Origin: a virus
Virus record (IMG/VR): IMGVR_UViG_3300048927_000352
Location: 1-38,521 of that record
Direction: 5' to 3' (one strand)
Length of the DNA: 38,521 nucleotides
The first letter of the stretch is position 1. Every line of letters starts with the position of its first letter. The translations under genes were made by a program, and so were the position numbers. Positions 1-38,521 of this stretch are shown here, piece by piece. The notes beneath the pieces were generated by a model. The model saw nothing but the letters and a program-made list of their open reading frames with translations, was not told the origin of the DNA and made no database searches.

Positions 1-33
1 CATGTCACTGTCGTCTTCGATATGGGTTGCCAT
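1..33 (-). CDS. 5' end of a host gene (partial)
   Basis: An ATG at 33 reads leftwards off the window for 11 codons (MATHIEDDSDM). It is preceded by a good ribosome binding site, GGGAGAA, 7 bases upstream. It lies on the chromosomal side of the attachment site, so it should belong to the host. The product cannot be recognised from 11 residues. Confidence 0.55.
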   Translation of the reverse strand, partial: MATHIEDDSDM

Positions 34-343
34 TGTTCTTTCTCCCTTGGCTCGCGCCAATCCGACAACCGACTCCGGACCGAAGGCCGCCCCTACACGG
101 ATCAGGTATTAGCACACGCCATCGTACCATGCTTTGCATTGAGCGGCCTTATCGGCCGGTTCGCGAGCCAGGGGACGGCGTGTCGGGGAGGGCGGCGATT
201 TGCGTTATTCTGGGAGGCAGTTTCAGGGACGAGGTCTGTCGGGACGCAACTTCAAGTCACGCGGCGCAAGCGCATATCGTTACCGCCAGCGAACATATCG
301 ATGGGCATTATGCGTCTTAACTTACTGATATCTTTTATGAAGG
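34..343. other. Host intergenic stretch next to attL
   Basis: About 310 bases between the host gene start and the tRNA-Lys fragment. Short open frames on the plus strand here have no ribosome binding site and do not look coding. It should hold the promoter of the leftward host gene, but no convincing -35/-10 pair was found. Confidence 0.5.
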
Positions 344-392
344 TGGTGAGAGCGCAGGGATTCGAACCCTGGACCTACTGATTAAAAGTCAG
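344..392 (-). other. attL: 3' fragment of tRNA-Lys(TTT), phage attachment site
   Basis: On the minus strand this reads as the 3' half of a tRNA: an anticodon stem-loop CTGA-CTTTTAA-TCAG with anticodon TTT, a variable loop, a T-arm with TTCGAAT, an acceptor strand CGCTCTC and an encoded A-CCA. The 5' half (D-arm and 5' acceptor strand) is absent, because the sequence beyond 392 does not resemble a tRNA. A tyrosine integrase gene starts 150 bases further in. This is the usual picture of a phage integrated in the 3' end of a tRNA gene. The intact tRNA-Lys gene should be at the other end of the prophage, outside the window. The exact limits of the crossover core cannot be set from one end. Confidence 0.85.
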
Positions 393-462
393 TCTTTTAT
401 GTAATGTTTTTAAAGCGCTTAATTTCAAACTGCATCTTATAACGTACATCGAGTTTCAAAGA

Positions 463-521
463 CTTACAGTAAGTCTGCAAACTGAAAAAGCGACTGAATT
501 TTTCAGTCGCCTTACAGTAAG
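463..521. repeat. Two copies of palindrome CTTACAGTAAG beside attL
   Basis: The 11-base palindrome CTTACAGTAAG occurs at 463-473 (extended to GACTTACAGTAAGTC) and at 511-521 (extended to CCTTACAGTAAGG). The copies start 48 bases apart, between the att core and the integrase gene. Repeats in this place are commonly arm-type sites for the integrase or sites for the excisionase; that role is inferred. Confidence 0.6.
485..510 (-). terminator. Rho-independent terminator of the integrase operon
   Basis: On the minus strand a 9-bp perfect stem (GCGACTGAA / TTCAGTCGC) with a 3-base loop is followed by TTTTT. It lies 35 bases past the integrase stop codon, so it would end the leftward operon before the host DNA. 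Confidence 0.8.
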
Positions 522-544
522 GTTACATTCAGGGTTGCGTAAAG

Positions 545-1594
545 CTACTTCTTTTGGCCCTGATAATCCTCCAACTTGGCAATGGCTTGCTCGGCGAGTT
601 CAGCTCGTCCGCCCAGATAGTGAGCGTCAAGGATAGCGTCGACATCGCGCAGGCTATGGCCGGTGATGGACGCGATTTGGCTGTTGTTGCAGCCCGCCAT
701 GGCCAGGCGGGTGACCGCAGTTCCGCGTAGATCGTGGAAGGTCAGATCCTCGATGCCAGCCTTTGCTTTTGTTTTTTGGAACGATGTGTCGAAGCCATCC
801 GACGTCCACGGGATCTTCTTTCTCGTGTTGGTGAGAATCACCGTCGACCTTCGCGGCATCGCGTCCAAAATCTGTTTCAGTTCGTTGCCGCAAGGAATTT
901 TTACGCGCGCGCCCGTCTTGCTCTGCTTCACCTTGATGGTCTTGCCGTCGTAGTCGCTCCATGGGGCAACCAGCAGGTCGCCTTTGCGCTGGCCTGTCCA
1001 CAAGGCGAAGATAACTGCAGCCTTTATCTCTTTCGTCGCAACGGCGAACAGCTTCTGCAAGTGCTCTTCTGTCCAGATGTTTTCGGTACGGTCGGCGGAA
1101 TAGAGGCGGCCGCCTTTCTCAGCAATGTTCACTGACAGCTTGCCGCGGTCCTTGCCGAAAGAAAGGATGCGGGCAAGGGTGGTCCACGCATAATCCGCTG
1201 TGCGAGGCTTGTCCGCCATGCTGTCGCGCCACTTCTTGAGCTCGCCTCGGTAGCGCGGATCCTGGAGCATGAAGAATGGTGCCTTGCCGAACTTCTCTCG
1301 AATTAGATCGAGGTACCGGTCATATTCGCGGCGTGTCTTGTCGGCTTTCGATAAGAACTCGGTCGACGCCCTGTATTCGGTGATGAGCGCTCCCAACGTT
1401 TCGCTTGGGTCAACGTGGCGATCTTTCGTCGCGTCCGAAAACGCCTTGATCAACATGGGATCGCCCGGCTGCATTGGTTCGCCGCTCTTTGTTTTGAGAA
1501 GCGGACCGCCGCGCCAGGCGTAACAGTAATAGATGGTCTTGCCGCTCGCGAGGGTCTTTTTGACCTTCATCAGCCCTTTGAGCTTAACTCGCAT
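545..1594 (-). CDS. int: Tyrosine site-specific integrase
   Basis: 349-residue phage integrase of the tyrosine recombinase family, which inserts and excises the prophage by recombination between attP and the tRNA-Lys attB. The N-terminal part (about 60-160) fits a core-binding domain. The catalytic domain shows Arg203 (TGQRKGDL), His287-x-x-Arg290 (FHDLRGTA), His313 (TGHS) and the nucleophile Tyr326 (AHYLGG), so the active site is complete. The length is usual for the family. The ATG at 1594 has GAGGGAAA just upstream and overlaps the end of the excisionase-like gene by 11 bases. It is the last gene of the leftward operon and points at attL, as expected. Confidence 0.96.
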   Translation of the reverse strand: MRVKLKGLMKVKKTLASGKTIYYCYAWRGGPLLKTKSGEPMQPGDPMLIKAFSDATKDRHVDPSETLGALITEYRASTEFLSKADKTRREYDRYLDLIREKFGKAPFFMLQDPRYRGELKKWRDSMADKPRTADYAWTTLARILSFGKDRGKLSVNIAEKGGRLYSADRTENIWTEEHLQKLFAVATKEIKAAVIFALWTGQRKGDLLVAPWSDYDGKTIKVKQSKTGARVKIPCGNELKQILDAMPRRSTVILTNTRKKIPWTSDGFDTSFQKTKAKAGIEDLTFHDLRGTAVTRLAMAGCNNSQIASITGHSLRDVDAILDAHYLGGRAELAEQAIAKLEDYQGQKK

Positions 1595-1826
1595 TTTCCC
1601 TCATCCATTTCTCATATGGGTCTTCGTTGTCATTGGCCGACAAGCCGCTCAGTTCGTCAAGGCGAGCATCGATCGCTTTCTTGTCCCATCTTCTGGTGCC
1701 GGCGATCGGCTGCGGCATCTTGAGAGTGGCCACCCACATCGAGAACGTGGACTCGGCTATGCCAAGATATTCTGCAGCCTCCTTGCGGCCGATGAGGCGA
1801 GGGGAGTTGTCATTGGCTGGTGACAT
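1584..1826 (-). CDS. Excisionase-like / AlpA-type small DNA-binding protein
   Basis: 80-residue protein with a winged-helix/MerR-like helix-turn-helix at about residues 10-50 (IGRKEAAEYLGIAESTFSMW), as in AlpA and many phage excisionases. Its place directly before the integrase supports a recombination-directionality role; excisionase is inferred. The ATG at 1826 is chosen because GGAGGG lies 6 bases upstream; a longer frame to 1889 lacks such a site. It contains two ANDN tetrapeptides (PANDNS near the start and SANDNE near the end). It overlaps the previous gene by 17 bases and the integrase by 11. Confidence 0.8.
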   Translation of the reverse strand: MSPANDNSPRLIGRKEAAEYLGIAESTFSMWVATLKMPQPIAGTRRWDKKAIDARLDELSGLSANDNEDPYEKWMRENAS

Positions 1827-2370
1827 TGCCGCCCTCCTGCTTTGCGGGTGCTGCGTCCAGCGGGTGAGGCGGGAAGTTGACCGGGTCATACGGCTCTTCG
1901 AGAGCGGCGCGGATTGTGCGGGCGCGACACGTTCGACAGCACCCGGCCTCCAAATCCTCCGGCCCTTGGGTTTCGCACGGCATTGCTGCCAGTTTGTCTA
2001 TGACGTCGTCGGCGTCCAGCCCCGACACGTCCTGCACCTGTGCGGAGAGGGCGGCCTCCAAAGCTTTTGCAATGGATAGGTTCGGTTCGCCATTTTTGCC
2101 ATGATAATGCGCACCTAGGAGCTTATGCAGTCGGCGTATCTCCGTGACGGCTTCTCGGCCAGCCTTCACGGCCACGGATGGCGCGGGAGGGGACGTGTAG
2201 AGCGGCACCATGTCGGCCCTGCATGTGCTTTTGATCGTCGGGCGAACGAAGCTCAGTTCTGTATCGAGCAAGATACCTTCCAGGTCATAGCGCTTGACCA
2301 GCCACGCCACCGGCTCCGCAGCGGACAGGGCAGGCTCAGAGCCTGCCTTACCAATATCCTTCCAGGTCAT
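1810..2370 (-). CDS. Phage protein with a VPLYTSPP motif
   Basis: 186-residue soluble protein of unknown function. Residues 19-23 (AEPVA) followed at about 55-62 by VPLYTSPP are a pattern often seen in variable phage accessory proteins of the Ea22-like sort. A Cys cluster near residues 137-148 (C-x11-CC-x2-C) may bind a metal. The start at 2370 has GGAGGAG upstream and overlaps the preceding stop (ATGA). Function is not known. Confidence 0.75.
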   Translation of the reverse strand: MTWKDIGKAGSEPALSAAEPVAWLVKRYDLEGILLDTELSFVRPTIKSTCRADMVPLYTSPPAPSVAVKAGREAVTEIRRLHKLLGAHYHGKNGEPNLSIAKALEAALSAQVQDVSGLDADDVIDKLAAMPCETQGPEDLEAGCCRTCRARTIRAALEEPYDPVNFPPHPLDAAPAKQEGGNVTSQ

Positions 2371-2579
2371 CTTCTCCTCCCATTATCATTCGCCGCGACG
2401 AGAGCACGAAGCTTGGAGGCAATGACGCGATTGCGGCCGCCCTTCCTGCGCTCGTGCCATTTGGCGACAGCCACGAGAACGGTGGTCGGTGCGGTTTCCG
2501 ATGAAAGGTTGGCTACGACTTCAAGGCCGTCGCCGGCATAAGGGGCAGGGGTGTAGGTGTTGTCGCGTCTTCTGGACAT
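2367..2579 (-). CDS. Small hypothetical phage protein
   Basis: 70-residue basic protein of unknown function ending in AANDNGRRR. The ATG at 2579 is preceded by GAGGAGA, the ribosome binding site used throughout this phage; the longer frame starting at 2696 has none. The stop overlaps the next ATG by four bases (ATGA), so translation is probably coupled. Confidence 0.7.
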   Translation of the reverse strand: MSRRRDNTYTPAPYAGDGLEVVANLSSETAPTTVLVAVAKWHERRKGGRNRVIASKLRALVAANDNGRRR

Positions 2580-2631
2580 TTTTGTCTCCTCGGGTGTGGC
2601 GTGGTGGGTGGTGCCTTGTTTGGCAGTGTGG

Positions 2632-2772
2632 TCAGTAAGCCCAGATGAGCAGAGCCGCGATGAAGAGCGACAGCGCCAGAAAACCGGCGATGTCATTCAG
2701 AAGCCCTGCGTGTTCGGAAAGTATGATCTGCTGGACGCTTAGCTTATTGCGCGTCAACGCGGCCGCGCTCAT
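2632..2772 (-). CDS. 46-residue single-pass membrane protein
   Basis: A short gene read directly from the sequence: ATG at 2772 overlaps the stop of the upstream gene as ATGA, and the stop is at 2632-2634. The product begins MSAAALTRNKLSVQQ and ends in one strongly hydrophobic stretch (about residues 27-46, AGFLALSLFIAALLIWAY). It fills what would otherwise be the only gap in a fully overlapped operon, which is the main argument that it is real. Function is unknown; single-pass phage proteins of this size can be holin-like, exclusion or regulatory proteins. Confidence 0.65.
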   Translation of the reverse strand: MSAAALTRNKLSVQQIILSEHAGLLNDIAGFLALSLFIAALLIWAY

Positions 2773-3125
2773 TCGCCGGCATCCGGCGTCGTGCTGACCT
2801 GACCGCAAACGGAGAGGACATCGTAAGTGCCGCCGTGCTCTTTGTGCAGGCGCGCGGCTTCGACCAGCGCAGAATCATAGGAAGGGTGCTCGAAGGGCCA
2901 CATGCAGGGACGAATGCGTCCAGTGCTGTCGCCACGGCGGAATACGAAGTGGCCGCCGCCAACTTCCTCGCCGTTGCGCGGCTTCTTTGGGAAGCGGCGC
3001 ATGTATTCGTATTTCGTCTTGGGCTTGCCTTGCTTCTTGGCCTTGTGGTCCGGGCGCTTCATAGGCTCGTCGGACTGGGCAGCTACAGCGATATCGTCGA
3101 ACTCGTCGGGACGCGGTCTGTACAT
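2769..3125 (-). CDS. Hypothetical protein, first gene of the leftward operon
   Basis: 118-residue protein of unknown function. It has a lysine-rich segment (about residues 22-50) and a C-terminal part with FVFRRGDSTGRIRP and ALVEAARLHKEHGG. The ATG at 3125 has AAGGAG 9 bases upstream; the longer frame to 3170 lacks a site. It is the first gene after the operator-flanked promoter at 3176-3204 and overlaps the next gene by ATGA. Confidence 0.75.
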   Translation of the reverse strand: MYRPRPDEFDDIAVAAQSDEPMKRPDHKAKKQGKPKTKYEYMRRFPKKPRNGEEVGGGHFVFRRGDSTGRIRPCMWPFEHPSYDSALVEAARLHKEHGGTYDVLSVCGQVSTTPDAGE

Positions 3126-3175
3126 AGGTGGTCTCCTTTTGTGGTGGCCAGCTTGGCTTGCTGGGTACAAGAGGA

Positions 3176-3217
3176 GATATAGGCCTACAAACTTTCCGCG
3201 TCAATCACAAAGTTTGT
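3176..3217 (-). promoter_or_regulatory. Leftward promoter with repressor operator
   Basis: On the minus strand there is TTGACG (3204-3199), a 17-base spacer and TATATC (3181-3176), a good sigma-70 type promoter for the operon from 3125 down to int. The inverted repeat ACAAACTTT (3187-3195) and AAAGTTTGT (3209-3217), 13 bases apart, encloses the -35 box. The same half-site flanks the promoter at 4080-4107, so this is probably an operator of the S24-type repressor encoded next to it. Confidence 0.7.
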
Positions 3218-3229
3218 TATTTTGTGAAT

Positions 3230-4015
3230 CTAGTATTTACCGGCGAGAACGATCGGATGCGTCGTTAGAACGTCATTGACGTCAAACTGGATATCGATCG
3301 GGGGATTGTACTGCCGGAGAACCAGGTTGTTGCCCTGCCTGCCGACGTACTCTTTGACGTATCCCCAAGGCGGAGAGCCGTCGTCTTCTATAGGCTTGAG
3401 CTGGACAATCACGTCGTCGCCTCGACGAGCTGGCTTTCCCGGGTGAACCCACACGGTCTCGCCAGCCTTAAAGCGCGGAAACATTGACTCGCCATCTATA
3501 TAGACCGCATAGGCACCCGCTACATTCTCTAGAGAAGGAGGGCAAACGACATAGTCGATAATGCTACCGTTGAATATGTAGCGGCCATCTTCTCCACCAA
3601 CTGCCATGCCGAGGACAGGGAGCATTTTGTTAGTCGTAACTACTTGAGTTGCAGGCATTATTGTTGCGTTTGGAGCAACGAGTGTGCTTGGCTTTTGAGG
3701 ATAAGGTATCCCAAGGTCGTCTAGGATCGCTGTCGTTCCCGCGCGATACGAAGCGGTATGCGGAGCTGCTGGATCACCATTCCAAACATAATGATCTTGA
3801 CCGCGCGCCTCGCGAAAAAGCTCTTGCATCTTCCTGTGTGGAATGTCTAGCGCATCGGCGGCCGCCTTCCAATAATGAGGACGGAGAACGTCCCCCTTAA
3901 TGAAATTACTGATGTTCTGCTGACTGGTCCCCACGACTCGAGCGAGCTCGCTGGCGTTGCCGTCGAACTTTTCCTGAAGCTTTTCATTTAGCAGGCGGGT
4001 GAGGGCGTTTTCCAT
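3230..4015 (-). CDS. CI/LexA-like repressor with active S24 domain
   Basis: 261-residue lysogeny repressor. The N-terminal XRE helix-turn-helix is at about 18-45 (ELARVVGTSQQNISNFIKG). The C-terminal S24/LexA-like autoprotease domain spans about 130-255, with the catalytic Ser177 (DGESMFP) and Lys221 (GYVKEYVG). Such repressors cut themselves when RecA is activated by DNA damage, releasing the phage. The usual Ala-Gly cleavage pair is not evident; the matching region reads GMAVGGEDG (136-144). The start at 4015 has TGAGGAATA upstream. It is divergent from a plus-strand promoter at 4080 and convergent with nothing; the leftward operon continues downstream. Confidence 0.93.
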   Translation of the reverse strand: MENALTRLLNEKLQEKFDGNASELARVVGTSQQNISNFIKGDVLRPHYWKAAADALDIPHRKMQELFREARGQDHYVWNGDPAAPHTASYRAGTTAILDDLGIPYPQKPSTLVAPNATIMPATQVVTTNKMLPVLGMAVGGEDGRYIFNGSIIDYVVCPPSLENVAGAYAVYIDGESMFPRFKAGETVWVHPGKPARRGDDVIVQLKPIEDDGSPPWGYVKEYVGRQGNNLVLRQYNPPIDIQFDVNDVLTTHPIVLAGKY

Positions 4016-4041
4016 TGTTCTTATTCCTCAATTTTCACAAT

Positions 4042-4070
4042 TATTTAGCACGAATCACGCACAAAGCCAA
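4042..4070 (-). promoter_or_regulatory. Promoter of the S24 repressor gene
   Basis: On the minus strand TTGGCT (4070-4065), a 17-base spacer and TAAATA (4047-4042) lie 27 bases before the repressor start codon. It abuts the ACAAACTA half-site at 4071-4078, so the repressor may control its own promoter. Confidence 0.6.
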
Positions 4071-4109
4071 ACAAACTATTTGACTTTGGGATGCGTTGTG
4101 TTAGTTTGT
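4071..4109 (+). promoter_or_regulatory. Rightward promoter flanked by ACAAACTA/TAGTTTGT
   Basis: TTGACT (4080-4085), a 16-base spacer and TAGTTT (4102-4107) form a plausible plus-strand promoter. The inverted half-sites ACAAACTA (4071-4078) and TAGTTTGT (4102-4109) bracket it; the second covers the -10 box. This resembles the operator at 3187-3217. The promoter would transcribe the structured region with two possible tiny genes. Confidence 0.55.
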
Positions 4110-4180
4110 GAATCAACAGCGGCCAGACAGAAGCCGGCAGGGCAAAAGACCCGAAAGACGAAACTGCAAATGAAAGGGAA

Positions 4181-4306
4181 ATGCGCGTGATGAAAGACTC
4201 CGAAAGAAGACGGTCAACGACCCAAGCGATGACCGCGAGAAGAAGATGGGTGCATGAGGCGCCCGAGCGCAGAAGAAGATGGCGGCCAGTGACCGGGCCG
4301 CCGTAA
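4181..4306 (+). CDS. Possible Arg-rich 41-residue peptide
   Basis: An open frame from ATG 4181 (or 4190) to TAA at 4304-4306. The product is extremely basic, with runs such as ERRRS, ARRRW and ERRRRWR. An AAAGGGA stretch precedes the starts. It occupies the position of cro relative to the repressor but has no helix-turn-helix. It includes two copies of AGAAGAAGATGG, so the composition may reflect a DNA repeat and not a protein. Confidence 0.3.
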   Translation: MRVMKDSERRRSTTQAMTARRRWVHEAPERRRRWRPVTGPP

Positions 4307-4362
4307 GCGCCAGAAACCAACTGGCGATAACAAAATCAATAATGCCAGAAGGGGAGACGACT

Positions 4363-4485
4363 ATGAGAAAGACCGCAAATAATGACTTCCAAAACTTAGC
4401 GCCGGTGGAGCATGAAGCTCTGCCGGCGTTGTCGTGCATGCAGCATAAAACGAAAAGGGGCGTAATGAGCCGGCACCACCCGTAA
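4363..4485 (+). CDS. Possible 40-residue peptide
   Basis: ATG 4363 is preceded by GGGGAGACGACT, close to the phage's standard ribosome binding site; the frame ends at 4483-4485. The product begins MRKTANNDFQNLAPVEHEA and shows no known motif. The frame runs across the RNA hairpin at 4401-4427, so the region may act as RNA as well as, or instead of, coding. Confidence 0.4.
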   Translation: MRKTANNDFQNLAPVEHEALPALSCMQHKTKRGVMSRHHP

Positions 4486-4553
4486 CTCCGCCCCTTCTCC
4501 GTACTAACACGCCGAGGAGACCTTCGCCGTAAGGCGGGATCAAAGCGCGTGTT
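4401..4553. ncRNA. Cluster of nested inverted repeats between the two repressors
   Basis: Three inverted repeats follow each other: GCCGGTGGAGC / GCTCTGCCGGC (4401-4427, closed by G-U pairs, 5-base loop); AAGGGGCG / CGCCCCTT (4455-4462 and 4489-4496); and AACACGC / GCGTGTT (4506-4512 and 4547-4553), which encloses CGCC-GTAA-GGCG (4525-4536). Whichever strand is transcribed, this would be strongly folded. A structured leader, attenuator or small RNA is possible; no known RNA family is recognised. Confidence 0.4.
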
Positions 4554-4583
4554 CCATATCCGGCACCACATCGGACAGTCAGT

Positions 4584-4612
4584 TTCCTACACAAATTTGT
4601 AGGAATTGTCAA
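4584..4612 (-). promoter_or_regulatory. Leftward promoter containing operator ACAAATTTGT
   Basis: On the minus strand TTGACA (4612-4607), 17 bases, then TAGGAA (4589-4584, weak -10). The perfect palindrome ACAAATTTGT (4591-4600) fills the spacer. Transcription would run leftward through the structured region, antisense to the two possible tiny genes, and into the S24 repressor gene. The layout recalls the lambda repressor-establishment promoter; that comparison is inference. Confidence 0.5.
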
Positions 4613-4656
4613 GCGCTATAAGGTTTCACCAAATGCCTTATAACGCAACCAACCTG

Positions 4657-5259
4657 CTACGCCGTAGCCACCCGCTCCGAAAGGACGATGACATGAACAG
4701 CTTCCACGTTTTTCACCTCAAGCTGCGAACCATCGTAGCGGCCCAGTTGAACAGCGCCGTTGCTCATGCCTTCGAATCGCCCGATCCAAGCAAACCCACC
4801 CGAATGCGCAAGCACGTCGTCACCAAGGGCGGGCCAGCGGGAAGGGTCGAGCCAAGCTTTCACACCAACGTGGAAGACAGGCTCCATCACCTTCGTGTCG
4901 ATGACAATCGCGTACCGGCCTTCAGGGATGCGTTTGCGGCCGTCGTTGATTGGTTCAAACTTGAACTTGCCAGCCTTGCGGTCGGAGATTTTGCCGTAGG
5001 TGCGGGCAACCGTAATAGGCGTGATGGAAGGAGCGGTTTCTGCCGCCTCGCGAGCCATCTCTGCCACGTCATCTTCGGAGACACCCAGGAAGGCGGCAAT
5101 CGCCGGGAATTGCCTAGGTCTTGGAATGACGCCAGCCTTCCAGGTGCTGTAGGTCTGCTGAGGCACGCCTAGCTCTTCGTACACAGCGCGATCCTTTACG
5201 GCTCTCCGCTTTTGCTCTTTCAAGATCGACTGCAGGAGGCGCGATTTAATCTCAGGCAT
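4657..5259 (-). CDS. Second repressor: HTH plus S24-like domain without catalytic residues
   Basis: 200-residue regulator. The N-terminal helix-turn-helix (about residues 25-60, VYEELGVPQQTYSTWKAG) is followed by a LexA/S24-like C-terminal half (about 105-195). At the place of the catalytic Ser-Met-x-Pro it reads V124-M-E-P (DTKVMEPVF), and no Lys follows in the expected strand (FAWIGRFEG). It should therefore dimerise but not cut itself. The ATG at 5259 is chosen because GGAG lies upstream; the frame extends to a TTG at 5289 with no such site. It is divergent from the early promoter at 5283, whose operator it probably binds. Function inferred from fold and place. Confidence 0.85.
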   Translation of the reverse strand: MPEIKSRLLQSILKEQKRRAVKDRAVYEELGVPQQTYSTWKAGVIPRPRQFPAIAAFLGVSEDDVAEMAREAAETAPSITPITVARTYGKISDRKAGKFKFEPINDGRKRIPEGRYAIVIDTKVMEPVFHVGVKAWLDPSRWPALGDDVLAHSGGFAWIGRFEGMSNGAVQLGRYDGSQLEVKNVEAVHVIVLSERVATA

Positions 5260-5282
5260 ACCCTGTAACTCCGGAGGAAATC

Positions 5283-5311
5283 TTGACAAATTTGTAAAAA
5301 TAGTTTAGTTT
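5283..5311 (+). promoter_or_regulatory. Early rightward promoter with operator ACAAATTTGT
   Basis: TTGACA (5283-5288), 17-base spacer, TAGTTT (5306-5311), with the palindrome ACAAATTTGT at 5286-5295 overlapping the -35 box. A near copy of the whole element is at 16107-16135. On the opposite strand TTGACA (5333-5328) could serve the divergent repressor gene, with its -10 region overlapping this one. This is the likely start of the early operon. Confidence 0.75.
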
Positions 5312-5365
5312 CACAACCCTGTCGCTTTGTCAACCACGAGGCGGCCACCACTCAGAGGAGACGAC

Positions 5366-5716
5366 ATGATGCTTATCACCAGCACTATGCTGGCGGATAT
5401 GCACGCGCGCCGTGAGAACGGCGAGAGCGTCGCAGATATTGCCGCCAGACACAACGTCAAGCCAATGGCCGCATACCAGCGGCTGCGGCGCACATACGGC
5501 CTGCACAAGCAGCGCGCAATCATCCCAGCCAATGACAACAATCCCTACCGCACGACGCACCTGGCGCCGCACAACGGCGGTTGCTCTACGCTATCCGGCC
5601 TCATGCCGGTTTCGCTGCCGCGCGTTCTGACCGCGGCGAACGACAACATCGACCATGCTGACTTGCAGGCCGGGCAGGCGGTCAACGACTACGCGCTGCG
5701 TGGGGTAGCGGCATGA
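5366..5716 (+). CDS. First early gene, helix-turn-helix-like protein
   Basis: 116-residue protein. Residues about 15-45 (RENGESVADIAARHNVKPMAAYQRL) read as a helix-turn-helix of the resolvase/homeodomain-like kind, so a regulatory role similar to Cro or CII is possible but unproven. Two ANDN motifs follow (PANDNNPYR and AANDNIDHA). The start ATG at 5366 (a second one at 5369) has GAGGAGACGAC upstream; an upstream ATG at 5327 has no such site. The stop overlaps the next start as ATGA. Confidence 0.75.
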   Translation: MMLITSTMLADMHARRENGESVADIAARHNVKPMAAYQRLRRTYGLHKQRAIIPANDNNPYRTTHLAPHNGGCSTLSGLMPVSLPRVLTAANDNIDHADLQAGQAVNDYALRGVAA

Positions 5717-5994
5717 CCTGCGACTGCGAATTCTTCAATTTCGGCGATCCGGTCCGCAACCGGCAAAATCCTCATCTGACCGGCGTCGTCATCGGCGATC
5801 GCAACTGGGGCAGCGAGTACCAGGTGCGCCTTGCTGACGGCGCATCGACGATCTGGTGGCATGGCTTCGAGATCGAGCACGATCCGGATGGAGAACCGCC
5901 GGCGAAAGAAGATGACGACACCAATGTCGTCAAGGTCGACTTCACACAACGGCGCGCAATGACCGCCGAGACAACAACGGAAGGAGCAGCGTGA
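5713..5994 (+). CDS. Hypothetical protein with small beta-barrel-like segment
   Basis: 93-residue acidic protein of unknown function. Residues about 10-55 (FGDPVRNRQNPHLTGVV, then YQVRLADG and WWHGFEIE) have the spacing of a small SH3/KOW-like beta domain. It is coupled to both neighbours: ATGA overlap at its start and TGATG at its end. Confidence 0.7.
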   Translation: MTCDCEFFNFGDPVRNRQNPHLTGVVIGDRNWGSEYQVRLADGASTIWWHGFEIEHDPDGEPPAKEDDDTNVVKVDFTQRRAMTAETTTEGAA

Positions 5995-6941
5995 TGGGGA
6001 AGTTTAAGAAGGGTGACGTAATCAGAGCGAAGCGCGACATAAACGGCTTTTTCGACGAAGGGGCTAATTATCGTATCGCGAAAAAGATCGGCCAGAACTT
6101 CGTTCTCACCGATAACGACGAGCCCGAGCTTGAGGATGCGAAACATCATACCGATTTGTCGTGGCTGATCGAGAATTTCGAATTGGTCACCCTCAAAATC
6201 GAAGCCGGCAAGTTCTACAAGACCCGCGATGGCCGGAAAGCGAAAATTGAACGCTCGCACTACGGCGACAGCTACGATTTCGTGGTGACGATCGAAGGTC
6301 TACCCGGCAACAAAGTCTACAAGAAAGACGGCAAGCACGGCAGCCGCTGGATTGCAAACAATCCCAGCGATGACCTCATCGCCGAGTGGATCGACGAGCC
6401 CGCCGCCAAGGCCAGCAACGACAACGCCAAGCCGAAGTTTAAGGCGGTCGATCGGGTCGAGATCACGGCAAACGACAACTACCGCGTCAACTTCGTTGGA
6501 AGCTTTGGAACCATCAAAACAACGCCAACAAATGCGGCGGAGGGGTTCAGGGTTGAGCTTGATGACGGTCGAGAGTTCCCGTTCTGGCCAAGCGAAATGA
6601 CGGTTCGATCTTCGTCGGCTCAACCCACCACCATCGTCGCCCTCATCGAAAACGGCCAGCCCAAACCATCATCCACGCCGCACGTCCATACGTCTGCCGA
6701 GGCAGCCGAGAAGGAAGCCAAGCGTCTTTCGGCAAAATACAAGGGCAAGAAGTTCGGCGTGTTCACGCTGACGGCGACGTATGAAGAAGCCGTGCCGGTC
6801 TATGACCACAAGTGGCAGAATATGGCTGCACTTGGCCTCAAGATCGACGCGATCAAGGAATTGCGGGCTGTTGCTGGCCTCACCTTGAAGGGTGCAAAAG
6901 ACGCCGTCGAGGCGTGGATCGAATACGAGAACGCAGCCTAA
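5994..6941 (+). CDS. Hypothetical protein with a C-terminal L7/L12-like segment
   Basis: 315-residue protein. The N-terminal part holds repeated small beta segments (FKKGDVIRAKRD and GKFYKTRDGRKAKI); the middle has two ANDN-type motifs (ASNDNAK, TANDNYR). The last 30 residues (286-315, AIKELRAVAGLTLKGAKDAV) match the helical part of the ribosomal protein L7/L12 C-terminal domain, which contacts translation factors. Whether it contacts the ribosome is inference. The ATG at 5994 overlaps the previous stop and has AAGGAG upstream. Confidence 0.75.
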   Translation: MGKFKKGDVIRAKRDINGFFDEGANYRIAKKIGQNFVLTDNDEPELEDAKHHTDLSWLIENFELVTLKIEAGKFYKTRDGRKAKIERSHYGDSYDFVVTIEGLPGNKVYKKDGKHGSRWIANNPSDDLIAEWIDEPAAKASNDNAKPKFKAVDRVEITANDNYRVNFVGSFGTIKTTPTNAAEGFRVELDDGREFPFWPSEMTVRSSSAQPTTIVALIENGQPKPSSTPHVHTSAEAAEKEAKRLSAKYKGKKFGVFTLTATYEEAVPVYDHKWQNMAALGLKIDAIKELRAVAGLTLKGAKDAVEAWIEYENAA

Positions 6942-6951
6942 CCAGCGCTAG

Positions 6952-7001
6952 CGGCTGGCTACCATCCAGCCGCACTTCACCACATCATTGAGGAGACCTT
7001 T
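6952..7001 (+). promoter_or_regulatory. Intercistronic hairpin plus GAGGAGA leader
   Basis: A 7-bp hairpin (CGGCTGG / CCAGCCG, 6952-6972) is followed by CACTTCACCACA and GAGGAGACC before the ATG at 7002. It is one of at least six similar spacers in this phage (see also 9252, 10826, 16145, 17289 and 27506). Confidence 0.55.
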
Positions 7002-7202
7002 ATGAAGGATGCTTTCGCAATCCTCGGCGCGACACTGATCACGCTTGTGCCGCTCAGCGCTGTTGTCGCCGCGGTCGCCGCTTGGGTGACGCACGTCTAT
7101 GTCTGTATTCAGGCAAGTGCGTGGATTCTGCTGGCCCTTGGCTGCGTCGTCGCACCTGTCGGCATCATCCACGGCGTAGGTGTTTGGTTGGGAGCGTTCT
7201 GA
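7002..7202 (+). CDS. Small two-pass membrane protein
   Basis: 66-residue protein that is almost entirely hydrophobic: two membrane segments at about residues 5-30 and 38-62, with a short loop between. The start has GAGGAGACC upstream. It forms a pair with the next gene, whose ATG overlaps its stop by one base. Function unknown. Confidence 0.7.
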   Translation: MKDAFAILGATLITLVPLSAVVAAVAAWVTHVYVCIQASAWILLALGCVVAPVGIIHGVGVWLGAF

Positions 7203-7429
7203 TGACGTCCCCTTGGTACACCGAATCCATCACCGCACCTCCGCTCGACCACGTGCCGGTCACGCCTACGCCACGCAAATACGTCCGTCGCGGATTGGAG
7301 CGCGGTGCAATCGCCGCCGTTACAGCAGCGGCGGCAATCGCCCTCATCACGCTGTTCCCGTTAGCGATCGTGGCAATCGTCGTGCTTGGCGCCTTCTGGT
7401 GGCTCTTTTGCCTCCTGTTCGCACGCTGA
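7202..7429 (+). CDS. Small membrane protein
   Basis: 75-residue protein with a hydrophilic, proline-rich N-terminus (about 1-35, with KYVRRGLERG) and a hydrophobic C-terminal half (about 36-73) able to cross the membrane once or twice. The ATG overlaps the preceding stop (TGATG), so translation is likely coupled. Function unknown. Confidence 0.65.
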   Translation: MTSPWYTESITAPPLDHVPVTPTPRKYVRRGLERGAIAAVTAAAAIALITLFPLAIVAIVVLGAFWWLFCLLFAR

Positions 7430-7509
7430 TCACGCATTGGCAGTGGCTCATTGTCTTTGCAGCCGCCGCCTACATCGCAGCCATCATTTTCATCGCAGCA
7501 CCACACTGA
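7408..7509 (+). CDS. Possible third tiny membrane protein
   Basis: An open frame from TTG 7408 to the stop at 7507-7509 encodes about 33 residues with one membrane segment (WLIVFAAAAYIAAIIFIA). It overlaps the end of the previous gene and fills the gap to the next. The start is uncertain because there is no ATG and no strong ribosome binding site. Confidence 0.35.
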   Translation: MPPVRTLITHWQWLIVFAAAAYIAAIIFIAAPH

Positions 7510-7518
7510 GGAGGCCTT

Positions 7519-8292
7519 ATGGCTATTTCACTTAGCAGCCTGAAGTCGACGAAGAGAGCCGACCCGCCAGTCATCTTGCTCTACGGCGTCGACGGTATCG
7601 GCAAAACCAGCCTTGCCGCCGAATTTCCTGACGCACTATATCTGCCGACGGAAGGCGAGCGCACACCGTCCGATGTCGAGCTTGTCACGCCCGGCACCAT
7701 TGAAAGCTTCGACGAGCTTCTCGACGTATTCGGTGAACTTCTCACCGATGAACACGATCGAAAAACGGTCATTCTAGACAGTCTCGATGGCCTTGAGCCG
7801 CTTGTCTGGGCGGCAACCTGCCGCCGCATCGGGGTGGCCTCTATCGAAGAAGCTGGCTTCGGCAAGGGATACGTTGAGGCCGATGCTGAATGGAATGAGC
7901 TGATGGCCGCCGTGTCTGCTCTCGCGCAACGAGGCATCTGCGTCGTGATGCTAGCGCATCCTGAAATCGTCCGTTTCGACAGTCCAGTCACCGACCCATA
8001 CAGCCGGTATCAGCCGAAGCTGCACAAGCGCGCCAATGCACTTGTCCGCGAGAAGTCTGACATCGTCGCGTTTATGAACTACCGCATCTCTATCAAGGAG
8101 AAGGAAGTCGCTCGCCAAACCAAAGTCGCGCACGCTGAGGGCGGCAAGGAGCGTCAAGTGCATTTGTCGGAAGGCGCTGGCTTCAACGCGAAGAATCGCT
8201 ACAGCATGCCGGATGCCGTGCCTTACCGAAAAGGGCAGGGCTATGCCGAACTGGCGAAGCACTTCCCGGCGCCGACGGGAGTGGCCACGTGA
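7519..8292 (+). CDS. Sak4-like RecA-fold ATPase (phage recombinase)
   Basis: 257-residue ATPase of the phage nucleotide-binding family known as AAA_24/Sak4. It has a Walker A at 23-31 (GVDGIGKTS) and a Walker B at about 83-88 (TVILDS). Sak4 proteins are short RecA-related proteins that anneal or exchange single DNA strands, usually with a phage SSB. The SSB-like DUF669 gene lies 180 bases downstream, which supports this. The start has GAGGAGGCC upstream. The GTG of a small gene overlaps the stop. Confidence 0.85.
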   Translation: MAISLSSLKSTKRADPPVILLYGVDGIGKTSLAAEFPDALYLPTEGERTPSDVELVTPGTIESFDELLDVFGELLTDEHDRKTVILDSLDGLEPLVWAATCRRIGVASIEEAGFGKGYVEADAEWNELMAAVSALAQRGICVVMLAHPEIVRFDSPVTDPYSRYQPKLHKRANALVREKSDIVAFMNYRISIKEKEVARQTKVAHAEGGKERQVHLSEGAGFNAKNRYSMPDAVPYRKGQGYAELAKHFPAPTGVAT

Positions 8293-8444
8293 CCATGTTC
8301 CGAGGCGAATCGTGGTTCGCGTGGCATCCGGTAAAAGCCCGCACCCGCTCCGGCCAACTCATTTGGGTTTGGCTTACTCATGTCTGGCGCGATCAGGCAT
8401 CGACGCAATTCGGTAGGGGACCTTTCCGCTACTACCTCCGCTAA
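8289..8444 (+). CDS. Small aromatic-rich phage protein
   Basis: A 49- to 51-residue gene between Sak4 and the SSB-like gene. It can start at GTG 8289, overlapping the previous stop (GTGA), or at ATG 8295; it stops at 8442-8444. The product (MFRGESWFAWHPVKAR at its start, FGRGPFRYYLR at its end) is rich in Trp, Phe, Tyr and Arg. The pattern recalls small conserved proteins of rhizobial phages; the function is unknown. Confidence 0.6.
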   Translation: MTMFRGESWFAWHPVKARTRSGQLIWVWLTHVWRDQASTQFGRGPFRYYLR

Positions 8445-8474
8445 CCACCAAATCACACCACAAGGAGACTACGC

Positions 8475-9053
8475 ATGGCCAAGATTGGCGTCAGAGTTGA
8501 AGCGACCGAAGAGAACACCCAGCAGCGCGATTTCACCAACCTGCCGAATGGCGACTACCAGCTTGAAATCAGTGCGTCTGAAATCAAGGAAAAGAACGAA
8601 GGCACCCGTGACCATGCCATCAACTTGAGCGTCACAATCGACGTGCTTGCACCGGAAGAATTGAAGGGCCGCAAGCTGTTCAACAACTACAACCTGCAGC
8701 ATCCAAGCGCGCAGGTTCAGGAGATCGGTCAGCGCCAGTTTGCCTGCCTTCTGCGCTCCCTCGGCCTGAACGAAGCTCCAGAAGATTCTGACGAGCTCCA
8801 CTTCATCTCCTTCATGGCTCGCGTTGGCATGGGCAAGGACAGCAAGGAGAAGAATGCTGACGGCTCGCCGAAATACGCTGCCCGCAACGAGCTCAAGAAA
8901 TACCACTATCCTGACGAAGGTAATCTGCCAGAGCCGAAGGTCGATGCTGCGCCTGTTGCAGCCAACGACAATCGCCGCACCGTCGCCAGCAATGACAACA
9001 AGCCAGCCCCTGCGGCCGCTGGCACGACGCGCCGCCCTTGGGGGCAGAAATAA
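8475..9053 (+). CDS. DUF669-type single-stranded DNA-binding protein
   Basis: 192-residue protein with the DUF669 pattern, for example FTNLPNGDYQLEI near the start, then GRKLFNNYNL and a conserved ARVGMG segment. DUF669 proteins are phage SSB-like partners of Sak4. The C-terminal 50 residues are a low-complexity Ala/Pro tail with two ANDN-type motifs (AANDNRR, ASNDNKP), ending RPWGQK and not in the acidic tip of bacterial SSB. The start has AAGGAGAC upstream. Confidence 0.82.
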   Translation: MAKIGVRVEATEENTQQRDFTNLPNGDYQLEISASEIKEKNEGTRDHAINLSVTIDVLAPEELKGRKLFNNYNLQHPSAQVQEIGQRQFACLLRSLGLNEAPEDSDELHFISFMARVGMGKDSKEKNADGSPKYAARNELKKYHYPDEGNLPEPKVDAAPVAANDNRRTVASNDNKPAPAAAGTTRRPWGQK

Positions 9054-9241
9054 TGGCTGCTCACACTGACAAGACCCTGAATACCATTCGAGGTAAAAAC
9101 ATCGTCGGCGCAGCCACTACCGATGATGTGTTTGTCCTTCTGCAACATATCGATGCCCTCGAAGATCTTCTGGATGAAGGCGACGACGATGACGCCTTCG
9201 GGACCGAAGGATGGCGCCACAGGCTAGGCATCGGCGACTAA
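9053..9241 (+). CDS. Small acidic phage protein
   Basis: 62-residue protein of unknown function with an acidic centre (LLDEGDDDDAFG) and the ending GTEGWRHRLGIGD, a pattern that recurs in small rhizobial phage proteins. The ATG at 9053 overlaps the stop of the SSB-like gene by one base (TAATG). Confidence 0.65.
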   Translation: MAAHTDKTLNTIRGKNIVGAATTDDVFVLLQHIDALEDLLDEGDDDDAFGTEGWRHRLGIGD

Positions 9242-9251
9242 CCCCACCAGC

Positions 9252-9303
9252 GCGGGCTGCCTCACCAGCGGCCCGCTACTTCACCACAATTGAGGAGATC
9301 ACA
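9252..9303 (+). promoter_or_regulatory. Intercistronic hairpin plus GAGGAGA leader
   Basis: GCGGGC (9252-9257) and GCCCGC (9271-9276) form a hairpin whose loop contains CTCACCAG. It is followed by CTTCACCACA and GAGGAGATC before the lipoprotein start at 9304. Confidence 0.5.
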
Positions 9304-9711
9304 ATGAAGCGCATGTTTATTGCTGCCGCTCTGGCACTATCTGCCGCTCTTGCCGGATGTTCTGACGACGCACAGGTTGCCTCGCAGAACCTGTCGAAAG
9401 CTGCCGACAATTTCGAAGTTAGTCGCCGCATCATTTTCTACAACGGCATCACTGACACATACATGCTCACAATCGAAGGCTTGTGCAGCATCTCTGTCGG
9501 CGACCGAAAACTCGACGTGACCTGCAAGACTGGGCCGGGACAGTACAAGAAGCACTTCCTCGGCCTGTCCGACAACGTCACGTTTTTCGCCGAGCAGTTG
9601 GAAGGCAAGGCCGTCAGCGCCTACCACTACCGCGTCACCTTCAAGCCTCAGTCCATCATTCCCGATGTGAACTTCCGCGGCGACGCAAAAGAACTCACCA
9701 CCAATCGGTAA
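9304..9711 (+). CDS. Phage-encoded lipoprotein
   Basis: 135-residue protein with a lipoprotein signal peptide: MKRMF, a hydrophobic stretch and the lipobox LAG-Cys19. After cleavage it would be anchored in a membrane facing the periplasm. The mature part (RRIIFYNGITDTYMLTIEG, CKTGPGQYKKHF, YHYRVTFKPQ) looks like a beta-sandwich and resembles phage proteins annotated as beta-sandwich lipoproteins. A surface lipoprotein expressed early could block superinfection; that role is inference. Start chosen for GAGGAGATC upstream. Confidence 0.75.
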   Translation: MKRMFIAAALALSAALAGCSDDAQVASQNLSKAADNFEVSRRIIFYNGITDTYMLTIEGLCSISVGDRKLDVTCKTGPGQYKKHFLGLSDNVTFFAEQLEGKAVSAYHYRVTFKPQSIIPDVNFRGDAKELTTNR

Positions 9712-9735
9712 TTGGCGCCACAAGAGGAGAATTGC

Positions 9736-9978
9736 ATGACCACGTTTGAACGAGTGAGAAAATGCATCGTCGATTGCGCAGGCGTCGATGAAAATGCCGT
9801 AAACACCGATGCTACACTTTATGGAGATCTCGATCTCGATAGTTTGGATGAGGTGGACCTAGCAATCACGCTCGAGGAGGAGTTCGGCATCGAAATCAGC
9901 GACGAGCAGATTGAGGCCAGCTTCACAGTCGGCGACATTGTGAATGTCGTTGATGCACAGTTGAGGAGATTTGCATGA
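9736..9978 (+). CDS. Phage-encoded acyl carrier protein
   Basis: 80-residue acidic protein with the acyl carrier protein fold: ERVRKCIVDCAGVDEN in helix 1, the phosphopantetheine motif D35-Ser36-L37 (LDLDSLDEVDL) and the recognition helix EEEFGIEISDEQIE. Ser36 would carry 4'-phosphopantetheine. Bacterial ACPs carry acyl chains for fatty acid, lipid A or nodulation-factor synthesis; which one a phage would use is unknown. The ATG at 9736 has GAGGAGAATTGC upstream. The stop overlaps the next start (ATGA), tying it to the nucleotidyltransferase-like gene. Confidence 0.88.
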   Translation: MTTFERVRKCIVDCAGVDENAVNTDATLYGDLDLDSLDEVDLAITLEEEFGIEISDEQIEASFTVGDIVNVVDAQLRRFA

Positions 9979-10811
9979 CGAACTACAAGGCGGAAGCCAG
10001 AAAGATCACCGAGAAATGCTACCCGATCCCCGGCGCATTCGCTGCCGGCGGAGCGGTGACGAGCGTATTCACCAATCGAGACATCAACGACGTCGACGTC
10101 TACTTCAAGAGCCGTGAGGCCTTCGAATATGCTGTCGCGGACGCATACGAGAATGGCTTCTGGTGCGTATCCACGACAAAGCGCGCCGTGACATTTACAG
10201 ACAATGGCGGCGCTCCCATCCAGTTCATGCACTTCGATTTCTTCCCGACAGCGCAGGACATCTTTGACGCTTTCGACTTCACCGTCGTGATGGGCGCACT
10301 GGATTTCGACACTGACGAATTCTCGTTCCACGACGACTTCCTGAAACACAACTCTCAACGCTTTCTGCGATTCCATCCTGGCACTCGCTATCCACTGGCG
10401 TCAGCGACACGCGTCCTCAAGTATCAGGATCGCGGTTACACGATCGGCAAGGGGGATATCCTCAAGATCGCGCTGGCTGGTCGTAAGGTGAAGATCGACA
10501 CCTGGGAGGAACTCAAAGATCAGATCGGCGGCGCTTATGGCGAGAAGGTCGTTCTCGGCACGGAAGGCACTCCTTACTCGATCGATGCCGCAATCTCGGC
10601 GTTGACCGTTGATGAAGAAGGCAAGGATGCGTGGGTCGCAAACGACAACGAAGAGCAGCCGGGCAGTGCGATTGGTCTGTTCAAGAAAATCGCTGAGCTG
10701 AAGGGCGAGCAGTTCGACGAGAACCGGTACGATGAAGGTGAGGATGGCTGCGGATATCCGATTGGCTACGAGCCGCCCAAGAAGCGGTCGCCGTTTTCTT
10801 TCGCAGCCTAA
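9975..10811 (+). CDS. Nucleotidyltransferase-like protein
   Basis: 278-residue protein whose N-terminus has the polymerase-beta-type nucleotidyltransferase signature: G25-G26, twelve residues, then D39-V-D41-V-Y-F (DINDVDVYF). A third acidic residue could be supplied by QFMHFDFF. The rest (FDFTVVMGALDF, then LASATRVLKYQDRGY) fits the helical part of such enzymes. The substrate is not known. It contains VANDNEE and ends with a proline/lysine-rich tail. It is translationally coupled to the acyl carrier protein gene, which suggests a joint task. Confidence 0.6.
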   Translation: MTNYKAEARKITEKCYPIPGAFAAGGAVTSVFTNRDINDVDVYFKSREAFEYAVADAYENGFWCVSTTKRAVTFTDNGGAPIQFMHFDFFPTAQDIFDAFDFTVVMGALDFDTDEFSFHDDFLKHNSQRFLRFHPGTRYPLASATRVLKYQDRGYTIGKGDILKIALAGRKVKIDTWEELKDQIGGAYGEKVVLGTEGTPYSIDAAISALTVDEEGKDAWVANDNEEQPGSAIGLFKKIAELKGEQFDENRYDEGEDGCGYPIGYEPPKKRSPFSFAA

Positions 10812-10825
10812 CCACCACAGACCAC

Positions 10826-10876
10826 GCCTGTCGCTCACCACGGCAGGCACCACCACACACCACCGAGGAGACACCC
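10826..10876 (+). promoter_or_regulatory. Intercistronic hairpin plus GAGGAGA leader
   Basis: GCCTG (10826-10830) and CAGGC (10844-10848) form a hairpin with CTCACCACGG in the loop. It is followed by CACCACCACAC and GAGGAGACACCC before the clamp start at 10877. Confidence 0.45.
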
Positions 10877-11929
10877 ATGCACCTTGTCATCCACAAGGAA
10901 GACCTGACGCGTGCGCTTGCGGCCACAACGAAGGTCGTCGAGGCAAGATCCACCATTCCCATCCTGTCGAGCGTGCAAGTTGCGGCCGCAGGTGAGGGCC
11001 TTGCGATCACCGCAACTGACCTCGATATTATCGCCACCGCAGGCGTACCTGCTGAGGTCAGCAAGCCAGGCAACATCTGCGTCAGCGCGAAGCTGCTCAA
11101 CGACATCGCGCGCAAGGCAACCGGCGACATCACCGTGACACTGAATGGTGACAAACTTCTGGTGAAGTCCGGACGGTCGCGCTTTTCTCTTGCCACGCTG
11201 TCAGCAGATGACTTCCCAACGCTCGGCGACGACAAGTTCGATGCCGAATTCGAGATCGATTTGGCCGCGCTGTTCGCGCCGGTTTCGTTTGCGATCTCGA
11301 CAGAGGAAACGCGCTATTATCTGAACGGCGTGTTCTTCAAGGGCGGCGGCAAGTCGGAAGCCGTAGCCACCGACGGCCATCGTCTCGGGCGTCACATCGG
11401 CCCGGAGCTGCCAGCCTTCGAGGGCATTATCGTTCCGCGCAAAACGGTCGGCCTGCTGCCGAAGGGCAAGGTGCAGGTCGCCGTCAGCCCGCAGAAGATA
11501 CGCATCGTGTCGGATGACGTGCGCATCACGTCGAAGCTGATCGACGGCACATTTCCCGATTATGAGCGTGTCATTCCGAAGAGCAATGAGCGTGTTGTGA
11601 CCGTAGACAGGGATGCGCTGATGAAGGCGTCCGACCGGGTGTCGACGGTGTCGTCTGAGCGTGGCCGCGCCGTGAAGTTCAGCATCGCGCCCGGCAGCAT
11701 CGCGCTTGCTGTGGCAGCCGGCGAAGCCTCTGCGAATGATGAGGTGGAGGCCGAATACAGCGGCGAGCCGATGGATATCGGTTTCAACGCCGCCTACGTC
11801 CGTGACGTGCTGAATGTGTTGCCAGCTGGTCCGGTCAAGCTGGCCTTGCAGGACGGCGGCACGCCGGGGCTGATAACGTCCGACGGCCTCGAGGGGCTGA
11901 CGCTCGTTTGCATGCCGATGCGGGTGTAG
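10877..11929 (+). CDS. dnaN: Phage DNA polymerase III beta subunit (sliding clamp)
   Basis: 350-residue DnaN homologue, close to the usual length. It starts in the family manner (KEDLTRALAATTKVVEARST and IPILSSV), has LATLSADDFPTL, the motif EETRYYLNGVFF, AVATDGHRLGRH and IDGTFPDYERVIP, and ends CMPMRV like bacterial clamps (MPMRL). As a ring it would hold polymerase and other proteins on DNA. The host has its own dnaN, so this copy probably serves phage replication with host polymerase. It has GAGGAGACACCC before the ATG, and the next gene starts 3 bases after its stop. Confidence 0.95.
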   Translation: MHLVIHKEDLTRALAATTKVVEARSTIPILSSVQVAAAGEGLAITATDLDIIATAGVPAEVSKPGNICVSAKLLNDIARKATGDITVTLNGDKLLVKSGRSRFSLATLSADDFPTLGDDKFDAEFEIDLAALFAPVSFAISTEETRYYLNGVFFKGGGKSEAVATDGHRLGRHIGPELPAFEGIIVPRKTVGLLPKGKVQVAVSPQKIRIVSDDVRITSKLIDGTFPDYERVIPKSNERVVTVDRDALMKASDRVSTVSSERGRAVKFSIAPGSIALAVAAGEASANDEVEAEYSGEPMDIGFNAAYVRDVLNVLPAGPVKLALQDGGTPGLITSDGLEGLTLVCMPMRV

Positions 11930-11932
11930 CCG

Positions 11933-12220
11933 ATGGCCAAGTTCATGGTGAATTATACTTTCAGCGGTCGTGGTTGCGAGACGATCGAGGCAGAATCGCT
12001 GGAAGCCGCGGAAGCGTCGGTTGAAGCAAAGATCAATCGTGACGACTACGAACCGGACGCCGACGAGCTAGAGGTCGTCGATGTTAGCGTCTCTGAACTA
12101 CATCCAGTCACTCGCGATGGCAGGGAGATTTGGACGACGTACGTCAAGCCGGATGATCAGCGCGGGCACCAATCGGCACTATCATCGTCGCCACTCTTTT
12201 CTTCTGGGGTGGGGTCATAA
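11933..12220 (+). CDS. Hypothetical phage protein
   Basis: 95-residue protein of unknown function. The first 50 residues (YTFSGRGCETIEAESLEAAEASVEAK, read in part) have the pattern of small beta-alpha domains seen in several phage proteins where an 'E-A-E-S-x-E-E-A' helix follows two strands. It is packed between the clamp and the nuclease (3-base gap before it, one-base overlap after it). Confidence 0.65.
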   Translation: MAKFMVNYTFSGRGCETIEAESLEAAEASVEAKINRDDYEPDADELEVVDVSVSELHPVTRDGREIWTTYVKPDDQRGHQSALSSSPLFSSGVGS

Positions 12221-13149
12221 TGGCCCCACTACCCAAACCCGAGTCCAGCACAGTCCGCGCCATCTACGCCGCCTATGAAGCCTCAGCCTCGTCATGGGAT
12301 AGCCTCGGCATATCCGTCGGCGAGGCCAACAATCCATGCGATCGCGCTCTCTGGTACGCCTTCCGTTGGGCCTCGCCACTGGAAAAGCACCACGGCCGCC
12401 AGCTGCGTCTGTTCGAAACCGGCAACATTGAAGAGGACAGGCTTGTCGCCGACCTCGAACGTATCGGCGTCGATGTCTACGGCCAGCAAGACAAGATCAG
12501 GCTGGTGCAGGGCCACGTCCGTGGTAAGTGCGACGGCAAGGCGATGGGCGTCGTTGAGGCGCCAAAGACTGAGCATCTGCTCGAATTCAAGTCGAGCAAC
12601 GCCAAGGGCATGAAGGAGATCGTCAAGAAGGGCTGCAAAGGTGCGAAGCCACTCCACTATGGCCAATGTCAGCTTGGGTTGCACGCCTTCGGCCTCTCGC
12701 GCTGCCTTTATCTCGTCAGCTGCAAAGACGACGACACGCTCTATGCCGAGCGCATCGAATACGATTCGGAGTTCTGTCTGCGTCTATTGGCGCGACTGGA
12801 GCGCATCATCAATTCGCCAGAGCCGCCGTCGCGCATCAACGATGCGCCGGACTGGTTCGAATGCACCTTCTGCAAGCATAAGCCTGTCTGCAAGGAGAGC
12901 GCATGGCCCCGCGTCACATGTCGATCCTGCATCCACTCGTCGCCAGAGATGGGCGGCGACGGGCACTGGTCCTGCGCGCGATGGGCAAAGCCGATTTCGT
13001 TCGATGAGCAAAAGGAAGGTTGTCCCACGCATTTGACGATCCCGGCGCTCGTGCCCGGAGAGCAAACGGATTGCGATGAGGAAGCCGAGACGATCACTTA
13101 CGTGCTGCGAGACGGCACGACATGGATTGATGGCGCCACCAACGCCTGA
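12220..13149 (+). CDS. Cas4/RecB-like PD-(D/E)XK nuclease with Fe-S cysteines
   Basis: 309-residue nuclease. The catalytic residues fit D105 (GKCDGKAM), E122-x-K124 (LLEFKSS) and a QLGLHAF helix (about 151-157). Cys40 in the N-terminus and C215-x2-C218-x5-C224 in the C-terminus match the four cysteines that hold the iron-sulphur cluster in Cas4/AddB-type enzymes. Four more cysteines (234, 237, 252, 268) may form a zinc site. Such nucleases resect DNA ends for recombination; together with Sak4 and the SSB-like protein it would make a recombination set. Start at 12220 overlaps the previous stop. Confidence 0.85.
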   Translation: MAPLPKPESSTVRAIYAAYEASASSWDSLGISVGEANNPCDRALWYAFRWASPLEKHHGRQLRLFETGNIEEDRLVADLERIGVDVYGQQDKIRLVQGHVRGKCDGKAMGVVEAPKTEHLLEFKSSNAKGMKEIVKKGCKGAKPLHYGQCQLGLHAFGLSRCLYLVSCKDDDTLYAERIEYDSEFCLRLLARLERIINSPEPPSRINDAPDWFECTFCKHKPVCKESAWPRVTCRSCIHSSPEMGGDGHWSCARWAKPISFDEQKEGCPTHLTIPALVPGEQTDCDEEAETITYVLRDGTTWIDGATNA

Positions 13150-13171
13150 ACCACCACATGAGGAGACCGCT

Positions 13172-13708
13172 ATGCCGCTTGTAGCACGCACGCCGCTTGT
13201 CGCTGCCAACGACAACAATCCGCGCAGTCCCGAGTTCGACCGCAAGCTGTTGGCTTACGAGCCGGCCTTGCGGAGACTGGCGCGAAAGATCACGAAGAAC
13301 GAAGACGCGGCCGACGAGCTGTTTCAGTCAGCGATGGTCGTCATGTTGCGCCGTCATCGCGAATGCCGCATCGAGACGTTCTGGACGTGGGCGGTCCTCT
13401 GCGTTCGGGGTACGGCGCAGGAATTCGTTCGCACCAATTCCACCAAGTCGCGCTCTGCCGAAGTCTGCAGTCTCTCGGCCTTTGAAGAACTGCCGGGCTC
13501 AACCGATCCGCATCAGGAGGAGGGCACCGACTTGTCGCGTGTTGTATCCCTGCTGGAAGGCCGCAACGGCACGATGCTCATGCGAAGGGCGATGGGAGAA
13601 ACGCTGGAAGCCATTGGCAACGACCATGGCCTCACAAAGGAACGCGTCCGCCAGGTCGTTATCAAGGAGCGGGCGAGGCTGCTTGGCCTGTTGCGGGAGG
13701 TGGGTTGA
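13172..13708 (+). CDS. Sigma-70-family-like phage sigma factor
   Basis: 178-residue protein. Residues about 25-85 look like sigma region 2 (YEPALRRLARKITKNEDAAD, then ELFQSAMVVMLRR and TFWTWAVLCVRG). Residues 142-170 look like region 4 (GETLEAIGNDHGLTKERVRQ), a helix-turn-helix that reads the -35 element. It could redirect host RNA polymerase to phage promoters. The size suits an ECF-type factor. It starts with an ANDN motif (VAANDNN). ATG 13172 has GAGGAGACCGCT upstream; its stop overlaps the helicase start (TGATG). Confidence 0.78.
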   Translation: MPLVARTPLVAANDNNPRSPEFDRKLLAYEPALRRLARKITKNEDAADELFQSAMVVMLRRHRECRIETFWTWAVLCVRGTAQEFVRTNSTKSRSAEVCSLSAFEELPGSTDPHQEEGTDLSRVVSLLEGRNGTMLMRRAMGETLEAIGNDHGLTKERVRQVVIKERARLLGLLREVG

Positions 13709-15468
13709 TGCTTGAGCTTCGATATTATCAGCGCGACTCGCTCGACGCACTTTACGAATACTGGCGGAGCGGCGGCGGTAATGGGCTCATCGTGTTGCCA
13801 ACTGGTGCAGGCAAGGCGCTGGTCATCGCTAAGCTGATTGAGGAACTGCTTGCCGACTATCCCGACATGCGCATCCTCAACGTCACCCACAGTGCGAGTC
13901 TGGTGGAACAGAATTTCAAGGAATTCATCGGTCTTCTGCCGTTCGCGCCTGCTGGAATCTATTCGGCTGGCCTCAAGCGCCGAGACGCTCGCGCACAGGT
14001 GCTTTTCTGCGGCATCCAGTCGGTATGGAATAAGGTTGAGCTGCTTGGCAATATCGACCTCGTCATCGTTGACGAAGCGCACGCGATCAGCCGCAACGGC
14101 AACACCCAGTACGGCAAATTCTTCAAGGACGTGCGCAAGCACAATCCTGACAGCCGCACATGCGGCACGACAGCCACCGACTACCGTATGGATTCGGGCC
14201 GCCTGACCGACGATCTCGACGATGACGCGCCTTTGGCTGACAATGACAACGTCGCATCCGAGGATGTCCCTGCAGAAGGCGCGCAGGATGCCGCGACCCA
14301 GCCTGTTCGCTTCAAGCTTTTCGACGACGTGGTCTATGAAATCGGTATCGGCGAGCTGATCGAGAAGGGCTATCTGACGCGCCTCACCAGCACGAAGACA
14401 AATTCAAAGATTGATCTGAAAGGCGTTGGCACGCGTGGTGGCGAATACAATCCTGGTCAAGTTTCGGCAGCTGCGGAGATGATTATCGAGGCGGCAGTCG
14501 CAGAAGACATGGCGATTTCCGCCGACCGTCGTGCTGGCCTTTTCTTCAGCACCAGCAAGGAGAACGCGAAGCACGTCGCCGACGCTATTCATCGGCATGG
14601 TCGGACATGCGCTGTGCTCACCAGCGACAACGCGCACCAGACTAAGGAAATATTCGAGGGCTTCAAGTCTGGCAAATACTGGGCAATCAGCTCGGTCAGC
14701 ATGATCACGACCGGCACCAACTTTCCCTTCGTGGATTTCATCAGCTTGATCTTGTCGACGAAGAGCCCAGGAAAGCTGGTTCAGATCCTCGGCCGAGGCA
14801 CGCGCAACTGCGCTGGCAAGGACGACTGCCTCATCGCGGACCACGGGCGGAATCTGGCATACCACGGACCCATCGACCAGATTAGCCCGCGAGCGCCCGG
14901 TAAAGGCGAGGGCGATCAGCCAAAGAAGATTTGCCCGCAGGAAGAGACTGACATTGAAGGCAAGACGGGTTGCGGTGAGCAGATTCCTATCTCGCGGATG
15001 ACCTGCCATTGCTGCGGCTACATTTTCCCGCCCAGCGATGAGGTCAAAATCACCGCTCAGGCCGCTGATGTCCCAGTACTTAGCGTCGCTCCGCCAGAAC
15101 CCCGCACCGTCACGTCGCGCAGCTTCTACTACCACGAAGGGAAGGGTGACAAGCCGCCGTCGGTGAAGGTCAGCTACATGGTCGGCATGACCGCGATCAA
15201 CGAGTGGGTCTGCCCTCAGCACCAGGGCTTTCCGAAGTCAAAGGCCGACCGCTATTGGCGCGCGCATGGCGGCAAAATGCCGTTTCCCAAGACTGTGCTG
15301 GAATGGATTGAGCGGCAGGCGGAGTTGGCCGACACCGTCGAGATCACGGTTAAGCCGCGCCAGAAATACTGGGACGTTGTGGGCCATGTGGTCGGGGCGG
15401 CGAACGACAATGCGCCGGTTGAAGAGGAGGATTGGCGGGTGCTGATGGACGATGACGTGCCGTTTTAG
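13708..15468 (+). CDS. SF2 DNA helicase with zinc module and SSB-like acidic tail
   Basis: 586-residue DEAD/DEAH-type helicase. Motif I is at 31-37 (PTGAGKA), the DEAH box at 122-125, motif III at 154-157 (TTAT) and motif VI at 360-366 (ILGRGTR). An acidic loop with an ANDN-like motif is at about 165-200. A Cys cluster (C409, C422, C433, C435, C436) suggests a zinc site. The last residues are VLMDDDVPF, very like the tip of bacterial SSB (MDFDDDIPF), which binds many repair and replication proteins. It follows the sigma factor with a TGATG overlap; the opposite-strand gene begins its stop at the last bases. Confidence 0.9.
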   Translation: MLELRYYQRDSLDALYEYWRSGGGNGLIVLPTGAGKALVIAKLIEELLADYPDMRILNVTHSASLVEQNFKEFIGLLPFAPAGIYSAGLKRRDARAQVLFCGIQSVWNKVELLGNIDLVIVDEAHAISRNGNTQYGKFFKDVRKHNPDSRTCGTTATDYRMDSGRLTDDLDDDAPLADNDNVASEDVPAEGAQDAATQPVRFKLFDDVVYEIGIGELIEKGYLTRLTSTKTNSKIDLKGVGTRGGEYNPGQVSAAAEMIIEAAVAEDMAISADRRAGLFFSTSKENAKHVADAIHRHGRTCAVLTSDNAHQTKEIFEGFKSGKYWAISSVSMITTGTNFPFVDFISLILSTKSPGKLVQILGRGTRNCAGKDDCLIADHGRNLAYHGPIDQISPRAPGKGEGDQPKKICPQEETDIEGKTGCGEQIPISRMTCHCCGYIFPPSDEVKITAQAADVPVLSVAPPEPRTVTSRSFYYHEGKGDKPPSVKVSYMVGMTAINEWVCPQHQGFPKSKADRYWRAHGGKMPFPKTVLEWIERQAELADTVEITVKPRQKYWDVVGHVVGAANDNAPVEEEDWRVLMDDDVPF

Positions 15469-16052
15469 AGGAGCGCGCATTTATACTCGTCATAAAGTTC
15501 TTTGAATTCCGGAGGAATGATACCCCTGTGCCTATCTTGGACCACGCGAAGGTTTTCACAAACACAGAAGCGCGCCTGTTCGTAAGCCTGCCTCATGTCT
15601 GAAGATGATAGATCATAATTATCAATGGCTTCGTCATGTTTCTTGAGGCATGTTTCCTGGATTCGGTCCAAGAACTTTTTGTCTCGATCACCAATACTGG
15701 TGACGGTCTTTATCGCGCGTTCGATCAAATGCGGACGCGCATCCAGTTTGGCCTCTCTAGTCCCAGGCGTCTCGGCTCTGGCAAAATATCGAGCCCGTAT
15801 GGATCCAGATGTGACGGGAGCTCCCGCGTCTCTGATGGCGCCCGTTATGGTTATGATGCTGCTCAGCACGCCGAGGAAAATAATAGGATCCATTGCCGAG
15901 TCGCTCACTTTCATTTCAATCGACGGGGGCCTTATGGTCGATGCTTTAAGACCAGACTTCGACGAGTTAAACGCGAAAATGAGGGAGATTGCAACCGCGA
16001 CGGCGATTATTAGAAACGCAATGAGGTAGACGATAGTCAGCATCCGGCACAT
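15465..16052 (-). CDS. Opposite-strand two-pass membrane protein (possible moron)
   Basis: 195-residue protein with membrane segments at about residues 4-28 and 53-72, followed by a soluble, charged domain of about 110 residues with three cysteines (C134, C161, C163). No family is recognised. It lies against the early operon, converging on the helicase stop (4-base overlap), and the stretch is visibly richer in A+T than its neighbours, so it was probably acquired separately. ATG 16043 is an alternative start. Its upstream side faces the ACAAATTTGT promoter at 16107. Superinfection exclusion or host protection is a guess from context. Confidence 0.72.
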   Translation of the reverse strand: MCRMLTIVYLIAFLIIAVAVAISLIFAFNSSKSGLKASTIRPPSIEMKVSDSAMDPIIFLGVLSSIITITGAIRDAGAPVTSGSIRARYFARAETPGTREAKLDARPHLIERAIKTVTSIGDRDKKFLDRIQETCLKKHDEAIDNYDLSSSDMRQAYEQARFCVCENLRVVQDRHRGIIPPEFKELYDEYKCALL

Positions 16053-16106
16053 CCCAATTTTGTGAACTGACTAGATACCAGCATTGAGTTTACGGTCTCT
16101 TAAATC

Positions 16107-16135
16107 TTGACAAATTTGTAAAAACGGTTTAGCTT
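16107..16135 (+). promoter_or_regulatory. Second rightward promoter with operator ACAAATTTGT
   Basis: TTGACA (16107-16112), 17 bases, TAGCTT (16130-16135), with ACAAATTTGT at 16110-16119. It is nearly identical to the promoter at 5283-5311 and keeps the same spacing. It restarts the early operon downstream of the opposite-strand membrane gene and should be under the same repressor. Confidence 0.75.
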
Positions 16136-16144
16136 CATACTCTG

Positions 16145-16182
16145 CGCCACACCAATGGCGTCACCACATTGAGGAGATACGA
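16145..16182 (+). promoter_or_regulatory. Leader hairpin plus GAGGAGA
   Basis: CGCCA and TGGCG (16145-16160) form a hairpin with loop CACCAA, followed by TCACCACATT and GAGGAGATACGA before the ATG at 16183. Same module as in other early spacers. Confidence 0.55.
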
Positions 16183-16710
16183 ATGAGCGAGAGAAGATCC
16201 GCCAATGACAACTATTTGGCCGCCGACGTCGCCAACCTCGAAGCGCTATTCGCCGACATGCTGGCCGCTTACCCAGAGCTGGAAGCGGACGAAGAGCTGC
16301 GCGCTGATATGCTCGAAGGTGAGACGAACTTCCACGCCGTCCTGACGCGTCTCGTTAATGGTGAGCGTGACGCCGACAGCCTGGCCAAGGCCGTGGCTGG
16401 CCGTATATCAGACCTGCAAGCACGCAAGTTGCGGGCCGAGCGCCGCAAGGAAGCCATGCGCAGTCTGATGTTCAAGCTGTTGAAAGCAGCCGGCGTGCCG
16501 CGTGTGCCGCTGGCCGAGGCGACGATCTCCATTGGCAAGAAAGCTGCGTCGGTTGAGATCATTGACGAGGCCGCGTTACCGAAGGCCTACGTGCGCGTTT
16601 CTACGTCGCCGGACAAGACCGCCATCAAGGAAGCGTTGCAGGCGGGGAAGAAGGTCCGCGGTGCGCAGATGGGTGAGGCGGGTGAGCAGCTGTCGGTGAG
16701 GGTGGCATGA
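16183..16710 (+). CDS. Siphovirus Gp157-family protein
   Basis: 175-residue protein with the Gp157 pattern: an N-terminal helical region (NLEALFADMLAAYPELEADE), a long charged coiled-coil segment (LQARKLRAERRKEAMR) and a C-terminal part (ATISIGKKAASVEIIDE, then KTAIKEALQAGKKVRGAQM). The family is common in early regions of siphoviruses; in Streptococcus a member has been linked with phage resistance, but the mechanism is not known. It begins with RSANDNY. Start has GAGGAGATACGA; the stop overlaps the next ATG (ATGA). Confidence 0.85.
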   Translation: MSERRSANDNYLAADVANLEALFADMLAAYPELEADEELRADMLEGETNFHAVLTRLVNGERDADSLAKAVAGRISDLQARKLRAERRKEAMRSLMFKLLKAAGVPRVPLAEATISIGKKAASVEIIDEAALPKAYVRVSTSPDKTAIKEALQAGKKVRGAQMGEAGEQLSVRVA

Positions 16711-16988
16711 CCAAAACCATCATGATCGCCCACGGTAGCGCAGCTGTTCAGGCTGCGCGCATCATCGCGGCAAATGCGAGGGAACGGGACGACAAGGCGC
16801 GTGGCTACGAGTTGGCCGCACAGTGGCATGACAAGCAAGAGAAGGCTTGTCGAGAGATTGCCAACGACGCTCCCCGCATTGATGCTCCGACGCGCGCAAA
16901 AGCGGCTGTTGCTGCTATTCACCACGGCGCTAGTGCGGTTGGGCTTCGAAGTTGTGCCACGCAATTGAGGGTTGCCGCAAATACGTGA
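16707..16988 (+). CDS. Hypothetical alanine-rich helical protein
   Basis: 93-residue protein of unknown function, mostly helical and rich in Ala and charged residues (AARIIAANARERDDKARGYE), with two cysteines. It is coupled to the Gp157 gene by ATGA. Confidence 0.6.
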   Translation: MTKTIMIAHGSAAVQAARIIAANARERDDKARGYELAAQWHDKQEKACREIANDAPRIDAPTRAKAAVAAIHHGASAVGLRSCATQLRVAANT

Positions 16989-17036
16989 AAGGCTAAAATC
17001 CTTCGTATGAGAATAGATAAAAACGAAGGAGCCGAA

Positions 17037-17273
17037 ATGAACAGAATACAAGTCTACTACTTTGCCAAAGGGCACCTCGGTCAGTTTGAACGCTGGTGGT
17101 ATCTCAATAAGCACGAAGACGGAACCTACACGGTTACGAGGGAGTGGGATGACGTCAGCACCAATGGCGGTGGTAGTTCTACAGGGGAAGAAGAAATGAG
17201 CGTAGACGATGCGCTAAAGACGGCACCTCACCAAGCCGTTACAAAAATAAAAGAACTGCTCAACCTGACTTAA
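17037..17273 (+). CDS. Hypothetical phage protein
   Basis: 78-residue protein of unknown function. It has aromatic-rich N-terminal strands (IQVYYFAKGHLGQFERWWYL), a Gly/Ser linker and a C-terminal helix (AVTKIKELLNLT). ATG 17037 has AAGGAGCCGAA upstream; the frame is open back to 17007 but that ATG has no such site. Confidence 0.6.
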   Translation: MNRIQVYYFAKGHLGQFERWWYLNKHEDGTYTVTREWDDVSTNGGGSSTGEEEMSVDDALKTAPHQAVTKIKELLNLT

Positions 17274-17288
17274 TTGGGCAACACCACC

Positions 17289-17348
17289 CGCCGCGCCACC
17301 AACGCGGCGTCCCGCTTCGGCGGGAACACCACAGTCTGAGGAGACAAT
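17289..17348 (+). promoter_or_regulatory. Tandem hairpins plus GAGGAGA leader
   Basis: CGCCGCG / CGCGGCG (17289-17309, loop CCACCAA) is followed by CCCGC-TTCG-GCGGG (17311-17324), then AACACCACA and GAGGAGACAAT before ATG 17349. It is the most elaborate copy of the recurrent spacer. Confidence 0.55.
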
Positions 17349-17471
17349 ATGAACCCGTTACCAGAGGCGCGCTTCGGCGCGATCCTTGCCGACCCGCCGT
17401 GGTCATTCAGAACCTATGCTAACGACAACGTCGCGCCCGCTCGTTACTGGCCAGTAAGGGTGGCAGCGTAA
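17349..17471 (+). pseudogene. N-terminal stump of an MT-A70 methyltransferase
   Basis: A 40-codon frame starting with a standard ribosome binding site (GAGGAGACAAT). Residues 9-22 (FGAILADPPWSFRT) are the beginning of an MT-A70-type adenine methyltransferase, with the catalytic D15-P-P-W18. The rest of that enzyme (normally some 200 residues) is missing: after an ANDN motif and about 14 residues the frame ends and overlaps the next gene (TAATG). The ribosome binding site and frame remain intact, so it may still serve to translate the following methyltransferase. Confidence 0.7.
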
Positions 17472-18292
17472 TGGCCAAGCTCACCAAAGCTCAAGCAAAA
17501 GCGCACGCGCAGGCCTGCGACTTGCTGACCAAACCGGTGCTGACGGAAGACGAAAAGGACTTCGTTCTTAAAAACTGGAACGAGGGTGCGAACCACGTCA
17601 ACGGAGCAGCCGGAGCGTTCTTCACGCCTTATGACATGGCGTTCGACTTCACCATCGATGCTATCGGGCAGGGCGGATATGGCGGGCGGATCATTGATCT
17701 GTGCGCGGGCATCGGCGTGCTGTCTTACGCCTGCTGGCACCGCAGTCACCAGAAGGCCCGGATCACCTGCGTGGAACGGAATCCCGACTACCTAGCGGTT
17801 GGTCAGAAAATCCTGCCGGAGGCAGATTGGATCCTCGCCGACGTGATGGGTGTACTGGACATGGACCTGGGCCGGTTTGATGTCGCGATCAGCAATCCGC
17901 CTTTTGGCAAGATCAAGCGCGATGGCGGAGCTCCTCGCTATACCGGCGCAGAGTTCGAATTCCACGTCATCGATATAGCTGCGCATCTGGCCGACTCGGG
18001 CGTATTCATCGTGCCGCAGATGTCAGCTGGTTTCAACTTCAGCGGCCGGCCCTGCTACGAGCGCCAGAAGGACGGCAAGGCGGTGAAGTTCCAGGAGCTC
18101 ACCGGCCTTCATTTCGAAGCTGGCTGCGGGATCGACACGGCTTTCTACATCAACGATTGGAAGGGTGTTTCGCCCATGTGCGAGATCGTGTGCGTGGAGT
18201 TTGAACGACCGGAAGAAATGACTGTCGTTGAGCCGGCAAATGACAATCTGCCGGCGCCGCTTCAGGCGGATTTGTTTGGAGTGGCAGCATGA
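17471..18292 (+). CDS. N6-adenine DNA methyltransferase-like protein
   Basis: 273-residue S-adenosylmethionine-dependent methyltransferase. It has FFTPYDMA (50-57), the cofactor loop DLCAGIGVLSY (76-86) and the catalytic NPPF at 142-145, typical of adenine-N6 enzymes. A target-recognition domain is not obvious, so specificity is unknown. It probably protects phage DNA from host restriction. It ends PANDNLPAPLQADLFGVAA (read in part) and its end is overlapped by an opposite-strand gene. Confidence 0.82.
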   Translation: MAKLTKAQAKAHAQACDLLTKPVLTEDEKDFVLKNWNEGANHVNGAAGAFFTPYDMAFDFTIDAIGQGGYGGRIIDLCAGIGVLSYACWHRSHQKARITCVERNPDYLAVGQKILPEADWILADVMGVLDMDLGRFDVAISNPPFGKIKRDGGAPRYTGAEFEFHVIDIAAHLADSGVFIVPQMSAGFNFSGRPCYERQKDGKAVKFQELTGLHFEAGCGIDTAFYINDWKGVSPMCEIVCVEFERPEEMTVVEPANDNLPAPLQADLFGVAA

Positions 18293-18996
18293 TCGTCCCA
18301 ATCAAAGAAGCTACGATAAGGAAAAAGATCATCAGGTTTGACGGCGAGATTCTTGATCGTCCCGCTCAGCCAACCAGCAGGAATTTCGCGAGCGCTTTTG
18401 AAGCTAAAACGCCCACTCTCGTCCAAGTTTTCACCCACGTACTCAAGCAACCGGGCTATCGAGTAACACTCAGAGGCAGCTTTATGTCTCCCGCGACTGT
18501 CGGCTTGGCCTTGGGTCGTGCAGAAATTTCTAACATCTCTCACCGCAGCCATCGTAACCGTGGCCAACATGGTGTCAATTTCGGAGATCTTGCGGAGAGA
18601 CCCAACGATCAAGTCGGTGTTGAAGTTTCTTCCGAACGTGTGGTTATGGGCGATGTCATAAGCCCAATCGATAAAACTCTGGGACGCAAGATTGCAGATA
18701 TTGCTCCCGTCGTTTCTTGCCTGCCGACATTGATCTCGCTGCACGTCAGATCGCTGCATTCGATACGCGATGATGACGGCGGCTCCGCCGCCAAGTGCGG
18801 CGAAACCTGCGAGGAGCTCTTGATAGTCCCTAACCCAGGTAAGAAGGATAGCGTCACCAAAGGACTGCCATCCGGCCTTCCAGCAGGCAGCTTCCCATGG
18901 CTGTCCGCAGGTCGATCGTTGCCACGCGAAAATGTATGCGAGCACGAGCCAAGCTGCCCAAATAGAAACAGCAAAAGTCTTCCATCTACGCGTCAT
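18262..18996 (-). CDS. Opposite-strand membrane protein (possible moron)
   Basis: 244-residue protein with membrane segments at about residues 8-25 and 58-78 (LLTWVRDYQELLAGFAALGG precedes or begins the second) and a cytoplasmic domain with no recognised motif. The ATG at 18996 has GGGGGA upstream. The plus strand is also open for 259 codons here, but that frame gives a low-quality protein, whereas this one has membrane segments, a ribosome binding site and a pattern known from rhizobial phages. It lies between two 12-base direct repeats (18281-18292 and 19057-19068), which suggests an inserted gene. Confidence 0.72.
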   Translation of the reverse strand: MTRRWKTFAVSIWAAWLVLAYIFAWQRSTCGQPWEAACWKAGWQSFGDAILLTWVRDYQELLAGFAALGGGAAVIIAYRMQRSDVQRDQCRQARNDGSNICNLASQSFIDWAYDIAHNHTFGRNFNTDLIVGSLRKISEIDTMLATVTMAAVRDVRNFCTTQGQADSRGRHKAASECYSIARLLEYVGENLDESGRFSFKSAREIPAGWLSGTIKNLAVKPDDLFPYRSFFDWDDHAATPNKSA

Positions 18997-19068
18997 GAAT
19001 CCCCCAAAGCCGCAGCGAGGAAAATGTCATTTTCTGTGAAGCCAAGCAATACAGAGGTGGCAGCATGA
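18281..19068. repeat. 12-base direct repeat GTGGCAGCATGA flanking an opposite-strand gene
   Basis: GTGGCAGCATGA occurs at 18281-18292 and 19057-19068. The left copy is the end of the methyltransferase gene (VAA, stop); the right copy includes the ATG of the next early gene. Removing one copy and the DNA between would join the two genes with an ATGA overlap, as is usual in this operon. Confidence 0.6.
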
Positions 19069-19439
19069 CCAAACTCCCAACCACCCCGCGCCAGCACACG
19101 CCGACGGTCGACGCCGACCATAATCCGACCACCTGCTTTGTCTGCGGTATGCACGCCTTCGGGATCGGCGTGAACGCCAACGGCCGCGACAAAGACCCTC
19201 ACTATATCTGCCGGAGGTGCGCTGTGGGCATCGACAATTACAAGAAGATCGATCGCCTCGATGACTACGAGCTGCGTGCCTTAGACGCGGGCGTTGATGC
19301 CGTCGGCGAGTACATCGCCGAGCATGGCGTGACTGACCTCGCGCACTTCGACGAGCTCATGCAGCGCATGATGGTGAAGGCTGCGTGGGAGGGATGCGCC
19401 AGAGGCCTAAGGGCCGCTTTGTCGGAGGCGCCGTTCTAG
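19065..19439 (+). CDS. Zinc-ribbon phage protein (DUF6511-like)
   Basis: 124-residue protein with C24-x2-C27 (CFVCG) and C49-x2-C52 (CRRC), a probable zinc ribbon, followed by a helical part (YELRALDAGVDAVGEYIAEH). The arrangement resembles phage proteins with a DUF6511 domain. Function unknown. ATG 19065 sits in the 12-base direct repeat and has GAGGTGG upstream. Confidence 0.62.
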   Translation: MTKLPTTPRQHTPTVDADHNPTTCFVCGMHAFGIGVNANGRDKDPHYICRRCAVGIDNYKKIDRLDDYELRALDAGVDAVGEYIAEHGVTDLAHFDELMQRMMVKAAWEGCARGLRAALSEAPF

Positions 19440-19507
19440 AAGGATCAGGAATTTCAACCGCAATTCCGAGCCCGACCAAGGCGAGGACACCACACCGAGG
19501 AGACGAT

Positions 19508-21451
19508 ATGACGATCAATTTCAGCCCGAAGAATGACGTGTTGATAATGGACAGCTTTGCTGGAGGAGGCGGCGCTTCTACCGGCATTGAGCTTGCGCTT
19601 GGAAGATCGCCTGACTTGGCCATTAATCACAATCCGGCCGCGCTTGCGCTACATGCAGCTAATCACCCGGAGACGCTTCATCTGTCGGAGAACGTCTATA
19701 AAGTCGACCCGCTCGACTATTTGCGGCGGAGGCATGTTGGCCTTGCTTGGTTCTCGCCGGACTGCAAGCATTTCAGCAAAGCCAAAGGCGGCAAGCCAGT
19801 GGAGCGCAATATCCGCGACCTCTGCTGGATCATTCCCGGCTGGATCGAGCGTATCCAGAAGAGCGGCGGCAAAGTCGACGTCGTAATTATGGAGAACGTC
19901 GAGGAGTTCAAGGACTACGGCCCACTGATGCAGACCGAGCGTGGACTAATGCCTGATCCATCCCGCAAAGGCGAGACGTTCAAGGACTGGTGCAAGAAGT
20001 TGCGCAAACTCGGTGGAAAGATCGAGTTTCGAGAACTGCGCGCGTGCGATTACGGTGCGCCGACTATCCGCAAGCGCTTGTTTGTTATCGTACGTTTCGA
20101 TGGAAAGCCGATCGTTTGGCCTGAGCCCACGCATGCCAAGCCAACTGATGCCGATGTTATAGCTGGGCGCAAGCTGGCATGGCGCACGGCAGCCGAGTGC
20201 ATCGACTGGAGCCTGCCTTGCCCGTCGATCTTCGACACATCATTGCAGGTGATGGCTCGCCATGGACTACGCGCAGTGCGTCCGCTGGCCGATGCCACTA
20301 TGTCGCGTGTCGCCCGCGGCATGAAGCGTTACGTGCTGGATGCTGAGCGGCCATTTCTGGTGAACCTGACACACGGTGGACGTGTTGAAGACCTTGGTCA
20401 TCCGTTCATGACTATCACCGGTGCTAATCGCGGAGAGAAGGCAGTAGTGGCACCCAACCTCATGAGCCTGAAGGGCAGTGCCCGCAGGGATAGCGCGGCC
20501 GACGATCCCCATCCGACCGTTCTCGCCGGTGGCGGGCACTCGGCCGTCATAGCGCCCGTTCTTAGCTATGCGCAGCAGGGCGGCGCCAACCGCTCCGTCG
20601 AGGATCCGCACCACACCATTTGCGCCAGCCTGAAGGATCAGAACGCAGTCATTATCCCAACGCTAGTAGGCTGCGGCGGCCGAGCCGGGCAGTCGCGCCC
20701 GCGTGGTGGCGATGAGCCGACCGCGACCATCACGGCGAAGGCGGACGGCTGTGTGTCGATGGCCTTCATCGCTCAGCACAATAACGATAACCGCCGTATC
20801 GGTGGCGTTAATCCAGGTCGTGACGCTGGCGAGCCAATGTCGACGGTCACCGCAACTGGAGCGCAGCAAGGTGTCGTGTCGGCTTTCGTCTCTCGTCAAT
20901 TCGGCGCATCGATCGGACACGACATTGAGGAACCATCGGCGACCGTGACTGCTGGCGTCAATAAATCGGCGCTCGTGGCACCCTACCTGCAAGCATACTA
21001 TGGCACCGGTGACGGTGGCGAGGAGAGTCAGCCAGCTAGGACAATCACGACCAAGGATCGACATGGACATGTTGAGGCTAGCCTCATCGTACCGCCGTTC
21101 ACCACGGATCAGGAGCAACGTGCCCGGCAGGTTGCTGACTTTATGCGCGATCATGGTTTCTGGGACGACCGCGAATTCGTGACACTGTCGATCGGTTCGG
21201 ACACCTTCGTAATTGTCGATATCGGCATGCGCATGCTGACGCCTCGTGAGCTCTACAATGCGCAGGGCTTTCCGTCAGACTATCGCATTGATGAGGATGC
21301 CTATGGGAATGCGTTCCCGAAGTCGGTTCAGGTCAGCTGTGTCGGCAACTCGGTCTCGCCACCGGTCGCCAAGGCTCTAGTCGCAGCCAACTGCGGTCAC
21401 TTGGCGGCCGACAACGAAAATTTCAGTGAACCGGTCCAGATCGCCGCTTGA
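19508..21451 (+). CDS. C5-cytosine DNA methyltransferase with repeated target-recognition region
   Basis: 647-residue cytosine methyltransferase. Motif I is DSFAGGGGAS (15-24), the catalytic Cys86 lies in FSPDCKHFS (usual motif PPCQxFS, here Pro-Asp-Cys), motif VI is ENV (130-132), then RKRLF (188-192), and motif X is VGNSVSPP near the end. Between motifs VIII and IX/X, residues 283-524 hold about seven units of 33-40 residues, each with a hydrophobic start, a Gly-rich turn, and P-x-x-T(I/V)T. These units probably form the target recognition region. It would methylate phage DNA against restriction. ATG 19508 has GAGGAGACGAT. Confidence 0.92.
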   Translation: MTINFSPKNDVLIMDSFAGGGGASTGIELALGRSPDLAINHNPAALALHAANHPETLHLSENVYKVDPLDYLRRRHVGLAWFSPDCKHFSKAKGGKPVERNIRDLCWIIPGWIERIQKSGGKVDVVIMENVEEFKDYGPLMQTERGLMPDPSRKGETFKDWCKKLRKLGGKIEFRELRACDYGAPTIRKRLFVIVRFDGKPIVWPEPTHAKPTDADVIAGRKLAWRTAAECIDWSLPCPSIFDTSLQVMARHGLRAVRPLADATMSRVARGMKRYVLDAERPFLVNLTHGGRVEDLGHPFMTITGANRGEKAVVAPNLMSLKGSARRDSAADDPHPTVLAGGGHSAVIAPVLSYAQQGGANRSVEDPHHTICASLKDQNAVIIPTLVGCGGRAGQSRPRGGDEPTATITAKADGCVSMAFIAQHNNDNRRIGGVNPGRDAGEPMSTVTATGAQQGVVSAFVSRQFGASIGHDIEEPSATVTAGVNKSALVAPYLQAYYGTGDGGEESQPARTITTKDRHGHVEASLIVPPFTTDQEQRARQVADFMRDHGFWDDREFVTLSIGSDTFVIVDIGMRMLTPRELYNAQGFPSDYRIDEDAYGNAFPKSVQVSCVGNSVSPPVAKALVAANCGHLAADNENFSEPVQIAA

Positions 21452-21611
21452 CGTAGAGATAATTCAGCAGGTCGACCAGATCGTCGGCCTGCTCCATCTC
21501 CAGTCCATCTTGGGGAACGTCGTTCACCTCCGCTGGCTCGCCAGTAAAGATGTCGAAGACGGTCCATGTTTCGTCTTTCTCCTTGCGCATGTCGTACCGA
21601 TTTTTCTGCAT
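21423..21611 (-). CDS. Small opposite-strand phage protein
   Basis: 62-residue protein, acidic, with WTVFDIFTGEPAEVNDVPQD and ADDLVDLLNYL. The pattern (TWTVxDxxTGxPAxVNxVPQxGL, then DADDLVDLLN) is familiar from small rhizobial proteins of unknown function. The ATG at 21611 has GGAG upstream. It ends inside the methyltransferase gene (29-base overlap) and is divergent, by 20 bases, from the primase-helicase. Confidence 0.75.
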   Translation of the reverse strand: MQKNRYDMRKEKDETWTVFDIFTGEPAEVNDVPQDGLEMEQADDLVDLLNYLYVKRRSGPVH

Positions 21612-21631
21612 GCCGATACTCCGGAGGTTTC

Positions 21632-23860
21632 ATGCCCGAACATACCACGCCTCTGACGCCGCTTGAACTAGCGCAGCACTACGTCGGTCAAGGCTGGCCC
21701 GTATTTCCATGCCGCTCGCACGCTGAGGAGAATGTCGACCAGGCGACTGGCGAGATCGTCACGCTCGGCGAAAAAACGCCTTTGACGCCAAACGGCTTTA
21801 AGGCAGCAACGCGCTTTCCTCGCATCATCGAGAGATGGTGGTCGGACTGGCCAGATGCGGCTGTCGGCCTGCCGACTGGCGAGAAGACCGGCTTCTTCGC
21901 GCTAGACATCGACAACAAGCCGGGCGGTGCCAACGGCTTCGACTGGCTGGCTGAGATGGAAGCCGAGCACGGGCCGCTCCCCGACACGGCCCGTGTGACG
22001 AGCCCCAACGGGGGCCTGCACATCTACTACAAGTACGTGGTGGGCACGCGCAACCGCGGCGCACTCGGTGCTGGCGTGGATATTCGCTCCGAAGGCGGTT
22101 ACGTGCTTGCCGCTGGCAGCACGATGGCTAACGGCCGATCCTACAAGTGGGAAACCGACACGCGCGAGATTGCAGACGCGCCAGCATGGCTACTTGACCT
22201 GCTGCTGCCGAAGTCGGCGCCTGCTCACACGCAGTACAGTCTTTCGGCTGCGACCAACAACGCTTATGTCGATGCCGCTGTCGATCGCGAACTCGCGGAC
22301 CTTGCTGGCGCGCCTATGGGTACGCGCAACAATGCGCTCAACGACGCTGCATTCTCGATCGGCACTATCGTAGGCGCCGGCGCGCTCGGCGAGGCCGAGG
22401 CACGCGCCTTGCTGCAGGACGTAGCTCGCGGCTGGGGCAGGGACTGGTCACGCTGCTGCAAGACGATTGAGAACGGCCTGAAGGCTGGTATCCAGAACCC
22501 GCGCAACATTCCGGAGCCTGACTTCCCGGCGCAGGACAACACGCGCCTGGTGGACATCACGCGCATGATCCAGCGCGGGCTGGAGAAGGGGCGCCTACGC
22601 GAGCAGGCAGCTGCGGCAGAGGCAGAGGCAGAGGCGGACATTGTATCAGAACCCGCACCGCAAATAGAGGCGTCACCAGCCAGTGATATCGAGCCCGCAA
22701 ACGAGAACGTGCCACAATCACCGATCGTCGCCACGGCATTCAAGTGGATCGACCCCAAGACACTACCGCGTCGCGAGTTCGCCTACGGCTCGCACTTCAT
22801 CCGCAAGTATGTGTCCGTCACGGTATCGCCGGGCGGCCTTGGTAAGACGTCGGCCTGCATCGCCGAGGGTCTTGCTATGGTGTCGGGTAGGGCGCTGCTC
22901 GGCATCAAACCACCCAAGCGCTTGCGCACGTGGATATTCAATGCCGAAGACCCGCGTGACGAAATGGAGCGGCGCATCATGGCGGCTTGCATCCACTATA
23001 AGCTGAAGCCTGCCGACCTCGAGGGACATCTCTTCCTGGATAGCGGCCGCGAACAGGAGCTGGTCGTCGCCATCGAAGACAAGAAGGCTGGCGTGCGCAT
23101 CCAGCAGCCGATTGTTGAGGCGGTGGTCGAGCAGATTGAGAGATACGGCATTGATGTCATGATCGTGGATCCATTCGTGTCCACGCACGGCGTCAACGAG
23201 AACGACAACGGCGCGATCGACAAGGTGGCGAAGCTTTGGGCGCAGATTGCGGATTACACAAACTGCTCGATCGACATCGTGCACCATCTGCGCAAGGTCG
23301 CCGACCGAGAGGCTACCGTCGAAGATGCGCGCGGTGCGGTGTCGCTGATCGGCGCGGCGCGCTCGGTGCGCGTCCTCAACCGCATGTCGGAAGAGCAAGC
23401 AGGTGAGGCGGGTATCAACAAGGAAGATCGTTTCGGTTACTTCTACACCACTTACGGCAAGTCTAACCTGACGCCGTTATCGCATAAGGCGGAGTGGCGG
23501 CATTTGGTCTCGACACCGCTTGGCAACGGGACCGGCCTTGCGCAGCCGCAGGACTTTGCCCCGGTCGTGACGGAATGGCATTGGCCGAGTGCGGAGGAAG
23601 TAGCGGGAGACCTCACGGAGGACCAGCGTGCGTCGATTCTGGCGGCCGTGAGCGCGTCCGACTACAAGAAGTCACCGAAGGCCAAGAACTGGGTCGGAAA
23701 CGCTGTAGCATACGCTGTGGGGCTTGATCTGGACGACAATGTGCAGCGCAAGCGGGCGTCCAGCCTTGTGACTGCGCTGATGCGTGAAGGTGCGCTCGTC
23801 GAGAGGGAGGAGCGTGATCCGGTCAGGCGGGAACTGGCGGTGTTTGTTAGGGTGGGTTAA
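21632..23860 (+). CDS. Primase-polymerase / RecA-like helicase fusion
   Basis: 742-residue replication protein. Residues 10-195 form a primase-polymerase domain (GWPVFPCR, D92-I-D94 in FALDIDNK, H130 in GGLHIYY, D150). Residues 300-365 are an Ala/Glu-rich linker. From 365 comes a RecA/RepA-like ATPase with Walker A at 399-407 (SPGGLGKTS), then a Walker B in MIVDPFVSTH and HHLRK (a likely sensor). It would open and prime the phage origin. Start ATG 21632 has GGAGG upstream; the frame upstream to 21566 overlaps the divergent gene and is not needed. Confidence 0.9.
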   Translation: MPEHTTPLTPLELAQHYVGQGWPVFPCRSHAEENVDQATGEIVTLGEKTPLTPNGFKAATRFPRIIERWWSDWPDAAVGLPTGEKTGFFALDIDNKPGGANGFDWLAEMEAEHGPLPDTARVTSPNGGLHIYYKYVVGTRNRGALGAGVDIRSEGGYVLAAGSTMANGRSYKWETDTREIADAPAWLLDLLLPKSAPAHTQYSLSAATNNAYVDAAVDRELADLAGAPMGTRNNALNDAAFSIGTIVGAGALGEAEARALLQDVARGWGRDWSRCCKTIENGLKAGIQNPRNIPEPDFPAQDNTRLVDITRMIQRGLEKGRLREQAAAAEAEAEADIVSEPAPQIEASPASDIEPANENVPQSPIVATAFKWIDPKTLPRREFAYGSHFIRKYVSVTVSPGGLGKTSACIAEGLAMVSGRALLGIKPPKRLRTWIFNAEDPRDEMERRIMAACIHYKLKPADLEGHLFLDSGREQELVVAIEDKKAGVRIQQPIVEAVVEQIERYGIDVMIVDPFVSTHGVNENDNGAIDKVAKLWAQIADYTNCSIDIVHHLRKVADREATVEDARGAVSLIGAARSVRVLNRMSEEQAGEAGINKEDRFGYFYTTYGKSNLTPLSHKAEWRHLVSTPLGNGTGLAQPQDFAPVVTEWHWPSAEEVAGDLTEDQRASILAAVSASDYKKSPKAKNWVGNAVAYAVGLDLDDNVQRKRASSLVTALMREGALVEREERDPVRRELAVFVRVG

Positions 23861-24129
23861 TCTTCAACCTCTTCGGCAGCTTTTACGTGTTGCAAAATGG
23901 TTTGCTCGATGAAAACGTTTAGCGGTACCGGCAAATATCCCTCGTTGGGATGAAGTGTGACTAGTTGAACCAAAGCCATCCTCGCAGCCTGAAGATGGAC
24001 TTCCCGCGTGGGAGTTCTCCCGCTCTCTAGGTTCTCGTATGTTCGTAAAGGGACTCCCATCGCCTTCGCGAAAGCAGATTGAGAGAGACGGCAATGTGCT
24101 CGCAGAAGAGCTAGTTGGTTGATCTTCAT
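23857..24129 (-). CDS. XRE-like small transcription regulator
   Basis: 90-residue protein with a helix-turn-helix at about 10-38 (RLSQSAFAKAMGVPLRTYEN, followed by LESGRTP). The C-terminal half is helical with no recognised motif. It is transcribed leftward and its stop overlaps the end of the primase-helicase gene. The upstream DNA holds a promoter with two palindromes (24312-24363), which it probably binds. The start ATG at 24129 has GGGAG 11 bases upstream. Confidence 0.8.
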   Translation of the reverse strand: MKINQLALLRAHCRLSQSAFAKAMGVPLRTYENLESGRTPTREVHLQAARMALVQLVTLHPNEGYLPVPLNVFIEQTILQHVKAAEEVED

Positions 24130-24157
24130 TGAATTCTACACTCCCTTTTGTTATCTT

Positions 24158-24192
24158 GGGGAACCGGAGAGGTTGCAGCCCCTCCGGCCCCC
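24158..24192 (-). promoter_or_regulatory. Leader hairpin between tiny gene and regulator
   Basis: CCGGAGAGG (24164-24172) pairs with CCCCTCCGG (24179-24187) with one mismatch, extended by GGGG/CCCC. There is no T-run, so it is not an ordinary terminator. It lies between the tiny gene at 24196-24264 and the regulator start and could affect its translation. Confidence 0.4.
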
Positions 24193-24195
24193 AGT

Positions 24196-24264
24196 TTAAC
24201 GGCCGATGGAGATCGTTACTCTCCACTTGCCGAACCGGACTTGGACGGTGAGCTTGATGCTCAT
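24196..24264 (-). CDS. Possible 22-residue peptide (leader peptide?)
   Basis: ATG 24264 is preceded by a very good ribosome binding site (CTGGAGGATACC); the frame of 22 codons ends with TAA at 24196-24198. The peptide (MSIKLTVQVRF at its start) alternates hydrophobic and polar residues like a beta strand. It is followed by a hairpin and then the regulator gene, an arrangement like a leader peptide. No start-to-stop length argument supports it, only the signal before the ATG. Confidence 0.4.
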   Translation of the reverse strand: MSIKLTVQVRFGKWRVTISIGR

Positions 24265-24284
24265 GGTATCCTCCAGTCGGGTTG

Positions 24285-24304
24285 CCGAAGCGGGTTTGCT
24301 TCGG
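24285..24304. repeat. Hairpin CCGAAGC/GCTTCGG in the regulator's 5' region
   Basis: A perfect 7-bp inverted repeat with a 6-base loop, between the promoter at 24312-24340 and the tiny gene. It could be an RNA stem in the leader. Confidence 0.45.
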
Positions 24305-24311
24305 TGATTTC

Positions 24312-24363
24312 TTTATGCCACCATTTTGGTGGTGGCGCAAGCGAAAACCACCATTTTGGTGGT
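24312..24363 (-). promoter_or_regulatory. Regulator promoter with two 15-base palindromic operators
   Basis: On the minus strand TTGCGC (24340-24335), a 17-base spacer and CATAAA (24317-24312). The palindrome CCACCATTTTGGTGG lies exactly in the spacer (24318-24332), and a second copy, extended to ACCACC..GGTGGT, is at 24347-24363, just upstream of the -35. Their centres are 30 bases apart, near three helical turns. Autoregulation by the XRE-like protein is the simplest reading. Confidence 0.65.
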
Positions 24364-24372
24364 AAAAAATAG

Positions 24373-24406
24373 AGCCGTCAGCTTTGCAGGGCTGGCGGCT
24401 TTTTTT
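24373..24406 (+). terminator. Rho-independent terminator of the early transcript
   Basis: AGCCGTCAGC (24373-24382) pairs with GCTGGCGGCT (24391-24400, one G-U pair), followed by TTTTTT. It would stop plus-strand transcription coming from the primase-helicase gene. Confidence 0.8.
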
Positions 24407-24449
24407 GTCTCGTCTGCGGCGGCTTTTGATCGCCGTACGCACTTATCGC

Positions 24450-24474
24450 GGAACCATTTGCGCCGCCTTGCGTT
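24450..24474 (+). promoter_or_regulatory. EcfG-type stress promoter of the CsbD gene
   Basis: GGAAC (24450-24454), 16 bases, CGTT (24471-24474). This matches the GGAAC-N16/17-CGTT consensus of EcfG, the general stress sigma factor of alphaproteobacteria. It lies 32 bases before the CsbD start codon. Confidence 0.78.
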
Positions 24475-24506
24475 TTCTCCTCACACAACAAAAAGGAGAC
24501 ATATCA

Positions 24507-24710
24507 ATGGATTGGAACCGCGTAGAAGGCAACTGGAAGCAGATGAAGGGTAAGGTTAAGGAGCAGTGGGGCAAACTCACCGACGACGACCTTGACGTCA
24601 TCAACGGCAAGCGCGAGCAGCTGGAAGGCAAGATCCAAGAGCGCTATGGCTATGCGAAGGACCAGACCAAGAAAGACATCGACGACTGGTATGGTCGTCA
24701 GGGTTGGTAA
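24507..24710 (+). CDS. CsbD-family stress protein
   Basis: 67-residue CsbD-like protein (MDWNRVEGNWKQMKGKVKEQ; then WGKLTDDDLDVINGK and EGKIQERYGYAK). CsbD proteins accumulate strongly in the general stress response; their molecular task is unknown. It stands as a single gene between two terminators, with its own stress promoter, so it should be expressed from the dormant prophage by the host. This makes it a lysogenic-conversion candidate. ATG 24507 has AAAAAGGAGACATATCA. Confidence 0.92.
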   Translation: MDWNRVEGNWKQMKGKVKEQWGKLTDDDLDVINGKREQLEGKIQERYGYAKDQTKKDIDDWYGRQGW

Positions 24711-24820
24711 TTCTGGAACCTTACGCGCGCCGGCCAGTTAGATAGGTCATGGCAGCGCGTTAGCGCAGCGGCTTTATCGTCGACCACGGATGTACTGGCG
24801 GCGCAGAGAAGCAAAAGGAA

Positions 24821-24852
24821 GGTCGGTGCAGAGATGCGCCGGCCTTTTTTTT
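24821..24852 (+). terminator. Terminator after the CsbD gene
   Basis: GGTCGGTGCA (24821-24830) and TGCGCCGGCC (24835-24844) form a stem with G-U pairs and a GAGA loop, followed by eight T. It also reaches the stop of the opposite-strand membrane gene. Confidence 0.78.
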
Positions 24853-25798
24853 AAACTAGGGCGGTCCGTATGGATTCCACCCAGTTGCCATTCAAGGTGG
24901 AATAAGCGCCCCCAACGATGCAGAAAGATGAAAGTACACCCAGAAACAAAGCTCCCCAGTACGAGATGTGGACACCCCACGTGTGGACATTTTGGCCGGC
25001 CCATTGGTCAGGATCCCACAGCATTGCCTTGTTTGCCCAAGCTTCATAGTTGTCGCTGTGCATCGACCAATTCACCCAGGTGAACAAGCCGGCGAAAAGG
25101 GTGAGCATTAGCCCTGAGACGAACCACCATACCGTCCACTGATAGCGCGCCAACGCATCCGGCTTGTCCGCCAATTCACTGAGGAATGTGAAGAGACCAA
25201 ACAGCGCACCGCCGTGGATCAAGAGCAGGCTTGCAAGCAGCCACTTTCCCAACTGGCTGGCAATATCAAATGTCGCTCGCTGCATCTCCTTGTAGTCTTT
25301 GTAGACGATCTCGGCGACTTCAGCCCGGTTCTTCATGAACTGCTTTGCCTGTAAGGGAGGGGTGTTCGGGTCGACTTCGGTCATAATCGCTCTAATGTTT
25401 TGAAATGTGTCGGAGCTAGATGTTGCGCGGTTGAAGTAGGCTAGGTTCTCCTCATCGCCTAGTAAGATCTCGATAATGCCGATGAGCATCTTTGAAGCTA
25501 GAGCACCAGAATGGCCGCTGAATTGCCCATCTCGTTTCAGGGCGCAAGCCATTTCGAGCTGATTAAACACCTCAGATAATGCCGCTTCCCGATCTTTTTC
25601 TTCCTTGCCATCGAGATCGTTTATTGCCTTGATTATCGAATTGTAGGCAGCTCCGACTGCGTTAGCGGAGCTAGCTAAACCGTCCTTTTTCAGTTGCCTC
25701 AACACAAACCACAGAGCGATCAGCGAGATTGGCAGGCCTGCAGACGACGCGTAGTCGGCTAGATTATCGGGCCAGAAGGAAGTTGCATCACCTACCAA
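24851..25798 (-). CDS. Opposite-strand multi-pass membrane protein (possible moron)
   Basis: 315-residue protein with an N-terminal membrane segment (about 17-35), a soluble helical domain of about 150 residues, and three more membrane segments (about 187-212, 228-250, 275-300). No family is recognised. The start is a TTG at 25798, six bases or less after the stop of a small upstream gene, so translation is probably coupled. It is more A+T-rich than neighbours and independent of the phage operons. A role in exclusion or defence is only suggested by context. Confidence 0.7.
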   Translation of the reverse strand: MVGDATSFWPDNLADYASSAGLPISLIALWFVLRQLKKDGLASSANAVGAAYNSIIKAINDLDGKEEKDREAALSEVFNQLEMACALKRDGQFSGHSGALASKMLIGIIEILLGDEENLAYFNRATSSSDTFQNIRAIMTEVDPNTPPLQAKQFMKNRAEVAEIVYKDYKEMQRATFDIASQLGKWLLASLLLIHGGALFGLFTFLSELADKPDALARYQWTVWWFVSGLMLTLFAGLFTWVNWSMHSDNYEAWANKAMLWDPDQWAGQNVHTWGVHISYWGALFLGVLSSFCIVGGAYSTLNGNWVESIRTALV

Positions 25799-25801
25799 GG
25801 C

Positions 25802-25969
25802 TTAGCTCTGTCCGGTTTTATTGTCGGGTCGAGGTTTTGATGCGACCTTATCTCTCAGGTGTTCAAGAGTCAGATTCTTCTGTTCATTGATTTGCCTACT
25901 GCCGTGTTCAGATGAGCCTTTACGGCTATCTTTTCCGACATTATTTTTTGGATCTTTGTCATTTGACAT
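25802..25969 (-). CDS. 55-residue hydrophilic protein paired with the membrane protein
   Basis: ATG 25969 to TAA at 25802-25804. The product (MSNDKDPKNNVGKDSRKGSS at the start; KNLTLEHLRDKVAS later) is highly charged and probably unstructured in its first half. Its stop lies 3 bases before the TTG start of the membrane gene. The ribosome binding site is weak (GGGGCG). No function can be given. Confidence 0.5.
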   Translation of the reverse strand: MSNDKDPKNNVGKDSRKGSSEHGSRQINEQKNLTLEHLRDKVASKPRPDNKTGQS

Positions 25970-26304
25970 ATGGGCGCCCCGAGGAAGAATCTATCTAGGT
26001 ATACAACCAAATTGTCATCTGTAATTCAACTTCTAATACCGCCCGGATAGCCACTTTTCTATCCGTGCACTAACTGTGCACATACGGGCGGAGACACCCG
26101 CACAGCGCTGCCCGGTTGGTGCACGTTTAGTAGGGTATATATTTATATATACCCCTACACGTGCAACCGTGCAGGGCGGTGTGCCGCGCGCACGGTTCTG
26201 ATGATGATTTTATCTGGGCAACGTGCGGCGGGCAGATGGACATATTCGTTACAACCCGGAACCGACATCACCTCATCCGCATTTCGCAGATGAGGAGAAC
26301 GCCG
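25970..26304. other. Structured divergent spacer rich in inverted repeats and GTGCA
   Basis: A 335-base non-coding stretch between divergent genes. CCGCCCG/CGGGCGG (about 26039 and 26085) encloses a hairpin CGGATAG/CTATCCG (26044-26065) and two GTGCAC boxes (about 26065-26082). A further 10-bp inverted repeat GGGTATATAT/ATATATACCC (26133-26154) lies inside a longer imperfect palindrome with CGGTTGGTGCACGT and ACACGTGCAACCG arms (about 26112-26172). The pentamer GTGCA recurs at least five times. It could be a replication origin, a structured RNA or a protein-binding array. Confidence 0.5.
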
Positions 26305-26472
26305 ATGCCAGACAACGAAGTGCAGCCATACACCGTCGAGCAGCTACAGCAGAAATATGCCGTAAGCCTGCATGTGGCAGTGGAGGTGCTCGAACACTTT
26401 CGAGGCGACCGGTCAAAAATCGACAAGTTCATGAAGCGGTGTCCGAACCGGGAAGGGGACGATCGTCAATGA
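26305..26472 (+). CDS. Small hypothetical phage protein
   Basis: 55-residue protein (MPDNEVQPYTVEQLQQKYAV at the start; LHVAVEVLEHFRGDRSKID later) that looks like a short helical domain. The ATG at 26305 has GAGGAGAACGCCG; the frame is open much further upstream through the structured spacer, but without a ribosome binding site. Function unknown. Confidence 0.6.
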   Translation: MPDNEVQPYTVEQLQQKYAVSLHVAVEVLEHFRGDRSKIDKFMKRCPNREGDDRQ

Positions 26473-26580
26473 CAGAGGCCTGCTCTTAGCCGGTCTTTTT
26501 TGCGGCTCCGGTCTTGAACCGGCCTTTGGTCCCACCAATATTTTTCGGGCTTCTTGATCTGTTTGGATTGGAGGTAAGAA

Positions 26581-26883
26581 ATGAACAGCCAAGACGTTTT
26601 GTTTCGAGCACCAGTTCGCGTCCGGTTACAGTGCGGACTCGAGAGAACATTCCTCAGCGTATATGATGCGCTGGATTTTTTGGAAGCAGAGTGGCCGCTC
26701 CGACGCGGAGATCGCTACAAGAGGGCAGTGAACCGATGCAGGGCAGCTCTGGAATGGGCAGCGCCCTCCGAGGTCGCCCGTGAAGCTTTCATTGCGGCCT
26801 GCCTTGAGGCGGGCATGCCGATGATCTCGGCAAGTCCGGCGCCACTACGCGGGCACAGCCATAACCTTCATGCAACTGGCTAG
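26581..26883 (+). CDS. DUF982-family protein
   Basis: 100-residue protein matching the DUF982 pattern of Rhizobiaceae (RTFLSVYDALDFLEAEWPLR; then CRAALEWAAPSEVAREAFIA and AACLEAGM). Its function is unknown; many rhizobia carry several copies on plasmids and islands. It has GGAGGTAAGAA before the ATG and its own terminator, so it is probably an independent unit. Confidence 0.85.
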   Translation: MNSQDVLFRAPVRVRLQCGLERTFLSVYDALDFLEAEWPLRRGDRYKRAVNRCRAALEWAAPSEVAREAFIAACLEAGMPMISASPAPLRGHSHNLHATG

Positions 26884-26890
26884 GTACACA

Positions 26891-26915
26891 GCCCCGCAGA
26901 ATGCGGGGCTTTTTT
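26891..26915 (+). terminator. Terminator after the DUF982 gene
   Basis: GCCCCGC / GCGGGGC (26891-26909) with a 5-base loop, followed by six T. Confidence 0.9.
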
Positions 26916-27015
26916 CTCGGCCAAAAAATATTTCACAAATCGACTACCCGTTTTCGCTCCTCTCTCGGAAAGTATGTGGGTCGCCACCACGACACCACAC
27001 CACGAGGAGACCGAC

Positions 27016-27504
27016 ATGGGAAAAGCCACCACCCAAACCACCCGCGTCAACGGCAAGCGCGTGGTCATCCGCACGAGCGCCAAGGGCAAGGTGAGCGTCG
27101 CTGACGCACCCATCAAGGAAAGCGAAGGGCAGGCGGCTCAGGTCCGCGCCCTGCGGTCGCTGCCGGAGTACGGCCGCCAGTTCCTGCTGGCTGGCGACAT
27201 GAACAGCGCCAAGCGCGGACCGCGCGCACAGGCCGATGCTATCGCCACCGGGCTGACGCCAGGCGAAGCCGATCTGCGGATTTACCTCAAGGACGGCAAG
27301 CTGCGGATGATCGAGAACAAGGTTGGTAAAGGCCGGCTTTCTCCGGCGCAGGTCGAGCGCCATGCTTCGCTGGCACGGCTCGGGCATCCAGTGGAGGTGG
27401 TGCGGTTCACGTCCACAGGGGAAGCGGCAAGCAAGGCGGTGGCGTTGGTCAAAGGGTGGCTGGCCGACAACGACAATCACCCAGCACAATCACAGCAGCA
27501 GTAA
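27016..27504 (+). CDS. VRR-NUC family nuclease
   Basis: 162-residue protein with a VRR-NUC (PD-(D/E)XK) core: G83-E-A-D86 (TPGEADLRIYL), E100-N-K102 (MIENKVGKG), RLSPAQ (107-112) and LGHPVEVVRF. Such phage nucleases cut branched or flap DNA. The N-terminal 50 residues are basic. It ends with an ANDN-like DNDNHP. ATG 27016 has GAGGAGACCGAC. Confidence 0.88.
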   Translation: MGKATTQTTRVNGKRVVIRTSAKGKVSVADAPIKESEGQAAQVRALRSLPEYGRQFLLAGDMNSAKRGPRAQADAIATGLTPGEADLRIYLKDGKLRMIENKVGKGRLSPAQVERHASLARLGHPVEVVRFTSTGEAASKAVALVKGWLADNDNHPAQSQQQ

Positions 27505-27505
27505 C

Positions 27506-27543
27506 GGCGCCCACCAAGCGCCTTCACCACAGGGGAGACGAGA
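27506..27543 (+). promoter_or_regulatory. Intercistronic hairpin plus GGGGAGA leader
   Basis: GGCGC / GCGCC (27506-27522) with loop CCACCAA, then TTCACCACA and GGGGAGACGAGA before ATG 27544. The loop is identical to that of the hairpin at 17289-17309. Confidence 0.55.
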
Positions 27544-28449
27544 ATGGCCAGACATGGATCACTTGCAGAGCAGCTGGCAGCGGTCCGCCGCTTCGCCGCC
27601 GAACCAGATCATCAGCCGGAGCCGCTACAAACTAACTGGTCTGTCGTCCCAGCAAACGACAACAACCCCGACGAAATCGAAGACCTAAAGCACGATCGCA
27701 AGAGGCTGGTAACGCCATCTGTCGCCGAGATCATGAAGAACGTTGCTACGGGTGACGTCGAGCGGAACCCAGCAGGGCAGGTGGTCCGGATCGGAAAGCT
27801 GCGGTTCAGCGATGGCACTCAGACTGAAAAAGCCTGTCGCCTCACTATTGACGGTGGCGTCGAGGAGTACGCGGCAAGGATGCCGGCTGGCGCGCTGCTT
27901 GGCTCTCGCGACAAGGTGGATGTTGCGTTAGGCGGAGACGACAATCCGCAAGAGGTTACCGAAAGCAATCAGTACTTCGCCGACATGCTCGACACCAAGA
28001 GGGCCAGATACCTTACCGGCAAGAAGCACAAAGGCCCGCGCGTGAGGATGACGGCAGACGAAGCCCGATCGGAACTGGCCAGGGCTTATGCCAACACCGA
28101 CATGAGCAAGGTTACATTCACCCGCTGTCCTGATGGACTGCCGTGTGGCTCCGCCAAGATCGCAGATAGCTTTCTGGGAATGCAAAAGACCACATGCGCC
28201 GGCGGCGGCTCGATGATGTGGCAGGATATCGTAGCCGCAATGGCGGATCGCAAGGAGTGGTTCGATGCGGTTGATGAGTTGAAAGACGAAGACAGAGCGA
28301 CGCTTGAAGCCGCGCGGTCAGCGAGGAACATGTCCGATCTCGGGACCAAGGCCGGATACACAGGCAAGCAGGCCGAACGACAAGGAAAACGTCGACTGAT
28401 GGCCGCGAACGACAATCTGATGGCTGCACTACGAAAGGCGGCGTCATAA
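27544..28449 (+). CDS. Phage protein with C-terminal sigma-4-like HTH (possible late regulator)
   Basis: 301-residue protein with no clear family. ANDN motifs are near the start (VPANDNNPDE) and the end (MAANDNLMA). The last 50 residues (ATLEAARSARNMSDLGTKAG, then YTGKQAERQGKRRL) have the spacing of a sigma region 4/LuxR-like helix-turn-helix. The central part has FADMLDTKRARYLTGKKHKG and a Cys pair (C195, C202). Its position just before the late region suits an activator of late genes; inference only. Confidence 0.7.
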   Translation: MARHGSLAEQLAAVRRFAAEPDHQPEPLQTNWSVVPANDNNPDEIEDLKHDRKRLVTPSVAEIMKNVATGDVERNPAGQVVRIGKLRFSDGTQTEKACRLTIDGGVEEYAARMPAGALLGSRDKVDVALGGDDNPQEVTESNQYFADMLDTKRARYLTGKKHKGPRVRMTADEARSELARAYANTDMSKVTFTRCPDGLPCGSAKIADSFLGMQKTTCAGGGSMMWQDIVAAMADRKEWFDAVDELKDEDRATLEAARSARNMSDLGTKAGYTGKQAERQGKRRLMAANDNLMAALRKAAS

Positions 28450-28593
28450 CGTCCCTTTCCGCGATCTCGGAGAGAGTAATGTGAAGGGGTGGCGCAACGT
28501 AGTTGCGAACCCCACCACACTCCGAGCGCTCTAAGCGTCGGACCCATCGCCATGCTGCACTCGTTGCAGCCTCTGAGCTTTGGGTAACTATCA
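28450..28593 (+). ncRNA. Structured leader before the tRNA (possible small RNA)
   Basis: Two strong stem-loops follow each other: GGGGT..CGCAAC-GTA-GTTGCG.ACCCC (28486-28513) and TCCGAGCGCT-CTA-AGCGTCGGA (28521-28542, one bulge). There is no open frame. It could be a processed leader of the tRNA transcript or a separate RNA; no known family is recognised. Confidence 0.4.
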
Positions 28594-28670
28594 CGTGGAG
28601 TAGAGCAGCCCGGTAGCTCGCCAGCCTCATAAGCTGGAGGCCGTGAGTTCAAATCTCACCTCCGCAACCA
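28594..28670 (+). tRNA. Initiator-like tRNA-Met (anticodon CAT)
   Basis: 77-base tRNA with encoded CCA. Acceptor CGTGGAG/CTCCGCA gives a C1 x A72 mismatch, the mark of bacterial initiator tRNA; D-arm GAGC/GCTC has the A11-U24 pair and the loop AGCCCGGTA, also initiator-like. The anticodon loop is CTCATAA. However, the anticodon stem is CCAGC/GCTGG, so the three G-C pairs (GGG/CCC) that direct initiator tRNA to the P site are missing. The T-arm is GTGAG-TTCAAAT-CTCAC. It is a phage-borne tRNA between the early and late regions. Confidence 0.93.
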
Positions 28671-28708
28671 ATCCCATGCGCGTTCTCCTCCGCTTGCATG
28701 GTGATCGT

Positions 28709-28753
28709 GCGGCTCGCTCCCTTAGTTGGTTGAGCGGGCCGCTTTTGTTTTTT
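28709..28753 (+). terminator. Terminator after the tRNA
   Basis: GCGGCTCGCTC (28709-28719) pairs with GAGCGGGCCGC (28732-28742, one G-U pair), followed by TTTTGTTTTTT. Confidence 0.85.
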
Positions 28754-28783
28754 GACTGCTTTCGCTGCCGATCCGCTGCGGTG

Positions 28784-28945
28784 CTACGCTGCGATACGAC
28801 GAGCAGCCTTGTCGGATGCTTTACGATCAGCACCATGTTCCGAGATGATTTTAGCTGCCTCTTCCACGGAAATGCGATGCTTCTTGGCCAATGTCTTGGC
28901 GTCATAAGCCTGTTCGGACGCCGAAGCGCCTTGCGGTTGTGCCAT
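28784..28945 (-). CDS. Small helical phage protein (DUF3606-like)
   Basis: 53-residue protein: ASASEQAYDAKTLAKKHRIS, then VEEAAKIISEHGADR and a basic C-terminus. The pattern resembles short DUF3606-type proteins of rhizobia. The ATG at 28945 has AAGGAG upstream; the open frame back to 29122 lacks one. Function unknown. Confidence 0.65.
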   Translation of the reverse strand: MAQPQGASASEQAYDAKTLAKKHRISVEEAAKIISEHGADRKASDKAARRIAA

Positions 28946-29111
28946 GGTTTTTCTCCTTGAGATGGCCGACGCTACTTGAGCCGCATATTGCAGGCTGTCG
29001 GTCACTGTCGTGTATGTAGGTAGTTGGGTTGCGCTGCGCAACCACGATGGCGTCCATATCGGGAGACGTGATGGACGGAGTGAAGGCCAATCGGGGTGCG
29101 GGGGAAGCATT

Positions 29112-29288
29112 ATGGAAGCCAAAGAGCGCGATGCATATGTCCTTGCTTCAGAGCGTCATGCTTTCACGCTGATTGGCTGGGCTAAGCGGTCTGCGGATAA
29201 CGGCTACACTGAGCATGCGCTCAATCAGGCGCAAGCTGCATTGGCGATTGCTCAGGCTGTTGAGCTGCTTAAAAAGTCCACCCCCTGA
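29112..29288 (+). CDS. Small hypothetical protein
   Basis: 58-residue helical protein (MEAKERDAYVLASERHAFTL at the start; ALNQAQAALAIAQAVELLKK later). ATG 29112 has GGGGGAAGCATT upstream. No known family. Confidence 0.55.
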   Translation: MEAKERDAYVLASERHAFTLIGWAKRSADNGYTEHALNQAQAALAIAQAVELLKKSTP

Positions 29289-29308
29289 CTACCATCGAGC
29301 AAAGGCGT

Positions 29309-29518
29309 TCAGTCACCAAGGCATGTGTCGCAGAGTGGATTTTCGGGATCGGTAACCCAGTAGGACTTAACCGGCGTACCGCAGCTTAAGCAGACGGTGT
29401 CGCATCCAATGCGTTCAGCCCTGAGCTCGTTTTCAAGGTGCTCCGCGTCTCGGTTTTCGATCGCATTGCGGCGCCGATTCAGTTCTGCGGCAATCTCGTC
29501 CTCTGTGAACCTGCTCAT
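29309..29518 (-). CDS. Small zinc-finger protein, DksA/TraR-like
   Basis: 69-residue protein with a helical N-terminus (EIAAELNRRRNAIENRDAEH) and a C-terminal zinc finger: C43-x2-C46 and C63-x2-C66 (VCLSCGTPV and LCDTCLGD), plus C39. The layout is like phage/plasmid TraR, a short DksA relative that acts on RNA polymerase, but the acidic coiled-coil tip is not clear. ATG 29518 has GGGGGACGGG upstream. Confidence 0.6.
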   Translation of the reverse strand: MSRFTEDEIAAELNRRRNAIENRDAEHLENELRAERIGCDTVCLSCGTPVKSYWVTDPENPLCDTCLGD

Positions 29519-29581
29519 CCCGTCCCCCATTGGTTCCCAATACCGGTGGGGCAAGAATGCACGTCATAAGGGTGTGGCGCA

Positions 29582-29899
29582 ATGACCAAACCCTACGGCC
29601 GCTCAGCGGAAGCCGCGCTCTACCGTCGCATGTACAAGACGGCAAGATGGCAGCGCTTACGTGAGGCGCAGCTTGCCGCCGAGCCGCTATGCCGGTTCTG
29701 CCTGGCTGTCGAGGATGTCACCGAGGCAACTACGTGTGACCACGTCAAGCCGCACAAGGGCGACGAGGCTTTGTTCTACGACCCGAGCAACCTGCAATCA
29801 CTATGCGCCCCGTGCCACGACAAGCTGAAGGCTCGCATCGAGCGAGGCCAGCAGGCAGTGGTCATTGGCGTTGATGGATATCCCGTCGAGCTAATGTGA
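29582..29899 (+). CDS. HNH endonuclease of the packaging module
   Basis: 105-residue HNH nuclease: C37-x2-C40, D53-H54 (TTCDHVKPHKGD), N70 (SNLQSLC) and C75-x2-C78-H79, a zinc-bound His-Asn-His fold. HNH proteins beside the terminase are needed with TerL for cutting DNA in cos-type phages related to HK97. It lies 225 bases before the terminase small subunit with a promoter and likely cos site between. Confidence 0.92.
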   Translation: MTKPYGRSAEAALYRRMYKTARWQRLREAQLAAEPLCRFCLAVEDVTEATTCDHVKPHKGDEALFYDPSNLQSLCAPCHDKLKARIERGQQAVVIGVDGYPVELM

Positions 29900-30124
29900 T
29901 GGTTGAAGAAATCTCGAAAAATTGTTGATTTAATTCAATAAAATCACATTTTATACTTGACAATTTTTTCGATCCGTGGCATAATGGATGGTTTTGCCCG
30001 ACCGGGGGTGGTCGCAAAGTCGACGATCGACCCGCCGCAGGACCGCCGGGGTAACGCAATTCAAATGCAAACACAGATTTTTGCCTAGCGCGTGCGCAAG
30101 CGCGCGTGCGCGAGGGGATTCCGC
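29900..30124 (+). other. Non-coding region, possible cos site and late leader
   Basis: 225 bases between the HNH gene and TerS. After the promoter at 29957-29985 come inverted repeats CGACC/GGTCG (29999-30014), GTCGA-CGA-TCGAC (30020-30032) and a run of GCGCGTGCGC repeats (about 30088-30112). In HK97-like phages cos lies here. The cut position cannot be read directly. Confidence 0.45.
29957..29985 (+). promoter_or_regulatory. Strong late promoter
   Basis: TTGACA (29957-29962), 17 bases, CATAAT (29980-29985): close to the sigma-70 consensus, in an A+T-rich stretch. It is 140 bases before the TerS start and would drive the packaging and head genes. Confidence 0.72.
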
Positions 30125-30580
30125 ATGTCTGAGAAGAAAAGCCGCGTCGACAGCGTTGATGAGGCCGTGAGGATTGCCTCTGCGGCTTCTGAGGAGATCC
30201 AGTTTCCTGAAAACGTGCCGCTCGACAACGGCGACGTCCCATTTTTCAAGAATGTCATTGCCGAATATGCCCGCGCCGATTGGTCGGCGCACCAGCTTGA
30301 AATTGCCGCCATGCTTGCCCGCACGATGGCCGACCTAGTGAGGGAGCAAGACCTGCTTCGCACTGAGGGATCGGTCGCGTACAGCGAGAAAGGCACGCCC
30401 CTGGCGAACCCGCGCAAGGCAATCGTCCAGATGCACGCTTCATCCATCCTGTCGTTCCGCCGATCGCTGGCGCTGCATGCGCGCGCCGTACAGGGCGAGG
30501 CGAGGGACGCTGCGAAGCGCCGCGACCAGGCCAAGGAGATCGAGGCGGGTGCGAGCGTGGACGACGAACTCCTAGCCTAA
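30125..30580 (+). CDS. terS: Terminase small subunit (P27-like)
   Basis: 151-residue protein, helical and charged (EKKSRVDSVDEAVRIASAAS; then ARADWSAHQLEIAAMLARTM and SSILSFRRSLALHARA). It has the pattern of small terminase subunits that recognise the packaging site; the position between HNH and TerL fits. ATG 30125 has GAGGGGATTCCGC. The frame is open a little further upstream without a site. Confidence 0.78.
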   Translation: MSEKKSRVDSVDEAVRIASAASEEIQFPENVPLDNGDVPFFKNVIAEYARADWSAHQLEIAAMLARTMADLVREQDLLRTEGSVAYSEKGTPLANPRKAIVQMHASSILSFRRSLALHARAVQGEARDAAKRRDQAKEIEAGASVDDELLA

Positions 30581-30592
30581 TCGAGGTTGTGA

Positions 30593-32236
30593 ATGCTTTC
30601 TGAGGCCGTGGTCGGCGCCATCAAGTGCGGCCCGATCCCGGTTCTGCGCGACTGGCGCGCACTGCCGACGTCGGAGCTAACCCGCGGCGAGAAAATGTGC
30701 CGCTTCGTGGAAGAGTATCTGGTTGTGCCAGAAGGCGCGCTTGTCGGCCAGCCAATCAGGCTGCTGGATTTCCAGGTCGCATTCATCCTTTCCGTTTACG
30801 ACAACCCGAACGGTACATCGCGAGCCTATCTGTCGATCGCACGTAAGAACTCCAAGACGGCCACCATCGCCTGTCTGTTGCTCGGCCATGTGATTGGACC
30901 GGAGGCGTTTCCGAACAGCCGCATCATGTCGGGCGCGCGTTCTCGCGACCAGGCTGCGGAAGTCTTCAACTACGCCAGCAAGATGCTGATGATGTCGCCG
31001 CGCCTGAAAGGGCTGTATCGCATCGTCCCATCCGGCAAGATGATTGTCGGCCTGCGCAAGAACGTCGTTTATCGCGCCAGCTCGGCGGAAGCCAAGAGCG
31101 CACATGGTGGTTCGCCGCTGGTCGCCATCCTCGACGAGGTCGGGCAGATCAAAGGCCCGCACGACGACTTCGTCGAAGCGATCGTGACGTCGCAAGGCGC
31201 CTACGGCGACAAGGCGATGATCTTCGCTATCTCGACGCAGGCGGCGACTGACGGCGACCTTTTCTCGCGATGGCTGGACGATGCCGAGACATCAAAAGCA
31301 CCACGAACGGTTTCGCACCTATACACGGCTCCGGCTGATTGCGACGTCCTCGACGAGGAAGCGTGGAGGGCGGCAAACCCAGCGCTTGGCAGGTTCAAGT
31401 CCGTTTCATCGGTTCGTGACGACGCGGAGCGTGCGGCACGTATGCCGACTGAAGAGGCCAGCTTCCGCTGGCTCCATCTCAACCAAAGGATTGATGCGAA
31501 TGCTCCGTTTGTGTCGCCGGCTATTTGGCGAGCGTGTAACGCTCGAGTTGTGGACTTTGATGGTCTCCCTGTCTTTGGTGGGCTCGACCTTTCTGAGGTG
31601 AGCGACCTGACTGCTCTGGTGCTCATGGCGCCGAAAGAGCAGGCGGGTAAGACCGTCTGGCATGTCAAGCCGACGTTCTGGTTGCCGGGAGACGGCATCC
31701 GAGCCAAAGCCAAGGCCGACCGCGTTCCGTATGACATCTGGCACAAGGACGGCCATCTCGAAGCTGCTCCGGGTAGAACCGTCGATTACGAGTTTGTTGC
31801 GCATTACCTGCGCGACCGGTTCGAAGAGATGGATATCCGCAAGATCGCGTTCGACCGCTGGAACTTTCGGCACCTGAAGCCGTGGTTGCAGAAGGCTGGT
31901 TTTACCGACGATCAGCTTGAAGGCGACAACGCCGTTTTCCAGCCATTCGGGCAGGGATTCCAGTCGATGTCTCCGGCTCTTCGTGAGCTCGAAAGCATCA
32001 TCCTAAACGGTAATCTGGCTCACGGCGACCATCCCGTGCTGACGATGTGCATGATGAATGCGACCGTCAAGCCAGATCCTGCCGGCAATCGAAAGCTCGT
32101 CAAACACAACCGCGAACGCCGCATCGACGGCGCTGTCGCCCTGGCAATGGCAACGGCGATGGCCGGAACCTACGAGGGCGACGACAGCGGCAATCTCGAC
32201 GACTTCGTCAACAATATCATTTCTGTCACCTGGTGA
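30593..32236 (+). CDS. terL: Terminase large subunit
   Basis: 547-residue packaging motor. The N-terminal ATPase has a variant Walker A at 83-90 (ARKNSKTA) and Walker B at 177-182 (VAILDE). The C-terminal nuclease has acidic motifs in VFGGLDLSEVSDLTAL and FDRWNFRH, and a last one near DGAVALAMA. It belongs to the HK97-type Terminase_1 family. It starts 12 bases after TerS with GAGGTTGTGA before the ATG. Confidence 0.96.
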   Translation: MLSEAVVGAIKCGPIPVLRDWRALPTSELTRGEKMCRFVEEYLVVPEGALVGQPIRLLDFQVAFILSVYDNPNGTSRAYLSIARKNSKTATIACLLLGHVIGPEAFPNSRIMSGARSRDQAAEVFNYASKMLMMSPRLKGLYRIVPSGKMIVGLRKNVVYRASSAEAKSAHGGSPLVAILDEVGQIKGPHDDFVEAIVTSQGAYGDKAMIFAISTQAATDGDLFSRWLDDAETSKAPRTVSHLYTAPADCDVLDEEAWRAANPALGRFKSVSSVRDDAERAARMPTEEASFRWLHLNQRIDANAPFVSPAIWRACNARVVDFDGLPVFGGLDLSEVSDLTALVLMAPKEQAGKTVWHVKPTFWLPGDGIRAKAKADRVPYDIWHKDGHLEAAPGRTVDYEFVAHYLRDRFEEMDIRKIAFDRWNFRHLKPWLQKAGFTDDQLEGDNAVFQPFGQGFQSMSPALRELESIILNGNLAHGDHPVLTMCMMNATVKPDPAGNRKLVKHNRERRIDGAVALAMATAMAGTYEGDDSGNLDDFVNNIISVTW

Positions 32237-32260
32237 CGGGCAACCTAGTGGTGGGGCCTG

Positions 32261-33490
32261 ATGGGCTTTTTTGAGAGATGGGTCGGAAGGCCTATCAAGC
32301 TCACCGACGGCGAGTTCTGGCGAGGCTTCTTTGGCCTCGGCACCACGTCCGGGGAGACAGTCACGATTGAGAGTGCCCTATCGCTTGATGCGGTTTGGGC
32401 GTGCGTTAATCTCGTGCAAAACGCGGCCGGCACGCTTCCTTGCATCGTTTACGGCGAGGACGGCGTCACGGTCGATAAGAACGCTCCGCTATACGAGCTT
32501 CTGCACGACATGCCGAACATGGACGATACGGCGCCAGAGTTCTGGTCGATGGCAGCTATGTGCTTGCTGCTCGACGGCAACTTCTTCGCCGAAAAGAAGA
32601 TGAACGGCGAGCGTCTCGTTGCGCTCAATCCTCTTCACCCTTTGAGCGTCGATGTGTGCCGATCGAAAGACGGTCGAAACACGCGTTATTACGAGGTGAC
32701 GGAAGACGGCAAAAAGCGCCGCGTCCCCGAAGGCAAGATGTTTCACGTCCGCGGCGTCCGTCTGCCGGGCTGTGATCGCGGCATGTCGCCGATCGCCGTT
32801 GTGCGCAATACGGTCGGGAGCGCATTGGCAGGCGAGAAAGTCGCTGGCCGGATGTTCAAGAACGGCCTGCTTTCTTCGCTTATCGTTAGCTCGGATCAGA
32901 TCCTGAAGCCTGAGCAGCGTAAGCAGATATCAGACACGCTGACGCAGTTCGCCGGTGCCGAAAAGGCTGGCGGGGTGACGGTACTGGAGGCCGGCTTCAA
33001 GCCGTATCCGATGTCGATCAACCCCAAGGATGCTCAATTCCTTGAGGCGAGGCAGTACAGTGTCGAGCAGATCTGCCGCATCTTCGGTGTGCCGCCAGTT
33101 ATGATCGGGCACGCAGCCAACGGCACGACCACCTGGGGCAGCGGCATCGAGCAGCTGATCCTCCAATTCACCAAGACCTGCATGCGGCCGATGCTCAAAC
33201 GCATCGAAGCGGCGATTTATCGCGATTTGCTGGACGCAAAGACCAGGAAGACCACGAAGGTGAAGTTCAACATGGAAGAACTCTTGCGCGGCGACAGCAC
33301 GGCGCGAGCAGAATTCCTGTCGAAGATGGTTACGAACGGCATCTACCTCGTCGATGAGGCTCGCTCTTACGAAGACAAGGCGCCAGTGGACGGCGGCAAC
33401 AAGGCCATCGTGAATGGCACGATGACGCGCCTCGATACGCTCGGGAAGACCGAAACTCCGGCGCCAACGGCAGCAGCGCGCGCTGCATAA
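32261..33490 (+). CDS. Portal protein, HK97 type
   Basis: 409-residue portal. Family features: ALSLDAVWACVNLVQNAAGT, LPCIVYG, LLLDGNFFAEK, MFHVRGV, the clip/stem region AGAEKAGGVTVLEAG, and EQICRIFGVPPVMIGH. Twelve copies form the ring through which DNA enters the head. It stands between TerL and the head protease, as in HK97. Confidence 0.95.
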   Translation: MGFFERWVGRPIKLTDGEFWRGFFGLGTTSGETVTIESALSLDAVWACVNLVQNAAGTLPCIVYGEDGVTVDKNAPLYELLHDMPNMDDTAPEFWSMAAMCLLLDGNFFAEKKMNGERLVALNPLHPLSVDVCRSKDGRNTRYYEVTEDGKKRRVPEGKMFHVRGVRLPGCDRGMSPIAVVRNTVGSALAGEKVAGRMFKNGLLSSLIVSSDQILKPEQRKQISDTLTQFAGAEKAGGVTVLEAGFKPYPMSINPKDAQFLEARQYSVEQICRIFGVPPVMIGHAANGTTTWGSGIEQLILQFTKTCMRPMLKRIEAAIYRDLLDAKTRKTTKVKFNMEELLRGDSTARAEFLSKMVTNGIYLVDEARSYEDKAPVDGGNKAIVNGTMTRLDTLGKTETPAPTAAARAA

Positions 33491-33499
33491 GGGAAAATC

Positions 33500-34618
33500 A
33501 TGAAGTTTGAACACCTGATTTCGGCCTTTCTGGCCGAACCTTGGGCTATTCAGCGCGAAAAACTGGGCGTTTTGGCTGATGTTTTGGTGGCGCGGGCCGA
33601 AGGTGAGAAGCTGTTTTCGTCCGAATTCGCGGCATCGATCGACGATGCGCGCGCCAAGGAAATCGCTGAATCCAGCGGTAGCGTTGCCATTGTCCCGGTT
33701 TATGGGGTTCTGGCCGATAAAATGGACCTGTTTTCCGCCATGAGCGGAGGCACTTCATACGCCGGTATCAAGAAAGCGCTGCACAAGGCGCTATCGAACT
33801 CCGACATCAAGGCTGTGGTACTCGATATCGACAGCCCTGGCGGCACGGTGCCAGGCACAGACGAGCTTGCGACCGAAATTCGCAAGCTGCGCGGCGGCGA
33901 AAAGCCGATCATTGCGCAGGTCAACAGCCTTGCGGCAAGCGCTGCTTACTGGATCGCGGCATCGACCGATGAAATTGTCGTCACGCCCTCCGGACGCGCG
34001 GGTTCGATAGGCGTCTACACGGCACATGACGACCTATCCGCCGCCCTTGAGCAGCGCGGCATCAAGCGCACGTATATTTCTGCCGGAAAGCACAAGCTCG
34101 AAGGCAACGAGACCGAACCGCTCGGCAAGGAAGCGCTAGCCCACGTACAGGACGGCGTGAACCGCTCTTACAATCGCTTTGTCGCAGCCGTCGCCGAGGG
34201 GCGAGGCGTGACCGTCAGCAAAGTCGAAGACAATTATGGCCAAGGCCGCGTGTTCTACGCCGAAGCGCTTATGGACCGTGGCATGGTCGACCGCATCGCG
34301 ACGCTTGATGAGACTTTGGCCCGCTACGGAGCTGACGTCGAGCCCGCGCCGGTGAGGCGCATCAAGGCCGCCAACGCCGCGAAGGCTGAGGCAGCGCAGA
34401 CGCTGGTTGCGAAGATGTCCGCCGGCGAGCAAATCACAAAACGCGAGTTCGAAAACGGCATCAGGGGACTGATGGGGTTGTCGGGTTCTGAGGCAGAGCG
34501 GGCCGCTCGGCTCTACCTCAAGGATGGTCAGGGGGCTCCTGACGTCGAGACGGATGCTGCTGCTTTGGCAGCCATTGAACGGCTTTTGGCCGAAGCAAAA
34601 ACACCCCTCATTCAATAA
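33500..34618 (+). CDS. S49 (SppA/ClpP-like) head maturation protease with C-terminal extension
   Basis: 372-residue protease. ALVLDIDSPGGT-like segment (VVLDIDSPGGT, 106-116) gives the oxyanion region, Ser147 lies in SLAASAAYW, and Lys199 in AGKHKLEGN is the likely base. About 100 charged residues follow the domain (from about 275: RRIKAANAAKAEAAQTLVAK and on). In many phages of this type the extension acts as the internal scaffold during head assembly. It lies between portal and capsid. Confidence 0.92.
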   Translation: MKFEHLISAFLAEPWAIQREKLGVLADVLVARAEGEKLFSSEFAASIDDARAKEIAESSGSVAIVPVYGVLADKMDLFSAMSGGTSYAGIKKALHKALSNSDIKAVVLDIDSPGGTVPGTDELATEIRKLRGGEKPIIAQVNSLAASAAYWIAASTDEIVVTPSGRAGSIGVYTAHDDLSAALEQRGIKRTYISAGKHKLEGNETEPLGKEALAHVQDGVNRSYNRFVAAVAEGRGVTVSKVEDNYGQGRVFYAEALMDRGMVDRIATLDETLARYGADVEPAPVRRIKAANAAKAEAAQTLVAKMSAGEQITKREFENGIRGLMGLSGSEAERAARLYLKDGQGAPDVETDAAALAAIERLLAEAKTPLIQ

Positions 34619-34628
34619 GGAGCCACTC

Positions 34629-35831
34629 ATGGCCGAACTTGCAGAAAAAATTGGCGAACTTGGCGCCTCCCTCGCATCCATCAAGGAGCAGGTGGGCAAT
34701 CTCGCCACCGACTTCACCTCGAAGCTTGCCGCCAACGGCGAAGTTTCGGCGGAGCTGAAGGAAAAGACCGACAAGGCGTTGTCCGAACTCGGTGACGTTA
34801 CGACCCGTCTTTCCGACATGGAAAAGCGCGCAGCGCGCGAGCGGGAAACCGGCGAAGACGAGCAGAAGTCGCTCGGTGACCTCGTCATCGATTCCTCTGA
34901 GTTTAAGGCTGGTATGCTTACCGGCGCTTCTCGCGGCTCAATCCGCGTCAAGGCCGACCGCGCTGCCATCACCTCCGCCAATACCACCGTCGGCGCCGGC
35001 CGCTCTCAGGGTACGTCTCTGGTTCCCGGCGCGCGTGTTCCTGGCATCTTTGGTCTGCCTGAGCGCCAGCTGACGATCCGCGACCTGGTTTTGCCCGGCC
35101 AGACTGCTTCGAGCTCGATCGAATACGTCAAGGAAACCGGCTACACGAACAACGCTGCACCGGTCGCTGAAACGACTGCGAAGCCTTATTCGGATCTGAC
35201 GTTCGACATGACGTCTGCGCCGGTCCGCACGATCGCGCACCTCTTCAAGGCTTCTCGCCAGATCCTGGACGATGCGCCAGCGCTTCGCTCCTACATCGAC
35301 GGCCGCGCTCGCTACGGTCTCCGTTTCGCCGAGGAAAATCAGCTGTTGAATGGCTCTGGCACTGGCCAGAACATCCACGGCCTTGTTCCGCAGGCTACCG
35401 CGTTCAACCCGGCATTCGCTGCCGCAGACGAAACAGGCATCGACCGTCTCCGTCTGGCTGTTCTGCAGGTCGTTCTCGCTGAGTATCCGGCGACCGCGTT
35501 CGTTCTGAACCCGATCGACTGGGCGAAGATCGAGCTGACCAAGGACGCCGGCGGCAACTACATCATCGGCAATCCGCAGGGCTCGCTCACTCCGACGCTC
35601 TGGAACCTGCCGGTCGTTTCGACGCAGGCCATGGCCGCAGGCGAGTTCCTCACCGGCGCGTTCAGCTTCGCAGCCCAGATCTTCGACCGCATGGAAATCG
35701 AGGTTCTGTTGTCCAGCGAGAACGTCGACGACTTCGAGAAGAACATGTTCACGATCCGCGCTGAAGAGCGCCTGGCGTTCGCAGTCTATCGCCCCGAGTC
35801 CTTCGTGACCGGCGATGTCGAAGGTGCCTGA
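34629..35831 (+). CDS. Major capsid protein, HK97 fold
   Basis: 400-residue capsid protein. Residues 1-90 are a charged coiled coil (ELGASLASIKEQVGNLATDF and on) like the HK97 delta domain, removed by the protease. The rest has the HK97 pattern: LPERQLTIRDLVLPGQT, TIAHLFKASRQILDDAP, RYGLRFAEENQLLNGSG, then FVLNPIDWAKIELTKD and RAEERLAFAVYRPESFV. ATG 34629 follows AAGGAGCCACTC, 10 bases after the protease stop. Confidence 0.96.
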   Translation: MAELAEKIGELGASLASIKEQVGNLATDFTSKLAANGEVSAELKEKTDKALSELGDVTTRLSDMEKRAARERETGEDEQKSLGDLVIDSSEFKAGMLTGASRGSIRVKADRAAITSANTTVGAGRSQGTSLVPGARVPGIFGLPERQLTIRDLVLPGQTASSSIEYVKETGYTNNAAPVAETTAKPYSDLTFDMTSAPVRTIAHLFKASRQILDDAPALRSYIDGRARYGLRFAEENQLLNGSGTGQNIHGLVPQATAFNPAFAAADETGIDRLRLAVLQVVLAEYPATAFVLNPIDWAKIELTKDAGGNYIIGNPQGSLTPTLWNLPVVSTQAMAAGEFLTGAFSFAAQIFDRMEIEVLLSSENVDDFEKNMFTIRAEERLAFAVYRPESFVTGDVEGA

Positions 35832-35839
35832 TTGATCTG

Positions 35840-35864
35840 AGGGGAGCTTCGGCTCCCCTTTCCT
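35840..35864 (+). terminator. Terminator-like hairpin after the capsid gene
   Basis: AGGGGAGC-TTCG-GCTCCCCT (35840-35859) followed by TTCCTT. A strong stem with a weak T-tract; it may reduce transcription of the connector genes relative to the capsid. Confidence 0.6.
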
Positions 35865-35879
35865 TGAAAGGGAGTAAAC

Positions 35880-36140
35880 ATGACCGATTTTCTAGAAGTG
35901 AAAGCCAAGCGCACGTTCGCTGTTGGCAAAGAACTGAAGACCAAAAAGAGCGATCCATTCAAGGTCGAGGCGGGCGAGGCCAAGCAGCTTGATGAGCTGG
36001 GCCTGGTCGACATTTTGGGCGAGGCGAAGGCCTCTGATGAAGACGATGCCGCGGATGAAACCGATGACAAGCCGGTGATCTCCTCTACTCGCTCGACGAA
36101 GAAGAAGGACAAACCCGATGCTGACAACGAAGGCTCGTAA
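35880..36140 (+). CDS. Hypothetical structural-region protein
   Basis: 86-residue acidic protein (LEVKAKRTFAVGKELKTKKS; then VEAGEAKQLDELGLVDIL and an acidic tail). A short beta part is followed by a disordered, charged tail. Proteins of this kind follow the capsid gene in alphaproteobacterial phages; the function is not known. It overlaps the next gene by 23 bases. Confidence 0.7.
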   Translation: MTDFLEVKAKRTFAVGKELKTKKSDPFKVEAGEAKQLDELGLVDILGEAKASDEDDAADETDDKPVISSTRSTKKKDKPDADNEGS

Positions 36141-36459
36141 ACAGAGAGTCGCGTCTTACATCGGTGCCGGTGTCGTGAACGGTATCGGCTCGCCGGTGAA
36201 TTCCGTTGCACCGGCAATCACAGGCACGGCGCAGGTAGGCCAGACGCTAACGTCGTCGACGGGCACGTGGTCCGGCTCGCCGACCTACGCACGGCAGTGG
36301 TTAGCGGCGGGAGTCGCTATTTCGGGCGCAACCGGTGCGACCTATGTTCCCGTCGCTGGCGACGTTGGTAAGGCCATCACGGTTCGCGTCACAGCCACAA
36401 ATGACAAGGGCAGTGTGCCAGTCACAAGCGCGCCCACGTCCGCAGTAGTGGCTGCCTGA
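36118..36459 (+). CDS. Ig-like domain protein (probable head decoration)
   Basis: 113-residue protein. From residue 28 it is a single Ig-like beta-sandwich of the repeat type found in bacterial surface proteins: PAITGTAQVGQTLTSSTGTW, RQWLAAGVAISGATGATYVP and GKAITVRVTATNDKGS. Placed right after the capsid gene, it probably decorates the head and may bind carbohydrate or host surfaces. The ATG at 36118 lies within the end of the previous gene. Confidence 0.85.
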   Translation: MLTTKARKQRVASYIGAGVVNGIGSPVNSVAPAITGTAQVGQTLTSSTGTWSGSPTYARQWLAAGVAISGATGATYVPVAGDVGKAITVRVTATNDKGSVPVTSAPTSAVVAA

Positions 36460-36460
36460 T

Positions 36461-36808
36461 ATGGCGATCCTCGATCTCGATACCGTCAAGAAGCATCTCC
36501 GCGTTTTTCACAGCGATGAAGACGCGGAGATCGGACTTTACCGAGATGCAGCCGAAAGCATCATAACCGAGTATCTGGATCGCGAAGTTGTGGCCGTAGG
36601 CGCAGCACCTGCACAGCCAGACGGCGTTACGGCGACTCCTGCGATTATCTCGGCCATCCTGTTGGTGACTGGTGACTTATACGAAGTCCGCGAGCCTGAT
36701 CCTGACGCTAAGGGAGACGCGGTTCTTCCGCGCGCCGTGCGTATGCTTCTAGCCCCGTGGCGCGTTTGGCGCACTTCGGTGGATGACGATGTGGCTACGC
36801 TTCCTTAG
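36461..36808 (+). CDS. Head-tail connector protein (gp6-like)
   Basis: 115-residue protein with the phage connector pattern: LDLDTVKKHLRVFHSDEDAE, IGLYRDAAESIITEYLDRE, AIISAILLVTGDLYEVRE and VRMLLAPWR. HK97 gp6-type proteins form a ring below the portal. It begins just after the Ig-like gene. Confidence 0.88.
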   Translation: MAILDLDTVKKHLRVFHSDEDAEIGLYRDAAESIITEYLDREVVAVGAAPAQPDGVTATPAIISAILLVTGDLYEVREPDPDAKGDAVLPRAVRMLLAPWRVWRTSVDDDVATLP

Positions 36809-36974
36809 GCCGTTCGACTGGAAGCCACACCCCGGTGCAACCATCGCCTACAAGGCCAGCCTTTACAATGTCACCAAGCGGTGCGCTGAGGCGGCAATAG
36901 CGGCAATGGCTGCTGAACCCACGAAAGATAGACCCAATGCCAAAACGCAAAAGGGCGGGCGCAGGCTCGCTTAG
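36789..36974 (+). CDS. Small phage protein between connector genes
   Basis: 61-residue basic protein (WLRFLRPFDWKPHPGATIAY; then KRCAEAAIAAMAAE). The pattern FDWKP, TIAYKA and NVTxxCAEAAI recurs at this place in rhizobial phages. It overlaps the connector gene by 20 bases and the adaptor by 38. Start at 36789 has GGTGGA upstream; ATG 36783 is an alternative. Function unknown. Confidence 0.7.
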   Translation: MWLRFLRPFDWKPHPGATIAYKASLYNVTKRCAEAAIAAMAAEPTKDRPNAKTQKGGRRLA

Positions 36975-37293
36975 TGAGCGCATCGGCTTTGAGGCCGAGG
37001 TCGAGGGCGACGATGGATACGGCGGTGTTGTGGTCGGGTTCGCGGAGCAATTCGTGGAGCCAGCCAGGCTTGAACCGCGTGTCGGCAGTGAGACTGTCAT
37101 CGCCAGCCGCCTGCAAGGCGTCCAGCCCTACACCATGACCGTCCGCAGCAACGAGCGCACGCGCACCGTCACCCCAGCGTGGCGGGCACGCAATAAGCGC
37201 ACCGGTGTGCTCTACGCGATCAAGGCTGCGGTCAACATCGACGAGCGCAACCAGTGGATCGAGCTGCTTGTGGCGCAGGGGGAGGCGGGATGA
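36937..37293 (+). CDS. Head-tail adaptor / closure protein
   Basis: 118-residue protein of the SPP1 gp16-like adaptor family: AGSLSERIGFEAEVEGDDGY, then GSETVIASRLQGVQPYTMTV and LYAIKAAVNIDERNQWIEL. It closes the connector after packaging and joins head to tail. The stop overlaps the next ATG (ATGA). Confidence 0.85.
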   Translation: MPKRKRAGAGSLSERIGFEAEVEGDDGYGGVVVGFAEQFVEPARLEPRVGSETVIASRLQGVQPYTMTVRSNERTRTVTPAWRARNKRTGVLYAIKAAVNIDERNQWIELLVAQGEAG

Positions 37294-37748
37294 CTATTCT
37301 GGGCCTCTCCAAACTGAACCGTAAGCTTAAACAGCTGCCGGCCGCTGCCGAGAAGCGCATCAAGGAAGCAATGGGGCAGGGCGCCGACGAGATTGTCGCG
37401 CTCATGAAGTCGCTTGTTGCCGTCGATAGCGGCGAACTTCGCGATTCAATTGGCTGGACTTGGGGCGACGCTCCTAAATACAGCCAAAAGATCGCGTCGG
37501 TGAAGTCGTCCGACGGCAAGCTGGTCATCACGATTTACGCTGGCAACAGCAAGGTGCGCTACGCACACCTCGTTGAGTTCGCTACCAAGGCGCATGAAAA
37601 TGCCGGCCAGTTCCCCGGTACTCAGCATCCAGGCACCCAAGCGCAACCGTTCTTCTTCGTCTCCTATCGCGCTCTGCGCCGGCGCACGAAGTCGCGCATA
37701 ACCCGCGCGATCAACAAATCTGCGAAGGAGGTGGCGGCGAATGGCTGA
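37290..37748 (+). CDS. HK97 gp10-like neck / tail completion protein
   Basis: 152-residue protein: GLSKLNRKLKQLPAAAEKRI, SLVAVDSGELRDSIGW and YAHLVEFATKAHENAGQFPG, with the late PFFFVSYRALRRRTKSRI. This is the pattern of HK97 gp10-type neck proteins. It is coupled to both neighbours. Confidence 0.88.
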   Translation: MTILGLSKLNRKLKQLPAAAEKRIKEAMGQGADEIVALMKSLVAVDSGELRDSIGWTWGDAPKYSQKIASVKSSDGKLVITIYAGNSKVRYAHLVEFATKAHENAGQFPGTQHPGTQAQPFFFVSYRALRRRTKSRITRAINKSAKEVAANG

Positions 37749-38139
37749 TCCCACCCTCGAGCTTCAGGGCGCGATTATTGCTCGCCTCAAAGCAAATGCA
37801 GCCGTCACTGCGCTGGTTGGAAATCGCATCGCCGATATCCCGCAGTCCACGTGGGCAAAACCTTACATCAGCATCGGTCCTTCAAACTACGTTGCAGAGC
37901 TCATCGACTGCATCGACGGTGGTGAGATCATGATGCAGATCGACTGTTGGTCAGATGGGACTGTGCTTTCTCAAGTGAGGCAGATCGCTGACGCCGTGCG
38001 CCGCGCTCTGCGCAATTGGGAGCCGCCCTTGGCAACGAATGCCTTGGTGTCGTTCGAGCCTTGGCGCACCGACTTCATCACGGACGGCGCGCTCAAGCAG
38101 GCCTCGCTTCGCTACACTGCGATCATCGAAGAGCCGTAA
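37741..38139 (+). CDS. Tail completion protein (DUF3168)
   Basis: 132-residue protein with DUF3168 features: LELQGAIIARLKANAAVTAL, RIADIPQSTWAKPYISIG and CWSDGTVLSQVRQIADAVRR. This family (lambda gpU-like) caps the tail tube. It overlaps the neck gene by 8 bases. Confidence 0.88.
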   Translation: MADPTLELQGAIIARLKANAAVTALVGNRIADIPQSTWAKPYISIGPSNYVAELIDCIDGGEIMMQIDCWSDGTVLSQVRQIADAVRRALRNWEPPLATNALVSFEPWRTDFITDGALKQASLRYTAIIEEP

Positions 38140-38175
38140 CGCTCCACCTTTTCCCGACATTTTCAGGAGGCCTTT

Positions 38176-38521
38176 ATGGCTCAAGCAACCACCATCAAGG
38201 GGGGCAAGATTCGTGTGCTCCTCGGCAACGATGCCGACCCGATCGTCTATACTGCACCGTGCGGCTTCACGCAGCGCTCCATTACGCTGAATAAGGGCCT
38301 CGAAGAGGTGAATATTCCCGACTGTAACGACCCCGACAAGGTCGACTGGGTCGGTCGAGATGCGACTTCCCTGTCTATGGGCATTTCCGGCGAAGGCGTG
38401 CTGGCGTCGGAAAGCGTCGATACATGGCTGGAAGGCTTTGAGAGCATCGAGAGCATCCCCGTGAAGGTCGAATGGGAGTTTCCCGCTAAGACGATCACCT
38501 GGACGGGCCGCATGCATATCG
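38176..38521 (+). CDS. Major tail tube protein (partial, runs off the window)
   Basis: ATG 38176 has CAGGAGG upstream; the frame is open to the window end (115 codons). It reads MAQATTIKGGKIRVLLGND, then FTQRSITLNKGLEEVNIPDC and SLSMGISGEGVLASESVDTW, the pattern of TP901-1-like tail tube proteins of long, non-contractile tails. The C-terminus is missing here. Confidence 0.85.
   Translation, partial: MAQATTIKGGKIRVLLGNDADPIVYTAPCGFTQRSITLNKGLEEVNIPDCNDPDKVDWVGRDATSLSMGISGEGVLASESVDTWLEGFESIESIPVKVEWEFPAKTITWTGRMHI

Follow-up and report, generated by a model that had tools for sequence, protein, structure and literature searches.

Introduction

The nearest named relative of one of the two proteins described here is Gad2 (Gabija anti-defence 2), the anti-Gabija protein of Bacillus phage SPbetaL7/SPbetaL6 (OQ921347, protein WIT28108.1). 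A Gad2-like reading frame makes up the second half of the gene pair under study. PMC12904381 lists Gad2 among the inhibitors of Gabija, its mechanism being given as unknown, and Gabija is reported to target phage DNA that has its ends covered, either by Mu Gam or by an exonuclease plus an annealing protein (PMC12407980). Acyl carrier proteins (ACPs) are also found as auxiliary genes of phages (acpP, PHROG 5934); among 173 new Rhodobacteraceae prophages, acpP was present in 8 phages, sometimes as the sole auxiliary gene (PMC8224337).

The window, by which we mean the whole stretch of DNA that was analysed (38,521 nucleotides), is an IMG/VR contig of a temperate, Rhizobiales-type phage. It encodes an ACP whose gene overlaps that of a protein of nucleotidyltransferase fold, hereafter NT. 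A sequence-only reading had proposed that carrier and transferase might form a coupled pathway, and an undescribed two-gene system. We report that they are two genuine, independent passenger genes and do not constitute a new two-gene system. What replaces this candidate is a testable lead, the short relatives of Gad2, dozens of which are carried by prophages of Rhizobiales type and others, in a recombination-operon slot that holds different genes in different phages.

Results

The phage and its early region

The features discussed are collected in Table 1. The repressor is followed by genes for a Sak4-like ATPase, an SSB-like DUF669 protein, an RDF-like protein, the ACP, NT, a DnaN clamp, a Cas4-type exonuclease, a sigma factor and a helicase; beyond the helicase come a Gam-like protein, a C5 methylase, a Prim-Pol/ATPase and the terminase. 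Relatives are found within Rhizobium and Falsochrobactrum prophages. In a megablast comparison of the initial 25 kb to phages, only the RDF gene matched among the listed records, and its DNA-level likeness is to Rhizobium phage 16-3 and to mycobacteriophages. The start of the RDF/VG64 protein, MKRMFIAAALALSAALAGCSDD, resembles a lipoprotein signal, an unusual feature in a protein of the recombination directionality factor kind, which acts on DNA.

Table 1. Position of the features of the window discussed in the text.
Feature	Position	Strand	Evidence
Integrase	545-1594	minus	
Repressor	3230-4015	minus	
SSB-like DUF669 protein, bounding the variable slot on the left	8475-9053	+	PF05037, 1.4e-10; phrog_6015 (single strand DNA binding protein), 1.4e-14
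RDF/VG64-family protein, N-terminus lipoprotein-like, optional cassette of the slot	9301-9711	+	PF25682, 3.1e-55; phrog_478, 4.2e-56
ACP, 80 aa, Ser36 in DLDLDSLDE	9736-9978	+	PF00550, 4.8e-11
Junction, ACP 3′ end built from the NT leader (CAGTTGAGGAGATTTGCATGA)	9955-9978	+	leader common to relatives without ACP
NT, Gad2-family protein of predicted nucleotidyltransferase fold, 278 aa	9975-10811	+	AF2, Foldseek, 47% identity over 169 aa to Gad2
DnaN-type sliding clamp, bounding the variable slot on the right	10877-11929	+	PF00712, PF02767, PF02768, each above cut-off
Sipho_Gp157 / Mu Gam-like end-protection protein, early region	16183-16710	+	PF05565, 1.1e-21; phrog_253, 5.4e-30

A genuine acyl carrier protein of a phage type

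The sequence-only reading had recognised an ACP with its DSL site, and this holds: the protein passes the cut-offs of PF00550 (43.2 bits, cut-off 20.8) and of NCBIfam NF002148 (77.6 against 71), it aligns end to end with the B. subtilis ACP, and Ser36, the predicted phosphopantetheine-accepting serine, is invariant in the ACP alignment A5. With a dN/dS ratio of about 0.09-0.27, it is under purifying selection. Identity is 56-59% to the ACPs that three sister phages encode in the corresponding slot, these being 90-92% identical to each other, and 44% to a rhizobial chromosomal ACP. By these identities the protein is a phage-type ACP, belonging to a small phage subgroup. A recent pick-up of the gene from a rhizobial-type host was considered and is unlikely, because the chromosomal identity is lower than the identity to sister phages. 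The ACP shares fold family and DSL site with the phage-borne acpP products; it differs from them in being placed in a recombination-operon slot with no fab gene beside it among the genes annotated in the window. It would likely be charged at Ser36 by the AcpS of the host, and once charged would serve or compete in the acyl-ACP reactions of that host, with no part played by NT.

NT has a predicted nucleotidyltransferase fold and an unusual third position

NT carries the motifs GG (25-26), DxD (39, 41), FDFT (100-103), DFLKH..QR and P..S..R..KY. The signature GG...DVDVYF that had first drawn attention to the protein is present in the stretch AAGGAVTS...INDVDVYF, and residues A24, G25, G26, D39, D41, D101 and R146 show no variation among 50 sequences or in a more distant set. 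NT therefore displays the GG/GS-then-DhD signature of the Pol-beta-type nucleotidyltransferase superfamily (G25, G26, D39, D41, in 50/50 sequences). The third catalytic acid of this superfamily is missing, as judged from a position assigned by alignment, not from superposed coordinates: the residue, Q83, is Gln in all 50 clade members, and the column is Glu in the relatives from Streptococcus B5 and Listeria P35. From strand order, this column would match the Glu of the CCA motif EVTT[FY]R. Gln83 thus speaks against a catalytic centre of the usual three-acid kind. Selection on NT is purifying, with a dN/dS of about 0.03-0.07.

The model obtained with AF2 from the 50-sequence alignment had a pLDDT of 86.9 and a pTM of 0.86. 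Nearly all top matches of this model in a Foldseek search of the PDB were CCA-adding enzymes and related tRNA nucleotidyltransferases (probability 1.00, best E value 3.3e-5, TM around 0.36-0.45). Since neither phmmer nor profile searches with NT turned up a relative among the PDB sequences, the fold assignment rests on AF2 and Foldseek. On this basis the nucleotidyltransferase fold suggested earlier is borne out, and we confidently predict it to be of the poly(A)-polymerase-head/CCA-enzyme type. A Pfam search with the NT sequence gave no match, the CCA-enzyme profile PF01743 included; the closest approach to PF01743 in the family was by the distant relative of Streptococcus B5 (E 0.083, below cut-off). 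An hhalign comparison of the NT profile with seven PF01743 proteins, taken from bacterial genomes and some of them shortened by automatic start choice, was weak (P 0.0022, probability 13%); it pairs GGAVTS..INDVDV of NT with GGAVRD..DVDIAT, and FDFT with RDFT. Against PHROGs, NT had several strong matches that are unnamed and a weak one to a nucleotidyltransferase PHROG. PADLOC found nothing for either ACP or NT. Compared to CCA-adding enzymes and tRNA nucleotidyltransferases (class II, poly(A) polymerase head, PF01743), NT thus has the same predicted fold, with GGxV...D.D and DFT in the same order; it differs from them by TM values that mostly stay in the range given above, by the lack of a Pfam match, by the Gln replacing Glu as third acid, and by being shorter, without the full tRNA-binding body.

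Genes of the NT family were present in 196 of 50,697 phage records against 1 of 72,556 plasmid records, and the family is for this reason essentially phage-borne. One large phage contig has two such genes in tandem (L055, 4628-7113).

NT is a short relative of Gad2

The match to Gad2 of SPbetaL6/L7 covers residues 21-189 of NT (E 3e-46). Common to both proteins are GG..TS.F..INDVDIYF, FDFT..MGA.D, H.DFLKHNSQR and R..KY, all family-invariant residues, and the Gln at the third-acid position. NT has therefore an N-terminal domain homologous to the nucleotidyltransferase-fold domain of the Gad2 family, and the second protein of the pair is not without precedent. The full-length architecture is different: Gad2 has some 400 aa (400 against 278 for NT), and alignment A1 contains no counterpart of its C-terminal half in NT. 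The hosts differ as well, Bacillus for the Gad2 phage and a Rhizobiales bacterium for the phage of the window. Because the C-terminal half is missing, NT is, as far as this alignment goes, a short Gad2-related protein and not Gad2, and for the same reason the anti-Gabija activity may not carry over to it. Its sequence places it, as a new and short relative, with a known counter-defence family.

ACP and NT are not linked

Co-occurrence of the two genes was looked for from both sides. Relatives of NT (56-100% identity) are encoded in 23 IMG/VR loci, and none of these has an ACP nearby, including the two loci, L003 and L004, where NT is 99.6% identical. No ACP was present anywhere on 23 related phage contigs; it was found only in host chromosomes. 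When viral contigs, genomes and SPbetaL7 were all included, the count rose to 73 NT loci, some of them redundant; no ACP was found within 6 kb of NT (0/73), and the clamp was downstream of NT in 33. The reciprocal scan of IMG/VR with a single ACP sequence returned nothing; an alignment used as query returned ACP loci, and none of 80 such loci had NT within 5 kb. The best relative of the ACP (L086) occupies the corresponding slot of a sister phage without NT; the SSB, clamp and Cas4 of that phage are 90-94% identical. The downstream neighbour of the ACP also differs from one phage to the other, being the clamp itself (L194), a 128-aa protein with an ATG overlap (L193), a DnaQ-like gene (L214/L086), or NT in the window. 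At the DNA level, positions 9300 to about 9962 of the window are extra sequence relative to nearly all NT relatives, one of which (L022) keeps the RDF part, and NT and clamp (9963-11925) are continuous together in the closest relatives.

With the clamp serving as bait, we then counted what lies between SSB and clamp in 49 loci having both borders. NT was found in 18, RDF and NT in 1, RDF in 1, ACP in 3 and other genes in 10, and 16 were empty. ACP and NT were together in none of the 49. With ACP in 3 and NT in 19 slots, one stacked case such as that of the window is what independent assortment leads to expect. The RDF cassette was seen alone in L203, and beside NT without ACP in L022/L199. These counts show that the stretch between SSB and DnaN is a variable slot, a hot spot for passenger genes in the early recombination/replication operon. 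The genes being unlinked in related phages, the coupling of carrier and transferase that had been proposed does not hold. Cassettes are gained and lost here independently of one another, probably through recombination at a repeated leader (hairpin GCGGGC...GCCCGC plus CACCACAAgaGGAG), and three of them, RDF-like, ACP and NT, happen to be stacked in the window. If the short Gad2 relatives are active, the slot itself would be a place to seek further counter-defence genes.

Among the other occupants of this region (8475-11929) were a 250-aa MGCDIHFYVEKK protein (L173, L177, L183, L185), proteins of 128 and 134 aa, and a DnaQ-like exonuclease and HNH-like proteins, these last two named from the sequence by eye.

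The overlap of the two genes

The ATGA overlap reported earlier is present (9975-9978). The final codons of the ACP, CAG TTG AGG AGA TTT GCA TGA, are the leader of NT, and this same string, TTGAGGAGATTTGCATGA, is found in L006, L008, L010, L011 and L014, all devoid of ACP. In relatives, the NT leader consists of the hairpin GCGGGC...GCCCGC, CACCAC and GAGGAGATTTGC, includes the ribosome-binding sequence, and leads in most cases to an ATGAC start whatever the gene upstream. The sister ACPs end otherwise (QLGAK, QLAAA, QLGAKKHG), and the ACP of L193 runs into the beginning of another gene, the one for the 128-aa protein. The ATGA junction is no more than an accident. Because the ACP end is the NT leader, the sister ends differ and another ACP overlaps another gene, the overlap looks like a recombination scar; it may couple translation today.

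The repeated leader (hairpin GCGGGC..GCCCGC, then CACCAC and GAGGAG) stands before several different cassette genes, at 9235-9300 of the window and in L003-L021, L086, L193 and L194, and may serve as a recombination joint.

Discussion

The reading that we favour, with somewhat better than even confidence, is that ACP and NT are independent cassettes of a variable slot, NT being a short member of the Gad2 family whose likeliest job is counter-defence. NT would protect the phage DNA, most likely by inhibiting Gabija or a similar OLD-family nuclease system, and might do so by binding an NTP and then transferring a nucleotide to a defence protein or to the end of a nucleic acid; with Gln for the third metal-binding acid, catalysis could be slow, altered or lost. 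The phage of the window carries a Gam-like protein, and also a Sak4-like protein together with a Cas4-type exonuclease. A Gad2-like cassette in the same operon would make sense because Gabija is reported to hit phages with Gam-like or exonuclease/annealing proteins, and by this analogy an optional cassette of that kind would fit counter-defence. The Gam-like gene is carried by sister phages with and without NT alike. The family is broad and almost all of its members are hypothetical, and one assayed member does not fix the function of all. Should they be active, the short relatives would offer a minimal, single-domain Gad2 with which to work out the Gad2 mechanism. A wider proposal can be made, to which we give tentative credit only: Gad2-like proteins, including the short form with little more than the nucleotidyltransferase domain, might be a phage-restricted clade of CCA-type nucleotidyltransferases with Gln for the third metal-binding acid, recruited as optional recombination-operon cassettes to neutralise defences of the nuclease type, Gabija among them, by which DNA ends carrying phage Gam or exonuclease proteins are sensed.

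Recombination genes recur around the NT family in unrelated phages: L025 has an SSB upstream and an exonuclease downstream, both named from the sequence by eye, and in Streptococcus phage B5 the NT relative is flanked by Erf and an ssDNA-binding protein. This repeated placement by SSB, clamp, Erf or exonuclease genes, together with the CCA/poly(A)-polymerase-type fold, would suit a DNA- or RNA-end enzyme of phage replication or recombination, active for instance in end tailing or repair and not in counter-defence, the anti-Gabija effect of Gad2 then resulting from altered DNA ends. We consider this unlikely. NT is dispensable, being missing from 30 of the 49 sister slots, and the 12 NT-negative contigs searched, ACP-positive ones included, had no copy elsewhere (a search with no positive control of its own, made with the profile that found NT in the census); moreover, the Gln replaces the third catalytic acid throughout the Gad2-like clade. 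That same Gln, invariant in the clade where the relatives of B5 and P35 have Glu, could instead signal a catalytically dead nucleotidyltransferase that binds nucleotides or a defence protein, or acts as a decoy for them; the conservation of GG and of both DxD acids in all 50 sequences and in the distant set rather suggests that metal/NTP chemistry was kept, and we hold a dead enzyme to be quite improbable. That the ACP is the substrate or carrier of NT (the ACP, or an acyl group bound to it, being for example nucleotidylated, with the overlap ensuring stoichiometric synthesis) is hardly credible, as overlapping reading frames and purifying selection on both genes speak for it but the pair never recurs in 73 NT loci, 80 ACP loci and 49 slots, sister ACPs overlap or abut other genes, and the overlap is made from an old NT leader; as an evolved module, such a pathway is already contradicted.

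Two other features of the window were noted. Two 36-base copies, 92% identical, of AAATCTTGACAAATTTGTAAAAA..., with TTGACA and the palindromic ACAAATTTGT, are found at 5278-5313 and 16102-16137; both are intergenic and are likely early promoter/operator sites. The C5 cytosine methylase (19385-21451) is 688 aa long, with some 350 residues between its conserved N- and C-terminal motifs.
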